Assembly: GCA_017619375.1 (NCBI GenBank)
Contig: JAFZSL010000076.1
Location: 1-54,636, forward strand
Reading direction: 5' to 3'
From: Prevotella sp.
Lineage (GTDB): Bacteria > Bacteroidota > Bacteroidia > Bacteroidales > Bacteroidaceae
DNA: 54,636 nucleotides
Shown here: in pieces, positions 1 to 54,636 of the stretch
How the letters are laid out: each line of letters opens with the position of its first letter
How positions within the stretch are numbered: the first letter of the stretch is position 1
Notes under the pieces: generated by a model
Databases searched by the model: none
What the model saw: the letters and a program-made list of their open reading frames with translations, nothing else
What the model was told of the DNA's origin: nothing
Made by a program: the position numbers and the translations under genes

Positions 1-140
1 AGCCAGATAGCGTCCATGAAGGTCTATGGAGACTGATTTTCGCCATCTCTGGCTCGGTAAGTTAACGACCAACACTGGAAAACAAAACCAGTCGGAGGTC
101 TATGTCGAATCAAATTTATGCCACTTTTTCAAGTGGGCTC

Positions 141-168
141 AAAATTGAAAATTGAAAATTGAAGATTG
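141..168. repeat. heptamer tandem array, 4 units
   Basis: Four 7-base units, three AAAATTG and one AAGATTG, lie head to tail. The same heptamer family recurs in degenerate form at 3588-3615 and, as 11 units, inside the dockerin gene at 35321-35397. Confidence 0.8.
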
Positions 169-262
169 ACCTGCGGTCAAAGTTGCTCACGCTCGGCAGA
201 CTACAAGCAAGCTTGGTCTGCTCTCGCTTAATCGCAACTTTGAAATTTGTAGACTTTAGGGC

Positions 263-289
263 AAAAAAAAAGGAGTACCGCTGTACTCC
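263..289 (-). terminator. intrinsic terminator of sRNA candidate copy 1
   Basis: A 7-bp GC-rich stem with a 4-base loop is followed on the minus strand by nine T residues, a textbook Rho-independent terminator. Confidence 0.8.
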
Positions 290-327
290 AACCTTTGTTA
301 ACCTTAAATCTAATACTATGAAAAACA
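263..327 (-). ncRNA. candidate small RNA, copy 1 of a two-copy family
   Basis: On the minus strand a promoter-like site is followed about 10 bases later by a 43-base block (295-337, which includes part of the -7 element) identical to 31724-31766. A strong hairpin (GGAGTAC, 4-base loop, GTACTCC, 272-289) and a run of nine T (263-271) come next. A transcript of about 65 nt is predicted, with no room for a protein. The arrangement of conserved 5' part plus terminator stem is typical of a standalone sRNA. Start and end are predicted from motifs only. Confidence 0.6.
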
Positions 328-332
328 CGTTG

Positions 333-363
333 CAAAGATAATCAGTATTCTGACATCTTGCAA
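333..363 (-). promoter_or_regulatory. promoter of sRNA candidate copy 1
   Basis: Read on the minus strand, TTG (361-363), 20 bases, then TATCTTTG (333-340), close to the Bacteroidales TTTG-N19-TAnnTTTG consensus. Copy 2 has the same TTG-N20-TAnCTTTG arrangement. Confidence 0.6.
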
Positions 364-462
364 GCATTTGGGGTAAAATTTATCATTTTTTAAACAATTC
401 TTGACCTAAATCAAGTGATTGTGCTCGCCAACAACGTATTTTTATGTGATTAAACAGTATTT

Positions 463-3435
463 TTATACCTTTGGCAACAGCACCACGCCCTCCTGTTTCT
501 TGCCATCCATCATGATGCGCAGAGGTTTGTCAAATCTGACATGCCTGACAAAGTTGGTCTCCTCGACGGCAGGCATGGCATCGAGGACTTCCTTCCGCCA
601 TACGCCCTCTCCGTTGAAGGTGTTGACAGTGAAGTACCCCACGCCGAAACTGGTGAGGTTTTGGAAGAAATGGGTGCCCTGACTGGGGTCGATGCGGTAG
701 TTTTTCAGTCCCGCCTCCACGATGAGTTTCGAAGCACTGATGTGCGGCCATTTCACAGGGATGCCCAGCCAATAGTCGCTGGAGCCCCACCTTCCAGGTC
801 CCACGAGGACATAGTTACCTCCCTCCTGGAGGAATTTACGGTTGATGCGCTCTATCTCGTTGGCTATGGTGGGGTTGTTGGACGCTGTGAAGTTGTCGTC
901 GGTCTTCACATACACCACGTCGGTGATTTCCTCGTTGATGCCATGGCCCAGCGACATGTGCGAGCGGAGGAGGCATTCCTCGTCATCGATGGTGGAGAGG
1001 TCGGTTTCGAGCATCTGCTTGGAATCGACGATAGGCCTGATTTGCAAGAGATGGAAATCGAGGGTGTTGTCGACGATGTTGCAGGCGAACTCTATCTCCA
1101 CGGGGCGGTGCATGCCCTCGGAGCCGAACTTCATGGCCATCTGCATGATTTCGGGGAAGGGGAAGACGTTCTGTTGGAGTACTCCAGCGAAGGAAATCAC
1201 CTTGCGCCCGCCTTCGTAGATGCCATCCCTGATGATTTGGTCGTAGGGGTCGTAGGTGGAAGCGATGAAGTTGAGCGACTTGTCCTTGTCGGCCTCTTTC
1301 ACGCGGAGTTTGAGGATGTTGAACCCGTCGTCGACCTTGAAATCGGTGGCGGCGTTCTCCATGTCGAGGGCATAGAACTTGGTCTGTGTCTCCTTGAGCG
1401 CCGTGTCCATCTCGCTGGTTTGCAGCACCTGGTTGGGGTGGTAGGGACTCACCCTCAGCGTCTGCCCCCCGTCGACGATGTATTTCCCCAGTCCCAGGGC
1501 GAGGCTTGCGATGCCGTCCTCGGCCTTCTCGTCACCGATGGGGTAATAGTTGAGCGACCTGAGCACGCCACTGATGTTGGGATAGAAATGGCTGCCATAC
1601 TGCCTTCCCACCACTTCTTGCAAGATGACGGCCATCTTCTCAGAGTCGATGACATTGCTGGTGGCCGTCATATAGGCTTTGGAGTCGCGGTAAAAGACCG
1701 ATGCATAGACGCCCTTGATGGCGCAGGCGAGCATACGCAGCATATCGTATTTGTCCTCCATGTATGGAATCATATAGGTGGAGTAGATGCCGGCGAATGG
1801 TTGGTAATGGGCGTCCTCAAGGAGCGACGACGACCTCACGGCGATGGGGCTTCTGGTCGCCTCGAAGAATGTGAAGAAGTCGGCGATGAGGTTGTCGGGC
1901 AGTTGTGCCTTGAGGAAATGCGAGAGGATGACCTCGTCGGAAGCATCGCTCAGCGCTATCCGATACAAGTTGTTGGCGTCCATGAACCTGTCGAAGATGT
2001 CGGTGCACAGCACCACGGTCTTCGGAATGGAGACGGTGGCGTTGTCGAAGGCGTTGAACTCCGGGTGGCGCTTGACGATATTGTCAAGGAAGGCGAGGCC
2101 ACGGCCCTTGCCTCCCAGAGACCCTTCTCCGATCCTGGCGAAGTGGGCGTACTTGTCATATTTCCCCCTGTCGAAGACGGCCACCACGCCCACGTTCTTC
2201 ATCTTGCGGTATTTCACGATGGCCTCGAAAATGATTTGGCGGTGCGCATCCACATCCTTGAGTTTGTGCCATGTGACATGCTTGAGGAACTGCGAGACGG
2301 GGAAGATGGCCCTCGCACAGAGCCAGCGGCTCACATGGTTGCGCGAGATGTGGTAGAGCATCGACTCCTTGGGAATATTGAACACATTGTCCTGCAACTC
2401 CTTGAGGCTTCTCACCCTCATCACCTCATGCTTGGTGGAGGGGTCGCGGAAGATGAAGTCGCCGAATCCCAAGTGCTCTGCGAGGAGCCTCCGCAAGTCG
2501 ATGTTCATCTTCTTGGAGTTCTTGTCCACATAGTGGAAGCCCTCCTCCATCGCCTTCGCCTTGTTCGCGTCCTCCGCACTTTGCATGATGAGCGGCACGA
2601 ACTCATCACGGGAACGTATCTCCCGAAGGAATTTGAACCCCGCTTCCGGATCCTTCACCCCGTCCTTGGGGAAACGCACGTCGCAGATGATGCCCTGCGT
2701 GTTGTCGGCATATTTCTCATAATAAGCCATGGCTTCCTCGTAGGTCCTGGCCAGCAACACCTTTGGCCTTCCACGCTTCCGTTGTGCCGCGGTGTGTGGG
2801 TTGAGTGCCTCGGTGGAAAACCGTTGGCTTTGCAGGAGGATGTAACTGTAGAGGTTGGGCAGGACAGAGGAATAAAACCGGATGTTATCTTCCACAAGGA
2901 GTATCATCTGCACGCCGGCCTCTCGCATGTCGTGCTCGATGTTCATCTTGTCCTCGAGGAGTTTGATGATGGAGAGGATGAGGTTGGTGTCACCCAACCA
3001 GCAGAAGACATAGTCGAAAATGGACATGTCCTCGTCCTGGATGCGCTTGGTGATGCCATGGGAGAAGGGGGTGAGCACCACGCATGGCAGCGCAGGGAAG
3101 TCGGCCTTGATGTCTCGCGCCACGCTGAAGGCGTCGTTGTCGGCTATGCCGGGCATGCAGATGACGAGGTCGATGGCCGTGGTGGAGAGCACGTCACGTG
3201 CCTCCTCGGTGGTGCACACCTGCGTGAACGACGGGGGGTAGCGCATCCCCAGTTCCATGTATTCGTCGAAAATCTTCTCGTCCACCCTTCCATCATCCTC
3301 CAGCATGAAGGCATCGTAGGGATTGGCCACGATGAGCACGTTGAAGATGCGGTGTGTCATCAGGTTGACGAACGACACGTCCTTCAGATAGAACTTGGTC
3401 CACTCCTGTGGTATGATATTGTCCATATTAGTCAA
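463..3435 (-). CDS. PEP/pyruvate-binding ATP-grasp protein with two N-terminal receiver-like domains
   Basis: 990 residues. Residues about 28-160 and 175-320 look like response-regulator receiver folds. The second keeps the acidic pair (EDN, 182-184), a candidate phospho-acceptor Asp (ICDVRF, D252) and a Lys (K305). The first has Cys at the acceptor position (VICMP) and is probably degenerate. From about 435 a pyruvate phosphate dikinase N-terminal (PEP/pyruvate-binding) domain follows, with a glycine-rich GEGSLGGKGRG loop. The phospho-histidine swivel domain and PEP-binding barrel of true PEP synthase or PPDK are missing: no TSHAA-like motif is seen and the protein ends after the ATP-grasp part. 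Database labels of phosphoenolpyruvate synthase would therefore overstate the function. Related Bacteroidota proteins are annotated as PEP/pyruvate-binding. A regulated phosphotransfer role is an inference. Confidence 0.75.
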   Translation of the reverse strand: MTNMDNIIPQEWTKFYLKDVSFVNLMTHRIFNVLIVANPYDAFMLEDDGRVDEKIFDEYMELGMRYPPSFTQVCTTEEARDVLSTTAIDLVICMPGIADNDAFSVARDIKADFPALPCVVLTPFSHGITKRIQDEDMSIFDYVFCWLGDTNLILSIIKLLEDKMNIEHDMREAGVQMILLVEDNIRFYSSVLPNLYSYILLQSQRFSTEALNPHTAAQRKRGRPKVLLARTYEEAMAYYEKYADNTQGIICDVRFPKDGVKDPEAGFKFLREIRSRDEFVPLIMQSAEDANKAKAMEEGFHYVDKNSKKMNIDLRRLLAEHLGFGDFIFRDPSTKHEVMRVRSLKELQDNVFNIPKESMLYHISRNHVSRWLCARAIFPVSQFLKHVTWHKLKDVDAHRQIIFEAIVKYRKMKNVGVVAVFDRGKYDKYAHFARIGEGSLGGKGRGLAFLDNIVKRHPEFNAFDNATVSIPKTVVLCTDIFDRFMDANNLYRIALSDASDEVILSHFLKAQLPDNLIADFFTFFEATRSPIAVRSSSLLEDAHYQPFAGIYSTYMIPYMEDKYDMLRMLACAIKGVYASVFYRDSKAYMTATSNVIDSEKMAVILQEVVGRQYGSHFYPNISGVLRSLNYYPIGDEKAEDGIASLALGLGKYIVDGGQTLRVSPYHPNQVLQTSEMDTALKETQTKFYALDMENAATDFKVDDGFNILKLRVKEADKDKSLNFIASTYDPYDQIIRDGIYEGGRKVISFAGVLQQNVFPFPEIMQMAMKFGSEGMHRPVEIEFACNIVDNTLDFHLLQIRPIVDSKQMLETDLSTIDDEECLLRSHMSLGHGINEEITDVVYVKTDDNFTASNNPTIANEIERINRKFLQEGGNYVLVGPGRWGSSDYWLGIPVKWPHISASKLIVEAGLKNYRIDPSQGTHFFQNLTSFGVGYFTVNTFNGEGVWRKEVLDAMPAVEETNFVRHVRFDKPLRIMMDGKKQEGVVLLPKV

Positions 3436-3587
3436 TTTTGATGTTCTTATTTCATATCGTCATCTCCTCCTGTGAGCCCATTCACACCACCATGCAGGCA
3501 TACGCCAAGGAAGTCATGGCATTGTGTGTGCAAAAATAACCAATATCTTTCACACCACAAAGCACATTGGACAGAACAATCGGATTT

Positions 3588-3615
3588 TTCAACCTTCAAT
3601 CTTCATTTTTCAATT
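3588..3615. repeat. degenerate heptamer array upstream of a secreted protein gene
   Basis: Four 7-base units (TTCAACC, TTCAATC, TTCATTT, TTCAATT), the complementary form of the heptamer family at 141-168 and 35321-35397. It lies directly upstream of the promoter-like element of the next gene. Confidence 0.6.
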
Positions 3616-3623
3616 ATTTGCAT

Positions 3624-3631
3624 TATATTTG
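3624..3631 (+). promoter_or_regulatory. -7 promoter element
   Basis: TATATTTG matches the Bacteroidales -7 element and lies about 30 bases before the chosen start codon. No clear -33 TTTG is seen, since that position falls in the heptamer array. Confidence 0.5.
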
Positions 3632-3661
3632 CAATCGTACAACCATTCACAACCAAAGCCG

Positions 3662-4351
3662 ATGATGACACTGAAAAAACTATTGCCACTGATGCTCATG
3701 CTGCTTCCCGCTCTTTCGACAATGGCGCAGGAAGAGGATTGGGAATCCGTGGATGATTTCAACAACGTGAAGGACATCGTTGAACGATGGACGGAGAAAA
3801 GCCTCCTGGTGGAGAACACCTTCAAGCAAGCACCTGTGAGAAATTTCGCCATGGCTTTCTGCAAGCACTACCAGCAATACGCCCCCAACAAGGCCATGGT
3901 CGATTACCTGAAAAAACCAGGGAATTACACCTGGGAGGAAAAAGGCTATTATAGCGTCGAAGACATCCGCAACGGCTATGTCAAATGTGACATGGGCGGG
4001 CAATTCGACCATATGACGGAAATCTGCTATTGGAAACGGAAGAACGGGCACGCCCTGGTCGGCATCCTGATGCAAATGGGACGTGAAGGCGAGAGAGCCG
4101 ACAACGCCTTGCTCTTCTATGACTACGACCCCAAGACACGCATGCTGAAACCCGATGTCAAGGTTTGGAACACCGTCTGCCAATACATAGGGAGTCATGA
4201 AGGCTCATGCTTTGCATACCTGCCGAAAGAAGGGAAAAACATCGACTTCACCATGGTCACATGGACCATGGAGAACGATTTTGAGTACGATGACTACACT
4301 CTGAAATGGACGGGCGACTCCTTCATCGAAGAAAAGACAAAAAGAGATTGA
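3662..4351 (+). CDS. secreted protein of unknown function
   Basis: 229 residues from the chosen start. The N-terminus is a clear signal peptide (two Lys, then a Leu/Met-rich stretch ending ALSTMAQ), so the protein should be exported to the periplasm or cell surface. The open frame extends 46 codons upstream, but that extension overlaps the promoter and repeat, and the signal peptide fixes the start here. The mature part is acidic with many aromatic residues, no Cys cluster and no domain I recognise. It faces the helix-hairpin-helix gene convergently. Secretion is well supported; function is unknown. Confidence 0.75.
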   Translation: MMTLKKLLPLMLMLLPALSTMAQEEDWESVDDFNNVKDIVERWTEKSLLVENTFKQAPVRNFAMAFCKHYQQYAPNKAMVDYLKKPGNYTWEEKGYYSVEDIRNGYVKCDMGGQFDHMTEICYWKRKNGHALVGILMQMGREGERADNALLFYDYDPKTRMLKPDVKVWNTVCQYIGSHEGSCFAYLPKEGKNIDFTMVTWTMENDFEYDDYTLKWTGDSFIEEKTKRD

Positions 4352-4373
4352 AAAATTGGACAAGCGACTTGTA

Positions 4374-4395
4374 GAGATGGGATTCTTCCCATCTC
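4374..4395 (+). other. hairpin after the secreted protein gene
   Basis: GAGATGGG and CCCATCTC form a perfect 8-bp stem with a 6-base loop, 22 bases after the stop codon. No T-run follows, so it may be an mRNA 3'-end structure rather than a full intrinsic terminator. Confidence 0.45.
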
Positions 4396-4537
4396 CACCG
4401 CAGAATGCCCACCAACTATTTTTCCCAACCACCTTCATCATGGAATCAAACCACTGAAAATGAGGGGATTTTTCCTCCAAAAAAGGAAATTAACATAATT
4501 TAACCCAATCAAGGTGATAGATTCTTTATTTCTGTTA

Positions 4538-4545
4538 TATATTTG
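4538..4545 (+). promoter_or_regulatory. -7 promoter element of an sRNA candidate
   Basis: TATATTTG, a full match to the -7 consensus, in an intergenic region and with no plus-strand reading frame behind it. A matching -33 is not obvious. Confidence 0.45.
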
Positions 4546-4550
4546 TAGTT

Positions 4551-4646
4551 GGAATCAGCATTGCAATAAGTGTAAGTAAAGGTTTGAACAAAAAAAGATG
4601 TTTTAGGAATGGCCGTCACCGACCCGCGAGGAAAGGTGGCGGTTTT
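4551..4646 (+). ncRNA. candidate small RNA between convergent genes
   Basis: A -7 element (4538-4545) is followed about 65 bases later by a terminator-like hairpin (CCGTCACC with GGTGGCGG, one G-U pair, about 4613-4642) and TTTT. The result is a predicted transcript of about 95 nt with no open frame of note. The next gene ends just beyond it on the opposite strand, so the hairpin may also serve that gene. Support is moderate because the -33 element is weak. Confidence 0.4.
4611..4646 (+). terminator. terminator-like hairpin
   Basis: An 8-bp stem with a GC-rich loop followed on the plus strand by TTTTCATTT. It sits a few bases beyond the stop codon of the minus-strand helix-hairpin-helix gene. 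Confidence 0.55.
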
Positions 4647-4651
4647 CATTT

Positions 4652-5632
4652 CTAAAACTCGACGTAAGGGGCGAGGCGGCTGATGGCCTCCGGTGTGAAG
4701 TCAGGGAGAAGGGAGAGTTCGTCGAGGGAATGCAACGGCCCCTTGAGCCTGACACGGTCGACGATGGCCTTCGCCATGTAGAAATTGATGTAGGGATGCT
4801 TGCGCAGTTGTGCAAGCGAGAGATGGTTGACATTGAGTTTCCTCACATCCGACGGTTTGAGGACGAAGAAGTCGGCAGCCTCTTGTGGGAACCCCTCGAT
4901 TTCCATCAATTGCCCGATGGAGCAGAATCCTCCCAGGCTCTCCCTGTAAGCCACCACTTTCCTGGCATAATAACTCCCGATGCCCGGCACTTTCTTAAGC
5001 GCCGTCGTGTCAGCCTTGTTGAGGTCGAGATGCTCTCCCACCTTGAGTTTGACGGGATACCTCAGAGTGTCTCTCGGATAGGACGGCGCAGCATCATCGG
5101 AAGCACGTTCCCATGACGGGCGACCGGAAGAGGAGCCGCTCCTCTGCGCATATCCTCCCCCTGACGGGTGGCCTTGCCGCCGATACTGGTTCCCATACAC
5201 CTCGGCGGCAGGGCGATAGTCGGGCGAGATGCGGATGTAGGGTTCCAACTCCCTGTATTGCTTCACCGTGAGTCCATACACCCTGGCGAAATCTTCCGGC
5301 ACACGGTAGACCCCACCCTTGGCCCTGTATTTCAAGATGTTTCTCACTTGCCAAGGTTGCAGGCCAAGGTCCAACAACTGAGTGCTGTCCGCCAGATTGG
5401 GGTCGAAAGGAGCCAGTCTCACCTCCCGACCATCCACGGCCTTGCCTTCGGCGCCCTGGCCGACGGCCACATCACTGTTCACCCCGTCATCCCCGACAAC
5501 TTCACCACCCTCCGTGACATCGTTGCCCTTCCCCACGAGCCAGATGCCCACGACGGCCACCACGGCGACAGTCAACGCCACAAGGATGGCCCTGCGGTCG
5601 GACTTGGGAAAGTAGAAGAATTCCTTGAACAT
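4652..5632 (-). CDS. helix-hairpin-helix (ComEA-like) membrane-anchored protein
   Basis: 326 residues. One N-terminal membrane segment (about 15-34, rich in Ala/Val) anchors the protein. The periplasmic part has several helix-hairpin-helix modules: one at about 70-125 (PFDPNLADSTQLLDLGL..), a canonical one around LNKADTTALKKVPGIGSYYARKV, and two more near the C-terminus (LNVNHLSLAQLRKHPYI and SLDELSLLPDF). HhH modules bind the DNA backbone non-specifically, and ComEA-type proteins act in DNA uptake. Bacteroidota carry many such proteins whose role is untested. It starts 24 bases downstream of the transporter stop on the same strand, so co-transcription is possible. Confidence 0.85.
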   Translation of the reverse strand: MFKEFFYFPKSDRRAILVALTVAVVAVVGIWLVGKGNDVTEGGEVVGDDGVNSDVAVGQGAEGKAVDGREVRLAPFDPNLADSTQLLDLGLQPWQVRNILKYRAKGGVYRVPEDFARVYGLTVKQYRELEPYIRISPDYRPAAEVYGNQYRRQGHPSGGGYAQRSGSSSGRPSWERASDDAAPSYPRDTLRYPVKLKVGEHLDLNKADTTALKKVPGIGSYYARKVVAYRESLGGFCSIGQLMEIEGFPQEAADFFVLKPSDVRKLNVNHLSLAQLRKHPYINFYMAKAIVDRVRLKGPLHSLDELSLLPDFTPEAISRLAPYVEF

Positions 5633-5656
5633 GATGGTGAGAGCCGCTGTTTCGTT

Positions 5657-7018
5657 TTACAACACCCCCAACTGATGGAGGAACACCGCGATGATGCAGA
5701 TGGGGCATACGAAACGTACGAAGAAGAGGAATACCCGGTAAGCCGTGGCAGGCAAGGCTCCCCAGTTGGTGACTTGGTCATGCACCACCTTCTTAGGCAC
5801 ATACCAGCCCACGAAGAGGCAGGTGAGCAGCGAACCCAGGGGCAGCAGCACCTGGGCCGTCAATGCGTCACACGCATCGAGGATGTTCATTCCCATCACC
5901 TTGGCCGAGGACAACATGCCTTGAGAAAGCGAACAGAAGACAGCGATGATGCTGCAGCAGATGGTGACGACCCACGCCCCGGCATTGCGCGAGATGTGCA
6001 GTTCCTCGTGAAAGAACGCCGTCCCTATCTCATGCATGGAGATGGTGGACGTGAGGGCTGCCAGGGCAAGCAAGGCATAGAAAAGGATGGAGATGACATA
6101 TCCCAATGCCGGCATGGTGGAGAACGCCTCACTGAATACGTTGGGAAGGGTGATGAAGATGAGCGAAGGCCCCGAGTCGGGTGCGACACCCACGGAAAAA
6201 GCCGCAGGGAATATCATCAGGCCGGCAAGGATGGCGATGAGGGAGTCGAGCAATGCAATCTGCACCGCCGAACCCACCAGTTTCGTCTCACGCTTGAAAT
6301 AAGAGGCATAGGTGCACAGGCACGCCGTGCCAAGGCTGAGAGAGAAGAAGGCCTGCCCCAGGGCCTCGAGGAACACGCTGTGGGTGACCTTGGAGAAATC
6401 GGGATGGAAGAGGAAGCGCACTCCCTTCATGGCTCCGGGCAGCATGCACGATGCCACGATGATGACCATGAGCAACACGAAGAGCGTGGGCATGAGGAGT
6501 TTGGAGGCTTTCTCTATGCCATTGCGCACACCACGCGCCACCACGACGTGCGTGGCGATGATGAACGCCACGGCCCACAGCACGGGCTTCCATGGATTGC
6601 TGGAGAACTGTTGGAAATATGCCTGCACATAACCGGCATCCCCGTTGAGATGCCCCAAGACAGAGGCAAGGAGGTATTGCAGGCACCAACCGGCGACAAC
6701 GGCATAGAAGCCGAGGATGATCATCGAGGTGACCACGCCGAGATATCCGATGACGCGCCAGGGGGTGCGGCCGGCCAACTTGTCATAGGCCTTGGCGGCG
6801 TTGGAGCCGGAGTGACGCCCCACGACAAACTCCGCCACCATGCCGGGGATGCCAAGCATGAACACGCAGAGGAAATAGATGAGGATGAAGGCTGCTCCAC
6901 CATTCATCCCTGTCATGTAAGGGAATCGCCAGATGTTGCCCAATCCCACGGCAGAACCCGCCGTGGCGAGGATGATGCCCATCTTCGAGCCGAAACTTCC
7001 TCTTGCATGTTCGCCCAT
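5657..7018 (-). CDS. sodium-dependent transporter, neurotransmitter:sodium symporter (NSS) family
   Basis: 453 residues, full length for bacterial NSS proteins (LeuT/MhsT-like), with about 11-12 hydrophobic segments. The N-terminus carries the family signature GSAVGLGNIWRFPY (unwound TM1, substrate and sodium site), and TM6-like and TM8-like segments are in place. The family couples sodium entry to uptake of amino acids or related solutes; the substrate cannot be read from sequence. It lies 14 bases downstream of a paralogue on the same strand, so the pair is probably one operon. Start chosen at MGEHARGSFGSKMG, which aligns with the paralogue's N-terminus. Confidence 0.9.
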   Translation of the reverse strand: MGEHARGSFGSKMGIILATAGSAVGLGNIWRFPYMTGMNGGAAFILIYFLCVFMLGIPGMVAEFVVGRHSGSNAAKAYDKLAGRTPWRVIGYLGVVTSMIILGFYAVVAGWCLQYLLASVLGHLNGDAGYVQAYFQQFSSNPWKPVLWAVAFIIATHVVVARGVRNGIEKASKLLMPTLFVLLMVIIVASCMLPGAMKGVRFLFHPDFSKVTHSVFLEALGQAFFSLSLGTACLCTYASYFKRETKLVGSAVQIALLDSLIAILAGLMIFPAAFSVGVAPDSGPSLIFITLPNVFSEAFSTMPALGYVISILFYALLALAALTSTISMHEIGTAFFHEELHISRNAGAWVVTICCSIIAVFCSLSQGMLSSAKVMGMNILDACDALTAQVLLPLGSLLTCLFVGWYVPKKVVHDQVTNWGALPATAYRVFLFFVRFVCPICIIAVFLHQLGVL

Positions 7019-7032
7019 GGCCGTCTGTTGTC

Positions 7033-8397
7033 TTAAATGATATTGAACTGGTGAAGGAAGATGAGAAGGATGCTCAACGGGCAGATGAAGCGCACCAGGA
7101 AGAGATACAATTGGAAGAAGGTGCCCTTCAGCGTTCCCCAGTTGGTGAATTCGTCACGCACGACCTGCTTCGGCGCCACCCACCCCAGGAAGATGCAGGT
7201 AAGCAAACCGCCTATTGGCAGGAAGAACTGCCCCGTGACCATGTCAAAGATATCGAAAAGCGACATGCCGAAGAATGTCAAGCCATCCCAAGCACCACAA
7301 GAGAGCGAGCAGAAGACTCCCATCACCATGCAGGCTGCTGTCACCACCATCGCTGCCCTGGAACGCGACATTTTCATCTCCTCCTGCAGGAATGCGGTGC
7401 TCACCTCGTGAAGGGAGATGAGCGATGTGAGGGCTGCCACGGAAAGCAGGACATAGAACATCACCGACACCACGGAACCCAGCACCGGCATGGATGCGAA
7501 CGCTTGCTGGAAGACATTGGGCAGGGTGATGAACACAAGGGAGGCTCCCGAGTCGGGCGCCACGCCCACGGAGAATGCCGCCGGGAAAATCATCAGGCCG
7601 GCAAGGATGGCCACAAGGCAGTCCACCACGCTGATTTGCAAGGCCGACTTGAAGAGGTTGGTGTGTCTCGAGAAATAGGAGGCATAGGTGCAGATGCAGC
7701 CCATGGCAATGCTGAGGGAATAAAACGACTGTCCCAAGGCTTCCAGGAACACGCCCCTGTCCATCTTTCCGAAATCAGGCTTGAAAAGGAAGGAAACGCC
7801 CTTCCCGGCACCGGGGAGGAGGCATGAGGCCACCACAAGCACAAGCAACAGGATGAAAAGCAAGGGCATCATCAACTTCGACATCCTTTCTATTCCATTG
7901 CGCACCCCCCTCACGATGACGAAATGGGTGATGATGAGGAAAGCCAAGGTGGTGATGATGGGTTTCACGGGGTGAGAAGCAAACTCCTTGAAATAGTTGG
8001 TCACGTGTGCGGTGTCTCCGTTGAGCGTCCCCACAGCGGAGCCGAAGATATACTGCAGGCACCATCCCGACACCACCACGTAGTAGCCGGAGATGAGGAA
8101 TCCCGTCATCACGCCGAGATAGCCCACGTATTTCCAAGCCTTTCCTCCCGCCATGCGGTCGTAGGCCCTTGCCGTGTTGGCCGCCCCATGTCGCCCGATG
8201 ATGAATTCGCTCACCATGCAGGGTATGCCCAACATGAGCACGCAGACAATGTAAATGATGATGAAGACGGCGCCTCCATTGTCACCTGTCATGTAGGGGA
8301 AGCGCCAGATGTTGCCAAGTCCCACGGCAGACCCCGCCGTGGCCAGCACCACGCCCAACTTGCTTCCAAAACTTGCCCTTTCAGTTGTCTTAGACAT
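7033..8397 (-). CDS. sodium-dependent transporter, NSS family (paralogue)
   Basis: 454 residues with the same signature (GSAVGLGNIWRFPYMTG) and the same membrane layout as the downstream gene. The two proteins are visibly homologous along the whole length but clearly diverged, which suggests an old tandem duplication with distinct substrates. It is the first gene of the minus-strand run and diverges from the VanZ-like gene across about 100 bases. Substrate unknown; amino acids are the usual cargo of bacterial members. Confidence 0.9.
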   Translation of the reverse strand: MSKTTERASFGSKLGVVLATAGSAVGLGNIWRFPYMTGDNGGAVFIIIYIVCVLMLGIPCMVSEFIIGRHGAANTARAYDRMAGGKAWKYVGYLGVMTGFLISGYYVVVSGWCLQYIFGSAVGTLNGDTAHVTNYFKEFASHPVKPIITTLAFLIITHFVIVRGVRNGIERMSKLMMPLLFILLLVLVVASCLLPGAGKGVSFLFKPDFGKMDRGVFLEALGQSFYSLSIAMGCICTYASYFSRHTNLFKSALQISVVDCLVAILAGLMIFPAAFSVGVAPDSGASLVFITLPNVFQQAFASMPVLGSVVSVMFYVLLSVAALTSLISLHEVSTAFLQEEMKMSRSRAAMVVTAACMVMGVFCSLSCGAWDGLTFFGMSLFDIFDMVTGQFFLPIGGLLTCIFLGWVAPKQVVRDEFTNWGTLKGTFFQLYLFLVRFICPLSILLIFLHQFNII

Positions 8398-8472
8398 AGC
8401 TTACCTCGTGAGTGGAAAACCCAGATTTAAAATTTTTAATCTATATTCTCTAACATTTCATATAAAAATCCC

Positions 8473-8480
8473 TACTTTTG
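8473..8480 (+). promoter_or_regulatory. -7 promoter element for the VanZ-like gene
   Basis: TACTTTTG, matching TAnnTTTG, 20 bases before the start codon. No clear -33 element. Confidence 0.4.
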
Positions 8481-8500
8481 CATGTTCAATATCAAGAAAC

Positions 8501-8890
8501 ATGCAATATCTTAGACACCTGGTCACCCACTACCCGTTTTCATGCATCCTGATAGCCGTCATCTGGTACCTGTGCTTCTTCACGCCACCAGAGACCCCGT
8601 TGGACAACGTGGCCTTCATCGACAAGTGGACACACATTGCGATGTATCTGTTCACCGGCACGGTCATCTGGGAGGAATACCTGCACCGCCACCGCCGTGT
8701 GGAGTGGCGCAAGGTGCTCCTGATGGCATGGCTGGCACCCATCGTGATGAGCGGCTTGATAGAGTTTTTGCAGGCCACGTGCACAGGAGGCCGCCGCAGT
8801 GGGGAATGGCTTGACTTGGCCGCCAACGCCACGGGCGCCACGCTGTCGCTGGTCATCGGAATTCTTCGGGCACGGCACCGCGCCAGATGA
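8501..8890 (+). CDS. VanZ-like family membrane protein
   Basis: 129 residues from the chosen start. Three to four hydrophobic segments are present, with the VanZ-like pattern of a conserved DKWTH in the first third and a membrane-embedded Glu (SGLIEFLQ) in the middle. The open frame runs 64 codons further upstream, but that part overlaps the divergent transporter and its promoter region; the start used here follows a -7 element by 20 bases. The VanZ namesake affects teicoplanin resistance; most family members have no known function. Its 3' end overlaps the convergent CYTH gene by 38 bases. Confidence 0.75.
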   Translation: MQYLRHLVTHYPFSCILIAVIWYLCFFTPPETPLDNVAFIDKWTHIAMYLFTGTVIWEEYLHRHRRVEWRKVLLMAWLAPIVMSGLIEFLQATCTGGRRSGEWLDLAANATGATLSLVIGILRARHRAR

Positions 8891-9353
8891 CATAAGGATT
8901 CCGGCGCATGTTCTTGTTATAGAAACGATGGTCGCCCGTCACCTCGATGCCGATGAAGTCGGGTTTCTCAAAGGGTTCGTTCTCACTTCCCAACTCCACC
9001 TCGGCTATCACCAGGCCCTCGTTGTCGCCATAGAATTCGTCCACCTCGAAAACGTGGTCGCCACTCTTCACCAGATAGCGTGTCTTGTCGATGATGCCCG
9101 GTTCGCAAAGCAGGAAGAGGTGCTCGGCCTCGTCGAGCGTGATTTCCTTCTCAAACTCGTAACGCTTCAACCCTCCTCCGACAGAGGGAGCCTTGATGGT
9201 GAGATATCCCTTGTCGTCTCTGACGCGCACTCTCACCGTAGCCCCTTTGGCGGCGATGTAGCCCTGCTTGATACGACTGGACGAGAAGGCACGACTTTTG
9301 AAGTCCCTGTTCTTGTAAACGAGGAACTTCCGTTCAATTTCAAATCCACTCAT
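8853..9353 (-). CDS. CYTH domain (triphosphate tunnel metalloenzyme) protein
   Basis: 166 residues, a single CYTH domain. The diagnostic ExExK motif is at residues 5-9 (EIERK), followed by alternating basic and acidic strands (RVRVRDDKGYLTIK, EFEKEITLDEA, FEVDEFYG, IAEVELGSE) that line the tunnel. Known members hydrolyse inorganic triphosphate or thiamine triphosphate, or act as class IV adenylate cyclases; stand-alone short bacterial proteins are usually triphosphatases. The gene overlaps the VanZ-like gene tail to tail and sits 12 bases after a 47-residue membrane protein gene. Confidence 0.85.
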   Translation of the reverse strand: MSGFEIERKFLVYKNRDFKSRAFSSSRIKQGYIAAKGATVRVRVRDDKGYLTIKAPSVGGGLKRYEFEKEITLDEAEHLFLLCEPGIIDKTRYLVKSGDHVFEVDEFYGDNEGLVIAEVELGSENEPFEKPDFIGIEVTGDHRFYNKNMRRNPYVIWRGAVPEEFR

Positions 9354-9365
9354 ATCCGGGTGAGG

Positions 9366-9509
9366 TCAAAACATGTTGTGGATGGCGTAAAAAGCATAGG
9401 CAAGAGCAAGGAGGATCAAAGCCACCATGATCCATAACACGACTTTCTGTCCTTGCTTCTCTTGCTTCTGAACGTAAGCTTGACGCTTTTTGTTTACTTT
9501 CTTTGACAT
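9366..9509 (-). CDS. small single-pass membrane protein, 47 residues
   Basis: The reading frame runs from ATG at 9507-9509 to TGA at 9366-9368. The first 24 residues are strongly basic (MSKKVNKKRQAY.., with seven Lys/Arg in 15), followed by one hydrophobic helix (about 25-43, VLWIMVALILLALAYAF). That predicts a membrane anchor with a positive cytoplasmic tail. It lies between prfB (47 bases away) and the CYTH gene (12 bases) on the same strand and is probably co-transcribed. No function can be assigned. Confidence 0.7.
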   Translation of the reverse strand: MSKKVNKKRQAYVQKQEKQGQKVVLWIMVALILLALAYAFYAIHNMF

Positions 9510-9556
9510 GATTGTTGTTGTTTATGTGATTCTACCTTGATTTCATTCCTGCTCCC

Positions 9557-10678
9557 CTACTGCTCTTCATTGACGGGGAATTCCATGAGGTAAGCCTTGA
9601 TGAAGCCATCGATTTTCCCATCCATCACGCCGTCGACATCGGTGGTCTGGTAATTGGTGCGATGGTCTTTGACCCGACGGTCGTCGAAGACATAACTGCG
9701 GATCTGGCTCCCCCATTCTATCTTTTTCTTACCTGCCTCTATCTTCGCCTGAGCCTCCAGGCGTTTCTTCATGGCGCGGTCGTATAGTTGCGACTTGAGG
9801 AGACGCATGGCATTGTTGCGGTTTTCCAACTGCTTGCGACTCTCGGTGTTCTCGATGAGGATTTCCTCTTCCTCTCCCGTGTCAGGGTCGACATACTGGT
9901 ATCTGAGGCGTACACCCGTCTCCACCTTGTTGACATTCTGCCCACCGGCGCCACCGCTCCTGAACAAGTCCCACGAGACTTTCGAGGGGTCGACATACAC
10001 CTCTATGGTGTCGTCGACGAGCGGCGAGACGAAGACGCTGGCGAAACTGGTCATCCGCTTTCCCTGGGCATTGAAGGGAGAGACCCTCACGAGGCGGTGG
10101 ACGCCGCTCTCGCTTTTGAGGAAGCCATAGGCGCTGTCGCCACCTTCTATCTCCATGGTGACACTCTTGATGCCGGCCTCGTCGCCGTCCTGCAAGTTGC
10201 TCACCGTCACCTTGTGGCCATGGGCTTCCGCCCACCGCATGTACATGCGCATGAGCATCTGGGCCCAGTCCTGGCTCTCGGTGCCACCAGCGCCGCTGTT
10301 GATCTTGAGCACGCAGTCCATGGGGTCTTCCTTCTGCCGGAGCATGTTGCGCAGTTCCAACTCTTCGATGGCCTTCACGGCAAGGGCGTAGTCATTGTCC
10401 ACCTCTTCCTCGGTGACCATGTCGTCGTGATAGAAATCAAAGGCCAGTTGCAGTTCATCGGCCTTGTCGCGGACATCCTTGTAGCCGTCGAGCCATTTCT
10501 TGATGCCCTTCACCTTCTTCATCTGCTCTTGCGCACGCTTTGGGTCATCCCAGAAGTCGGGGGCCTGGGTGCGCAAGTCTTCCTCCTCGTATTCTATCTT
10601 CTTCTTGTCTATCTCAAGGTATTTGTGCAATGCGTCGGCACGCTCAAGCACATCCTTCAGTTGGTCACTGGTTATCAT
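9557..10678 (-). CDS. prfB: peptide chain release factor 2
   Basis: 373 residues, full length. The catalytic GGQ loop is present (SGGAGGQNVNKVETGVRL), and the codon-recognition tripeptide is SPF (RVSPFNAQGKR), specific for RF2, which reads UGA and UAA. The frame is continuous through the region where many bacteria carry an in-frame UGA and a programmed +1 frameshift (here HKYLEIDKKK), so that autoregulation is absent. The gene lies 14 bases after the acyl-CoA ligase stop on the same strand, so it may be transcribed from the strong promoter at 12632-12662. Confidence 0.97.
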   Translation of the reverse strand: MITSDQLKDVLERADALHKYLEIDKKKIEYEEEDLRTQAPDFWDDPKRAQEQMKKVKGIKKWLDGYKDVRDKADELQLAFDFYHDDMVTEEEVDNDYALAVKAIEELELRNMLRQKEDPMDCVLKINSGAGGTESQDWAQMLMRMYMRWAEAHGHKVTVSNLQDGDEAGIKSVTMEIEGGDSAYGFLKSESGVHRLVRVSPFNAQGKRMTSFASVFVSPLVDDTIEVYVDPSKVSWDLFRSGGAGGQNVNKVETGVRLRYQYVDPDTGEEEEILIENTESRKQLENRNNAMRLLKSQLYDRAMKKRLEAQAKIEAGKKKIEWGSQIRSYVFDDRRVKDHRTNYQTTDVDGVMDGKIDGFIKAYLMEFPVNEEQ

Positions 10679-10692
10679 TGTCTTTGTTTCGT

Positions 10693-12501
10693 TTACTCTT
10701 GGTACATGGCCTCTATCTCCGAGGCATAGTTTTTGAGAAGGACGTTTCTCCTGATTTTCAAGGTGTTCGTCAACTCACCATTTTCCATGCTGAATGGTTT
10801 TGGCAGGAGTGTGAACCGCTTGATGCGCTCGTAACTGGCAAGTCCTTGCTGCAAGGTTTCCATCCTCTCCGTCATCATGGCCATCACCTTGGGGTTTCGG
10901 CAGAGTGCCTCCTGGCTGTCGGCCTTGATGCCGTTTTCTCGTGCGAATTCCTCGAGGAGTGCGAAATTGGGTACGATGAGTGCAGAGACGAATTTCCTTT
11001 GGTCAGCGATGACGGCGATTTGCTCCACGAACTTGTCCACCAGGAGTTTCGACTCTATCATCTGCGGTGCGATGTATTTGCCGTTGGAGGTTTTGAAGAG
11101 GTCCTTGATGCGCTCCTTGAGGAACAGTTCCCCGTCTCTCATATATCCTGCATCTCCGGTGCGGAAGAAGCCATCCTCGTCGAAGGCGGCGGCAGTGAGT
11201 GCCTCCCGCTTGTAATACCCCCTTGTAATGGTGGCCCCACGGAGCAGGATTTCATCGTTCTCACCTATCTTCACTTCCACGGAGTCTAACGGCCTTCCCA
11301 CCGACCCGATGGTGTAAGGTGCGTTGTAATGGTCGTGGGATACCGTGGCGAGGCTTTCGGTGAGTCCATATCCCACCATCATGCCGATGCCTATGGAATG
11401 GACGAACTCTTCCACCTCCGGTGAGACGGTGGCTCCTGCCGTGGGGAAGAAATGGGCGTTCTCCAAACCCAATTCCTTCCTGATCAGGCTGAAGACGGTC
11501 TTGTTGAAGAACGTATACTCCAACTGCAAGTGGAGGGGCGGCCTCCTGCCATTACTCAGGTATTCCACATTGTATCGACGGCCCACGGAGAGGGCTTTGT
11601 TGAAGAGTGCACGCTTGGCACCGCTCGACTTTTCCACTTTCTCCATCACACCCACGAAGACCTTCTCCCAGAAGCGTGGCACGGAACTCATGCAAGTGGG
11701 GTGTATCTCACGCAACGTTTCCTGTATCTCCCTGGGGTAGGTGTTGATGACAAGTCTTGCTCCCACGGTGAGGCAGAGAATGGCCCACCCTCTCTCAAAC
11801 ACATGGGTGTAAGGGAGGAAGTTCATCACCACGTCCTTTTCATTCACGGGCACCGTCTTGTGATTGGCCTCCATGGCGGCATGGTATTGCCCGTGTGTGA
11901 GGATGACGCCCTTGCTGTCGCCTGTGGTGCCGCTGGTGTAGAGAATGTTGGCGATGTCGTCCATTGTCGCCTCCTGGCACCGCTTCTCCACCTCGGTCTG
12001 CCGGGGAAGGTTCTCTCCCAGTTTGAGGAAGTCGTCAAAATAGATGGCATTGGGGTCGCCAGGCACCATGGCCACGGCCTTGTCGAAGATGATGATGCGC
12101 TCCAGCGTGGGGCATTGCGGGAAAATGCGGTGCGCCTTGTCATACTGCTCCTGCTCTCCGACGAAGAGGATGCGCACCTCGGCGTCGGCGATCATGAAAC
12201 GGATTTGCTCCTCGCTGCTCGTGGCATAGAAAGGCACGGTGACCGCTCTCACACCAAAGGCGCCAAAGTCGGTAAAAAGATACTGCACGGCATTTTGCGA
12301 GAAAACACCGATGTTTTCCTGCACCTTGACACCCAAGTTGAGCAATGCACTCGACACCTGTTTGACGACGTCGGAGAATTGGTTCCACGAGATCGACTTC
12401 CACTCCCTACTACCAAACTCTCGATAGGTGAGTACAGGCTTGTCGCCCAAGATCTTGGCTTGTTCGTGTACTAAGACCGAAAAATGGCAATTTGTCTGCA
12501 T
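10693..12501 (-). CDS. AMP-dependent long-chain acyl-CoA ligase
   Basis: 602 residues, the usual length for FadD15-type ligases. The P-loop-like AMP-binding motif reads LYTSGTTGDSKGVILTH, followed by GYGLTES and FRTGDAGYM with a C-terminal catalytic-Lys region (KTSNGKYIAPQMIE). The enzyme activates fatty acids with ATP and CoA through an acyl-adenylate, probably at the inner membrane, for uptake or recycling into lipids. It is the first gene after an exact sigma-ABfr promoter and is followed at 14 bases by prfB. Substrate chain length is inferred from the family. Confidence 0.9.
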   Translation of the reverse strand: MQTNCHFSVLVHEQAKILGDKPVLTYREFGSREWKSISWNQFSDVVKQVSSALLNLGVKVQENIGVFSQNAVQYLFTDFGAFGVRAVTVPFYATSSEEQIRFMIADAEVRILFVGEQEQYDKAHRIFPQCPTLERIIIFDKAVAMVPGDPNAIYFDDFLKLGENLPRQTEVEKRCQEATMDDIANILYTSGTTGDSKGVILTHGQYHAAMEANHKTVPVNEKDVVMNFLPYTHVFERGWAILCLTVGARLVINTYPREIQETLREIHPTCMSSVPRFWEKVFVGVMEKVEKSSGAKRALFNKALSVGRRYNVEYLSNGRRPPLHLQLEYTFFNKTVFSLIRKELGLENAHFFPTAGATVSPEVEEFVHSIGIGMMVGYGLTESLATVSHDHYNAPYTIGSVGRPLDSVEVKIGENDEILLRGATITRGYYKREALTAAAFDEDGFFRTGDAGYMRDGELFLKERIKDLFKTSNGKYIAPQMIESKLLVDKFVEQIAVIADQRKFVSALIVPNFALLEEFARENGIKADSQEALCRNPKVMAMMTERMETLQQGLASYERIKRFTLLPKPFSMENGELTNTLKIRRNVLLKNYASEIEAMYQE

Positions 12502-12631
12502 GATCCTTTTGCTTTAGAATGTCAGTTTTTCTATACTTTCTGTTGTTGTTTTACAACGTCATATGAGAAAGGGCGAGCGTCACTTAGGCAAAGCCAACAC
12601 CTCACCATGCCACATATCTTGCATTTTAATG

Positions 12632-12662
12632 CAAATATACGGCAAAATCAATGAAAAACAAA
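12632..12662 (-). promoter_or_regulatory. consensus promoter for the acyl-CoA ligase/prfB operon
   Basis: On the minus strand: TTTG (12659-12662), exactly 19 bases, TATATTTG (12632-12639). This is a perfect match to the Bacteroidales consensus and leaves a leader of about 120 nt. Confidence 0.8.
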
Positions 12663-12750
12663 AAAAAAAGGGAATTATCATCCGACTTGCGTGCTTTTTG
12701 CCTGAAAAAACACCTTTGCCGGCCCTAAATGCCTTCTGTATCGGCCTCCT

Positions 12751-13089
12751 TCACAGGAAGTCCTGCCGCATGGGGCTGAAGGTGTCGATGAGCACGCCGG
12801 CCTCCAGGCACTCGCATCCATGCAGCATGTCGGGCTCCACATAATAGCCATCACCGGGACCCAGTTCGCGACGTTCCTCGCCGATGATGAGCATGAACCT
12901 TCCGCTGGCCACGTAGGTGGCTTGGCTGTGATAATGGGTATGGGGCGTTCCGACTGCTCCCTTCTCAAACTGCACCTTGACCATCATCAGTTGGCCGTCG
13001 TAGGCCATGATTTGCCTCTTGATGCCGAGTCCGGCGACCTGCCATGGCATCTCCTTCTCGATTTGATAAACACTGCTTCTTGTCTTCAT
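12751..13089 (-). CDS. KdgF-like cupin protein
   Basis: 112 residues, one cupin barrel. Metal-ligand candidates are H50, H52, Q56 and H90 (PHTHYHSQ and MLHGCECLEAG), the His-His-Gln-His pattern of KdgF. The C-terminal run GVLIDTFSPMRQDFL also matches that family. KdgF turns 4,5-unsaturated galacturonate/mannuronate into the linear ketone during pectin or alginate breakdown. The next two steps toward KDG are catalysed by KduI and KduD, which are encoded at 42298-43140 and 41455-42258. No pectinolytic gene lies beside it, so the family assignment is strong and the pathway role an inference. Confidence 0.75.
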   Translation of the reverse strand: MKTRSSVYQIEKEMPWQVAGLGIKRQIMAYDGQLMMVKVQFEKGAVGTPHTHYHSQATYVASGRFMLIIGEERRELGPGDGYYVEPDMLHGCECLEAGVLIDTFSPMRQDFL

Positions 13090-13166
13090 GGGATATGGGG
13101 TTATGGTTAAGAAATAGAGGTGTCTGCTTCAGTTTTTGCGACACGAGCAGGCAAGTGAAGGAGGAA

Positions 13167-13988
13167 TCATCCTCCAAACTTGCCGTTGACGTGGTCGAGT
13201 GCGGTGGGGTCGACCTCCAGCAACTGGCGCATGTCACTCTCCGCACCTTCCTTGTCGCCGATGGAGAGGCGCAACGCTCCACGGCCTTTCAGCGCGGCGA
13301 TGCAGAAAGGATTGGCCTCGATGGCCTTGTCGTAGATGGCGATGGCCTCGGCCTGCCGCTTTTGGGCCACCATGACTTCAGCCTTGAAAAGCAGCACCTC
13401 CTCTGCGTCGGGTGCCATTGTCTCGAGGTGGGCGGCATCCTCCTCGGCACCTTCCACATCGCCCATCTGCAGGAGGAGCCTTCCTCTTTCAAGGTAGGCA
13501 TCGGCGAAATGCTCGTTGAGCATGATGGTCTTCGTGTACATCGCCACGGCGTTGACCAAGTCACGCTGACCTTTCATCGCCCTGGCATAGAAGAACATCA
13601 CATCGGCGTTCTCACTGTCGAGAAGGGTGGCTTTCTCACACACCATGACCATGGCGTTGTAGTCTTCCATCATATAGTCCACCCTGGCCATCATGAGGAG
13701 AATGTGCACGTTGTCGGGCTCTGCCTCCGCCAGGATCTCAAGTTGCTTCCTTGCCTCAGACAACCTGTCCAAGCGTATGAAGGCTTGCGAGAGATAGTCG
13801 CGGGTCTCCAGGTCATCCTTGATTTCCAAGGCTTTGGTGAAACACTTGACAGCAAGTTCGCCCTGCCCCATGCGGAGGGCTTTCACGCCGTCGGTCTTGA
13901 GCACGTCGAACTGGCGTGCCGCCTCTCTCTCTTTCTTCTCCTCGGGGCTTTCATCGTTGCCTCCGAACAGTGATTTCAAGAATCCCAT
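13167..13988 (-). CDS. tetratricopeptide repeat protein
   Basis: 273 residues from MGFLKSLFGG. After a short basic and glycine N-terminus and a charged linker (ESPEEKKEREAARQ), about six TPR units follow (typical positions: DGVKALRMGQGELAVKCFTKAL, YTKTIMLNEHFADAYLERG, IYDKAIEANPFCIAALKGRG). TPR solenoids mediate protein-protein contacts; no enzymatic domain is present. The open frame continues 93 codons upstream over the end of the neighbouring gene, but that part has low-complexity Arg/His composition and is a shadow of that gene. Partner unknown. Confidence 0.8.
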   Translation of the reverse strand: MGFLKSLFGGNDESPEEKKEREAARQFDVLKTDGVKALRMGQGELAVKCFTKALEIKDDLETRDYLSQAFIRLDRLSEARKQLEILAEAEPDNVHILLMMARVDYMMEDYNAMVMVCEKATLLDSENADVMFFYARAMKGQRDLVNAVAMYTKTIMLNEHFADAYLERGRLLLQMGDVEGAEEDAAHLETMAPDAEEVLLFKAEVMVAQKRQAEAIAIYDKAIEANPFCIAALKGRGALRLSIGDKEGAESDMRQLLEVDPTALDHVNGKFGG

Positions 13989-14035
13989 TAGTTTTCTGAT
14001 TGATATTTGCCTGACGGACGCGCCAGGGGTAGGTT

Positions 14036-14614
14036 TCACTTGGTGAGCAACTTCGCATAGACCTCGTTGGTGAGCACGTCGGTGCGTATCCACAAAGGCC
14101 ATTTCACACGATTGCCCATGGTGGGCTCGCCCACTTTCTTCTGGCGCTCGAAGACGAATTTCGCATTGACATAGCCTTCGTTGCCATCCTTGGCGATGAT
14201 GTAGCAATACAGCGTCTGGGCATAGCCCTCCACCTTGCCATCGACCTCGACAGTGGAGGTTTCCCAATCCACCTGGGGTATCACCACCGATTTGATGGCC
14301 ATGGCCGGATATTTATTCTCAAACTCGCTGCGGCACAAAGCACACAACTCTGCACCGTCGGCTCCCTTGTAGAGGTTGGTGTCATACAAATGCATGTAAT
14401 ACTTGCCGTTCACGCGGTGCAGGCCAGAGTTCTCTGCCTCGAGATTGTCTTGGACCTTGGTCACCACTCCGTCTATTGCAACTTTGGACTGGCTCCAAAA
14501 ATTGGACAAACGCTCCTTGAGCTTACCTTTACCGGTGGGTTTCTCCGTTACCTGCGCACTCGCCCCGCATACGACCAGCAAGGCAAGCAGCAACATGGTG
14601 ATTGATTTTTTCAT
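14036..14614 (-). CDS. secreted protein of unknown function
   Basis: 192 residues from the ATG two codons inside a TTG-initiated frame; an AGGAG sequence lies just upstream. The signal peptide is clear (MKKSITMLLLALLVVCGASAQ). The mature part has a Cys pair (ELCALCRSEF) and a mixed alpha/beta composition; no family recognised. It is transcribed toward the TPR gene with a 47-base gap, so the two may be co-expressed. Export is well supported, function unknown. Confidence 0.7.
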   Translation of the reverse strand: MKKSITMLLLALLVVCGASAQVTEKPTGKGKLKERLSNFWSQSKVAIDGVVTKVQDNLEAENSGLHRVNGKYYMHLYDTNLYKGADGAELCALCRSEFENKYPAMAIKSVVIPQVDWETSTVEVDGKVEGYAQTLYCYIIAKDGNEGYVNAKFVFERQKKVGEPTMGNRVKWPLWIRTDVLTNEVYAKLLTK

Positions 14615-14747
14615 TTCCAATTCTCCTTTCTTTCAAGTTCTTGTAATTATCAATGACAAAACGGCCATCCTTCGCTTTCGACCGTCGGCCAGGTGTCTTT
14701 TGTACCAAGCCGATTTCGTCTCGGCTTTACATGGATGGCGGTCGCTG

Positions 14748-14755
14748 CAAAAGTA
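14748..14755 (-). promoter_or_regulatory. -7 promoter element, long leader with hairpin
   Basis: On the minus strand TACTTTTG. The predicted leader to the start codon is about 125 nt and contains a hairpin (GCCGA...TCGGC near 14708-14726). Confidence 0.45.
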
Positions 14756-14840
14756 CAACATTTCCATTATAAGAAAAAAATCTCGCATGCGAAAAAAGAT
14801 TAAAAATGCTTTGAAAATCGAAAAAAAAGAGTAGTTTCCT

Positions 14841-14919
14841 GAACATTCTGGGCGGAGTTTGCGACTTGAACATTCTTGGCGGAGTTTGCGACCTAAACAT
14901 TCTTGGCGGAGTTTGCGGT
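14841..14919. repeat. 27-base tandem repeat, nearly 3 units
   Basis: Units begin at 14841, 14868 and 14895. Each reads approximately GAACATTCTTGGCGGAGTTT followed by GCGACYT, with one to three differences between units. It lies in the 570-base intergenic region upstream of the aromatic operon. No coding function is evident. Confidence 0.85.
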
Positions 14920-15135
14920 TACCCCGACCCTTTGATGGGTTGAGGGTCCTTAATGTAAGAGCACCGGGTAGGTGCAATTGAGCCCCCTCCCGACATTTTA
15001 AAGCGAACTTATATATTAATAAGGTAAGTCTAAATCATCCAGCATTTCACGCTCCTGCCGCACCCCATGAGCAAGCGGCATCCGACGGCCAAGATACGAA
15101 AAACCATGTTTTCGTAAAAAAAACGGCAAAATGTT
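14920..15135. other. intergenic region with no gene seen
   Basis: Between the 27-base repeat and the attenuator promoter nothing protein-like or RNA-gene-like was recognised. A short stretch (GGTAGGTGC and CCCCCTCCCGACAT, 14969-14996) shares words with the window end near 54593-54624, suggesting debris of a dispersed intergenic repeat. Confidence 0.5.
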
Positions 15136-15165
15136 TTTGAAAGTCACAAAAAAGTTATAATTTTG
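15136..15165 (+). promoter_or_regulatory. promoter of the aromatic amino acid operon
   Basis: TTTG (15136-15139), 18 bases, TAATTTTG (15158-15165). Transcription should start near 15172, about 20 bases before the leader peptide ATG. Confidence 0.75.
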
Positions 15166-15192
15166 CACCCACAACAAGAAAAGAGTGACAAA

Positions 15193-15267
15193 ATGAGAAT
15201 TCTGAGCGCATATTATTACTTTTATCTCTACTTTGCAAATTGTTGCGAAGCGGGAAATTGCGTGTAG
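15193..15267 (+). CDS. Tyr/Phe-rich attenuator leader peptide, 24 residues
   Basis: ATG at 15193 and TAG at 15265-15267. Residues 7-14 read YYYFYLYF: five Tyr and two Phe in eight codons. Such runs make translation sensitive to charged tRNA-Tyr and tRNA-Phe, as in the phe and trp leaders of enterobacteria. The last codons (GAA GCG GGA AAT) are themselves the left arm of the antiterminator. A ribosome waiting at the Tyr codons (15211-15231) leaves that arm free, while one reaching the stop codon covers it. The product is not expected to have a role of its own. No strong Shine-Dalgarno is seen, which is normal in Bacteroidota. Confidence 0.85.
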   Translation: MRILSAYYYFYLYFANCCEAGNCV

Positions 15268-15343
15268 ATTCCGACATCACTCCAAAAAGGCCAGAGGCCT
15301 GCATCGTTTCCCGCTTCAAGACAGAGGCGGGAATGTTTGTTTT
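15247..15343 (+). promoter_or_regulatory. transcription attenuator: antiterminator and intrinsic terminator
   Basis: Two mutually exclusive hairpins share one arm. Antiterminator: GAAGCGGGAAA (15247-15257) pairs over 11 bases with TTTCCCGCTTC (15307-15317), with a small AGGCC/GGCCT hairpin (15288-15300) in its loop. Terminator: TTCCCGCTTC (15308-15317) pairs with GAGGCGGGAA (15324-15333), ten pairs including one G-U, loop AAGACA, followed by TGTTTGTTTT (15334-15343). Stalling on the leader's Tyr/Phe codons would favour the antiterminator and let transcription enter pheA. With enough charged tRNA the terminator forms. All elements and spacings needed for classical attenuation are present; regulation itself is inferred. 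Confidence 0.85.
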
Positions 15344-15420
15344 ATGAAACGACATACCCCTATCCTCCATGATGTACAAACCACCAAGGCATCGGAGAGG
15401 AAGGGCACCAAAATAACGAA

Positions 15421-16263
15421 ATGAAAAGAATAGCCATCCAAGGCCGCTTAGGGTCGTTCCACGACATCGCCGCCCACCTGTTTTTCGAAGGAGAGCAAAT
15501 GCAAATCATCTGTTGCTCCACCTTTGAGGAGGTGTACGAACAAATACGTCTCGACCCCACCATCATCGGCCTCACCGCCATCGAGAACACCATTGCCGGC
15601 AGCCTCCTCCACAACTATGAACTGCTGCGCGACTCCGGCACCACGGTGGTGGGAGAGCACAAACTACACATCAAGCACTGCATCTGCTGCCTGCCAGAGG
15701 ACGACTGGGACAGCATCGACGAAGTACACTCACACCCCGTGGCACTGATGCAATGCCGGCAGTTCCTCGCCAAGCATCCCACTTTGAAAGCCGTGGAAAC
15801 AGAGGACACCGCAGGCGCGGCGGAAGAGATCATGGCACGTCAACTGAGAGGGAAGGCCGCCATCTGCCACGCCGAGGCCGCACGGATGCATGGCATGAAG
15901 GTCCTCGAGGACTCCATTGAGGACAACAAGCACAACTTCACACGCTTCCTCGTGGTCTGCGACCCGAGGAAGGCCGACTTCCTCAGGCCCTTGGAGAAGT
16001 CTAACAAGTCGAGCATCGTCTTCTCACTCCCACACGAGGAGGGGTCGCTGTCCAAGGTGCTCACCATACTCTCCTTCTACAACATCAACATGACCAAGAT
16101 ACAATCGCTGCCCATCATCGGACACGAGTGGGAATACCTCTTCTACGTGGATGTCACCTACAGCAACCTCACACGCTACAGACAAAGCATCGACGCCATC
16201 ACCCCACTGACCAAAGAACTGAAAATATTAGGAGAATATGAGACAGGAAGACAAACCAGTTAA
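15421..16263 (+). CDS. pheA: prephenate dehydratase
   Basis: 280 residues. A catalytic PDT domain (about 1-180) contains the conserved NFTRF motif (Thr-Arg-Phe, catalytic Thr) and the early AIENTIAGSL segment. A C-terminal ACT domain (about 195-270; SLPHEEGSLSKVLTIL, NMTKIQSLPI) is the usual Phe-binding regulatory site, with IQSLPI in place of the common IESRP. The enzyme converts prephenate to phenylpyruvate in the cytoplasm. It lacks a fused chorismate mutase; that activity is in the third gene of the operon. It is the first gene after the attenuator and overlaps the aminotransferase by 26 bases, which suggests translational coupling. Confidence 0.95.
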   Translation: MKRIAIQGRLGSFHDIAAHLFFEGEQMQIICCSTFEEVYEQIRLDPTIIGLTAIENTIAGSLLHNYELLRDSGTTVVGEHKLHIKHCICCLPEDDWDSIDEVHSHPVALMQCRQFLAKHPTLKAVETEDTAGAAEEIMARQLRGKAAICHAEAARMHGMKVLEDSIEDNKHNFTRFLVVCDPRKADFLRPLEKSNKSSIVFSLPHEEGSLSKVLTILSFYNINMTKIQSLPIIGHEWEYLFYVDVTYSNLTRYRQSIDAITPLTKELKILGEYETGRQTS

Positions 16264-17422
16264 CATCGTGCCGGCAGAAAGGCTGAGCCTGGTGCAGGAA
16301 TATTATTTCAGCCGGAAACTGAAGGAAGTGGCACGGCTCAACGCCGAGGGGCGCGACATCATCAGCCTCGCCATCGGGAGCCCCGACATGCCACCATCGC
16401 AAGAAACCATCGAAACCCTGTGCCAGGTGGCACGACGTCACGACGCACACGGATACCAGCCCACCATGGGCACGCCGGAGTTGAGACAGGCCATGGCTTC
16501 ATTTTATAAAAGGTGGTATGGCGTGGACCTCGACCCTGCCACCGAAATCCTGCCACTCATCGGCAGCAAGGAAGGCATACTGCACGTCACACTGGCTTTC
16601 GTCAACCCTGGAGACGGCGTGCTGGTGCCCAATCCCGGATATCCCACTTACACTTCGCTGAGCAAAATCCTCGGAGCGCGCATTGTCAACTACAACCTCA
16701 GGGAGGACAACGCTTGGCAACCCGACTTCGACGAATTGGAGCAAATGGACCTCGAAGGCGTGAAACTGATGTGGACCAACTACCCCAACATGCCCACAGG
16801 TGGAGACGCCAGGATGGAAACCTACGAAAGACTTGTCGACTTCGCCAAAAGGAAAGGCATCGTCATCGTCAACGACAACCCCTATTCCTTCATCCTCAAC
16901 AAAGAGCCCAAGTCGCTCCTGCAAGTGGAAGGCGCCAAGGAATGCTGCATCGAGTTCAACTCCATGAGCAAAAGCCACAACATGCCCGGATGGCGCGTGG
17001 GGCTATGCGCCACCAACGCCACCTTCATCTCATGGATTCTCAAGGTGAAAAGCAACATCGACAGCGGAACTTTCCGGGGCATACAACTCGCAGCGGCACA
17101 AGCCTATGCCAACGCAGACGAATGGCACCAAGAGGCCAACCGCACCATCTACGCACGAAGGAGGGCAATAGCAGAGGACATCATGCGCACCCTCGGCTGC
17201 ACCTTCGACCCACGGCAGGTGGGCATGTTCCTCTGGGGGAAAATCCCCGACACCTACGACGACGTGGAGCAACTCACCGAGCGAGTGCTCCATGAAGCAA
17301 AGGTGTTCATCACTCCGGGATTCATCTTCGGCTCCAACGGCAAACGATACATCCGCATCTCGCTCTGCGCCAAGGAAGAGAAGATGAGAGAGGCCCTGGA
17401 AAGAATACGCACCTCACTCTGA
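16238..17422 (+). CDS. class I/II pyridoxal-phosphate aminotransferase, probably aromatic
   Basis: 394 residues, fold type I. The PLP-binding Lys is in SMSKSHNMPGWRVG, with the substrate-carboxylate Arg in the late RISLC segment and the conserved TNYPNMPTG motif. The fold resembles LL-diaminopimelate or aspartate aminotransferases. Its place between prephenate dehydratase and DAHP synthase points to transamination of phenylpyruvate and hydroxyphenylpyruvate to Phe and Tyr. Start at 16238 lies inside the pheA end; the following gap to the next gene is 39 bases. Specificity is inferred from context only. Confidence 0.85.
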   Translation: MRQEDKPVNIVPAERLSLVQEYYFSRKLKEVARLNAEGRDIISLAIGSPDMPPSQETIETLCQVARRHDAHGYQPTMGTPELRQAMASFYKRWYGVDLDPATEILPLIGSKEGILHVTLAFVNPGDGVLVPNPGYPTYTSLSKILGARIVNYNLREDNAWQPDFDELEQMDLEGVKLMWTNYPNMPTGGDARMETYERLVDFAKRKGIVIVNDNPYSFILNKEPKSLLQVEGAKECCIEFNSMSKSHNMPGWRVGLCATNATFISWILKVKSNIDSGTFRGIQLAAAQAYANADEWHQEANRTIYARRRAIAEDIMRTLGCTFDPRQVGMFLWGKIPDTYDDVEQLTERVLHEAKVFITPGFIFGSNGKRYIRISLCAKEEKMREALERIRTSL

Positions 17423-17461
17423 CAAATCACCACCACATCACCATACCAAAAAGAAAAGACA

Positions 17462-18532
17462 ATGGAACTCAACCTTCAACCACTCCACCTCCCCAGCGAC
17501 CATGAACGCCCAATAGTGATAGCCGGACCATGCTCGGCAGAAACCGAAGAGCAAGTGATGACCACCGCCACACAACTGGCCATGAAAGGATGCCACATGT
17601 TCAGGGCTGGCGTGTGGAAACCAAGAACCAAACCCGGAGGATTCGAGGGACAGGGAGAAAAAGCCATGCCTTGGCTCAAACGAGTGAAAAACGAGACAGG
17701 AATGCTCGTAGCAACAGAAGTGGCCACACCCGAGCATGTCAAGATAGCACTCGAATACGACATCGACATCCTATGGATCGGGGCACGCACCTCTGCCAAC
17801 CCCTTCGCCATGCAAGCTCTCGCCGATGCTCTCAAGGGCGTGGAAAAACCCGTCTTGGTCAAAAACCCGGTCAACCCCGACCTTGAATTATGGATAGGGG
17901 CGCTGGAACGCATCAACCAAGCCGGAGTGAAAAAACTCGCCGCCGTACACCGTGGGTTCTCCAGCTATGACAAGAAAATATACCGCAACCTGCCCATGTG
18001 GCAGATTCCCATCGAACTCAGGCGACGCATCCCCAACCTGCCCATCATCTGCGACCCCAGCCACATCGGAGGAAGGCGTGAACTCATCGCACCACTATGC
18101 CAGCAAGCCATGGACCTCGGATTCGACGGACTCCTCGTCGAATCGCACTGCGACCCCGACAGAGCTTGGAGCGACGCCAAGCAGCAAGTCACGCCCGACA
18201 TCCTCGACTACATCCTCTCGCTCCTCGTCATACGCGACGAGAAGGTGACCACGGAGGGCATACACGAACTGCGCAAGCAAATCGACGAACTGGACAACCA
18301 ACTGATGGACCTCCTCGCCAAGCGCATGCGCGTGTGCCGTGAAATAGGACAATACAAGAAAGAGCACAACATGACCGTGCTCCAACCCACCCGCTACGGT
18401 GAAATCCTCGACAAGCGGGGTGCACAGGGAGCACTCTGCGGCATGGGCTCCGAATTCGTGAAGAAAGTCTTCGAGAGCGTACACGAAGAGAGCGTCAGGC
18501 AGCAAATGGAAATACTAAGCAGAAAAGATTAA
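17462..18532 (+). CDS. bifunctional DAHP synthase / chorismate mutase (AroQ type)
   Basis: 356 residues. Residues 1-260 are a type I-beta (KDOPS-like) DAHP synthase: IAGPCSAE, KPRT, the IGART segment, AVHRGF and CDPSHIGGRRE supply PEP and metal sites. Residues about 265-350 are a helical AroQ chorismate mutase (LRKQIDELDNQLMDLLAKRM, then IGQYKKEHN). The fusion performs the first step of the shikimate pathway and the branch-point step from chorismate to prephenate, common in Bacteroidota. The mutase domain probably gives feedback control by prephenate, as in related fusions. In this operon it supplies prephenate to the flanking dehydratase and dehydrogenase. Confidence 0.95.
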   Translation: MELNLQPLHLPSDHERPIVIAGPCSAETEEQVMTTATQLAMKGCHMFRAGVWKPRTKPGGFEGQGEKAMPWLKRVKNETGMLVATEVATPEHVKIALEYDIDILWIGARTSANPFAMQALADALKGVEKPVLVKNPVNPDLELWIGALERINQAGVKKLAAVHRGFSSYDKKIYRNLPMWQIPIELRRRIPNLPIICDPSHIGGRRELIAPLCQQAMDLGFDGLLVESHCDPDRAWSDAKQQVTPDILDYILSLLVIRDEKVTTEGIHELRKQIDELDNQLMDLLAKRMRVCREIGQYKKEHNMTVLQPTRYGEILDKRGAQGALCGMGSEFVKKVFESVHEESVRQQMEILSRKD

Positions 18533-18618
18533 AATGGGAGCTATCGAGAATTTCGTTTTTTCGTTTTACCGTCATACCGAAATTCCGAGACTTCGCTAAT
18601 TTCAAGAAACAAGAGACA

Positions 18619-19419
18619 ATGAGAATATTGGTAATGGGAGCAGGAAAGATGGGGAGTTTCTTCCTCGACCTGCTGAGTTTCGACCATGAGACCGCCGTCT
18701 ACGAAAAAGACCCGCGCCGCATGAGGTTCACCTACAACACACAGAGGTTCACCAAGTTGGAAGAAATCGAAGCGTTCAAACCGGAATTGGTCATCAACGC
18801 CGTCACCGTGAAGTACACCATCCCGGCTTTCAACGAGGTGATGCCCTACCTCCCCGCCGACTGCATCATCAGCGACATCGCCTCGGTGAAGACAGGACTG
18901 AAGGAATACTACGAGAATTCGGGGAGGCGATATGTCTCCACACACCCCATGTTCGGGCCCACCTTCGCCAACCTGCAGCAACTCTCCGAGGAGAACGCCA
19001 TCATCATCAGCGAGGGCGACTACATGGGACGCATCTTCTTCAAGGACCTCTACCGCAGGCTCGATCTCAACATTTATGAATACACCTTCGAAGAGCATGA
19101 CCGCACCGTGGCCTACTCCCTCAGCATCCCCTTCGTGAGCACTTTCGTCTTCGCCGCTGTGATGAAACACCAGGACGCACCGGGCACTACATTCAAGAGG
19201 CACATGCGCATAGCCAAGGGCGTACTCACCGAAGACGACTATCTCTTGCAAGAAATCCTTTTCAACCCCTACACCCATGACCAGGTGGCACAGATTCGCA
19301 CGGAGTTGAAGGAATTGCTTCAAATCATTGACAACAAAGACTCCGACGGAATGGCTGCATACCTCACGAAAATCAGGGCCAACGTGAAAAGAGACATCGA
19401 CCTCGGCAGCAAAAGATAG
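18619..19419 (+). CDS. tyrA: prephenate dehydrogenase
   Basis: 266 residues. A Rossmann motif opens the protein (ILVMGAGKMGSFF, GxGxxG), followed by the TyrA patterns SDIASVKTG and STHPMFGP with the catalytic His. The C-terminal part is helical (SLSIPFVSTFVFAAVM). It oxidises prephenate to 4-hydroxyphenylpyruvate with NAD(P)+. It has no ACT domain, so feedback control probably lies elsewhere, for example the attenuator. It is the last gene of the operon, 86 bases after the DAHP synthase gene. Confidence 0.93.
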   Translation: MRILVMGAGKMGSFFLDLLSFDHETAVYEKDPRRMRFTYNTQRFTKLEEIEAFKPELVINAVTVKYTIPAFNEVMPYLPADCIISDIASVKTGLKEYYENSGRRYVSTHPMFGPTFANLQQLSEENAIIISEGDYMGRIFFKDLYRRLDLNIYEYTFEEHDRTVAYSLSIPFVSTFVFAAVMKHQDAPGTTFKRHMRIAKGVLTEDDYLLQEILFNPYTHDQVAQIRTELKELLQIIDNKDSDGMAAYLTKIRANVKRDIDLGSKR

Positions 19420-19522
19420 CCAAAACAACGCAGGGGAAGAAACAGAATAGGCTGTTTCTCAATCAGAAATACCGCCCAAAACTATTTTTTCACTTTTTTT
19501 TTGAAAATAATGAGAAAAAAAA

Positions 19523-19552
19523 TTGGTGTATGAAATATTTTTCTTATATTTG
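19523..19552 (+). promoter_or_regulatory. promoter of the secreted protein/small protein pair
   Basis: TTG (19523-19525), 19 bases, TATATTTG (19545-19552). The leader to the chosen start is about 110 nt. Confidence 0.7.
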
Positions 19553-19668
19553 CACCGCCAAAGGTATTATAAATACCGATGGCGATTAAGTTTTCTGATA
19601 TATCACCTAAAACTACAAGCACACCAACCAACAGGTCACGACACATTTATTATCAAAACTTTAACGAT

Positions 19669-20991
19669 ATGAAAAAGAAACTACTATTATTTGCAGCGTG
19701 CCTCTTTGCCTTCTCAGGCAGTATGATGGCGCAAAATGACGTTGAACCTTCTGTGGGTAGTATCTATTACAAGGTACAGAAAACTGATATTATGCAGAGC
19801 AAGTCTGCTACTATCACTTTCTACTACAGTGCAGCATCTGACGCAATCTTCAAGGGATTCCAAGTGGAGTTCATCCTCCCAGAGGGATTCCATCAGGCTT
19901 TCTTGGAAGAAGATTCTGAAGGAAATCCCATTTCTGGAACAATCGGTGCCGACCTCAAAGCTCATAACAAGAAATTGAAATTGGAATCCAGTGAGAGGTA
20001 TGACAATGGTCCAGACCAGCAGCCCACCAACGTGTATATGGGCGTGCAGATTGATACGCAAGAATTCCCCACTGGTGAAGACATCGAATTGTTCTCCTGC
20101 TGGATTTCTTGTGATGAAGACGTTGCTCCAGGCGAGTATCCCTTCTCTACCACTCACTGCGAGTTGGCTGATATGAAAACTGGCCAATCCCTGCACATGC
20201 CGGAACCTCTAACTATGACCCTCAACGTCATACCTTACACTGCAAGAATCCTTGCTGACGACGCTACCACTGTTCCCGAAGCTTCCACCAAGCCCGAGGA
20301 CGTGATTGTCAAGCGTACTGTGAAGAAAGACGTATGGTCAACCCTCACTCTGCCGTTTGCCGTTTCTTCAAAAGACCTCACCAACATCTTCGGCGAGGGT
20401 GTCAAGGTGGGTGAATTCAGTGAATTCGATGAACCCGAAGACAACGAAAATAAACAATGGGTGATGAAGTTCGAAACAGTTGATATTACTAAGGGTCTGG
20501 AGGCTAACCACCCATACATCATCAAGTCTGAGAATGCTCTCACAGAGTTCAAGGTTCCCGATGTTGAGGTTAACGCTGATGAAGCAGCTGCGGTCGTTCT
20601 ATATGACAATGGAAGAACCCCAGGAACCAGCAAGTATCAATTGTTCGGAAAAATGGTCGGAACTCTTAAAGGTGCTACTGCGGTTCCTGCGAACAACTTC
20701 ATCCTTCGCGACAACAAGTTCTATGTCTCTACAGGCAGCACCACCATCAATGCCTTCCGCGCATACTTCGATATCGAAGACTATGAGTTTGGAGCAACTG
20801 CTGCCAACATCACCTTCGTGATTGACGGCGAGGCTACCGACATCGAGGGCATCAACATTAACGGCAAAGAGATTGTCACTGGTGACGTCTACAGCGTGAA
20901 CGGCACCTACATGGGCAAGGCTGAGAACGTGATGAACAAGCTCCCAAGAGGCATCTACATCATCAACAACAAGAAAGTGGTTGTCAAATAA
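19669..20991 (+). CDS. secreted protein with Prevotella-type C-terminal segment
   Basis: 440 residues from the chosen ATG, which begins a signal peptide (MKKKLLLFAACLFAFSGSMMAQ). Thirty upstream codons in frame are ignored because they lie in the leader. The middle contains beta-rich domains of unknown type (YYSAASDAIFKGFQVEFILPEGF resembles cohesin-like or BACON-like surface domains). The C-terminus (VYSVNGTYMGK..LPRGIYIINNKKVVVK) matches the final segment common in Prevotella surface proteins and resembles a type 9 secretion-like sorting tail. T-ending codons are more frequent than in neighbouring genes, which may mean high expression. It probably shares a transcript with the small gene 31 bases downstream. 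Confidence 0.75.
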   Translation: MKKKLLLFAACLFAFSGSMMAQNDVEPSVGSIYYKVQKTDIMQSKSATITFYYSAASDAIFKGFQVEFILPEGFHQAFLEEDSEGNPISGTIGADLKAHNKKLKLESSERYDNGPDQQPTNVYMGVQIDTQEFPTGEDIELFSCWISCDEDVAPGEYPFSTTHCELADMKTGQSLHMPEPLTMTLNVIPYTARILADDATTVPEASTKPEDVIVKRTVKKDVWSTLTLPFAVSSKDLTNIFGEGVKVGEFSEFDEPEDNENKQWVMKFETVDITKGLEANHPYIIKSENALTEFKVPDVEVNADEAAAVVLYDNGRTPGTSKYQLFGKMVGTLKGATAVPANNFILRDNKFYVSTGSTTINAFRAYFDIEDYEFGATAANITFVIDGEATDIEGININGKEIVTGDVYSVNGTYMGKAENVMNKLPRGIYIINNKKVVVK

Positions 20992-21022
20992 TAGGTCTAA
21001 CAATTAATAAACGTATATAAAA

Positions 21023-21208
21023 ATGAAAAAGACATATATCAACCCCACTTGCAAAGTGAGAGCAATGAAAGTCGAAGCCATCATGGCACAAACAGTTGAC
21101 CCCAATGAGCCGAACGGTATCGTCGGTGACGAAAACACCGGTATCGGTTGGGGTGGCGAAGACAATGGTGAAGGCAGTGATGCCAACAAGAGTGTTTGGG
21201 ACAAGTAA
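21023..21208 (+). CDS. 61-residue small protein, Bacteroidales MKKTYINP-type
   Basis: The protein starts MKKTYINPTCKVRAMKVEAIMAQ and continues with an acidic, Gly/Asn-rich tail (GIGWGGEDNGEGSD) that ends SVWDK. Many Prevotella and Bacteroides genomes encode short proteins with this layout (MKKxYxxP start, one amphipathic strand, acidic Gly-rich tail, Trp-Asp end), and they are mostly annotated as hypothetical. No Cys motif or membrane helix is present. It follows the secreted protein by 31 bases and is closed by a strong terminator, so the pair is a two-gene unit. Function unknown. Confidence 0.7.
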   Translation: MKKTYINPTCKVRAMKVEAIMAQTVDPNEPNGIVGDENTGIGWGGEDNGEGSDANKSVWDK

Positions 21209-21235
21209 TAAACCATCATATCGCTGAATAGAAAT

Positions 21236-21270
21236 CTCCCTGCGTGAAAACTCACGCGGGGAGTTTTATT
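21236..21270 (+). terminator. intrinsic terminator
   Basis: CTCCCTGCGTGA and TCACGCGGGGAG form a 12-position stem with one mismatch and an AAAC loop, followed by TTTTATTTC. It closes the secreted protein/small protein unit. Confidence 0.85.
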
Positions 21271-21342
21271 TCTACTTGCTCAGACTCGGAGCAATCGGAT
21301 TTATCAAACATCGTAGGAGAAAGCAGACATCAAACACCCACC

Positions 21343-22281
21343 ATGCTCAGCATCCTCTTAGCCACCCTCTTCACCTTTGTGGAACTCAATTGCGAGAACC
21401 TCTTCGACTACACCCACGACGAGGGAAAGAACGACCATGAGTTCCTGCCCAACAGCACACGCAAATGGGACAAGGGGAAATACTGGCGAAAGGTGAACGG
21501 CATCGCCCAGGAAATCATCGCCTGTGGCGGCGAAGGCGACGGATGGACACTTCCCGACTTGGTGGCGCTAACCGAAGTGGAGAACGACAGCGTGATGCAC
21601 GACCTCACCACACGCTCACCCCTGCGCAACGCCGGATACCATTATGTGATGACCCACTCCGACGACGAGCGAGGCATCGACGTGGCATTGCTTTACTCAC
21701 CGTTCTCCTTCCGCTTGCTCGACACCTACGCCTTACGCGTCACACCGCCACCAGGCAAGCACGCCACACGCGACATCCTCTACGCCAAAGGACTGACAGG
21801 TATCAAAGACACCCTGCACGTCATCATAGCACACGCACCAAGCCGTATAAGCGGCGCAAAGGCGACACAACCCTACCGCCTCCGCGTGGCAGAGCGCATC
21901 ATCGCATCCGTAGACTCCATCCTCAACCTCTCACCTGATGCAGACATCGTCGTGGCAGGCGATTTCAACGACCTGGCCGACGGCGACGTGGTGGGAACAC
22001 TCATACAACACCAACTGACACACGTCTCACGCAATGCCAAGGGCAAGCACGGCGCACAAGGCACCTACAAGCACCAAGGCAAATGGGGAAGTCTCGACCA
22101 CATCCTCGTCAGCGACGGCATACACCGCCGGATGCACGACTGCTACATCCTCGACGCGCCATTCCTCACGGAAGAAGACGAGAAATACGGAGGCATACAA
22201 CCCTTCCGCACCTTTGTCGGACGGAGATACCACCGTGGATACAGCGACCATCTGCCACTCATCGCGCAATGGGAACCATGA
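21343..22281 (+). CDS. endonuclease/exonuclease/phosphatase (EEP) family protein
   Basis: 312 residues. A short hydrophobic N-terminus (LSILLATLFTF) may be a signal or anchor. EEP motifs follow in order: ELNCENLFD (Asn), a Glu at LTEVENDSV (metal ligand), HAPSR, AGDFND (catalytic Asp/Asn) and the final SDHLPLIA (His). The family cleaves phosphodiesters in DNA, RNA, lipids or small molecules; the substrate is unknown. An upstream ATG at 21244 lies within the terminator hairpin and is rejected as the start. Confidence 0.85.
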   Translation: MLSILLATLFTFVELNCENLFDYTHDEGKNDHEFLPNSTRKWDKGKYWRKVNGIAQEIIACGGEGDGWTLPDLVALTEVENDSVMHDLTTRSPLRNAGYHYVMTHSDDERGIDVALLYSPFSFRLLDTYALRVTPPPGKHATRDILYAKGLTGIKDTLHVIIAHAPSRISGAKATQPYRLRVAERIIASVDSILNLSPDADIVVAGDFNDLADGDVVGTLIQHQLTHVSRNAKGKHGAQGTYKHQGKWGSLDHILVSDGIHRRMHDCYILDAPFLTEEDEKYGGIQPFRTFVGRRYHRGYSDHLPLIAQWEP

Positions 22282-22283
22282 CC

Positions 22284-22324
22284 GCTCCGATTACTCCGGC
22301 TGCTCCGACCACTCCGATTATTCC
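22284..22324. repeat. 9-base degenerate tandem array
   Basis: Successive 9-base units GCTCCGATT, ACTCCGGCT, GCTCCGACC, ACTCCGATT and a partial ATTCC directly follow the stop codon of the EEP gene. The unit consensus resembles that of the array at 31588-31659. Confidence 0.75.
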
Positions 22325-22394
22325 AAAACACATCCTTTTATAGCCTTTCGTCAAAAAAAACACCTAAAAGGGTCATTATTTGCCCTTTTTTTCC

Positions 22395-22402
22395 TAATTT
22401 TG
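22395..22402 (+). promoter_or_regulatory. -7 promoter element of the ffh operon
   Basis: TAATTTTG, fitting TAnnTTTG, about 145 bases before the ffh start. No -33 at the right distance. Confidence 0.4.
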
Positions 22403-22546
22403 CATTCCCATAGCATTATGGCTAAAACAGGGCTACGGCATTCATAGCCAATAGCGTATCCAGGAGCACCAGGACACCTTGGACACCAGGACATCCGGAG
22501 TAGCCCCAATAGAAATAACAACAGTCAATAAATACAAGAATAAAAG

Positions 22547-23893
22547 ATGTTTGAAAACTTAAGCGAGAGACTGGAACGCTCGTTCAAAATCCTGAAAGGA
22601 GAGGGAAAGATCACCGAACTCAACGTGGCAGCCACGATGAAAGACATCCGCAAGGCGCTGATGGAAGCCGACGTGAGCTACAACGTGGCAAAATCCTTCA
22701 CCAATGACGTGAAAGAGAAGGCCCTGGGCATGAACGTGCTCACCGCCGTGAAGCCAGGACAATTGCTGGTGAAACTCGTACACGACGAAATGGCCGCGTT
22801 GATGGGCGGTGAAGCCGTAGGACTCAACCTCACGGGCAAGCCAGCCATCATCCTCATGTCGGGTCTGCAAGGTTCGGGTAAGACCACATTCAGCGGCAAA
22901 CTTGCCAACATGCTCAAGACCAAGAACCACAGGCGCCCGATGCTCGTCGCCTGCGACGTCTATCGTCCCGCTGCCATCAACCAACTCCAAGTGGTAGGCG
23001 GCCAAGTGGACGTTCCAGTATATTGCGAACCCGATAGCAAGGATGTGGTGTCCATCGCCAACAACGCCTTGCGCGAAGCAAAAGCCAAAGGATGCGACGT
23101 CGTCATCATCGACACCGCAGGACGCCTCGCCATCGACGAGGACATGATGCGCGAGATAGAGACGCTGAAGAACGCCGTCAACCCCGACGAGACACTCTTC
23201 GTGGTGGACTCCATGACCGGACAGGACGCCGTGAACACCGCCAAGACCTTCAACGAACGTCTCGACTTCGACGGCGTGGTACTCACCAAACTCGACGGCG
23301 ACACCCGAGGAGGTGCAGCACTCTCCATACGCACGGTGGTCAACAAGCCCATCAAGTTCATCGGTACGGGTGAGAAGATGGAGGCCATCGACGTCTTCCA
23401 CCCCGCACGAATGGCAGACCGCATCCTCGGCATGGGCGACGTGGTGAGCCTCGTGGAACGTGCGCAGCAACTCTACGATGAAAAAGAGGCACAGGAGTTG
23501 GTGAAGAAAATACAGAAGAACAAGTTCGACTTCAACGACTTCATGTCACAAATCCAGCAAATCAAGAAGATGGGCAACCTGAAGGAACTCGCCTCGATGA
23601 TTCCCGGCGTGGGCAAGGCCATCAAGGACGTGGACATCGACGACGATGCCTTCAAGAGCATCGAGGCCATCATACAAAGCATGACACCTCAGGAGCGCGC
23701 CAACCCGCAAATCCTCAACTCGAGCCGCCGCATGCGCATCGCAAAAGGTTCCGGCACCACCATACAGGAAGTGAACAAACTCCTCAAACAGTTCGACCAG
23801 ACACGAAAGATGATGCAGGCGGTGACCAACACCTCGAAAATGAACATGATGATGGGTGCCATGCGTGGGAAAATGCCCAAAATGCCACAATGA
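22547..23893 (+). CDS. ffh: signal recognition particle protein Ffh (SRP54)
   Basis: 448 residues, full length. Domains: N helical bundle (1-85), G domain with P-loop [20 protein letters not shown] and [13 protein letters not shown] motifs, and a Met-rich M domain (about 300-440; [14 protein letters not shown], then [17 protein letters not shown]) that binds signal sequences and 4.5S RNA. It targets nascent membrane proteins to FtsY and SecYEG in the cytoplasm. Its stop overlaps the folD start by four bases (ATGA), indicating coupled translation. Confidence 0.98.
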
Positions 23894-24783
23894 AACCAAA
23901 AGAAATGATTCTCATAGACGGAAAAGCCACGGCGGCTGCCATCAAGAAGGAAATCGCCGAAGAAGTGAAACAAATCGTCGAGAACGGTGGCAAACAGCCA
24001 CACCTCGCCGCCATACTGGTCGGCCATGACGGAGGGTCGGAGACCTATGTGAAGAACAAGGTGCTCGCCTGCGAGGCCTGCGGATTCAAGTCGAGCCTCA
24101 TCCGCTACGAAGAAGATGTCACGGAAGAGGAACTGCTCTCCAAGGTGGCAGAACTCAATGCCGACGCCGACATCGACGGCTTCATCGTACAACTCCCCCT
24201 TCCACGGCACATCGACGAGCAGAAAGTCATCATGGCCATCGACTACAGGAAGGATGTCGACGGATTCCACCCCATCAACGTGGGAAGGATGGCCATCGGA
24301 CTGCCTTGCTTCATCTCCGCCACACCGCTTGGCATCCTCACACTCCTACGCAGATACGGCGTGGAAACCAGCGGGAAGAAATGCGTCGTGCTCGGACGCA
24401 GCAACATCGTGGGAAAACCCATGGCGCAACTCATGATGCAGAAGCATTACGGTGACTCAACGGTGACCGTCTGCCACAGCCACTCCGCCACACTCAAGGA
24501 GGAATGCCGGCAGGCCGACATCATCATCGCCGCCATAGGACAGCCCGACTTCGTCACAGCCGACATGGTGCGCGAGGGAGCCGTCGTCATCGACGTGGGC
24601 ACCACCAGAGTGCCAGACCCGTCGCGCAAGAGCGGCTACCGACTCAACGGAGATGTGAAATTCGACGAGGTGTCTGTCAAGGCATCGATGATCACCCCCG
24701 TCCCCGGCGGAGTGGGGCCCATGACCATCTGCTCGCTGATGAAGAACACCCTCGCCGCCGCGAAAAAAGAATACTACCAATAG
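23890..24783 (+). CDS. folD: bifunctional methylenetetrahydrofolate dehydrogenase/cyclohydrolase
   Basis: 297 residues. Conserved FolD segments are present: [14 protein letters not shown] (catalytic Lys in YxxxK), [10 protein letters not shown], the NADP site [15 protein letters not shown], and the C-terminal [11 protein letters not shown]. It interconverts 5,10-methylene-THF and 10-formyl-THF. It begins in the ffh stop codon and is followed two bases after its own stop by a small TPR-like gene, so it is the middle gene of an operon. Confidence 0.97.
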
Positions 24784-24785
24784 TG

Positions 24786-24980
24786 ATGGAAGAAGGAAAG
24801 ATGACTGCTGAGGAATATTACCAGAAAGGTAACGAATACCGACGCCAAGGCAACTGGCAAATGGCGTTGAACAACTACCTCGAGGCCATCGCGCTCGACC
24901 CTGAAAGTCCGGCGGTACAGGCCAAGGAGATGCTCGACGACATCCTCAACTTCTATCACAAGGACTATTACAACCCTTAA
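24786..24980 (+). CDS. 64-residue TPR-like small protein
   Basis: The frame begins ATGGAAGAAGG two bases after the folD stop. The sequence has a single TPR unit (YYQKGNEYRRQGNWQMALNNYLEAIALDPESPAV) and a short C-terminal helix ending HKDYYNP. A longer frame exists upstream inside folD, but that part is a shadow reading. Similar short TPR proteins sit beside the 2-oxoacid oxidoreductase genes in other Bacteroidales as far as I recall, which hints at a role with that complex; this is an inference. Confidence 0.75.
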   Translation: MEEGKMTAEEYYQKGNEYRRQGNWQMALNNYLEAIALDPESPAVQAKEMLDDILNFYHKDYYNP

Positions 24981-25019
24981 CAACCCTCCCGCATCACGGA
25001 AGGTGAAAAATCGAATGTT

Positions 25020-25253
25020 ATGAGTAAAATCAAAGGTCAAATCTTGGTAAACACGAACAGATGCAAAGGATGTGCACTCTGCATTGAGGCTTGCAACAAA
25101 GACGTCATCGCCCTTGCTGACAAGAAAGTCAATGTATCGGGATACCCTTACATCGAGGCCGTCAACCCCGACAACTGCATCGGTTGCGCATCATGCGCCA
25201 TCGTATGCCCCGACGGATGCATCACTGTCTACCGTAAAAAAATGGAGAATTAG
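25020..25253 (+). CDS. korD: 2-oxoacid:ferredoxin oxidoreductase, ferredoxin-like (delta) subunit
   Basis: 77 residues with two classical 4Fe-4S motifs, CKGCALCIEAC near the N-terminus and CIGCASCAIVCPDG near the C-terminus. It passes electrons from the thiamine-bound intermediate to ferredoxin. First of four subunit genes; the alpha gene starts three bases after the stop. The complex oxidises a 2-oxoacid with CoA to acyl-CoA, CO2 and reduced ferredoxin in anaerobes, or runs in reverse. Confidence 0.92.
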   Translation: MSKIKGQILVNTNRCKGCALCIEACNKDVIALADKKVNVSGYPYIEAVNPDNCIGCASCAIVCPDGCITVYRKKMEN

Positions 25254-25256
25254 CTG

Positions 25257-26342
25257 ATGGCTGAGCAAGAAGCAACTCTAATGAAAGGCAACGAGGCGAT
25301 AGCGCATGCCGCCATTCGCTGTGGAGCCGACGGGTATTTCGGATACCCCATCACGCCGCAGAGCGAGGTGATTGAAACCCTCTGCGCACTCAAGCCTTGG
25401 GAAACCACCGGAATGGTCGTGGTGCAAGCCGAGAGCGAGGTGGCATCCATCAACATGGTGTATGGAGCCGCAGGAGCCGGGAAGAAAGCACTCACCTCCT
25501 CATCAAGCCCCGGAGTGGCGCTGATGCAGGAAGGCATCGCCTACATGGCTGGAGCCGAACTGCCCGGCGTCTTCGTCAACGTGCAAAGAGGAGGACCAGG
25601 ACTGGGAACCATCCAACCCTCGCAGAGCGACTATTTCCAAGCCACCAGGGGAGGAGGCAACGGAGACTACTATGTCATCACGCTATGCCCCTCATCCGTG
25701 CAGGAAATGGCCGACTTCGTCGACCTCGCCTTCGAATTGGCATTCAAGTACCGCAACCCAGCCATGATTCTCTCCGACGGCATCATCGGTCAGATGATGG
25801 AGAAAATCGTGCTGCCGCCCTACAAGCCACGCCGGACCGATGAAGAGGTGATGGAGCAATGCCCATGGGCCTCTTTCGGAAAGAAGAAAGACCGGAAACC
25901 CAACATCATCACCTCACTGGAACTGAAGCCAGAGGCGATGGAGGTGAGAAACCTACACCTGCAGGCCAAGTACCAGGAGATACGTGACAAGGAAGTGAGA
26001 TACGAGACCATGCATTGCGACGACGCCGAATACCTCATCGTTGCATTCGGCAGCGCGGCACGCATCTCGGAGAAAGCCATCGAAATCGCAAGTGCGGAAG
26101 GCATCAAGGTGGGACTGCTGCGCCCCATCACCGTATGGCCCTTCCCCACCAAGGAAGTCGTGGAATATGCACATGGCAAGAAGGGCGTGCTGGTGGTTGA
26201 AATCAACGCCGGCATGATGGTGGAGGATGTCAAACTCGCCATCAATGGTGAAGTGCCTGTAGAACACTTCGGACGCCTGGGCGGCATCGTCCCGGAGCCG
26301 GAGGAGATTGTGGAAGCATTGAAAACAAAATTGATGAAATGA
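25257..26342 (+). CDS. korA: 2-oxoacid:ferredoxin oxidoreductase alpha subunit (VorB/KorA type)
   Basis: 361 residues. The pyrimidine-binding domain of thiamine-dependent oxidoreductases is recognisable at the N-terminus (GNEAIAHAAIRCGADGYFGYPITPQSE), with the domain II transketolase-C-like part after residue 240 (AFGSAARISEKAI). Bacteroidetes homologues are annotated 3-methyl-2-oxobutanoate dehydrogenase VorB, but 2-oxoglutarate is also a known substrate of the group, so the true substrate is open. The stop overlaps the beta gene start by four bases. Confidence 0.9.
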   Translation: MAEQEATLMKGNEAIAHAAIRCGADGYFGYPITPQSEVIETLCALKPWETTGMVVVQAESEVASINMVYGAAGAGKKALTSSSSPGVALMQEGIAYMAGAELPGVFVNVQRGGPGLGTIQPSQSDYFQATRGGGNGDYYVITLCPSSVQEMADFVDLAFELAFKYRNPAMILSDGIIGQMMEKIVLPPYKPRRTDEEVMEQCPWASFGKKKDRKPNIITSLELKPEAMEVRNLHLQAKYQEIRDKEVRYETMHCDDAEYLIVAFGSAARISEKAIEIASAEGIKVGLLRPITVWPFPTKEVVEYAHGKKGVLVVEINAGMMVEDVKLAINGEVPVEHFGRLGGIVPEPEEIVEALKTKLMK

Positions 26343-27112
26343 TGGAAGCAAACGATATCATCAGTCCCGAGAACCTCGTTTACAAGAAACCGACACTCTT
26401 GAACGACACTCCGATGCACTACTGCCCAGGGTGCTCCCACGGCGTGGTTCACAAACTCATCGCCGAAGTGATAGAAGACATGGGCATGGAGGAGAAGACC
26501 GTAGGCATCTCCCCCGTGGGATGCGGCGTCTTCGCCTACAAATACATAGACATCGACTGGCAGGAGGCCGCACACGGAAGAGCACCCGCCGTCGCCACCG
26601 GCATCAAGCGCTTGTGGCCCGACCGACTCGTCTTCACATACCAAGGCGACGGCGACCTCGCCTGCATCGGCGCGTGCGAGACCATTCACGCCTTGAATCG
26701 TGGAGAGCACATCGTCATCATCTTCATCAACAATGCCATCTATGGCATGACAGGAGGACAGATGGCACCCACCACGCTCATCGGACAGAAGACCTCCACA
26801 TGCCCCTACGGACGCGAACCGGCACTCCACGGCTATCCGTTGAAAATCACGGAAATCGCCGCAACACTCGAAGGCACCTGCTATGTCACACGACAGAGTG
26901 TGGAAAACGTGGCCGCCATCCGCAAGGCAAAGAAGGCACTGCGAAAGGCTTTCGAAGCCTCCTTGGCAGGAAAAGGCTCTTGCCTCGTGGAGTTTGTCAG
27001 CACCTGCAGCAGCGGGTGGAAACTCCCTCCGAAAAAGGCCAACGAATGGATGCAGGAGAACATGTTCAAATTCTACCCCAAAGGCGACTTGAAAGACACC
27101 ACCGGGGAATGA
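26339..27112 (+). CDS. korB: 2-oxoacid:ferredoxin oxidoreductase beta subunit, thiamine-diphosphate binding
   Basis: 257 residues. HYCPGCSHG near the N-terminus and the thiamine diphosphate motif GDGDLACIG...NNAIYGMTGGQ (GDG...NN) are complete. The subunit holds TPP and Mg2+ at the interface with alpha. Start MMEANDIISPE overlaps the alpha stop. The gap to the gamma gene is 75 bases, larger than others in this operon but without a terminator. Confidence 0.93.
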   Translation: MMEANDIISPENLVYKKPTLLNDTPMHYCPGCSHGVVHKLIAEVIEDMGMEEKTVGISPVGCGVFAYKYIDIDWQEAAHGRAPAVATGIKRLWPDRLVFTYQGDGDLACIGACETIHALNRGEHIVIIFINNAIYGMTGGQMAPTTLIGQKTSTCPYGREPALHGYPLKITEIAATLEGTCYVTRQSVENVAAIRKAKKALRKAFEASLAGKGSCLVEFVSTCSSGWKLPPKKANEWMQENMFKFYPKGDLKDTTGE

Positions 27113-27187
27113 GACAACACCATCTCCTTTCCCTCCCACTCCCACCCAGGGACGGGAGGCGAATGGTGGAAACAAAAAACAAACGCA

Positions 27188-27730
27188 ATGAAAAAAGAAA
27201 TCATCATATCAGGCTTCGGTGGACAGGGTGTTCTCTCCATGGGTAAAATCCTGGCCTATTCGGGACTCATGGAGGGCAAGGAAGTCACCTGGATGCCCGC
27301 CTACGGACCCGAACAGCGCGGAGGAACAGCCAACGTGACCGTTATTGTGAGCGATGAGCGCATCTCGTCGCCAATCCTCAGCCGCTACGACATCGCCATC
27401 GTGCTCAACCAACCCTCACTCGACAAGTTTGAACCAAAGGTGAAGCCCGGCGGCATCCTCATCTACGACAACTACGGCATCATCAACCCGCCCACACGCA
27501 ATGACATCGAGGTGTACAGCATTAGCGCCATGGACAAGGCGGCTGAGATGAAGAACTCCAAGATTTTCAACATGATTGTCCTCGGCGGCCTGCTCCATGT
27601 CTGCCCCGTCGTCACCAACGAGGGACTGGAAAAAGCCCTGAGAAAGACACTGCCCGAGCGTCACCACGACCTCATCCCGCTCAACATGGAGGCTCTACGC
27701 ACCGGCGGTGAAATCATGGTGAAGAAATAG
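27188..27730 (+). CDS. korC: 2-oxoacid:ferredoxin oxidoreductase gamma subunit
   Basis: 180 residues. The family opening GFGGQGVLSMGKIL and YGPEQRGGTANVTVIVSDE (CoA-related, domain III) are present. It completes the delta-alpha-beta-gamma set, and a hairpin terminator follows 56 bases after the stop, marking the end of the ffh-folD-kor transcription unit, if indeed it is one unit. Confidence 0.93.
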   Translation: MKKEIIISGFGGQGVLSMGKILAYSGLMEGKEVTWMPAYGPEQRGGTANVTVIVSDERISSPILSRYDIAIVLNQPSLDKFEPKVKPGGILIYDNYGIINPPTRNDIEVYSISAMDKAAEMKNSKIFNMIVLGGLLHVCPVVTNEGLEKALRKTLPERHHDLIPLNMEALRTGGEIMVKK

Positions 27731-27786
27731 CCCACTTCCAGGACTCCAAGAATACTGGAGTTATCAGGAAAACCAGAAAAAACCCA

Positions 27787-27815
27787 AAAGCACCTCCTTC
27801 GAGGTGCTTTTTCAC
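27787..27815 (+). terminator. intrinsic terminator after the kor operon
   Basis: AAAGCACCTC, loop CTTC, GAGGTGCTTT and two more T: a perfect 10-bp stem with a stable tetraloop, working in either direction. Confidence 0.88.
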
Positions 27816-27826
27816 CCTTAAGCAAA

Positions 27827-28822
27827 ATGGAAAACAAATATGTGAAGCAATTTCCCGACCTGATGTCGGGCAAGAAAGTGATGTATGTGCATGGATTTGG
27901 CTCCTCTGCCCAGACCGGAACGGTAGGCCGCCTGCGCAACGTGCTGTGCAACGCCACCATCATCGCCGAGGACATGCCGCTGCACCCGCAGGAGGCTCTC
28001 GACTTGCTCCACCGTCTGTGTGAAGAGGAGCACCCCGACCTTATCATCGGAACATCGATGGGCGGCATGTACACCGAGCAACTCTATGGTTACGACCGCA
28101 TCGTCATCAATCCCGCCTTCTGCATCGCCGACACCATGCAACAGCATGGTCTCACCGGGGCTCAAACCTATTTCAACCCCCGCAAGGACGGCGTGCAGAA
28201 ATTCTTCGTAGACAACAACATCGTGAAGGAATACCGCAGCGTCTCAGAACAGCGCTTCAGCGGAGTGAACGATGAAGAACGGAAACGAGTGTGGGGACTC
28301 TTCGGCGACGCCGACACCACCGTCGACACCTGGGACCTCTTCCGCGAGCACTACCCCACCGCCATCCACTTCCACGGAGAGCATCGCATGGACGACCGCT
28401 CCTACATGCACGCCGTGATGCCTGTCATCAGGTGGATTGACGATCTTCAGGAAGGCCGGCAGCGCCCCGTCGTGTTCATCACGGCAGACAGCGTCACCGA
28501 CCGACTCGGGCAACCTCGAAGCAGTTCGCAAAAGACTTTCCGCCAACTCTTGGAATCCTACAATGTGTTTTTCGTGGCTCCCGCCGACTTCAACAACCGC
28601 AAGGCGATGGCGGAAACCCTCACATGGCTCGAGCAGCAATTCGATGCTCCCACCTACAATCACATCATTTTCACCAACGACAAGCAACTGCTCTTGGGCG
28701 ACTATCTCATCGACACTGCTCCCGACGAACAATTCATGGGAACAGCCATACCCATCGGCAGCGACGCCTTCAAGACATGGGATGAAATCGCAGAATATTT
28801 CAACCGTTTAGGAGGCCAATAG
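27827..28822 (+). CDS. YqiA-like alpha/beta hydrolase fused to a nucleotidase-like C-terminal domain
   Basis: 331 residues. Residues 1-205 form a YqiA/YcfP-type small esterase: MYVHGFGSSAQTGT (oxyanion-like) and GTSMGGMY with the nucleophile Ser in GxSxG, and a late His candidate (AIHFHGEHRMDD). Residues about 210-330 resemble the back half of a 5'(3')-deoxyribonucleotidase (HAD fold; HIIFTNDKQLLLGDYLIDTAPDEQF then IPIGSDAFKTWDEIAEYF). The catalytic DxDGV at the start of that fold is replaced by FITADSV, so the domain is probably not an active phosphatase. The combination looks like a deliberate fusion. Substrate unknown. Confidence 0.75.
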   Translation: MENKYVKQFPDLMSGKKVMYVHGFGSSAQTGTVGRLRNVLCNATIIAEDMPLHPQEALDLLHRLCEEEHPDLIIGTSMGGMYTEQLYGYDRIVINPAFCIADTMQQHGLTGAQTYFNPRKDGVQKFFVDNNIVKEYRSVSEQRFSGVNDEERKRVWGLFGDADTTVDTWDLFREHYPTAIHFHGEHRMDDRSYMHAVMPVIRWIDDLQEGRQRPVVFITADSVTDRLGQPRSSSQKTFRQLLESYNVFFVAPADFNNRKAMAETLTWLEQQFDAPTYNHIIFTNDKQLLLGDYLIDTAPDEQFMGTAIPIGSDAFKTWDEIAEYFNRLGGQ

Positions 28823-28844
28823 GAATAAATAGAGGCTATAGGAA

Positions 28845-28923
28845 GTTTTAGGAGGCTATAGGATGTCCTAGTTTTCCTAGAACTTCTTAGAGCCTCCTAT
28901 AGCCTCCTATAGCCTCCTAAAAC
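28845..28923. repeat. 19-bp perfect inverted repeat between convergent genes
   Basis: GTTTTAGGAGGCTATAGGA (28845-28863) has its exact reverse complement at 28905-28923, separated by 41 bases. It is embedded in degenerate repeats of TAGGAGGCTA-like words. It lies between the ends of two convergent genes and may act as a bidirectional 3'-end structure, though there is no T-run. Confidence 0.8.
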
Positions 28924-28973
28924 ATCTTAGGGCTTCTTAGTTTTCCTAAAACTTTCTGAACTTTCTGAACTTT

Positions 28974-31199
28974 CTAACTATCTTCCACTTCCAGGGCAAG
29001 AGCGTCATCCTTGACCGTGAGGACGACCACACCGCCACCCTTGAGTCTCCCGAAGAGAATCTCCCGCATGAGCAGCGGTTTCAAGTCGTGAGCGATGACC
29101 CTGTCTATCTCACGGCCACCATATTCGCGGGTGAATCCCTTTGTAAGCAACAGTTCGCGAGCATCGCTTCCAAGTTTCATCGTGACCTTGCGGGCGGCAA
29201 GTTTCACATCAAGTTCCCTGAGTTTCTTGTCAAGAATCAAGGAAGCCATCGTGCGGTCCATGTCGTTGAACACCACGGTGGCCGAAAGTCGGTTGATGAA
29301 CTCCGGCTTGAAAGTGCGCTTCACCTGGCGCATCATCGCCTCGCCGGCAGGAACCCTGTCGCCAAAGCCCACCGATGCCTGTGCGGCGTATTGCGCCCCA
29401 GCGTTGGAAGTCATGATCAGCACCACGTTGCGGAAGTCGGCCTTGCGACCTTTGTTGTCAGTCAGTTTTGCGTAGTCCATCACCTGGAGCAGGATGTTGT
29501 AGATGTCCGGGTGCGCCTTCTCTATCTCATCAAGGAGCAACACGCAGTTGGGGGTCTTGCGGATGGCATCGGTGAGCAAGCCGCCATCCTCGTATCCCAC
29601 ATAGCCTGCCGGCGAACCAATCAGTTTCGCCACGGTGTGCTTCTCCGTGTATTCACTCATGTCGAACCTGACCAGTTGCACACCCATTTCACGTGCAAGC
29701 ACCTTCGCCACCTCTGTCTTTCCCACACCCGTGGGACCCACGAAGAGCAGTGAGGCCAAAGGCTTGTCATCTTCCAAAAGACCGGCCTTCGCCATCTGGA
29801 TGGCCTCCACCACCTGGCGCACCGCCTCGTCCTGGCCATAGATGCTGGCGCTGACACGATCGAGAAGCGTCTCAAGGTTGGCCGTGTCGTCATCCTTCAT
29901 CGCCATGGCATCCACCTTGCACACCTTCGCCAAGATGTCGGCGATGAGAGCCTTGTCCACCACGTCGCTCCCTTCCACAGGATGAAGTTCGCGATAGGCT
30001 CCCGCCTCGTCGATGAGGTCGATGGCCTTGTCGGGCAGGAAACGGTCGTTGACATGCTTTGCACTGGCGCTGACGGCATATTCGATGGTCTCATCAGGAT
30101 AGGTGACATGATGGAACTCCTCGTATTTCGGTCTCAATCCCATGAGGATGCGCACGGTCTCCTCGACGGAAGGTTCGTTGATGTCGATTTGCTGAAAACG
30201 CCTGACAATGCCCCTGCTCCTGGAGAAATAGCGGTTGTATTCCTCGTAGGTGGTGGAACCGATGAATCGGATGTCTCCACCCTCGAGGTAGGGCTTGAGC
30301 ATGTTGGAGGCGTCCATCGACCCGTCGCCAGTGCGGCCGGCCCCCACGAGGTTGTGTATCTCGTCGATGTAGACGATGGCGTTGCCCTCGCGTTTCACCC
30401 CCTCCATGATGGTTTTGATGCGTTTCTCAAAGTCACCCCTGAACTGTGTCCCTGCAAGCAGGTTGCCCAAGTCGAGTTGGTAGATGCGGCTCTTTCCCAA
30501 ACGCGGCGGCACCTTGCCTTCGACGATGCGGGCTGCCAGGCCGATGACAAGAGCCGTCTTGCCCACTCCCGGCTCACCCACATGAAGCGGGTTATTCTTC
30601 TCCTTGCGACAGAGCACCTGGATGGTGCGCTCCAACTCCTCCTCGCGTCCTATCAGTGGGTTGTAGTCTGCCACATGATCGTTGAGACAGACCACTTGGG
30701 AGCGCCAAGCCTCCTCCTCACGTTCCTCTCCCCCATCGGTCATCTCTGCCTGCTCCTCGTATTGTGATACGAGGACGCTGATGAAATTGGGGGTGTCGCC
30801 ATCCACCGTGTTGGTAAGCAGGTAGTTGGCATGTGAGTCGACGAGTTGAAGCATCGCACTCACCATGTGTGGCACATCCACGCGTTCGGCGGAAGAAGAC
30901 TCCACCTGGCTGTTGGCTTGGATGAGCATCTGCTCCATCTGTTGCGACATGTTGATGGTGGGAGCACCATCGCCCAAGTCGGGCATGCGCTCCAAACTAT
31001 TGAGGTATTCAAGCAACTTGCTGGAAAGTTCCTTCGTACTCTCTGTGAAACACTCCAAGGCCTCTTGGAACGCCCTCTGCCCCAAGAGGGCAAAGAGGAG
31101 GTGCTCGGGTGTGACAAACTGGTGCCGGTTGTCGGCAGCGATACGCCAGGCGTCTTGAAGCGCCTTGTGGGCGTTATTGGTGAATGTGATTTGTGGCAT
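28974..31199 (-). CDS. clpA: ATP-dependent Clp protease ATP-binding subunit ClpA
   Basis: 741 residues. Layout: Clp N-domain (1-145), a short acidic linker (MTDGGEEREEEAW), AAA+ module D1 with GEPGVGKTALV, and module D2 with GPTGVGKTEVAK, LLDEIEKAHPD and the arginine-rich sensor region. No long middle domain is inserted, which separates ClpA from ClpB/ClpC. ClpA unfolds substrates for ClpP. The ClpS gene lies two bases upstream, so adaptor and unfoldase are translated from one transcript driven by the consensus promoter at 31512-31542. clpP is outside the window. Confidence 0.95.
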   Translation of the reverse strand: MPQITFTNNAHKALQDAWRIAADNRHQFVTPEHLLFALLGQRAFQEALECFTESTKELSSKLLEYLNSLERMPDLGDGAPTINMSQQMEQMLIQANSQVESSSAERVDVPHMVSAMLQLVDSHANYLLTNTVDGDTPNFISVLVSQYEEQAEMTDGGEEREEEAWRSQVVCLNDHVADYNPLIGREEELERTIQVLCRKEKNNPLHVGEPGVGKTALVIGLAARIVEGKVPPRLGKSRIYQLDLGNLLAGTQFRGDFEKRIKTIMEGVKREGNAIVYIDEIHNLVGAGRTGDGSMDASNMLKPYLEGGDIRFIGSTTYEEYNRYFSRSRGIVRRFQQIDINEPSVEETVRILMGLRPKYEEFHHVTYPDETIEYAVSASAKHVNDRFLPDKAIDLIDEAGAYRELHPVEGSDVVDKALIADILAKVCKVDAMAMKDDDTANLETLLDRVSASIYGQDEAVRQVVEAIQMAKAGLLEDDKPLASLLFVGPTGVGKTEVAKVLAREMGVQLVRFDMSEYTEKHTVAKLIGSPAGYVGYEDGGLLTDAIRKTPNCVLLLDEIEKAHPDIYNILLQVMDYAKLTDNKGRKADFRNVVLIMTSNAGAQYAAQASVGFGDRVPAGEAMMRQVKRTFKPEFINRLSATVVFNDMDRTMASLILDKKLRELDVKLAARKVTMKLGSDARELLLTKGFTREYGGREIDRVIAHDLKPLLMREILFGRLKGGGVVVLTVKDDALALEVEDS

Positions 31200-31201
31200 T
31201 G

Positions 31202-31504
31202 CTATTCTGGAACAATAGTGATACGCAAAGGAAAACCTTCGTCACGAGCCATCTGGGTGGCGAGCCGCATCTTCGACACCGCCACGTCATAACTATACAC
31301 CCCCACCAAGCCCTTGTCGCTATGATGGACGTTGAGCATGATGGTCTGTGCCTCAGCCTCGCTTTTGAAAAAAACCACTTTCAGGACCTTCACCACAAAG
31401 TCCATCGTGGTGAAGTCATCGTTGTGGATATATACCTTGTAACGACGAGGTTCACGCAAACCTGTGCGCTGACGCTCTTTTACTGAAGACTGTTCCTTTG
31501 CCAT
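31202..31504 (-). CDS. clpS: ATP-dependent Clp protease adaptor ClpS
   Basis: 100 residues from the chosen ATG. The basic unstructured N-terminus is followed by the ClpS core (YKVYIHNDDFTTMDFVVKVL, with the NDD/TMDFV N-degron pocket residues, then HHSDKGLVGVYSYDVA). ClpS captures proteins with Leu, Phe, Tyr or Trp at the N-terminus and hands them to ClpA. The frame extends 19 codons upstream, but that part overlaps the promoter. The predicted transcription start is within about four bases of the ATG, so the mRNA may be leaderless. Confidence 0.93.
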   Translation of the reverse strand: MAKEQSSVKERQRTGLREPRRYKVYIHNDDFTTMDFVVKVLKVVFFKSEAEAQTIMLNVHHSDKGLVGVYSYDVAVSKMRLATQMARDEGFPLRITIVPE

Positions 31505-31511
31505 GATATTG

Positions 31512-31542
31512 CAAAGATAATGCTTTGGAAGCAAAAGACAAA
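31512..31542 (-). promoter_or_regulatory. consensus promoter of clpS-clpA
   Basis: On the minus strand TTTG (31539-31542), exactly 19 bases, TATCTTTG (31512-31519), a perfect consensus. The start codon (31504) begins only eight bases after the -7 element. Confidence 0.85.
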
Positions 31543-31587
31543 AAAAATAGGATTTTTTCACATAGGGAAAGAAAAGGAGAGGCTAAG

Positions 31588-31659
31588 ATTCAGATTTCCC
31601 CGATAATTCAGATAATTCAGATTACTCCAATGATTCAGATAATTCCGATGATTCAGAAA
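31588..31659. repeat. 9-base degenerate tandem array, 8 units
   Basis: Eight contiguous 9-base units, from ATTCAGATT through TCCCCGATA, ATTCAGATA, ACTCCAATG and ATTCCGATG to ATTCAGAAA, lie between the sRNA-like copy 2 and the clpS promoter. The consensus ATTCMGATW is shared with the array at 22284-22324. Confidence 0.85.
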
Positions 31660-31692
31660 ATCCCTTGTGTGGAAAGCCGGTTCGGGTAGGGA

Positions 31693-31756
31693 CAAAAAAA
31701 TGGGGCTCCGCCGAGTCCCTACCTTGTTAACCTTAAATCTAATACTATGAAAAACA
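31693..31756 (-). ncRNA. candidate small RNA, copy 2 of a two-copy family
   Basis: The 43 bases 31724-31766 are identical to 295-337. Downstream, the terminator differs in sequence from copy 1: GGGACTC, loop GGCG, GAGCCCC and seven T. An outer pairing, GGTAGGGAC with GTCCCTACC, could enclose the whole hairpin and T-run, which copy 1 lacks. Predicted length is about 64 nt. It lies between aat and clpS, all on the minus strand, about 180 bases before the clpS start and upstream of the clpS promoter. Confidence 0.6.
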
Positions 31757-31761
31757 CGTTG

Positions 31762-31792
31762 CAAAGGTAAGGATGTTTCCCCATATCTCCAA
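31762..31792 (-). promoter_or_regulatory. promoter of sRNA candidate copy 2
   Basis: TTG (31790-31792), 20 bases, TACCTTTG (31762-31769) on the minus strand, the same geometry as copy 1 although the spacer sequences differ. Confidence 0.6.
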
Positions 31793-31961
31793 GAGAATTC
31801 AAAAATGATTGTAAAAAATACCCTTTTTCTTGATTTATATCAAGAGACCGCAAAAAAAACAATGACTTTAAAGACCCTATGAGGCCGGAGCAAGTAGGAG
31901 GTTTTAGGACCTTAAAGACCTTAATGACCAATGACCTTAAAAACCTTAAAGGTTATCCGCG
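31793..31961. repeat. intergenic region with degenerate CCTTAAAGA words
   Basis: No gene is seen. From about 31906, 9-base-like units (CCTTAAAGA, CCTTAATGA, CCTTAAAAA, CCTTAAAGG) form another short degenerate array just after the aat stop codon. Confidence 0.6.
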
Positions 31962-32621
31962 TCACCCTTCAACTTGCTCACCTCTGAGCAGTTTGAGATA
32001 ATCGTCATAAGAGATGTATCTACCTCCCATGCTCTCAAGATGAGGGGTTCTTATCTGGCAGTCGATGAGCGTCCCTCCATTCCGCTTCATGAAAGAGGCA
32101 AGGCAGATGAGCGCCATCTTGCTGCCACTTGGCACGAGGGAGAACATGCTCTCCCCTATGAAAGCCTTGCCGATGGTGACTCCATAAAGTCCTCCCACCA
32201 GTCGTTCCTCCTCCCACACTTCCACGCTGGCGGCATACCCCATGTCATGCAAGCGGGTGTAAGCATTGATGATGTCATCTCCCAGCCAAGCATATTCCTC
32301 ATTCACACGCCCGTTGACAGTGCTGCAGTTGCGTATGACCTGGGGAAAATCCTTGTTGATGCTCATCTGATATTTCTTCTTCCTCAAAAGCGTGCGCATG
32401 GAATGCGACACATGGATCTCATCGGGAAAGATGACGAAGCGTTGCATGGGACAAAACCATTGTATCTGGCCATGGCGGAAAGAGAACCAAGGGAAGATGC
32501 CATAGGAGTAGGCCAGCAACAGTCTCTCTGTCGACAGGTCTCCACCCACGGCAAACAAACCACTTTCCTCTCCCAGGCGAGGGTCAGGAAAGCCTATTTC
32601 CTCGGTAAGTTGGAATACCAT
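31962..32621 (-). CDS. aat: leucyl/phenylalanyl-tRNA-protein transferase
   Basis: 219 residues, normal length. Family landmarks: FPDPRLGEESGLFAVGGDLS, the YSYGIFPWF segment, WFCPMQRFVI, EYAWLGDDIINAYTRLHDMGYAASVEVWE and IGESMFS. It adds Leu or Phe to proteins with N-terminal Arg or Lys, creating ClpS-recognised N-degrons. The stop is followed about 450 bases later by clpS on the same strand; upstream, lepB ends six bases away. Together with clpS and clpA it gives a compact N-degron module. Confidence 0.95.
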   Translation of the reverse strand: MVFQLTEEIGFPDPRLGEESGLFAVGGDLSTERLLLAYSYGIFPWFSFRHGQIQWFCPMQRFVIFPDEIHVSHSMRTLLRKKKYQMSINKDFPQVIRNCSTVNGRVNEEYAWLGDDIINAYTRLHDMGYAASVEVWEEERLVGGLYGVTIGKAFIGESMFSLVPSGSKMALICLASFMKRNGGTLIDCQIRTPHLESMGGRYISYDDYLKLLRGEQVEG

Positions 32622-32627
32622 GAACTC

Positions 32628-34082
32628 CTACTTGATGTTGTCCACCATGTTGAAGAGCCTCTTCCACCTGATTTTCGACCCCACGTTTTCGGGATTGATG
32701 GAAAGCCAGATGAAGATGGGTTTGCCCACGACGTGGTCCTCAGGGACGAATCCCCAGTAGCGTGAGTCGAGGGAGTTGTGGCGGTTGTCGCCCATCATCC
32801 AGTAATAGTCCATCTTGAAGGTGTATTCCGTCGTCTCCTTTCCATTGATGAAGATTTTCCCGTTCTTCACTTCCAGTTCATTCCCCTCATACACGCGGAT
32901 GGGTCTCTCATACACGGCGATATTGTCCATCGTGAGTTTAATGCTCTTTCCCTTGGCAGGAATCCAGATGGGACCGTAGTTGTCGCGAGTCCATCCCGTG
33001 TTGGCAGTCACCGGGTAGGTCTTCCCTTGGTCGGCCATGTCGGCATCGGTCACCATCTTCACCTCTTCCACGAGTTTGGTGTGCTTGGCGAGTTCCTCGG
33101 CCGCCCGCTTGGTCAATGGTATGTAAGCACCAGACAAGTCCTCATTGGTGATGCCAAGTTCCTCTTGCAACGGGTTGATCATGTTTTGCCATTCAATCGC
33201 CGAAAGGGCTTTATTGAACGACACCTTGTAAGAATACTGCACATTGTCAGGCTCCTTGTTGGGTTTTCCATCAAGATAGACGATTTTCTCCTTGATTTGC
33301 AAGGTCTGTCCCGGCAGTCCCACGCATCGTTTCACATAGTTCTCACGACGGTCGGTGGGCCTGGAATCGACGATGCCGAACTCTCCGGGATTGTCCTTGA
33401 CGACCTTTGCTCCCTCCGCCAACACCTTTTGGTAGAAGTCCCATTGCTGCTGCGATGTGAGAGAGTCATGCTTCACTTTGTTACCATAAGCATCCATGCC
33501 AAAGGCATAGCAGGTTTCATAATAGTCCTGTGCCTGGTATTTGTCGGCCATCATCACGGTGTCTCCTGCAGGATAGTTGAACACCACGATGTCGTTGAGT
33601 TGCACGTCGCCGAAGCCCTTCACGCGCCTGTAGTCCCACTGCGGCCATTCAATGTATGACTTGGAGTTGAAGATGGGCAGCGTGTGTTGTGTGAGAGGCA
33701 TGGTGAGCGGTGTTTGCGGTATCCTCGGTCCATAACTCATCTTGCTGACGAAGAGATAGTCGCCCCTGAGGAGGGATTTTTCCAGTGAACTGGACGGGAT
33801 GACATAGTTTTGAAAGAAGAAAATGTTGATGAAGTAAACGGCAATGAGTGCGAAGATGATGGCATCGACCCAACTCATGATGAACCTCACGGGGCCGGAG
33901 GAGTCCTTCCACCATTGCCAATTGATTTTCTTGGAGATGTATGCGTCGTAGATGAATGGCACGACGATAAGTCCCAGCCAACTCTTCACCCAGAAGAGGA
34001 AGATGAGGTAAAGGACGAGGACGATGATGAACTTCGTCCATTGCACTTTCATATTGAGGTTTGCCTTACGCTTGTCTATCAT
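32628..34082 (-). CDS. lepB: signal peptidase I, long Bacteroidota type
   Basis: 484 residues, longer than the E. coli enzyme because of insertions typical of Bacteroidota. Two or three N-terminal membrane segments are followed by the catalytic Ser region (VIPSSSLEKSLLRGDYLFVSK), the Lys region (ENYVKRCVGLPGQTLQIKEK) and the C-terminal GDNRHNSLDSRYWGFVPEDHVVGKP box. It cleaves signal peptides on the periplasmic side of the inner membrane. It lies between dapB and aat; the dapB-lepB order is common in the order. Confidence 0.95.
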   Translation of the reverse strand: MIDKRKANLNMKVQWTKFIIVLVLYLIFLFWVKSWLGLIVVPFIYDAYISKKINWQWWKDSSGPVRFIMSWVDAIIFALIAVYFINIFFFQNYVIPSSSLEKSLLRGDYLFVSKMSYGPRIPQTPLTMPLTQHTLPIFNSKSYIEWPQWDYRRVKGFGDVQLNDIVVFNYPAGDTVMMADKYQAQDYYETCYAFGMDAYGNKVKHDSLTSQQQWDFYQKVLAEGAKVVKDNPGEFGIVDSRPTDRRENYVKRCVGLPGQTLQIKEKIVYLDGKPNKEPDNVQYSYKVSFNKALSAIEWQNMINPLQEELGITNEDLSGAYIPLTKRAAEELAKHTKLVEEVKMVTDADMADQGKTYPVTANTGWTRDNYGPIWIPAKGKSIKLTMDNIAVYERPIRVYEGNELEVKNGKIFINGKETTEYTFKMDYYWMMGDNRHNSLDSRYWGFVPEDHVVGKPIFIWLSINPENVGSKIRWKRLFNMVDNIK

Positions 34083-34090
34083 TTTTTATA

Positions 34091-34177
34091 GGAGTTAAAG
34101 GGGAGTTATAAAGGAGTTAAAGGGGAGTTATAGGGGAGTTAAAGGGGAGTTAAAGGGGAGTTAAAGGGGAGTTAAAG
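34091..34177. repeat. 11-base tandem repeat, about 8 units
   Basis: Degenerate units of the form GGGGAGTTAAA repeat between dapB and lepB, some with TATA or TATAAA in place of TAAA. The repeats sit directly upstream of the lepB start codon, where they replace any recognisable ribosome binding site. Confidence 0.85.
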
Positions 34178-34218
34178 AGAGTATGTTTGCTTCTTTCAAG
34201 AGTTAAAAGAGAGTATGT

Positions 34219-34974
34219 TTAAAACTGGAAAAGGTCGCTGGTGGTCAACAGGCCGCTGTGCTCTGCCGTGTATTCGGCGGCAAGGACTGCACCCAAGGCA
34301 AAACCTTTTCTGGAATGAGCGTCATGAGTGATGGTGATGCTGTCGGCGTCGGAATCATAGGTGATGGTGTGGATGCCAGGAACCTCGTCACGCCGGATGC
34401 TGCTCACCGCCACTTCGTCGGCCCCGCAGGAAGTATCGCCAGAGACCGTACCGTCCGGGGCAAGCAGCGTACCTTTCACCCAGCGGTTCTTCCGCCCGAT
34501 GTTCTCCACCAATTCCTCTGCCAGCGTGATGGCCGTCCCCGATGGTGCATCGAGTTTGTGCACATGGTGGGTCTCCACCATCTCCACGTCGTATTGCGGG
34601 AAGCGGTCCATGATGCGTGCAAGGTAACGGTTGACGGCGGAGAAGATGGCCACGCCGATGGAGAAGTTGGAGGCCCAGAAAAGCGTCTGGCCGCCCTCGG
34701 TACACAAGCGGCGCACCTCCTCGCCATGCTCCGTCATCCACCCGGTGGAGCCGGAAACGACTTTCACATTCTTGGCGAAAGCCTTGAGGTAATTGCCGTA
34801 TGCAGCGGTGGGTGAGGTGAACTCTATGGCCACGTCTGCGGAGGCGAAGGCCTCGGACTCAAATTCTTCCTGATTGTCGATGTCGATGATGCTGACTATC
34901 TCATGGCCTCTGGAGATGGCTATTTGCTCTATCATCTTCCCCATCTTGCCATAGCCAATCAATGCTATCTTCAT
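34219..34974 (-). CDS. dapB: 4-hydroxy-tetrahydrodipicolinate reductase
   Basis: 251 residues from MKIALIGYGKMGKM, which begins directly with the Rossmann motif; a 17-codon upstream extension is rejected since it covers the -7 element's leader. Catalytic His/Lys area: VETHHVHKLDAPSGTA. It reduces dihydrodipicolinate with NAD(P)H in lysine and diaminopimelate synthesis. First gene of the probable dapB-lepB-aat operon. Confidence 0.95.
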   Translation of the reverse strand: MKIALIGYGKMGKMIEQIAISRGHEIVSIIDIDNQEEFESEAFASADVAIEFTSPTAAYGNYLKAFAKNVKVVSGSTGWMTEHGEEVRRLCTEGGQTLFWASNFSIGVAIFSAVNRYLARIMDRFPQYDVEMVETHHVHKLDAPSGTAITLAEELVENIGRKNRWVKGTLLAPDGTVSGDTSCGADEVAVSSIRRDEVPGIHTITYDSDADSITITHDAHSRKGFALGAVLAAEYTAEHSGLLTTSDLFQF

Positions 34975-35006
34975 ATGTCTGATGTTTGTGATTGCAGAAT
35001 AATGGA

Positions 35007-35014
35007 CAAAGGTA
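35007..35014 (-). promoter_or_regulatory. -7 promoter element of dapB
   Basis: TACCTTTG on the minus strand, 33 bases before the start codon. No -33 at the expected spacing. Confidence 0.5.
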
Positions 35015-35090
35015 GTCAATTTCAAGCACTTTTCCGCCCTTTGGAATATTAAAAAATGCGAAACAGCATCTTAAGACAGGAGAACACGCC

Positions 35091-35486
35091 CTATTTGCCA
35101 TTCACGTCGGGGTCTTCCACGTCACCAGGTCCCATATCTCCGCCACCTTCAAGAATCATGGCGATGATGAGCGCCACATCGGCCACGTTGATATCCCCGT
35201 CGACATTCATATCGGAGTTGGCAGCGATGAAACCGACGGCCGGGCCACCCAACACCTTGTCGACCACGAGCATCGCATCTGACACATTGATTTCTCCGTC
35301 GCCGTTGGCATCACCTTTTAAGATTGAAGATTGAAGATTGAAAATTGGAAATTGGAGATTGGAGATTGAAGATTGAAAATTGGAACTTGAAAATTGGCTC
35401 TGCACTCCTTCAAAGGGACACGCCCATGTTACCGCCATCAGAGAGAAGGCGAAAGAGATAACAAGGAGTGCGGAGTAACGTTTCAT
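35091..35486 (-). CDS. secreted dockerin type I domain protein
   Basis: 131 residues from MKRYSALLVISFAFSLMAVTWA, a signal peptide ending near residue 17-20. Next comes a Ser/Gln/Phe/Asn/Leu-rich linker of about 28 residues in imperfect 7-residue repeats (QFSSSNF, QSSISNL, QFPIFNL). Then a dockerin pair: GDANGDGEINVSDAMLVVD and SDMNVDGDINVADVALII, both with the Ca-binding DxNxDG pattern. The protein is almost nothing but signal, linker and dockerin. The linker is encoded by an 11-unit DNA heptamer array. No cohesin is in the window; Prevotella dockerin-like domains often occur without cellulosomes. Confidence 0.75.
   Translation of the reverse strand: MKRYSALLVISFAFSLMAVTWACPFEGVQSQFSSSNFQSSISNLQFPIFNLQSSILKGDANGDGEINVSDAMLVVDKVLGGPAVGFIAANSDMNVDGDINVADVALIIAMILEGGGDMGPGDVEDPDVNGK
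35321..35397. repeat. heptamer array inside the dockerin gene, 11 units
   Basis: Eleven contiguous 7-base units: AGATTGA five times, AAATTGG four times, plus AGATTGG and AACTTGA. Because 7 is not a multiple of 3, gain or loss of a unit would shift the reading frame between signal peptide and dockerin. The same heptamer family is found at 141-168 and 3588-3615. Confidence 0.9.
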
Positions 35487-35630
35487 GGATGGTAGCATGG
35501 ATGTTTGACATGCAAAAATAGTAAATTCTCGTGTAAAATGCAAAATTTCAAGGAGAAAATGAAACGGGAAGCAGTGGTCCAAGGACGCACGAGCAAATTG
35601 GCGGCAAGCGAAAGCGCCTCAATTTTTAAG

Positions 35631-35668
35631 AAAAAAGTTCCCCACAGGCTCTCTGGCCTGCGGGGAAC
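35631..35668 (-). terminator. intrinsic terminator of secDF
   Basis: On the minus strand GTTCCCCGCAGGC, loop CAGAGA, GCCTGTGGGGAAC (one G-U pair) is followed by TTTTTT. It lies about 28 bases after the secDF stop codon. Confidence 0.9.
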
Positions 35669-35695
35669 TATCGTTGTGTGAGTGATTGTCAAGTC

Positions 35696-38600
35696 TTATT
35701 TCTTGAGTTTCTTGGTATTGGCATTCACCTCTTCTACCAATGCATCCTCATTCTTGATCTTGCGACCCATGGTGATATAAGCGGTGGGAGCTGCGATGAA
35801 GATGGACGACAGCGTACCGAAGATAACACCCAGAATCATGGCGAAGGAGAAGCTTCTGATGCTTGCTCCACCGAAGATGAAGATACAGAGCAGCACGATG
35901 AGCGTCGACACAGAGGTGTTGATGGTACGTGCAAGTGTCTGGTTGAGCGAGTCGTTGAAGAGTGTCTGCAACTCACGTTTCTTGTATAGTCTGAGGTTCT
36001 CACGTACACGGTCGAAGACCACCACCTTGTCGTTGATGGAGTAACCAATCACGGTAAGGATGGCACCGATGAACGTCTGGTCGATTTCCAAGGAGAAGGG
36101 AACGATACCCCAAAGAGCGGAGAAGAAACCGATGACGATGAGGGTGTCGAAAGCCAACGCCACGATGGAACCGATGGAGAATGCCACGTTGCGGAAACGG
36201 AGAAGGATGTAGAGGAAGATGGCGATCAAGGCGACGATGACACTGATGATGGCCTTGTTGGTGACATCACGAGCGATGGAAGGTCCTACCTTCGTACTGC
36301 TGATGATGGAGCCACCCTCGCGCACGTCGGGGTTCTTGAAATCAGCCTCCGAAGCCTGTGTGACGATGCCAGACTTCTTCAAGGCATTGAAGAGGATGGT
36401 TTCTGCCTCGTCGTCAACCGTCGGGCTGTTGGACTCGATGTTCCAGTTGGTGGACACGCGGATGGTCTTTCCGTCGGTACCGAGAGCGATGACGCTGGTG
36501 TTGGCCTCCTGGCCCTTCTTGCTGCCGATGGAATTGACAAATGCTCCTTGCAGGGCGGTGCGCACACTTTCCACCTCGGTCTGCTTATCCAAAGCCACCA
36601 CATAGTTGCGGCCACCGGTGAAATCAATACTCTTGCTCAGTCCGCGGAAGATGAAGAATGCAATGAAGATGAGTGCGAGGATACCCCAGATGGTGTACGA
36701 CCTCTTGTATCCACCCATGAAATTGAAGTGCTTGCCTTGCATGAAATTGCGTGAGATGGCAGTGGTGAAAGTGAGGTTGCGCCACTTACCCTTTTTCATC
36801 ATATACTCGTAGACAAGGCGTGTGAGGAACACGGCGGTGAAGAACGAGCAGCAGATACCGATGATGAGGGTGACAGCAAATCCCTTCACAGGTCCCGTAC
36901 CAATCAAGGCAAGGATGACACCTGTTATGATAGAGGTGAGGTTGGAGTCGAAGATGGCAGAGAAGGCGTTGCTGTATCCAGCCGTGAGCGCCTGCATGGT
37001 GTTCTTGCCTGCCTTCAACTCTTCCTTGGTGCGTTCATAGATAAGCACGTTGGCATCAACCGCCATACCAAGTGTAAGCACAATACCGGCGATGCCTGGC
37101 ATGGTCAGTGCTGACTGGAATGCCGCCAGGACACCCATGGTGAAGAAGAGGTTGATGATCAATGCGCAGTTGGCCATCATGCCCGGTATGAATCCATACA
37201 TGAGAATCATGTAGAGCATGAGCACGATGAAAGCCACGATGAAGGAGATGATACCCTGCTTGATGGACTGTGCACCAAGCGACGGTCCCACCACCTCTTC
37301 CTGCACGATGCGCACAGGTGCCTTCATACGTCCCGATTTGAGGGTGTTGGAGAGGTCCTTGGTGTCCTGGACAGTGAAATTGCCACTGATTTGGGAGTTG
37401 CCACCGGTGATTTCCTGATTGACATTAGGTGCGCTGTATACGAGGTCGTCGAGTACGATGGCCACGGGCTTGCCAATATTCTTCTTGGTGAGAGCCGCCC
37501 ACTCCTGAGCACCGATTTGGTTCATCTGCATGGTCACGACGGGCTTGCCGGTGAAATGGTCGTAATCGTCCTTGGCGCTCTCGATGACGTCGCCCTCGAG
37601 TGGTGCACGATCACCGATACCGGTCTTGCGGAGGCAGTAGAGTTCAAAAATGCGCTTTCCTACAGCAGGCTTGGCACCCCAGAGAAGTTTCACATCGGAG
37701 GGAAGGATGGATTTGGCCAGTTCCGTATGGATGAGTTTGTTGACAGCGGCGGTATCTACCACGTTGGCATAACCTACGACGCAATATTGGTCAGCACGCA
37801 GGTCGGTGAGCACACCCAGGAGGGGATGAGCCTTTTTGAAAGCCTCCCTGTCGGCATTGGCGGCATCAGCCTTTGACGCGCCAGCCTTGGAAGAGTCGTT
37901 CTTAGCCACTTCCTTCTTGATGGTAGCGGTGTCAGCCTTGGCCACTTCCTTCTTGATGGTAGCGGTGTCGGCCTCTGCCACGTCCTTCTTCACATCGGCG
38001 GAATCGGTGCCCTCGCCACTGAGCAGCCTGCTGTCAAGTTGCTGCAGATACGGGGTGACCTGTGCAGAGGGATAAGTCTCCCAGAACTCCAGGTTGGCAC
38101 TTCCTTGGAGGAGTTTGCGCATACGCTCCGGGTCGTTCACACCAGGCATTTCCACCATGATGCGGCCTTCCTGTCCTTCAAGCATCTGTATGTTGGGTTG
38201 CACGACGCCGAATTGGTCGATACGGTTGGTGATGACGTTTTTGGCATCCGCCACGGTTTCAGACACCTTTTGCCTGAGCACCTTCTCCACCTCTGCGTCG
38301 GAACTGTTGGTTTTCACATCAGGAAGTTGCTGTGTGGCGAAGACCTCGGCGAGATTGTGGCCAGGGGCATTCGCACGATAATGTTTGATGAAGAGAGTGA
38401 TGAAGTCTTCCTGTGTTACTTCCTCTTCCTCTTTGGCGGCCTTCATCGTCTTGGTGAAGGCTGCATCCTTCTTGTAGCCGGCGAGATTGTCCACCAGGTC
38501 GGGAACGGAGACTTCAAGGATGACGTTCATACCTCCCTTGAGGTCAAGTCCCAAGCCTACCTGTGTCTCCAAGCAGTCTTGATACGATTTCCAAAAATAC

Positions 38601-38764
38601 TTGACGGAGTCCTTGTAGTCCTGTTCAGCGACGACACCTTTGGCGGCCCTGATTTCAGCCGCCTTCTTGTCGATATAGTTCGTCGCCACCGAGAAGGACA
38701 AGTAGAAGATACTTGCCAGGGTCATCACGACCGCTACGAAAATTACAATACCTTTGTTTTGCAT
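35696..38764 (-). CDS. secDF: protein translocase subunit SecDF (fused)
   Basis: 1022 residues, fused SecD and SecF with about 12 membrane segments. SecD signature GLDLKGGMNVILEV lies near residue 70 and the membrane block after the large P1 domain begins GPSLGAQSIKQGIISF. SecF starts near residue 690 with the KSIDFTGGRNYV signature. It uses the proton gradient to complete Sec-dependent export. An unusual low-complexity stretch in the periplasmic part (about 259-310) is rich in Lys, Asp, Ala and Thr with two copies of KKEVAKADTATI-like units. Start, terminator and monocistronic context are clear. Confidence 0.95.
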   Translation of the reverse strand: MQNKGIVIFVAVVMTLASIFYLSFSVATNYIDKKAAEIRAAKGVVAEQDYKDSVKYFWKSYQDCLETQVGLGLDLKGGMNVILEVSVPDLVDNLAGYKKDAAFTKTMKAAKEEEEVTQEDFITLFIKHYRANAPGHNLAEVFATQQLPDVKTNSSDAEVEKVLRQKVSETVADAKNVITNRIDQFGVVQPNIQMLEGQEGRIMVEMPGVNDPERMRKLLQGSANLEFWETYPSAQVTPYLQQLDSRLLSGEGTDSADVKKDVAEADTATIKKEVAKADTATIKKEVAKNDSSKAGASKADAANADREAFKKAHPLLGVLTDLRADQYCVVGYANVVDTAAVNKLIHTELAKSILPSDVKLLWGAKPAVGKRIFELYCLRKTGIGDRAPLEGDVIESAKDDYDHFTGKPVVTMQMNQIGAQEWAALTKKNIGKPVAIVLDDLVYSAPNVNQEITGGNSQISGNFTVQDTKDLSNTLKSGRMKAPVRIVQEEVVGPSLGAQSIKQGIISFIVAFIVLMLYMILMYGFIPGMMANCALIINLFFTMGVLAAFQSALTMPGIAGIVLTLGMAVDANVLIYERTKEELKAGKNTMQALTAGYSNAFSAIFDSNLTSIITGVILALIGTGPVKGFAVTLIIGICCSFFTAVFLTRLVYEYMMKKGKWRNLTFTTAISRNFMQGKHFNFMGGYKRSYTIWGILALIFIAFFIFRGLSKSIDFTGGRNYVVALDKQTEVESVRTALQGAFVNSIGSKKGQEANTSVIALGTDGKTIRVSTNWNIESNSPTVDDEAETILFNALKKSGIVTQASEADFKNPDVREGGSIISSTKVGPSIARDVTNKAIISVIVALIAIFLYILLRFRNVAFSIGSIVALAFDTLIVIGFFSALWGIVPFSLEIDQTFIGAILTVIGYSINDKVVVFDRVRENLRLYKKRELQTLFNDSLNQTLARTINTSVSTLIVLLCIFIFGGASIRSFSFAMILGVIFGTLSSIFIAAPTAYITMGRKIKNEDALVEEVNANTKKLKK

Positions 38765-38817
38765 TTCTAATATAATAATTTAATATGTTGTATCTCGCCG
38801 TTTTGCGTAATAGGGTG

Positions 38818-38825
38818 CAAAGATA
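38818..38825 (-). promoter_or_regulatory. -7 promoter element of secDF
   Basis: TATCTTTG on the minus strand about 55 bases before the start codon. The -33 position lacks TTTG. Confidence 0.5.
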
Positions 38826-38874
38826 GTCATTTTTTCACTTTTGGGAAAATTTCTATCGGAATATTATTCTTTTT

Positions 38875-39963
38875 TTATCGTTTTGGGCGTTTTTTTATCC
38901 AAGCGGTAATGGGATAATGGTCTGACACATCTGTTTTATCATCAATTTCACACTTGATGGTTTCCAAGTCTTTGGAGCAGAAAATGTTGTCGATGCGCAC
39001 TTTCAGCCCATTGTTGTTAAAGGTGTATGCAAGCCCCGTCCCGGTGCTTTCATAGCAGTTGTCGAGCCATTGCGCCACACGGTGATAGGGATAGGAGTTT
39101 GGAGGGTCGTTGAAATCTCCACAAAGGATGGTGGTCATCCCCTTATGATTCTTCAGAAACGTTGCGACGGCATTGGCTTGCGACGCCCTCCTCCCCGACG
39201 CATAGCACAACTTCTTCATCAGCGAACCTTTCTCCCTGTCAATGTCTATCTTCCTTGTATTGATCATGGAACCGATTTCCTTTTTCTCGTTTTCCTTGAG
39301 AAAATTGCTTTCAAAATGGACGTTGCCCACGAGCACCGTGTCTCCTTCAACATTGATCAAGGCTGCCCCGCAAGTGTTTCTCTTGGCACCATAGACAATC
39401 CGCTCGGTGGCAAGGATGGGATACTTGCTGTGGAATGACACCGCCTCCATGCTTTCCCTTTTGATGGTCTCGGAATAAGGATACGCCTTGGCGAGGAGTT
39501 TTTCCAATTTCTTGCGTCCAGACGAACCGATATTGTCTTCTTGCAAGCACAAGATGTCGGCTTGATGATTGAGGATGTATTCCACGCAAGTGTTCAACAC
39601 CTCCTTCTTTTTAGGAGCAACGGAGTAGGCTGCCACATTGAAAGACATCACCTTGATGCCCTCTTCGTCGTGTGATTTGGGAAAATTGACAGGACAATAA
39701 GCCCTCACTGGCCCCCAGCAGAGCAACAGCCCGACAATGGGTATCAGCATGCGACGAGGACTAATGAAGAGCCAGACAAGGACAAAGAGCAGGTTGAGGG
39801 TCAAGGGTACAGGGAAAGCCAGTACGAACATTTCCAACCATGAATGATGCTCCGGACTGTAATGGCCTGCATAGCCACAGGCGCACATGGCTGCGATGAC
39901 CAGCACGTTGGCAGCCACGAGGATGTTGCGAACGAACTTTGTGACTTTTCGAAAGAATTTCAT
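38875..39963 (-). CDS. membrane-anchored EEP family (endonuclease/exonuclease/phosphatase) protein
   Basis: 362 residues. Three hydrophobic segments near the N-terminus (about 12-95) anchor it; the catalytic part follows outside. EEP motifs: SFNVAAYS, a Glu in LCLQEDN (metal ligand), GNVHFES, CGDFNDPP and the final SDHYPI. Similar proteins are common in Bacteroidota and are called endonuclease/exonuclease/phosphatase or metal-dependent hydrolase; substrate unknown. The start lies one base after the rhomboid stop, so the two genes are translationally linked. Confidence 0.85.
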   Translation of the reverse strand: MKFFRKVTKFVRNILVAANVLVIAAMCACGYAGHYSPEHHSWLEMFVLAFPVPLTLNLLFVLVWLFISPRRMLIPIVGLLLCWGPVRAYCPVNFPKSHDEEGIKVMSFNVAAYSVAPKKKEVLNTCVEYILNHQADILCLQEDNIGSSGRKKLEKLLAKAYPYSETIKRESMEAVSFHSKYPILATERIVYGAKRNTCGAALINVEGDTVLVGNVHFESNFLKENEKKEIGSMINTRKIDIDREKGSLMKKLCYASGRRASQANAVATFLKNHKGMTTILCGDFNDPPNSYPYHRVAQWLDNCYESTGTGLAYTFNNNGLKVRIDNIFCSKDLETIKCEIDDKTDVSDHYPITAWIKKRPKR

Positions 39964-39964
39964 C

Positions 39965-40879
39965 TCATCTCTTGTTGCTGCTGTCGAACAAGCGTTTCTT
40001 TTCCTCCTCGGTGAGGCTGGCGTAACCATTCTTCCGTATCTTGTCCAAGATGCGGTCTATCTCCTCCTCGGTGGCTTTCTTGTCGGCATTATAGTCCCAG
40101 TCTGTCTTGTGTCTGACGTCATCGGAGGAGTTGCTGTTCTTGCCCCAATTCCTGAAACGTTTGAAGAACTGCTCTCCACTGCTGCGCCCATAGGTCGAAC
40201 CTGCATAAGGATGTTTCTGCCAATACTTGATAAGGAAGAAGCCGAAAAGCATTCCACCGAGGTGGGCGAGGTGGGCCACGCCGTCTTGATAAGAGGTATA
40301 GGCCATGATTACCTCAATCGCGGCATATCCTATGACAAACCATTTCGCCTTGATAGGTACAGGCAGGGGGAAGATGAAGATGCGTTCCTCGGGGAAGGTC
40401 ATGCCGAAACCAAGGAGAATGGCGTATATCGCACCGGAGGCTCCCACGGTGGTCCAGCCATTGAGGCTGTTGGCCAAGGAGGCATCGTTCCACACGGTGG
40501 AGGTCAGGGTTGCGATGCCGATGTTGCTTGCCTTGGAAAGCAATTGGTAGAGTTCGATATATTGTGCGATTTCTTGCACTATTCCCGCTCCAATTCCGCA
40601 AAAAATGTAATAAAAAAGGAATTTCTTCGGCCCCCAGGTCCTTTCCATCACACACCCGAACATCCATAGTGCGAACATGTTGAAGAAGAGATGTGTCCAA
40701 CCACCATGCATGAACATGTAGGTGAAGAACTGATAAAGGTGGAAATCCGATGCCAGAAAAATGTGCAAGCCGAAGATGTCATTGATGTCGATGCCACGCA
40801 TGCTGAGCACCACATAGGCAAGGAATGCCAATATGTTAATTATCAGAAGGTTTTTTGTGACGGTTGGTATGCTATTCAT
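39965..40879 (-). CDS. rhomboid family intramembrane serine protease
   Basis: 304 residues from MNSIPTVTKN. Six membrane segments; the catalytic Ser in VGASGAIYAI (GxSG) and the His in VAHLAHLGGMLFGF form the dyad. An unusually long charged C-terminal tail (about 80 residues, DWDYNADKKATEEEIDRILDKI) is typical of Bacteroidota members. Rhomboids cut within or next to transmembrane helices; the substrate is unknown. Eleven upstream codons in frame are left out because the ATG chosen here lies in the expected position after the promoter. Confidence 0.9.
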   Translation of the reverse strand: MNSIPTVTKNLLIINILAFLAYVVLSMRGIDINDIFGLHIFLASDFHLYQFFTYMFMHGGWTHLFFNMFALWMFGCVMERTWGPKKFLFYYIFCGIGAGIVQEIAQYIELYQLLSKASNIGIATLTSTVWNDASLANSLNGWTTVGASGAIYAILLGFGMTFPEERIFIFPLPVPIKAKWFVIGYAAIEVIMAYTSYQDGVAHLAHLGGMLFGFFLIKYWQKHPYAGSTYGRSSGEQFFKRFRNWGKNSNSSDDVRHKTDWDYNADKKATEEEIDRILDKIRKNGYASLTEEEKKRLFDSSNKR

Positions 40880-40909
40880 TTTTGGTCTCCTTAAATTTGA
40901 AAAACTGGG

Positions 40910-40917
40910 CAAAATTA
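40910..40917 (-). promoter_or_regulatory. -7 promoter element of the rhomboid operon
   Basis: TAATTTTG on the minus strand 31 bases before the start codon; -33 element unclear. Confidence 0.45.
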
Positions 40918-40999
40918 CGAAAAATATCTTTTATTACGCACTCAATCAGCGTCATAGATGCATTTTTTCACTTTTTTACTCAAATTTTTCCGTTTTTTG

Positions 41000-41030
41000 T
41001 TTGAATTGTGAAATGATTCTTCTATATTTG
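41000..41030 (+). promoter_or_regulatory. consensus promoter of the HU gene
   Basis: TTTG (41000-41003), exactly 19 bases, TATATTTG (41023-41030). Leader of about 45 nt. Confidence 0.85.
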
Positions 41031-41082
41031 CGGAAAATTAATGACATTATTGTTTCACACCATCATTTTAAACCATAAAATT

Positions 41083-41355
41083 ATGAACAAGACAGAATTG
41101 ATCGACAAAATCGCAGTGAAGGCTGGTTTGACAAAAGCTGATTCAAAGAAGGCTTTGGACGCCACATTGGAAGCCATCAAAGAGGCCCTCGCAGCCAATG
41201 ACAAAGTTGCCTTGATCGGCTTTGGCACATTCAGTGTAAGTGTTCGCGCTGCTCGCGAAGGAATCAACCCCCGCACAAAGGAGAAGATCCAGATTGCAGA
41301 GAAGAAGGTGGCAAATTTCAAGGCAGGTGCCGACTTGGCCGACGCAATCGCTTAA
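41083..41355 (+). CDS. HU family DNA-binding protein
   Basis: 90 residues, exactly HU-sized. NKTELIDKIAVKAGLTKADSKKALDATLEAI and the DNA-arm motif GFGTFSVSVRAAREGINPRTKEKI are complete (IHF/HU signature GFGxF..R..R.G.NP). It bends and compacts DNA as a dimer. Strong promoter and strong terminator flank it, so it is a highly expressed single-gene unit. Confidence 0.97.
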   Translation: MNKTELIDKIAVKAGLTKADSKKALDATLEAIKEALAANDKVALIGFGTFSVSVRAAREGINPRTKEKIQIAEKKVANFKAGADLADAIA

Positions 41356-41381
41356 AATGTAAAGAAATTTCACAACATCCA

Positions 41382-41418
41382 ACGAGCGGGCTGCCAAAAG
41401 GCAACCCGCTCGTTTTGT
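41382..41418 (+). terminator. intrinsic terminator of the HU gene
   Basis: ACGAGCGGG with CCCGCTCGT (nine pairs), an inner TGCC/GGCA stem and a short AAAA loop, followed by TTTTGT. Confidence 0.88.
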
Positions 41419-41454
41419 AATATAGATCCTAGGAAGACTAGAAGCCCTTTGCTC

Positions 41455-42258
41455 CTATGGTTGTTTTCCGATATAGGCGAGTATTCCTCCGTCAACATAG
41501 AGCACATGGCCGTTGACGGCATCGGAAGCCTTGGATGCAAGGAATACGGCGGGACCTCCCAGTTCTTCAGGCTTGAGCCATCTGCCTGCCGGCGTCTTGG
41601 CGCAGATGAAGGAGTCGAAGGGGTGGCGTGAGCCGTCGGGCTGACGCTCGCGCAGCGGTGCCGTCTGCGGGGTGGCGATATATCCCGGGCCTATGCCGTT
41701 GCACTGTATGTTGTACTCGCCATACTCGGAACAGATGTTACGGGTGAGCATCTTCAGGCCTCCCTTGGCAGCGGCGTAGGCCGACACCGTCTCGCGGCCG
41801 AGTTCGCTCATCATCGAGCAGATGTTGATGATCTTGCCCTCGCGACGCTCCATCATCTCTGGCAGCACTGCAGAGGAGCAAATGAAGGGCCCCACGAGGT
41901 CGATGTCGATGACCTGCTGGAACTCTGCACGCTTCATCTCATGCATCGGGATGCGCTTGATGATGCCGGCGTTGTTGACGAGGATGTCGATCTGTCCGAC
42001 ATCCTCGTGGATTTTCTCCACGAGTGCCTTCACGTCGTCCTCCTTGGTCACGTCGCATACGTAAGCCTTCACGTTCTCGATGCCGGCCTCACGGTAGTTG
42101 GCCAAGCCGCGCTCCACGGCAGCCTCGTTGATATCGTTGAACACGATGTTCTTGATGCCAGCGGCGACGAAGGCCTTGGCGATGTTGAAACCGATGCCAT
42201 AGGATGCTCCTGTGATCCAGGCATTCTTTCCCTCTAATGAAAATGGATTTGTTGTCAT
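41455..42258 (-). CDS. kduD: 2-dehydro-3-deoxy-D-gluconate 5-dehydrogenase (short-chain dehydrogenase)
   Basis: 267 residues, SDR fold. NAD motif TGASYGIGFNIAKAF, NNAG motif and the catalytic pair YAAAKGG. With KduI upstream this fits KduD, which reduces 2,5-diketo-3-deoxygluconate to KDG in the breakdown of unsaturated uronates from pectin, alginate or glycosaminoglycans. The gap to kduI is 39 bases on the same strand, forming an operon. Confidence 0.88.
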   Translation of the reverse strand: MTTNPFSLEGKNAWITGASYGIGFNIAKAFVAAGIKNIVFNDINEAAVERGLANYREAGIENVKAYVCDVTKEDDVKALVEKIHEDVGQIDILVNNAGIIKRIPMHEMKRAEFQQVIDIDLVGPFICSSAVLPEMMERREGKIINICSMMSELGRETVSAYAAAKGGLKMLTRNICSEYGEYNIQCNGIGPGYIATPQTAPLRERQPDGSRHPFDSFICAKTPAGRWLKPEELGGPAVFLASKASDAVNGHVLYVDGGILAYIGKQP

Positions 42259-42297
42259 AATGATGTATTTGATAAGGTGTGTTCCATGAACCTCCCT

Positions 42298-43140
42298 TTA
42301 TTTCAGGTCGGTGATGAGTGAGAAGTCCTGGTCGCCATAGTCGAGGTTCTCGCCTCCCATGCCCCAGATGAAGGTGTAGTTGTGTGTGGCGGCGGCACTG
42401 TGGATGCTCCATTCGGGCGAGAGCACGGCCTGGTCTCCGCGCATCCAGATGTGACGTGTTTCCTCCACCTCTCCCATGAAATGGCAGACGGCCTGGTCCT
42501 CGGGCACCTCGAAATAGAAATAGGCTTCCATGCGGCGGCTGTGCACATGGGCGGGCATGGTGTTCCACACGCTGCCCTTGGCCAATTCCGTCATTCCCAT
42601 CTGCAACTGGCAGGTGGGGAGCACTTGGTTGACAATCATCTTGTTGATGTCGCGCTCGTTGCTCATCTCAAGGCTTCCCATGTGGGCCACGACGGCATTC
42701 TCCTTCGTCACCTTCTTGCAAGGATACTCCTTGTGAGCGGTGCAACTGTTGAAATAGAACTTGGCGGGCTTCTTGCCATCCTTGCTGCAGAACACCACGT
42801 CGCGGTCGCCACGACCGATATATAGCGCTTCCTTGTAGTCGAGTTCGAACACTTTGTCGCCGACTTTCACGCAACCGGCTCCACCGACGTTGAAGACGCC
42901 CACCTCGCGGCGGGTAGTGAAAAAGGGAGCCTTCAGCGGGTCGATGGCCTCGAGTTTCAACTCTTCTTTCACGGGCATCGCTCCGCCTACCACCATGCGG
43001 TCGTACATCGAATAGACCATGTTCACCTCGTCGGCGGCGAACACCTTCTCAATCAGGAAGTCTCGGCGGATGCGTGTAGTGTCATAACTTTTGGCGTCCT
43101 CAGGATGGGACGCATAACGAATCTCGTAATTTGTTTTCAT
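42298..43140 (-). CDS. kduI: 5-dehydro-4-deoxy-D-glucuronate isomerase
   Basis: 280 residues from MKTNYEIRYASHPEDAKSYD, the usual start and length of KduI. Zinc-site region: CTAHKEYP, MPAHVHSRRMEAYFYFEVP and the C-terminal IWGMGGENLDYGDQDF. The enzyme isomerises 5-keto-4-deoxyuronate to 2,5-diketo-3-deoxygluconate. The open frame begins 37 codons earlier in a region with a -7 element (TAAGTTTG) and is not used. Operon with kduD. Confidence 0.93.
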   Translation of the reverse strand: MKTNYEIRYASHPEDAKSYDTTRIRRDFLIEKVFAADEVNMVYSMYDRMVVGGAMPVKEELKLEAIDPLKAPFFTTRREVGVFNVGGAGCVKVGDKVFELDYKEALYIGRGDRDVVFCSKDGKKPAKFYFNSCTAHKEYPCKKVTKENAVVAHMGSLEMSNERDINKMIVNQVLPTCQLQMGMTELAKGSVWNTMPAHVHSRRMEAYFYFEVPEDQAVCHFMGEVEETRHIWMRGDQAVLSPEWSIHSAAATHNYTFIWGMGGENLDYGDQDFSLITDLK

Positions 43141-43290
43141 GTTTTTGGGTTTTGTTAGTTTGTTTGCTGCAAACTTACACAAAAAAAATGAAACAAGCGC
43201 ATGTTTTACAGAAAAAAAGGGAAAGAGGACAAAATGTGAGGAATTGCGCAATTATATGCGTCATAGGAAAAGTCGGGAATTTTAGATATG

Positions 43291-43334
43291 CAAGAATCGC
43301 CAAGTCTTGAAATTCAAGCGCTTGGCGATTCTTG
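43291..43334. repeat. long near-perfect palindrome next to tRNA-Gln
   Basis: CAAGAATCGCCAAG (43291-43304) has its exact reverse complement at 43321-43334. Between them CTTGAA and TTCAAG (43306-43318) pair again, so almost the whole 44 bases can fold into one hairpin. It begins three bases after the tRNA 3' end on the minus strand. No T-run follows; it may be a terminator or processing structure. Confidence 0.85.
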
Positions 43335-43337
43335 ATG

Positions 43338-43408
43338 TTGGGTCACCGGGATTCGAACCCAGAATGACAGAACCAAAACCTGTAGTGTTACCATTACACC
43401 ATGACCCA
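43338..43408 (-). tRNA. tRNA-Gln (anticodon TTG)
   Basis: 71 nt. Acceptor arm TGGGTCA/TGACCCA, D arm with GGTGTAATGGTAACAC, anticodon stem ACAGG/TCTGT around loop TTTTGGT (anticodon TTG, reads CAA), and T arm GGGTTCGAATCCC. The CCA end is not encoded. Flanked by kduI and tyrS. Confidence 0.95.
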
Positions 43409-43544
43409 ATAGCGGCTGCAAAGGTAATGCTTTTTTCAGCCACCACCAAATTTTTATGGAGATTTTTTCTCCATGGATAGTCTACAAGAAGTCATAGGAG
43501 CCTAAGAATGCCAGGGAACCTGGAAAACCATAGCCCCCGGAAAC

Positions 43545-44843
43545 CTATTTTACGGTGATGAGGAAATAGTTTTTCTTTCCCCTCTGCACCAGCAGATATT
43601 TGCCATCGATGAGGTCATCGGCAGTGACGGGGCGGTCGAAGGCGGACAATTTCTCCTTGTTGAGCGACACACCGCCACCTTGGACGAGTTTGCGCATCTC
43701 TCCCTTGCTGGCGAACACCTTAGCGTCTTCACGGGTGAACAGTTCGACGGCCGGCTGCCCCAGCACTTCTTTGTCCACGGTGAAATGTGGTACGCCTTCG
43801 AATACATCGAGGAGCGTCTGTTCATCAAGTTTCAGCAGGCTTTCCTTGGTGGACTTGCCGAAAAGGATGTTCGACGCTTCGATGGCCATGTCGAGGTCTT
43901 CGCGCGAGTGGACCATCACGGTGACCTCCTCTGCGAGGCGGCGTTGCAACACCCTGCGTCCAGCATCCTGCTTGTGCTCCTCCACCAAAGCATTGATGGT
44001 GGCTTCATCGAGGCTGGTGAAAATCTTGATGTATCTCTCGGCGTCGGCGTCGCTGACGTTGAGCCAGAATTGATAGAAGGCATAGGGTGTGGTGCGGTTG
44101 CGGTCGAGCCACACGTTGCCACTCTCCGTCTTTCCGAACTTCTTGCCATCTGCCTTGGTGATGAGTGGGCAGGTGAGAGCGAAAGCCTCGGCCTCCTGAC
44201 CCAATTTGCGACGGATGAGTTCGGTGCCGGTAGTCATGTTGCCCCACTGGTCGTTGCCACCCAGTTGCAGGCGCACATTCTTTGTCTTGTAAAGGTGGAG
44301 GAAGTCGTAGCCTTGCAACAACTGGTAGGTGAACTCGGTGAACGACAGCCCGTCGCGAGCCGTGCCGTTGAGACGCTGCTGCACGCTATCCTTGGCCATC
44401 ATGTAGTTGACGGTGATATGCTTGCCCACCTCGCGCGCGAAGTCGAGGAAGGTGAAATCTTTCATCCAATCGTAATTGTTCACCAACTCAGCCTTGTTGG
44501 GGGCATCAGCCTCGAAGTCGAGGAACTTGGCCACCTGCTTCTTGATGCACTCCTGGTTGTGGTAGAGGGTGTCGGTGTCGAGGAGGTTGCGCTCCTGGCT
44601 CTTTCCCGACGGGTCGCCAATCATGCCGGTGGCTCCTCCCACGAGGATGATGGGTTTGTGGCCGCAACGCTGCAGGTGCCTGAGCATCATGATGCCGCAC
44701 AAGTGTCCGATGTGCAGGCTGTCGGCGGTGGGGTCGGTACCGAGGTATGCCGTCGTCATCCCCTTCATGAGGAATTCCTCCGTTCCGGGCATGATCTGAG
44801 CGAGCATGCCACGCCATTTCAATTCTTCTACAAAGTTTTTCAT
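43545..44843 (-). CDS. tyrS: tyrosine-tRNA ligase
   Basis: 432 residues. HIGH-type motif in [12 protein letters not shown], Tyr-binding GDPSGKS, KMSKS-type motif read KFGKTES, and a C-terminal S4-like domain ([28 protein letters not shown]). It charges tRNA-Tyr and therefore directly affects the supply that the attenuator at 15193-15343 would sense; the two loci are not linked in the window. Confidence 0.96.
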
Positions 44844-44872
44844 CTTTATGTTTTTTTTCTTTTAATGTTCTT

Positions 44873-44993
44873 TTTACTAGTTTTCCTGGAGGTCCTAGTT
44901 TTCCTAGAGGCACTAGTATTCCTAGTATTCCTAGGGGCTCTAGTTTTCCTAGGGGCCCTAGTTTTCTTAGGGGCCCTAATTTTCTTAGGGGAC
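44873..44993. repeat. degenerate palindromic CTAGGGGCC repeats
   Basis: About seven near-copies of TTTTCCTAGGGGCCCTAG, roughly 18-20 bases each, run into the 3' end of yidD. The self-complementary core CTAGGGGCCCTAG could form a series of hairpins. It is the longest low-complexity tract between genes in this part of the window. Confidence 0.8.
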
Positions 44994-45236
44994 AGGGTCG
45001 TAGCCGCTACCGCCCCATGGATGGCATCTCAATATCCTTTTGACAGCCAGCCAAAGTCCCTTGAAAGGCCCGTGCTTGACGATGGCCTGTCGCGCATATT
45101 CGGAGCACGTGGGTGTGAAACGGCAGGCAGGCGGCGTGAACGGACTGATGCACCGCTGGTAAAAGAGGATGGGGGCGAGCAAGACAAAAACCAGCACTTT
45201 CTTCACCCATCTCCACAGCCATGCCAACACCTTCAT
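44985..45236 (-). CDS. yidD: membrane protein insertion efficiency factor YidD
   Basis: 83 residues. One hydrophobic helix, then the YidD block [27 protein letters not shown] and [13 protein letters not shown]. It helps YidC-dependent membrane insertion. It overlaps rnpA by four bases, a pairing that is widely conserved. Confidence 0.93.
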
Positions 45237-45631
45237 AACTTCTCTCCTATCCTTGTGAGCAGGCTGCTCACCCTTCTTTCCACCGCCACGCTGTCATGGA
45301 GATGGTCGTCAAGCCATATGAACGCCACGGCAAGGGTCTTGCCCTCAGGCATCACCGCAGCCTTCTCATACAACACATGCTTGTGCTTGCGGAACGCCTC
45401 ACGCACCTGACGCTTCACCCTGTTGCGGCGCACTGCCCTCTTGAAACAGCGTTTGGGAACGCTCACCAGCAATCTCACCGGCACGTCGCCACCATCTACG
45501 AAGGCATAAACCACCCTAAGGGGGAAAAACGACATTGAGCGGCTTCCGCCGCCCTTGAAGAGAGACTCCACCAGCGACTTGCCGGTGAGACGCTCCTTCT
45601 TGCCAAGAGTGAGATGGCCCGTCGATGGCAT
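45233..45631 (-). CDS. rnpA: ribonuclease P protein component
   Basis: 132 residues from the ATG beginning [15 protein letters not shown]; a GTG three codons earlier is the alternative and would overlap hemD. The RNase P protein motif reads [17 protein letters not shown]. It supports the RNA subunit in 5' tRNA processing. The rpmH gene, which usually precedes rnpA in bacteria, is absent here; hemD takes that place, as in other Bacteroidota. Confidence 0.93.
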
Positions 45632-45636
45632 CCAAA

Positions 45637-46383
45637 TCACTTGTCGTTCTTGAGGAAGTCCTTCAGCGCTCCAGTCATGGATGGGAACTCCGGCGTGGGA
45701 GCCTTGAGGTCGAGCCTCAACCCACGATCAGAAACCTCTTTGGCGGTAGCCGGGCCAAAGGCGCCGATGCATATGTCGCCCTGGGTGAAATCGGGGAAGT
45801 TCTTTGTGAGTGCGTTCAGTCCGGCGGGACTGAAGAAAAGCAGCATATCGTAGTCGAACTGTTCCACTTCCTCCTTGGTGAAGTCGTCGCTCACGGTGCG
45901 ATACATCACACACTCCTTGTGGTCAAGGTTCTTGGAGTCAAGCAATTCGGTGACGCTGCTTGTGGAAATGTCGCTCATGGGAACGAGATATTTCTCTGCC
46001 TTGTGCTTCACCATCAGTGGTACCAAGTCGATGAGTTTTCCCGTCGTGCCGAAGAACACCTTGCGCTTGCGGTATTGCACATACTTTTGGATGTACAAGG
46101 CGATGGTCTCAGTCACACAGAAATACTTCATCGTCTCGGGGATGGTCACACGAAGCTCCTTGGCCAATTTGAAAAAGTTGTCGATGGCGTGACGCGAGGT
46201 GAACACGATGGCCGTGTGGTCGAGTATGTTCACCTTTTGCTGGCGGAATTCTTTCGCAGTCAGTCCCTCCACCTTGATGAAAGGTCTGAACACCAGCTCT
46301 ACGCCGAATTCACGGGCGATGTCGAAATAGGGCGATTTGTCACTTGTCGGTTTAGGTTGTGACACCAAAATCTTTTTTATCAT
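45637..46383 (-). CDS. hemD: uroporphyrinogen-III synthase
   Basis: 248 residues, low sequence conservation as in the whole family. Recognisable parts: KKILVSQPKP at the start, IVFTSRHAIDNF in the first domain and LLFFSPAGLNALTKNF/ICIGAFGPATAKEV in the second. The two-domain layout and length fit HemD, which closes the linear tetrapyrrole to uroporphyrinogen III. Neighbouring DUF4271 and rnpA genes match the Bacteroidales order. Confidence 0.88.
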   Translation of the reverse strand: MIKKILVSQPKPTSDKSPYFDIAREFGVELVFRPFIKVEGLTAKEFRQQKVNILDHTAIVFTSRHAIDNFFKLAKELRVTIPETMKYFCVTETIALYIQKYVQYRKRKVFFGTTGKLIDLVPLMVKHKAEKYLVPMSDISTSSVTELLDSKNLDHKECVMYRTVSDDFTKEEVEQFDYDMLLFFSPAGLNALTKNFPDFTQGDICIGAFGPATAKEVSDRGLRLDLKAPTPEFPSMTGALKDFLKNDK

Positions 46384-46390
46384 CAGTGTA

Positions 46391-47293
46391 CTAAAAATTT
46401 ATTTCCAAATTGTTGTTGTAAGCTTCCATCAGACCGAGCAATACGGCCAGAGGTGTCAATTCGAGCGCACAAAAGTACAAAATATTTTGCAAAAAGGCCC
46501 CCATTCGTGGAAAAAAGATAAGATAGCCTTTATAAAAAGTGAGTATTTTGACCAAAAATGCGACACAGAGCAATATGGCGAGCGATATTTTCAAGGACAA
46601 GCCTCCATAAAGCATCATCATCACGACAGGCCCCATGAACACGCCTTCCATTGCGGTGAGGAACAGCAAGGACTTGTTCCATTGTTCGATTTTTTTCACA
46701 TCGAAAAAGACCCAGTTGACAAACTGGTAGGCGACGGCCTTGAACAAGAAATACGCCACGACGGACAGCAGATAAGTCCCAAGCAAGGTGTGTTTGGAGA
46801 GCACCCAGTAGTCGACGCCCCTGCCTTTCACGGCGTAGCAGTAGAAGGCTATGCCGAGCAAGAGGGCTTCAAAGACGACCAACACGCCCTGACCGACCAA
46901 CTCCCCGACGGTGTCGGGCACCGGCGTGGTGCGCTCGTTCTCCAAATAGAAGAAATTCTTGACCTGACCGGCCACGAAACGCCAAGAGAAAGCCAATCCG
47001 ATGATGGCCAGCATGAGGCCTCCCATCAAGAGCGAAGACACCAAATAGTCGTCGCCCACATGGTAGGGGGCGGGGTCAGCAAGCATCCCTGTCGCCACGG
47101 TGTCGAACACAGAAGGGATGGAGGTGGCATGAGTGGCAGCAATTTTCGCACTATCGGCGACGATGCTGTCGCCGGCCAAACTGTCGGACACGGCTTCCAC
47201 CGCCGCCAGGGTGTCTGTCGGCGGAGCACCCATCAACAGTGACAGACTGTCGGAGGCGTGCTCGAAAAAGGAAATGGGGAATCGTGCCGGCAT
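46391..47293 (-). CDS. DUF4271 membrane protein
   Basis: 300 residues. The first 90 residues are Ala/Ser/Asp-rich and not membranous (LLMGAPPTDTLAAVEAVSDS); then about six to seven membrane segments follow with the DUF4271 pattern ending in YFCALELTPLAVLLGL. The family is Bacteroidota-specific and of unknown function; its position directly before hemD is conserved. Stop seven bases before hemD. Confidence 0.85.
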   Translation of the reverse strand: MPARFPISFFEHASDSLSLLMGAPPTDTLAAVEAVSDSLAGDSIVADSAKIAATHATSIPSVFDTVATGMLADPAPYHVGDDYLVSSLLMGGLMLAIIGLAFSWRFVAGQVKNFFYLENERTTPVPDTVGELVGQGVLVVFEALLLGIAFYCYAVKGRGVDYWVLSKHTLLGTYLLSVVAYFLFKAVAYQFVNWVFFDVKKIEQWNKSLLFLTAMEGVFMGPVVMMMLYGGLSLKISLAILLCVAFLVKILTFYKGYLIFFPRMGAFLQNILYFCALELTPLAVLLGLMEAYNNNLEINF

Positions 47294-47299
47294 GATGGG

Positions 47300-48562
47300 T
47301 CAACGAAGGCCGAAAACGTTGCGGATTTCATCCACCATGTCGAGTTTCTCCCAAGTGAACAACTCCACTTCAATAGTCTTCGTCTCATGGTAGAAACTGG
47401 TGAAGGTCTTCATCTTCTTCTCATTCTTCCTGCCCATGTGGCCATAGGCGGCGGTTTCCAAATAGATGGGTTGCCGCAAACCGAGTTTTTCCTCGATGGC
47501 CTTGGGGGTGAGTTTGAAGAGTTTTCCTATCTTGTCAGCTATCTCGCCGTCGCTGAGAGGGACGTTCGAACGGTTGTAGGTGTTGACATAAATGCTCACC
47601 GGCTCGGCTATTCCTATGGCATAGCTCAACTGCACGAGCATCTCGTCGCTCACGCCGGCGGCCACCATGTTCTTGGCAATATAACGGGCCATGTAAGCTG
47701 CCGAGCGGTCCACCTTGCTCGAATCCTTCCCGGAGAAGGCACCCCCGCCATGGGCTCCTTTGCCGCCATAAGTGTCAACGATGATTTTCCTTCCTGTGAG
47801 GCCGGTGTCGCCATGGGGGCCTCCGATGACGAATTTCCCCGTGGGGTTGACATGGTAGGTGATGTCGCCGTTGAAGAGCGCCAGCACCTTCTTGCTGTGT
47901 ATCTTCGACAACACCCTCGGCATCAGCACCTCCTTCACGTCGCGGCGGATTTGCTCGAGCATGCGTTTGTCGTCGGTGTCGAACTCGTCATGCTGTGTGG
48001 AAACCACGATGGTGTGTATGCGCACCGGTATGTTGTCATCGGAATACTCCACCGTCACCTGGCTTTTCGAGTCGGGACGCAGATAAGTCATCTCCTTACC
48101 TTCACGACGTATCTCTGCCAGCGTCGACATGATGAGATGGGCGATGGAGAGCGAGACGGGCATGTACTCCTCGGTCTCGTTGGTGGCATAGCCGAACATC
48201 ATCCCCTGATCGCCGGCACCTTGCTTCTCCTCTTCCTCGCGGTCGACACCGCGGTTGATGTCGACACTCTGCTCGTGGATGGCGGACATCACGCCGCAGG
48301 AATTGCCGTCGAACTGGTACTCCGACTTGGTGTAGCCTATGTTGTTGATCGTCTTGCGCGCGATGGTCTGCAAATCGATGTAAGCTTCGGAATGCACTTC
48401 ACCCATGATCACCACCTGGCCGGTGGTGACGAACGTCTCGATGGCGCAGCGGGCCTTGTCGTCATAAGCCAGGAATTGGTCGAGCAATGCGTCGGATATC
48501 TGGTCGGCCACCTTGTCGGGATGACCTTCGGAAACGGATTCTGATGTAAACAAATAAGACAT
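47300..48562 (-). CDS. metK: S-adenosylmethionine synthase
   Basis: 420 residues. Signatures [12 protein letters not shown] and [19 protein letters not shown], with [15 protein letters not shown] at the N-terminus. It forms S-adenosylmethionine from Met and ATP. Start [14 protein letters not shown] lies 30 bases after an exact promoter. A 69-base part of the 5' coding region (48453-48521, codons 14-37) is exactly repeated at 50889-50957. Confidence 0.97.
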
Positions 48563-48590
48563 ATATATAATAATGTTTGGTTTGGGGGTG

Positions 48591-48621
48591 CAAAGTTACA
48601 TCAAAAGCCGATGATTACAAA
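48591..48621 (-). promoter_or_regulatory. consensus promoter of metK
   Basis: On the minus strand TTTG (48618-48621), exactly 19 bases, TAACTTTG (48591-48598). Confidence 0.85.
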
Positions 48622-48711
48622 ATATATTACTCCTTTTCTATTTCCAAGGCAGAAAAAAGGGCTCGCCAGCCATGGACTTGCCAATGGGTATGGAAGAGCG
48701 GGGTGGTCATA

Positions 48712-49413
48712 TCAGAATTTGTGTTCTTCTGAATAATATGAGGAAACGATGGACTTGACAACGCTGACCTTTTCGCACATGGAAGGCATCTGCATCAGAT
48801 ATTCCGCAATGGCGCTGAGGGTGAGTCTTCTGAATTTCAGGAACCGGCAGTCGGGACAGCGTCTCTCTGCGAAGTCCTCGTCGGGACTGGCATACGGGCA
48901 GAAATAAGTGTCCCTATTCCATTCCCACAGTACGCCCCGACAGTCCTTATACTCCAAGACCAGTTGCCCGAGATTGATACCGTAGCTGTTCCTGGGCACG
49001 ATGGCTGTCACACCCTCCAACCCCACAGCATCGAGATAGGGCCGCCACCACTGGCTCACGAAACGCTCCGGATTCCAACTGAAGATGTAGGTCTCCCGTC
49101 CTACGCCCGCCCCTTCCAATCCGTAATCGCGAGCCGTCACAAACTCCAGCAACAGCCTGACGGCGTTCATCCAAGGACGGACGATGGAGGCGAAGGCCTT
49201 TTCCTCATCATACCCCTTTTCGAGATACTCCTTGAGTTTGCGTGTGATCTTCATTTCGTCCCACAATTCATAAGGGAACCGCCTCATGAAGTCGACGGTA
49301 GGCACAGCCACCATATTGGCAGGACTGTTCTCCATGAATTCCCTCAACTTACGCATCCGTTCTTCCATCTCGGCCTGCACAGCCTTTTTCCAATGTTCTT
49401 TTAGACTTTTCAT
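48712..49413 (-). CDS. uncharacterised protein, 233 residues
   Basis: The start MKSLKEHWKKAVQAEMEERMRKL begins a charged helical segment. Conserved-looking positions include aromatic-rich ETYIFSWNPERFVSQWWRPYL and a Cys set (C in YFCPYASPDEDFAERRCPDCRFLKF) that could bind a metal. No signal peptide or membrane segment. Forty-four upstream in-frame codons overlap the neighbouring sigma-like gene and are not used. It follows that gene by 28 bases on the same strand, so they may be one operon. I do not recognise the family. Confidence 0.6.
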   Translation of the reverse strand: MKSLKEHWKKAVQAEMEERMRKLREFMENSPANMVAVPTVDFMRRFPYELWDEMKITRKLKEYLEKGYDEEKAFASIVRPWMNAVRLLLEFVTARDYGLEGAGVGRETYIFSWNPERFVSQWWRPYLDAVGLEGVTAIVPRNSYGINLGQLVLEYKDCRGVLWEWNRDTYFCPYASPDEDFAERRCPDCRFLKFRRLTLSAIAEYLMQMPSMCEKVSVVKSIVSSYYSEEHKF

Positions 49414-49441
49414 TCTTCTGGTTGGTATGTTTATTGACTGA

Positions 49442-49783
49442 CTATTGGTGAATTGACTCAATTGCCTGAAGGATGGACTGGCGAACCCACCTGACAGCAT
49501 AAGCAATGAACTTGATATCGTGGCTAGCATCATACTCCATGGCACCCTTCCTCAAGCCATCCGTTCCAACTTCAATCAGTTCCATGAGTGTCAGCCCACG
49601 ATTCTTATACTGGTTGGCAATGCTGACAATAAACCGCATACTGCCTTTTTCCAGTTGTCTCATCTCATCACAGTCCGTACCCTTCTCCTGCACAGCCTTG
49701 CATAACGCTTTCTCCTCATCGGCAGAAAGCAACGGCATGCGACAGATTTCATTCAGGATTTCATCCAATCTTTCTTTCTCCAT
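49442..49783 (-). CDS. truncated sigma-70 (region 1.2-2 only)
   Basis: 113 residues from MEKERLDEILNE. The N-terminal part resembles sigma region 1.2 (MPLLSADEEKALCKAVQEKG), and the rest region 2 (FIVSIANQYKNRGLTLMELIEVGTDGLRKGAMEYD..IKFIAYAVRWVRQSILQAI), like housekeeping RpoD of the phylum. It stops two to three residues after region 2.4, with no region 3 or 4, so it cannot contact a -35-type element. The frame is intact and starts cleanly, so it is unlikely to be recent decay. It may bind core RNA polymerase as a decoy or partner factor; this is inferred. Confidence 0.75.
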   Translation of the reverse strand: MEKERLDEILNEICRMPLLSADEEKALCKAVQEKGTDCDEMRQLEKGSMRFIVSIANQYKNRGLTLMELIEVGTDGLRKGAMEYDASHDIKFIAYAVRWVRQSILQAIESIHQ

Positions 49784-49892
49784 TTTCTTGTTTTGTTGTT
49801 GACGATGATAATATAGGAACATTTGGAGAAAAATTCAAAAATCACCTATAAAAAAACACGTAAACCATGAAGTTTTTTATTTCTCCTATTAT

Positions 49893-49922
49893 TGCCAAAT
49901 GAAAAAGGTTTGCTATCTTTGC
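49893..49922 (+). promoter_or_regulatory. promoter of the TonB-C gene
   Basis: TTG (49893-49895), 19 bases, TATCTTTG (49915-49922). The leader to the TonB-C start is about 105 nt and contains a possible 11-codon frame. Confidence 0.7.
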
Positions 49923-49947
49923 CTCAGAATCACTATAGGACAACAAA

Positions 49948-49983
49948 TGATGAAAACAATCAAACCATACTGTTTGTCGTGAT
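49948..49983 (+). CDS. possible 11-residue upstream ORF
   Basis: ATG ATG AAA ACA ATC AAA CCA and so on to TGA at 49981-49983 (MMKTIKPYCLS). It lies in the leader of the TonB-C gene, 26 bases after the -7 element and 54 bases before the gene start. It may be a regulatory leader peptide or chance; there is no repeated-codon run and no hairpin pair comparable to the aromatic attenuator. Confidence 0.2.
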
Positions 49984-50037
49984 TTTTGGGCATTATGTAA
50001 CTATTCGTGGTTTGTAATTATATTCAATGAGTCGGTT

Positions 50038-50784
50038 ATGAAAAGAGGAAAAAGGATATGCAACACTCTCAAGGAGGTGCGCATGCAAGTGGCGAAGGCT
50101 AACGACATCAAATATGCACCCACGGAATGCCACCACGAGGGTGACTGCGCCGGCACCTGCCCGAAATGCGAGTCCGAGGTGCGCTGGCTCGAACAACAGT
50201 TGCAGTTGCGCCGACAATTAGGCAAGGCCGTGGCCGTGGTGGGGGTGAGCATGGGACTGGCCGCCATCACGGCGTGTGATGGCAAATTACCATATCGGAC
50301 TGCCGGTGAAGTGGATGTTATCCCCGACACCTTGTCGGAAGTCAACACCGCTGCTGACCCCTGTGCGACAGACACGAACACTGTCCCCGACACCTTGTTG
50401 ACAATAAGGCAAGCTGCCGGAACAGATAGCATAGAAATCGAAGGCAAAATTGAACGGGGCATGCCAGAACCTATTTACACATCTTCTTACCCTGGTGGCA
50501 AGCAAGCCCTCCTTAACTTTTTGAATGAAAACACAAAATATCCCGAGCAGGCGGTGAAAGACAACATTGAAGGAATGGTGGTGGTGAGATTTGAAGTCGC
50601 ATCAGACGGCAACATCCACAATCCACACATTTTTCTGGGTGTCCATCCTCTACTCGACGCAGAAGCACTGCGGGTGGTCAACCTCATGCCCAAATGGAAT
50701 GCTGGGGACCAAGGAACATTCAACCTTCCCATCAGTTTCAAGTTGGATAAACACCACTCCCCTACCCTGAAATTCGAAATATAA
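50038..50784 (+). CDS. TonB C-terminal domain protein with Cys-rich N-terminus
   Basis: 248 residues. The first 60 residues are cytoplasmic-like with a metal-binding pattern (ECHHEGDCAGTCPKCESEVRWLE: CHH, C, CPKC), followed by one hydrophobic segment (AVAVVGVSMGLAAITAC) that crosses the inner membrane. A flexible periplasmic linker leads to a TonB C-terminal domain (GGKQALLNFLNENTKYPEQAVKDNIEGMVVVRFEVASDGNI). Such energy transducers pair with ExbB/ExbD and SusC-like receptors; none is adjacent. The Cys-rich cytoplasmic part could sense metal or redox state; this is an inference. Confidence 0.8.
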   Translation: MKRGKRICNTLKEVRMQVAKANDIKYAPTECHHEGDCAGTCPKCESEVRWLEQQLQLRRQLGKAVAVVGVSMGLAAITACDGKLPYRTAGEVDVIPDTLSEVNTAADPCATDTNTVPDTLLTIRQAAGTDSIEIEGKIERGMPEPIYTSSYPGGKQALLNFLNENTKYPEQAVKDNIEGMVVVRFEVASDGNIHNPHIFLGVHPLLDAEALRVVNLMPKWNAGDQGTFNLPISFKLDKHHSPTLKFEI

Positions 50785-50888
50785 CTGACACACCATCTCT
50801 TTTCCTAAAAGGTTATGGTCAGGATTAAAATCCCCTATAACGCACAAACCATAACAATCATATGGTGACATGTCGGGATGGATGGGGA

Positions 50889-50957
50889 GCCTTGTCGTCA
50901 TAAGCCAGGAATTGGTCGAGCAATGCGTCGGATATCTGGTCGGCCACCTTGTCGGGA
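50889..50957. repeat. 69-base exact copy of a metK coding segment
   Basis: The sequence is identical to 48453-48521, in the same orientation, and covers metK codons 14-37 ([20 protein letters not shown]). It sits in an intergenic region after the TonB-C gene, with no metK sequence on either side and no recognisable insertion sequence. A plus-strand transcript through it would be antisense to metK mRNA. Confidence 0.9.
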
Positions 50958-50997
50958 GGGGAGTTTTTGCTTTTACCAAAGTTTTGATGAGTCATTG

Positions 50998-51028
50998 TTG
51001 GAACACTCCCTAAAATGTATTACTTTTG
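50998..51028 (+). promoter_or_regulatory. promoter of the twin-domain dockerin gene
   Basis: TTG (50998-51000), 20 bases, TACTTTTG (51021-51028), about 44 bases before the ATG. Confidence 0.6.
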
Positions 51029-51071
51029 CAAAACCAACATACAATAAGAATCAAACTATAACCATATCACA

Positions 51072-52448
51072 ATGAAAAAAATACTATTTACGCTGACTTT
51101 GATGCTTATGGCCATCACGGCCCAGGCACAATTCAAAATGGGTGATGTCAACAGGGACGGCGAGGTGAACATCTTGGATGCCACGACTGTGGTCGACCTC
51201 ATCTTGTATGGCTACAAACCTTTCTCCTTGTCTCAAACAGATGTCGCCATAACCCTTGGCAACAGACAAGTTGACATCGTCGAAAACGGTGACTTCGAAG
51301 AATATGGCAATACTTGCTTTTACTCAAAGGAAGACGTCAATGGCACTTTCAACCTGCTCACCATCAAAGACAACATCGGTGTCAACGGCTCTCGCGCTGT
51401 GATGGTGAAGTCAAAGGCTAACCCAGAAAACGCATATGACACCAATTTCGCCATCCGTTTCTTGACACCTCTGTCTGCAGGAACGCAGTTCCATATCGAA
51501 TTCGACTACAAGGCCAGTATCCCATGCAACTGTACAACCACTGCGCAAGGCGAACCTGGCAATTACCACCACTATAATTGTCTCGGCGGATTTGATTTCA
51601 CAACCCAATGGAAACACTACTCAAACAACATCACCGTCAATAACAGCATGGCAGGTTCCGATGGTATGCGATCAATAGTCTTCAATCTTGCTGTCAACGC
51701 TGAGGCTACACAGTTCTACTTCGACAACATCAAGGTGACCGTGAAGAAACCAACCAATAACCTCATCACCAACAGCGACATGGAAGGCGACGATACCAGT
51801 TGTTTTGTTTCAAAGGATAATCCCTCTACAGATTTCCACCCATCTGTCATCTATGATGGTGTAGGAGTCAACAGCTCACGTGCCATCATGGTCTCGTCTG
51901 AAGACAACCCCGCCAATGCATGGGATTCACAATTCCATATCCGACTCCCTGAGGCTTTGACCACAGGAGAGTGGTTCAATATAGAGTTTGACTACAAGGC
52001 CAGTGCCGAATGCCAAGTCAGCACCCAGGCCCATGGCGAACCTGGCTATTACCAGCACTGGAATTGTATTGGCTCACCTCAGTTCACCACTCAATGGCAG
52101 CACTTCAAGAAGGGCGTTATCGTCACCAACCAAATGGCAGGCTCCAATGGCATGCGTTCGATAGCCTTCATGCTCTCCAATAACCAGACGGCCACACAGT
52201 TCTATTTCGACAACATCAAGGTGGAAGTGGTGAGAGGGGCTGACGAACCTGTGAATAATGCAACGGTGGAGATCATTGGTGGCTATGACGATTATTATGT
52301 CATGACCGACGACCCTGAAGTGGTAGTGCCATCAGTTTCAGGACACACCATCACGTTCACCCCCGTAAACGAAGGCATAGCCACAGTGACCGTCGTAGAC
52401 AATCCAACATATAGAGCCTTGGAAATCACTGTGATGGTGGAAGAATGA
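51072..52448 (+). CDS. secreted protein with dockerin-like motif and two homologous sugar-binding-like domains
   Basis: 458 residues. Signal peptide MKKILFTLTLMLMAITAQAQ, then an N-terminal dockerin-like unit (MGDVNRDGEVNILDATTVVDLILYG). Residues about 70-222 and 227-380 are two clearly homologous beta-rich domains (NGDFEEYG..CFYSKEDVNG / NSDMEGDDTSCFVSKDNP; both with FDYKAS, HGEPGxY and FYFDNIKV). They resemble carbohydrate-binding modules of the CBM4/9 type. A C-terminal Ig-like segment ends EITVMVEE. No catalytic domain is present. Surface glycan binding is a reasonable inference; the protein is followed by a strong terminator. Confidence 0.75.
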   Translation: MKKILFTLTLMLMAITAQAQFKMGDVNRDGEVNILDATTVVDLILYGYKPFSLSQTDVAITLGNRQVDIVENGDFEEYGNTCFYSKEDVNGTFNLLTIKDNIGVNGSRAVMVKSKANPENAYDTNFAIRFLTPLSAGTQFHIEFDYKASIPCNCTTTAQGEPGNYHHYNCLGGFDFTTQWKHYSNNITVNNSMAGSDGMRSIVFNLAVNAEATQFYFDNIKVTVKKPTNNLITNSDMEGDDTSCFVSKDNPSTDFHPSVIYDGVGVNSSRAIMVSSEDNPANAWDSQFHIRLPEALTTGEWFNIEFDYKASAECQVSTQAHGEPGYYQHWNCIGSPQFTTQWQHFKKGVIVTNQMAGSNGMRSIAFMLSNNQTATQFYFDNIKVEVVRGADEPVNNATVEIIGGYDDYYVMTDDPEVVVPSVSGHTITFTPVNEGIATVTVVDNPTYRALEITVMVEE

Positions 52449-52474
52449 AAAAGATTGAAAATTGATAATAATTG

Positions 52475-52512
52475 ATGGGCTTCACTATCCCTAGTGAAAC
52501 CCATCTTTTGCT
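52475..52512 (+). terminator. intrinsic terminator
   Basis: GATGGGCTTCACT pairs with AGTGAAACCCATC (one mismatch) with a six-base loop, followed by TTTTGCTTT. Confidence 0.88.
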
Positions 52513-52540
52513 TTCTCTATGCTGTTCTCTCTAATCTTGT

Positions 52541-53623
52541 CTATAAGAAATCCTTCTCGTCCAGTCTTTTCCCGCAATCGGGACAATATTTGTATGACTT
52601 GAAGATGACCGTGCCGCACTGGCTACATCGGTATTCGTGGTCTAGATGCTGCAGTCTATACATCAAGACGCGGTAGGTTTCTGTATCCCTACTTTTCACG
52701 AAGTCGAACCCGAGTTTCTTGACAAGTTTGATGGTGTTGTCGGCCAGGATGCGGTCGTATTCTTTCTCACCCTCGGTGAGACGCGCATAAGGCACCAGGT
52801 CGGGATGCTGTTTGCGCTTGTCGTCCCTTTCCGGTCCCCAGGTCCACCCTTCGGCCATCCTTGCCTTCGACCACACCTCGTGCGTGTTTTCCGCTATGGC
52901 CTCGCGCAAATCTATCAAGTCATCCGGAATACTGATGTTGTCCACATTGATGGGGACAGGTAGATATTCAGCCTCTGAAGGGCTCACGACGACCATGTAG
53001 TGCGATGACTCGCGCCACGCCTCCGCGAAGCGGCTGTAGGGACATTCTTCGCAAGGATTACCCGTTGCCGGGTCGTAAATGCGCACCCGGTCCTTGCCGA
53101 CGGCAAGGACGGTCACGGCGTGGAAGTCGCCATCCTCCCTCTTCTTGCCATAAAGCACGATGTTGTCGACCACCACGATGACGTCAGCCCGCTTCTCCAA
53201 CGCCGTTTCAAGGTCGGCGAAAGTGGCATCGTAACGCCTTGACACTTGCAAACCCTTGTCCTCGAGGAGACGTCCCATGTGATGCAGCGGAGTGCCCTTG
53301 TCTCGCAGCCATCTGTTCTGCAAGGCCTGTTTGGAAAGGCTGGCCCTGTCCACTTCGATTCCTCTTCGGGCCAAGATCCATTCTTCGCATTGCAAGTCGC
53401 ACAAGTGCCCCTCGCTCATGGCGGCCATCTTTGAAATGGGAAGGATGGGATGGCAAAAGGCCTTCTCTTCCAACTCCTCATCTACACGCTCAGAGATGGA
53501 AAGAACCGACTGTAACTCAGCACTGTCGCCCAGCACCTTGAGCATCATGTCCATTTCCTCAGCAGAGACGTTTCCTTCCAAGAAGGCGGCCATCTGCTCG
53601 TCTGTAATCCTATACTTTTCCAT
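52541..53623 (-). CDS. ECF-linked protein: anti-sigma-like N-terminus, C39-like, RyR and zinc-ribbon domains
   Basis: 360 residues, no membrane segment. Residues 1-60 (ITDEQMAAFLEGNVSAEEMDMML..) look like the N-terminal helices of anti-sigma or zinc-finger anti-sigma proteins but without Cys/His ligands. Residues 75-215 resemble a C39-type cysteine peptidase: Cys at 75/79 (HLCDLQCEEWIL), His168 (DGDFHAVTVL) and Asp184 (IYDPATG). Residues 236-308 match the RyR domain of ryanodine receptors (ENTHEVWSKARMAEGWTWGPERDD..). The C-terminus is a zinc ribbon, C333/C336/C347/C350 (CSQC...CPDC). It is encoded one base after an ECF sigma gene, so it is most likely that factor's regulator. Domain calls are from pattern recognition. 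Confidence 0.8.
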   Translation of the reverse strand: MEKYRITDEQMAAFLEGNVSAEEMDMMLKVLGDSAELQSVLSISERVDEELEEKAFCHPILPISKMAAMSEGHLCDLQCEEWILARRGIEVDRASLSKQALQNRWLRDKGTPLHHMGRLLEDKGLQVSRRYDATFADLETALEKRADVIVVVDNIVLYGKKREDGDFHAVTVLAVGKDRVRIYDPATGNPCEECPYSRFAEAWRESSHYMVVVSPSEAEYLPVPINVDNISIPDDLIDLREAIAENTHEVWSKARMAEGWTWGPERDDKRKQHPDLVPYARLTEGEKEYDRILADNTIKLVKKLGFDFVKSRDTETYRVLMYRLQHLDHEYRCSQCGTVIFKSYKYCPDCGKRLDEKDFL

Positions 53624-53624
53624 A

Positions 53625-54227
53625 TTACTTTTCTTTTAATGCAACTTTAGACAAGGCACTGATTGCGCGTTTCTTGATGTTGTACAAGTTGGCCACGGTG
53701 ATTCCCATCTCCTCAGCAAGGGACTCGGGTGGCACATCTTCGAGAACGAGTTTTCTAATAACAAAGACATATCGCTCGTTCTTCATGGACATGAAAAGGC
53801 GTTCCAAATCCATCCGTGCGTCGGTATGTGCCTCCAAGTCGGAGGTGCCTTCGTCTTTCGTGGTTTCATTGTAAGGAGGCAAGCCGCCGTTGATATCTAT
53901 CACATGATCACGTTTTCTGATGAAATATCTTATGGCGACCACCTTGATCCAATAGAATAAAGATGAACGGAACTCAAACTCCCTCAACTTTCTACAGTCA
54001 TTGGCAACGAGAAAGAGATATAACTCATTGACAAATTCGTCATAATCCACAGGATAAGAGAAAACACATTTGATGATACTAATGATGAGAGGCCGGCATT
54101 TCACAAAGAAGAAATCCTGTGTGATGCGGTTGTCACGATTGATAAGTCCTTGAACGATTTCCTGGTCTGTCATTCCACATCGGTTTTTAGTTGTTGAAGA
54201 CTGTCTGTCTTTTGCCGTTTTCGGCAT
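53625..54227 (-). CDS. ECF-type RNA polymerase sigma factor
   Basis: 200 residues from MPKTAKDRQSST. Region 2 is recognisable (YDEFVNELYLFLVANDCRKLREFEFRSSLFYWIKVVAIRYFIRKRDH) and region 4 as a helix-turn-helix (LEDVPPESLAEEMGITVANLYNIKKRAISALSK). The linker between them is acidic (NETTKDEGTSDLEAH). Seventeen in-frame codons upstream are rejected, because they lie in the promoter repeat and the promoter would then be inside the gene. It is transcribed from an 88-base repeat promoter cluster and immediately precedes the RyR protein gene. Confidence 0.88.
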   Translation of the reverse strand: MPKTAKDRQSSTTKNRCGMTDQEIVQGLINRDNRITQDFFFVKCRPLIISIIKCVFSYPVDYDEFVNELYLFLVANDCRKLREFEFRSSLFYWIKVVAIRYFIRKRDHVIDINGGLPPYNETTKDEGTSDLEAHTDARMDLERLFMSMKNERYVFVIRKLVLEDVPPESLAEEMGITVANLYNIKKRAISALSKVALKEK

Positions 54228-54242
54228 GGTCTCATTGGCTTT

Positions 54243-54484
54243 GCAAAGATAATGAAAACCGAGAGCAATGCAAAGCAAAAGACGAAGTTTTTGCTTTCAT
54301 TCCCGAGGTGCATCTTATCTTCGCCGTCAGGCAAAGATAATGAAAACCGAGTGCAATGCAAAGCAAAAGACGAAGTTTTTGCTTTCATTGCCGAGGTGCA
54401 TCTTATCTTCGCCGTTAGGCAAAGATAATGAAAACCGAGTGCAATGCAAAGCAAAAGACGAAGTTTTTGCTTTCATTCCCGAGT
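54243..54484 (-). repeat. 88-base tandem repeats, each with a consensus promoter
   Basis: Two full units (54243-54330, 54331-54418) and a 66-base partial third (54419-54484), differing at about three positions. On the minus strand each contains TTTG-N19-TATCTTTG: -33/-7 at 54271-54274/54244-54251, 54359-54362/54332-54339 and 54447-54450/54420-54427. Each also carries a hairpin (AAAGCAAAA with TTTTGCTTT, for example 54272-54280 and 54289-54297) over the -33. They sit directly upstream of the ECF sigma gene and would give three parallel start sites; the nearest gives a leader of only about ten nt. Repeats of this kind are common in Prevotella, but I cannot name a family. Confidence 0.88.
54244..54274 (-). 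promoter_or_regulatory. proximal consensus promoter of the ECF sigma gene
   Basis: TTTG (54271-54274), exactly 19 bases, TATCTTTG (54244-54251), 17 bases before the chosen ATG at 54227. It is the copy closest to the gene; the two further copies are 88 and 176 bases upstream. Confidence 0.85.
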
Positions 54485-54529
54485 AACGAATTGGGCAACA
54501 CACAAAATGAAGCCCCGAATAACGTTTTT

Positions 54530-54631
54530 TCCAAGCCTTGGCTTGGATGATTCACAACCACCCCGCCCCCTCCTTGAAGTCCTAAGGAGGGGCACCTACC
54601 CTCCCCCCGTCCCCCTCCCGACATCGGGAGG
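54530..54631. repeat. three consecutive hairpins at the window end
   Basis: TCCAAGCC/GGCTTGGA (54530-54547), CCCCTCCTT/AAGGAGGGG (54567-54592) and CCTCCCG/CGGGAGG (54614-54631) each have perfect stems. The GC-rich composition and lack of any frame suggest an intergenic palindromic repeat cut by the window end. Confidence 0.75.
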
Positions 54632-54636
54632 AGGCT

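Follow-up and report, generated by a model that had tools for sequence, protein, structure and literature searches.

Class I anti-sigma factors such as ChrR, RseA, RsiW and RskA are encoded directly after their sigma factor and have a helical N-terminus, four helices of which clamp regions 2 and 4 of the sigma factor. Known sigma/anti-sigma pairs show a distance correlation of 0.82, compared to 0.5–0.6 for negative controls, and the Hx3Cx2C zinc motif is optional in this class (PMC7406223). RyR domains occur as repeats within animal calcium channels and as a stand-alone protein in Bacteroides thetaiotaomicron (3nrt, 6uag). A 2026 preprint describes phage RyR-domain proteins of the RyDEP/sponge type, which bind or cleave 2′/3′cADPR, the immune signals of Thoeris (PMC13232231). 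Six of the eight phage homologues assayed there bound cADPR signals, those assayed besides RyDEP exhibited no cleavage despite strong conservation, and H75, W78, H100 and D117 were reported as the ligand residues of RyDEP; a role of cADPR at animal RyR calcium channels is also raised there and is still open (PMC13232231). In Thoeris, the TIR protein that makes the signal is encoded together with its effector. To our knowledge, the bacterial proteins so far known to read immune signals of the cADPR type act as killing effectors. A partial literature search yielded no RyR-bearing anti-sigma factor; the accessible parts of PMC7016017 contained nothing on bacterial RyR systems, those of PMC7159879 none of the terms sigma, RyR or C39, and those of PMC11722364 mentioned an ECF sigma factor solely within a reference title.

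In this study, a gene pair was analysed that lies near the end of a 54,636-nucleotide stretch of Prevotella sp. DNA (GCA_017619375.1, contig JAFZSL010000076.1), the whole of which is called the window in the following. The pair encodes a sigma factor and a predicted control protein whose RyR domain is of the family with which phages capture ADP-ribose immune signals, which suggests, without proving it, that this rumen-type bacterium possesses a transcription switch hearing an immune alarm. Its features are:

53625..54173, minus strand: gene for an ECF-type sigma factor, 182 codons counted from Met19 (TIGR02937; start from relatives)
52541..53623, minus strand: soluble regulator, predicted anti-sigma factor, 360 residues (open frame, domain matches, relatives)
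53459..53623, minus strand: anti-sigma-like N-terminal part, residues 1–55 (weak zf-HC2/RseA_N matches in relatives; sigma-linked members)
52979..53440, minus strand: C39-like domain, residues 62–215, with Cys75, His168 and Asp184 (Pfam matches of the family, 3erv profile, residue table)
52700..52966, minus strand: RyR domain, residues 220–308, with H248, W251, H273 and D290 (PF02026, residue spacing)
52562..52636, minus strand: C-terminal zinc ribbon, residues 330–354 (Zn_ribbon_3, E 7e-5, below cut-off)
54244..54251, minus strand: TATCTTTG, promoter-like -7 element (likeness to TAnnTTTG; copies also at 54332 and 54420)
54243..54483, no strand: tandem repeat upstream of the sigma factor gene, 88-base unit, 2.7 copies

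Organization of the locus and architecture of the regulator

Both genes are located on the minus strand with one base between them and the sigma factor gene upstream, just where an earlier note on this DNA had placed them. That note had let the sigma factor gene begin at 54227, up to which its open frame with an ATG extends. As the relatives open with MTDQ or similar, however, translation probably starts at Met19 (54173). The sigma factor passes TIGR02937 narrowly (43.8 bits, cut-off 42.9, E 2e-11, residues 39–194), and this similarity to regions 2 and 4 in a short protein assigns it to the ECF group; a Pfam search with the same protein at E up to 1 gave nothing. PADLOC profiles at E up to 1 matched neither the sigma factor nor the regulator. 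The contig ends with the window, 409 bases past 54227, and with it the visible flank beyond the sigma factor gene.

As the maximum mean hydropathy of the regulator in 19-residue windows is 0.9, no membrane helix is evident. This agrees with the earlier description of a soluble protein composed of an anti-sigma-like N-terminus, a C39-like domain, a RyR domain and a zinc ribbon, the latter being represented by a CxxC pair in only seven of 32 RyR-bearing family members. A structure prediction, which had been proposed as a check of the C39-like and RyR folds, spoke neither for nor against them: the folding alignment comprised just four rows and the model was therefore poor (pLDDT 48.3, pTM 0.34). 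Foldseek with this model retrieved bacterial and animal RyR structures as well as the BtrH_N-type CtaG at TM 0.23, hits that lend weak support at best, and helices were modelled, at pLDDT 48, at residues 8–15, 21–32, 35–54 and 62–69.

Distribution of the family and pairing with the sigma factor

A search of genome contigs yielded 11 loci, of which three (L002–L004, from Prevotella or Prevotellaceae MAGs) were full-length and eight contained RyR only. The L004 protein shares 71% identity with the regulator of the window. With the own genome counted, matches were present in 44 of 299 genomes of the genus and in 32 of 393 genomes of the order, five others of which exhibited the full layout (L074–L078). 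At the level of the phylum seven of 395 genomes had a match, and among the matches listed only the own genome had the full layout; the RyR domain of the regulator is also the sole RyR match of this genome at E up to 0.001. For comparison, 41 regulators were used: alignment A1 contributed 29, and 12 were chosen among the 30 loci that the survey of the order had yielded.

Three of them (L060, L063, L064) were left out of the pairing count, as their contigs stop 134–227 bases upstream of the regulator. Among the remaining 38, all 32 members with the N-terminal part have an adjacent upstream sigma factor gene (gap -38 to +25 bases), compared to none of the six members without it (L054, L059, L068, L069, L070, L101). 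The N-terminal part was found in 31 cases by a profile from the A1 rows and in L095 by the Hx3Cx2C motif. Fisher's exact test gave p = 3.6e-7 for this first count, p = 2.3e-6 after removal of L101 and p = 1.2e-5 with L101 scored as sigma-linked, all three values ignoring kinship; the loci of the family are kin, and the pairing counts, like the TIR counts given below, are thus non-independent. L101 is the nearest thing to an exception from the pairing rule: in a wider stretch, a related sigma factor gene was seen 1.7 kb upstream, with two frames intervening. The conserved linkage in relatives, which the earlier note had proposed to check, is supported by the genus and order surveys as well as by this neighbourhood count.

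Sequence profiles of anti-sigma factors matched the family weakly (at E up to 0.1, zf-HC2 in eight of 29 members, best E 0.002; RseA_N in six of 29, best E 0.025), and the regulator of the window had no anti-sigma profile match in Pfam at E up to 1. The Hx3Cx2C motif is absent from it and present in the distant members L095 and L115. The distances of the N-terminal part correlate with those of the sigma factor at 0.81, close to the literature value for known pairs, followed by the C39 part with 0.76 (32 pairs each) and the RyR domain with 0.54 (28 RyR-bearing pairs), all values being without control for the species tree. The regulator shares gene position, a putatively helical N-terminus and co-divergence with class I anti-sigma factors, as distant members of its family do the zinc motif; it differs from them by its C39-like and RyR domains, by the lack of the zinc motif in most members and by the weak profiles. 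Taken together, the comparison makes it very probable that the regulator is an anti-sigma factor. The sigma/anti-sigma module is real and conserved, and its sensor is likely one for nucleotides.

The RyR domain and its putative ligand

The assignment of the RyR domain is robust (PF02026, residues 220–308, E 2.5e-29, 101.8 bits, cut-off 27.4), and 27 of the 29 members searched at E up to 0.1 contained RyR. Its fold family is shared with the B. thetaiotaomicron protein (59% identity to 3nrt over 90 aligned columns) and the animal repeats, although the former stands alone and the latter are channel parts, unlike the regulator. All four RyDEP-type ligand residues are present in the window, with H248, W251, H273 and D290 having exactly the spacing (+3, +25, +42) of H75, W78, H100 and D117 in RyDEP (PMC13232231). 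In contrast to these phage proteins, the regulator is bacterial, is fused to anti-sigma-like and C39-like parts and adjoins a sigma factor gene, and its activity is putative. Among the 32 RyR-bearing members, H248 is conserved in 31, W251 in 32, H273 in 14 and D290 in 31. The dyad positions H248 and D290 are Gln and Asn in L004, which has thereby lost both dyad residues and kept the sigma pair.

As most of the phage homologues assayed bound the signals, none besides RyDEP cleaved them and the dyad of L004 is replaced, binding of a nucleotide by the RyR domain appears better supported than its cleavage. Structures of human RyR3 repeats carry AMP-PCP, ADP or ATP in their titles. The phage and human RyR domains together with the conserved residues narrow the ligand, which the earlier note had left as some small molecule, towards ADP-ribose or adenine nucleotides, and the chances that it is an ADP-ribose-type nucleotide may be regarded as about even. 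Missed at that time were the TIR, SIR2-TIR, PrsW, AAA, channel and dynamin neighbours of the relatives.

The C39-like domain

Taken alone, the regulator of the window matched C39 only as DUF3335 (E 0.045, 13.7 bits, cut-off 25), and it misses the Peptidase C39 cut-off. Evidence for the domain comes from the family: at E up to 0.1, Peptidase_C39 matched 13 of 29 members (best E 1.9e-6) and Peptidase_C39_2 nine (best E 2.1e-8), the cut-off of the latter being passed by the relatives L091 and L096. A family profile of the C39 part furthermore matches the solved C39-like peptidase 3erv (E 3.3e-5). The similarity to such peptidases and to BtrH_N/AziU3-type proteins comprises this profile likeness and the Cys, His and Asp-or-Asn positions; the regulator differs from them in lacking a transporter fusion, and is a putative peptidase only.

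Cys79, which the earlier note had proposed as part of a plausible catalytic set, was rejected as the catalytic residue. It is Ser or Ala in seven of 41 relatives, and it is Cys75 that lies opposite the cysteine of the GCEVTSL motif of 3erv, albeit in a weak first segment of the alignment. Across the 41 regulators Cys75 is kept in 37, Cys79 in 34, His168 in 38 and Asp or Asn184 in 39, so that the catalytic-type cysteine is likely Cys75. The set of Cys75, His168 and Asp or Asn184 is complete in all 35 anti-sigma-bearing members and in two of the six without the anti-sigma part (L054, L101). This pattern hints that the C39-like domain matters for the control of the sigma factor, but release of the sigma factor driven by this domain is doubtful. 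What stands of the earlier reading is hence a soluble sigma/anti-sigma pair with a putatively ligand-sensing RyR domain, while its catalytic Cys79 does not.

Genomic neighbourhood of the relatives

The neighbourhood of TIR genes was counted in 24 genomes of the genus with 27 family loci and 77 TIR_2 matches. A TIR gene lies within 5 kb of 12 of the 27 loci, compared to 0.24 expected, and within 10 kb of 15, whereas none of 150 sigma70_r2 control genes (the best-scoring 150 of 389, hence a non-random choice) had one within 30 kb. In 12 genomes of the order, TIR was found within 5 kb at three of 12 loci (0.07 expected). The genome of L004 has one TIR_2 match only, about 4 kb from the sigma-regulator pair; since L121 and L004 overlap, one contig carries both. 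Two of the TIR neighbours pass the ThsB_TIR cut-off and one is a SIR2-TIR fusion. At the other 15 loci of the genus, more than half of the total, the 5-kb range is free of TIR. The own genome has two TIR_2 matches, both on other contigs and thus not linked to the pair of the window, and no linked TIR was found for L044 and L045. By anti-sigma part, nine of the 22 loci with it are TIR-linked within 5 kb (G018, G025, G034, G118, G129, G137, G161, G264, G280), as are three of the five without it (G022, G087, G116). TIR within 5 kb accompanies 15 of 32 members with a RyR tail and one of nine without, which is not significant (Fisher, p = 0.066).

Some relatives hence resemble Thoeris in having TIR genes beside them. 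The window itself differs, as no TIR signal maker is linked to the pair, and the proposed output of the regulator is transcription rather than a killing effector. The TIR link may also reflect residence in defence-type islands instead of direct signalling. Other Pfam neighbours of the relatives comprise a PrsW protease, an AAA ATPase, a kinase-AAA fusion, TerB, an MscS-type channel, an M48 peptidase and dynamin. Stand-alone RyR genes within about 2 kb of TIR matches (G161:C17, G535:C23, G326:C14, G611:C21; L161-type pairs), with no listed sigma pair nearby, are hinting at a wider RyR-TIR link.

Several further observations were made in these neighbourhoods. PrsW is a protease of anti-sigma factors. 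PrsW-family genes lie near the regulators at L047, L054, L056, L066 and L069 (the L054 copy with PF13367, E 3.9e-39); for most regulators such a neighbour is at odds with their soluble look. A recurrent protein at eight loci looks RCK/TrkA-like, its representative at L048 being without Pfam support, and the RyR-adjacent protein of L010 matched Slo-like_RCK only (E 0.039). At L012, the gene of an nSTAND1 NTPase that contains WG repeats (15–3980) has a stand-alone RyR gene (3977–4276) directly behind it.

RyR-less members carry other tails. In L091 and L100 the tail comprises CarboxypepD_reg and a segment that looks membrane-like by eye, and L096, L098, L101 and L115 have acidic tails and adjoining dynamin-like genes (L096 by Pfam, the others by eye), possibly representing a sister system with another sensor. 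With its differing tails, the family gives the impression of a shared anti-sigma plus C39 chassis whose sensors can be exchanged.

Possible function and alternative explanations

The reading we favour, at roughly balanced odds, is a soluble class-I-type anti-sigma factor whose RyR domain senses an ADP-ribose-type nucleotide and thereupon frees the sigma factor. The N-terminal helices would keep the sigma factor inactive, and the RyR domain would serve as sensor, most likely for an isomer of cyclic ADP-ribose that TIR-domain NADases produce in infection or some other conflict. Once the ligand is bound, and perhaps after the C39-like domain has clipped its own protein, the sigma factor would be free to turn on a gene set. 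The domains, the pairing of N-terminus and sigma factor, the ligand-type residues and the TIR genes beside many relatives are supported by comparison; the ligand, the direction of control, the mechanism of release, the role of the C39-like domain and the target genes are what we infer. Conceivable, if short of even chances, is a broader picture for the Bacteroidota, in which TIR-made cyclic ADP-ribose acts through RyR anti-sigma factors on dedicated ECF sigma factors, so that infection or cleavage of NAD would reprogramme transcription, RyR being one of several tails and the others serving conflict genes such as dynamins. If true, a sigma factor switch on a cADPR-type signal would connect immunity and gene regulation in bacteria, and with the regulator a cellular receptor would be based on the same RyR domain that animal calcium channels contain; the conserved RyR pocket residues and Cys75 make the sensing idea directly testable.

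Against the favoured reading speak the conservation of H273 in just 14 of 32 members, the missing dyad of the TIR-linked L004, the absence of linked TIR at the window, L044 and L045 and of nearby TIR at 15 of 27 loci, and the three of 12 TIR-linked loci without anti-sigma part, along with the weak anti-sigma profiles, the pLDDT 48 model and the ATP/ADP binding of RyR3. Part of this would be accommodated if the same sigma/anti-sigma pair used RyR to gauge energy or metabolism by reading ATP, ADP or NAD, with no immune signal involved: the nucleotides held by the human RyR3 repeats, the pair of the window and its two close relatives without linked TIR, and the variable phosphate contact H273 are all compatible with this idea. 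It appears rather unlikely, given that TIR is enriched beside relatives and that H248 and D290 are each kept in 31 of 32 members.

The conservation of these two catalytic-dyad positions could instead indicate a RyDEP-like enzyme which destroys the signal and so ends or limits the response without any sensing. The tested homologues besides RyDEP did not cleave (PMC13232231), L004 keeps its pair without both residues, and the sigma partner itself points to signalling, which makes an enzyme of this kind improbable. Very improbable is also a regulator that is a partner or activator of the sigma factor, merely co-translated and with a superficial N-terminal likeness to anti-sigma factors. The weakness of the profiles (none for the window protein) and the related sigma factor gene upstream of L101, which has no N-terminal part, would suit it; the pairing of the N-terminal part with an adjacent sigma factor, Hx3Cx2C in L095 and L115 and the co-divergence being strongest for this very part argue against it.

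Upstream of the pair, TATCTTTG resembles TAnnTTTG, which we take to be the -7 element of Bacteroidota housekeeping promoters, and its three minus-strand copies in the 88-base repeat place three promoter-like elements in a row. Among the stretches upstream of 28 sigma factor genes inspected by eye, no shared ECF-type motif was seen as a candidate for self-activation by the sigma factor, and a TAnnTTTG-like element precedes several stand-alone sigma factor genes, that of the window included. Such a housekeeping-type element would fit a sigma-regulator pair that is synthesized beforehand and kept inactive until needed.

Two further genes of the window are worth recording. At 49442–49822 on the minus strand, a frame of 126 residues matches sigma-70 in none but regions 1.2 and 2 (PF04542, E 4.9e-8; PF00140, E 1.6e-4), and thus encodes a short, primary-sigma-like protein without the later regions. 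At 50038–50784 on the plus strand, a protein with a TonB C-terminal domain (E 6e-13) exhibits, by eye, a cysteine-rich stretch near its N-terminus.
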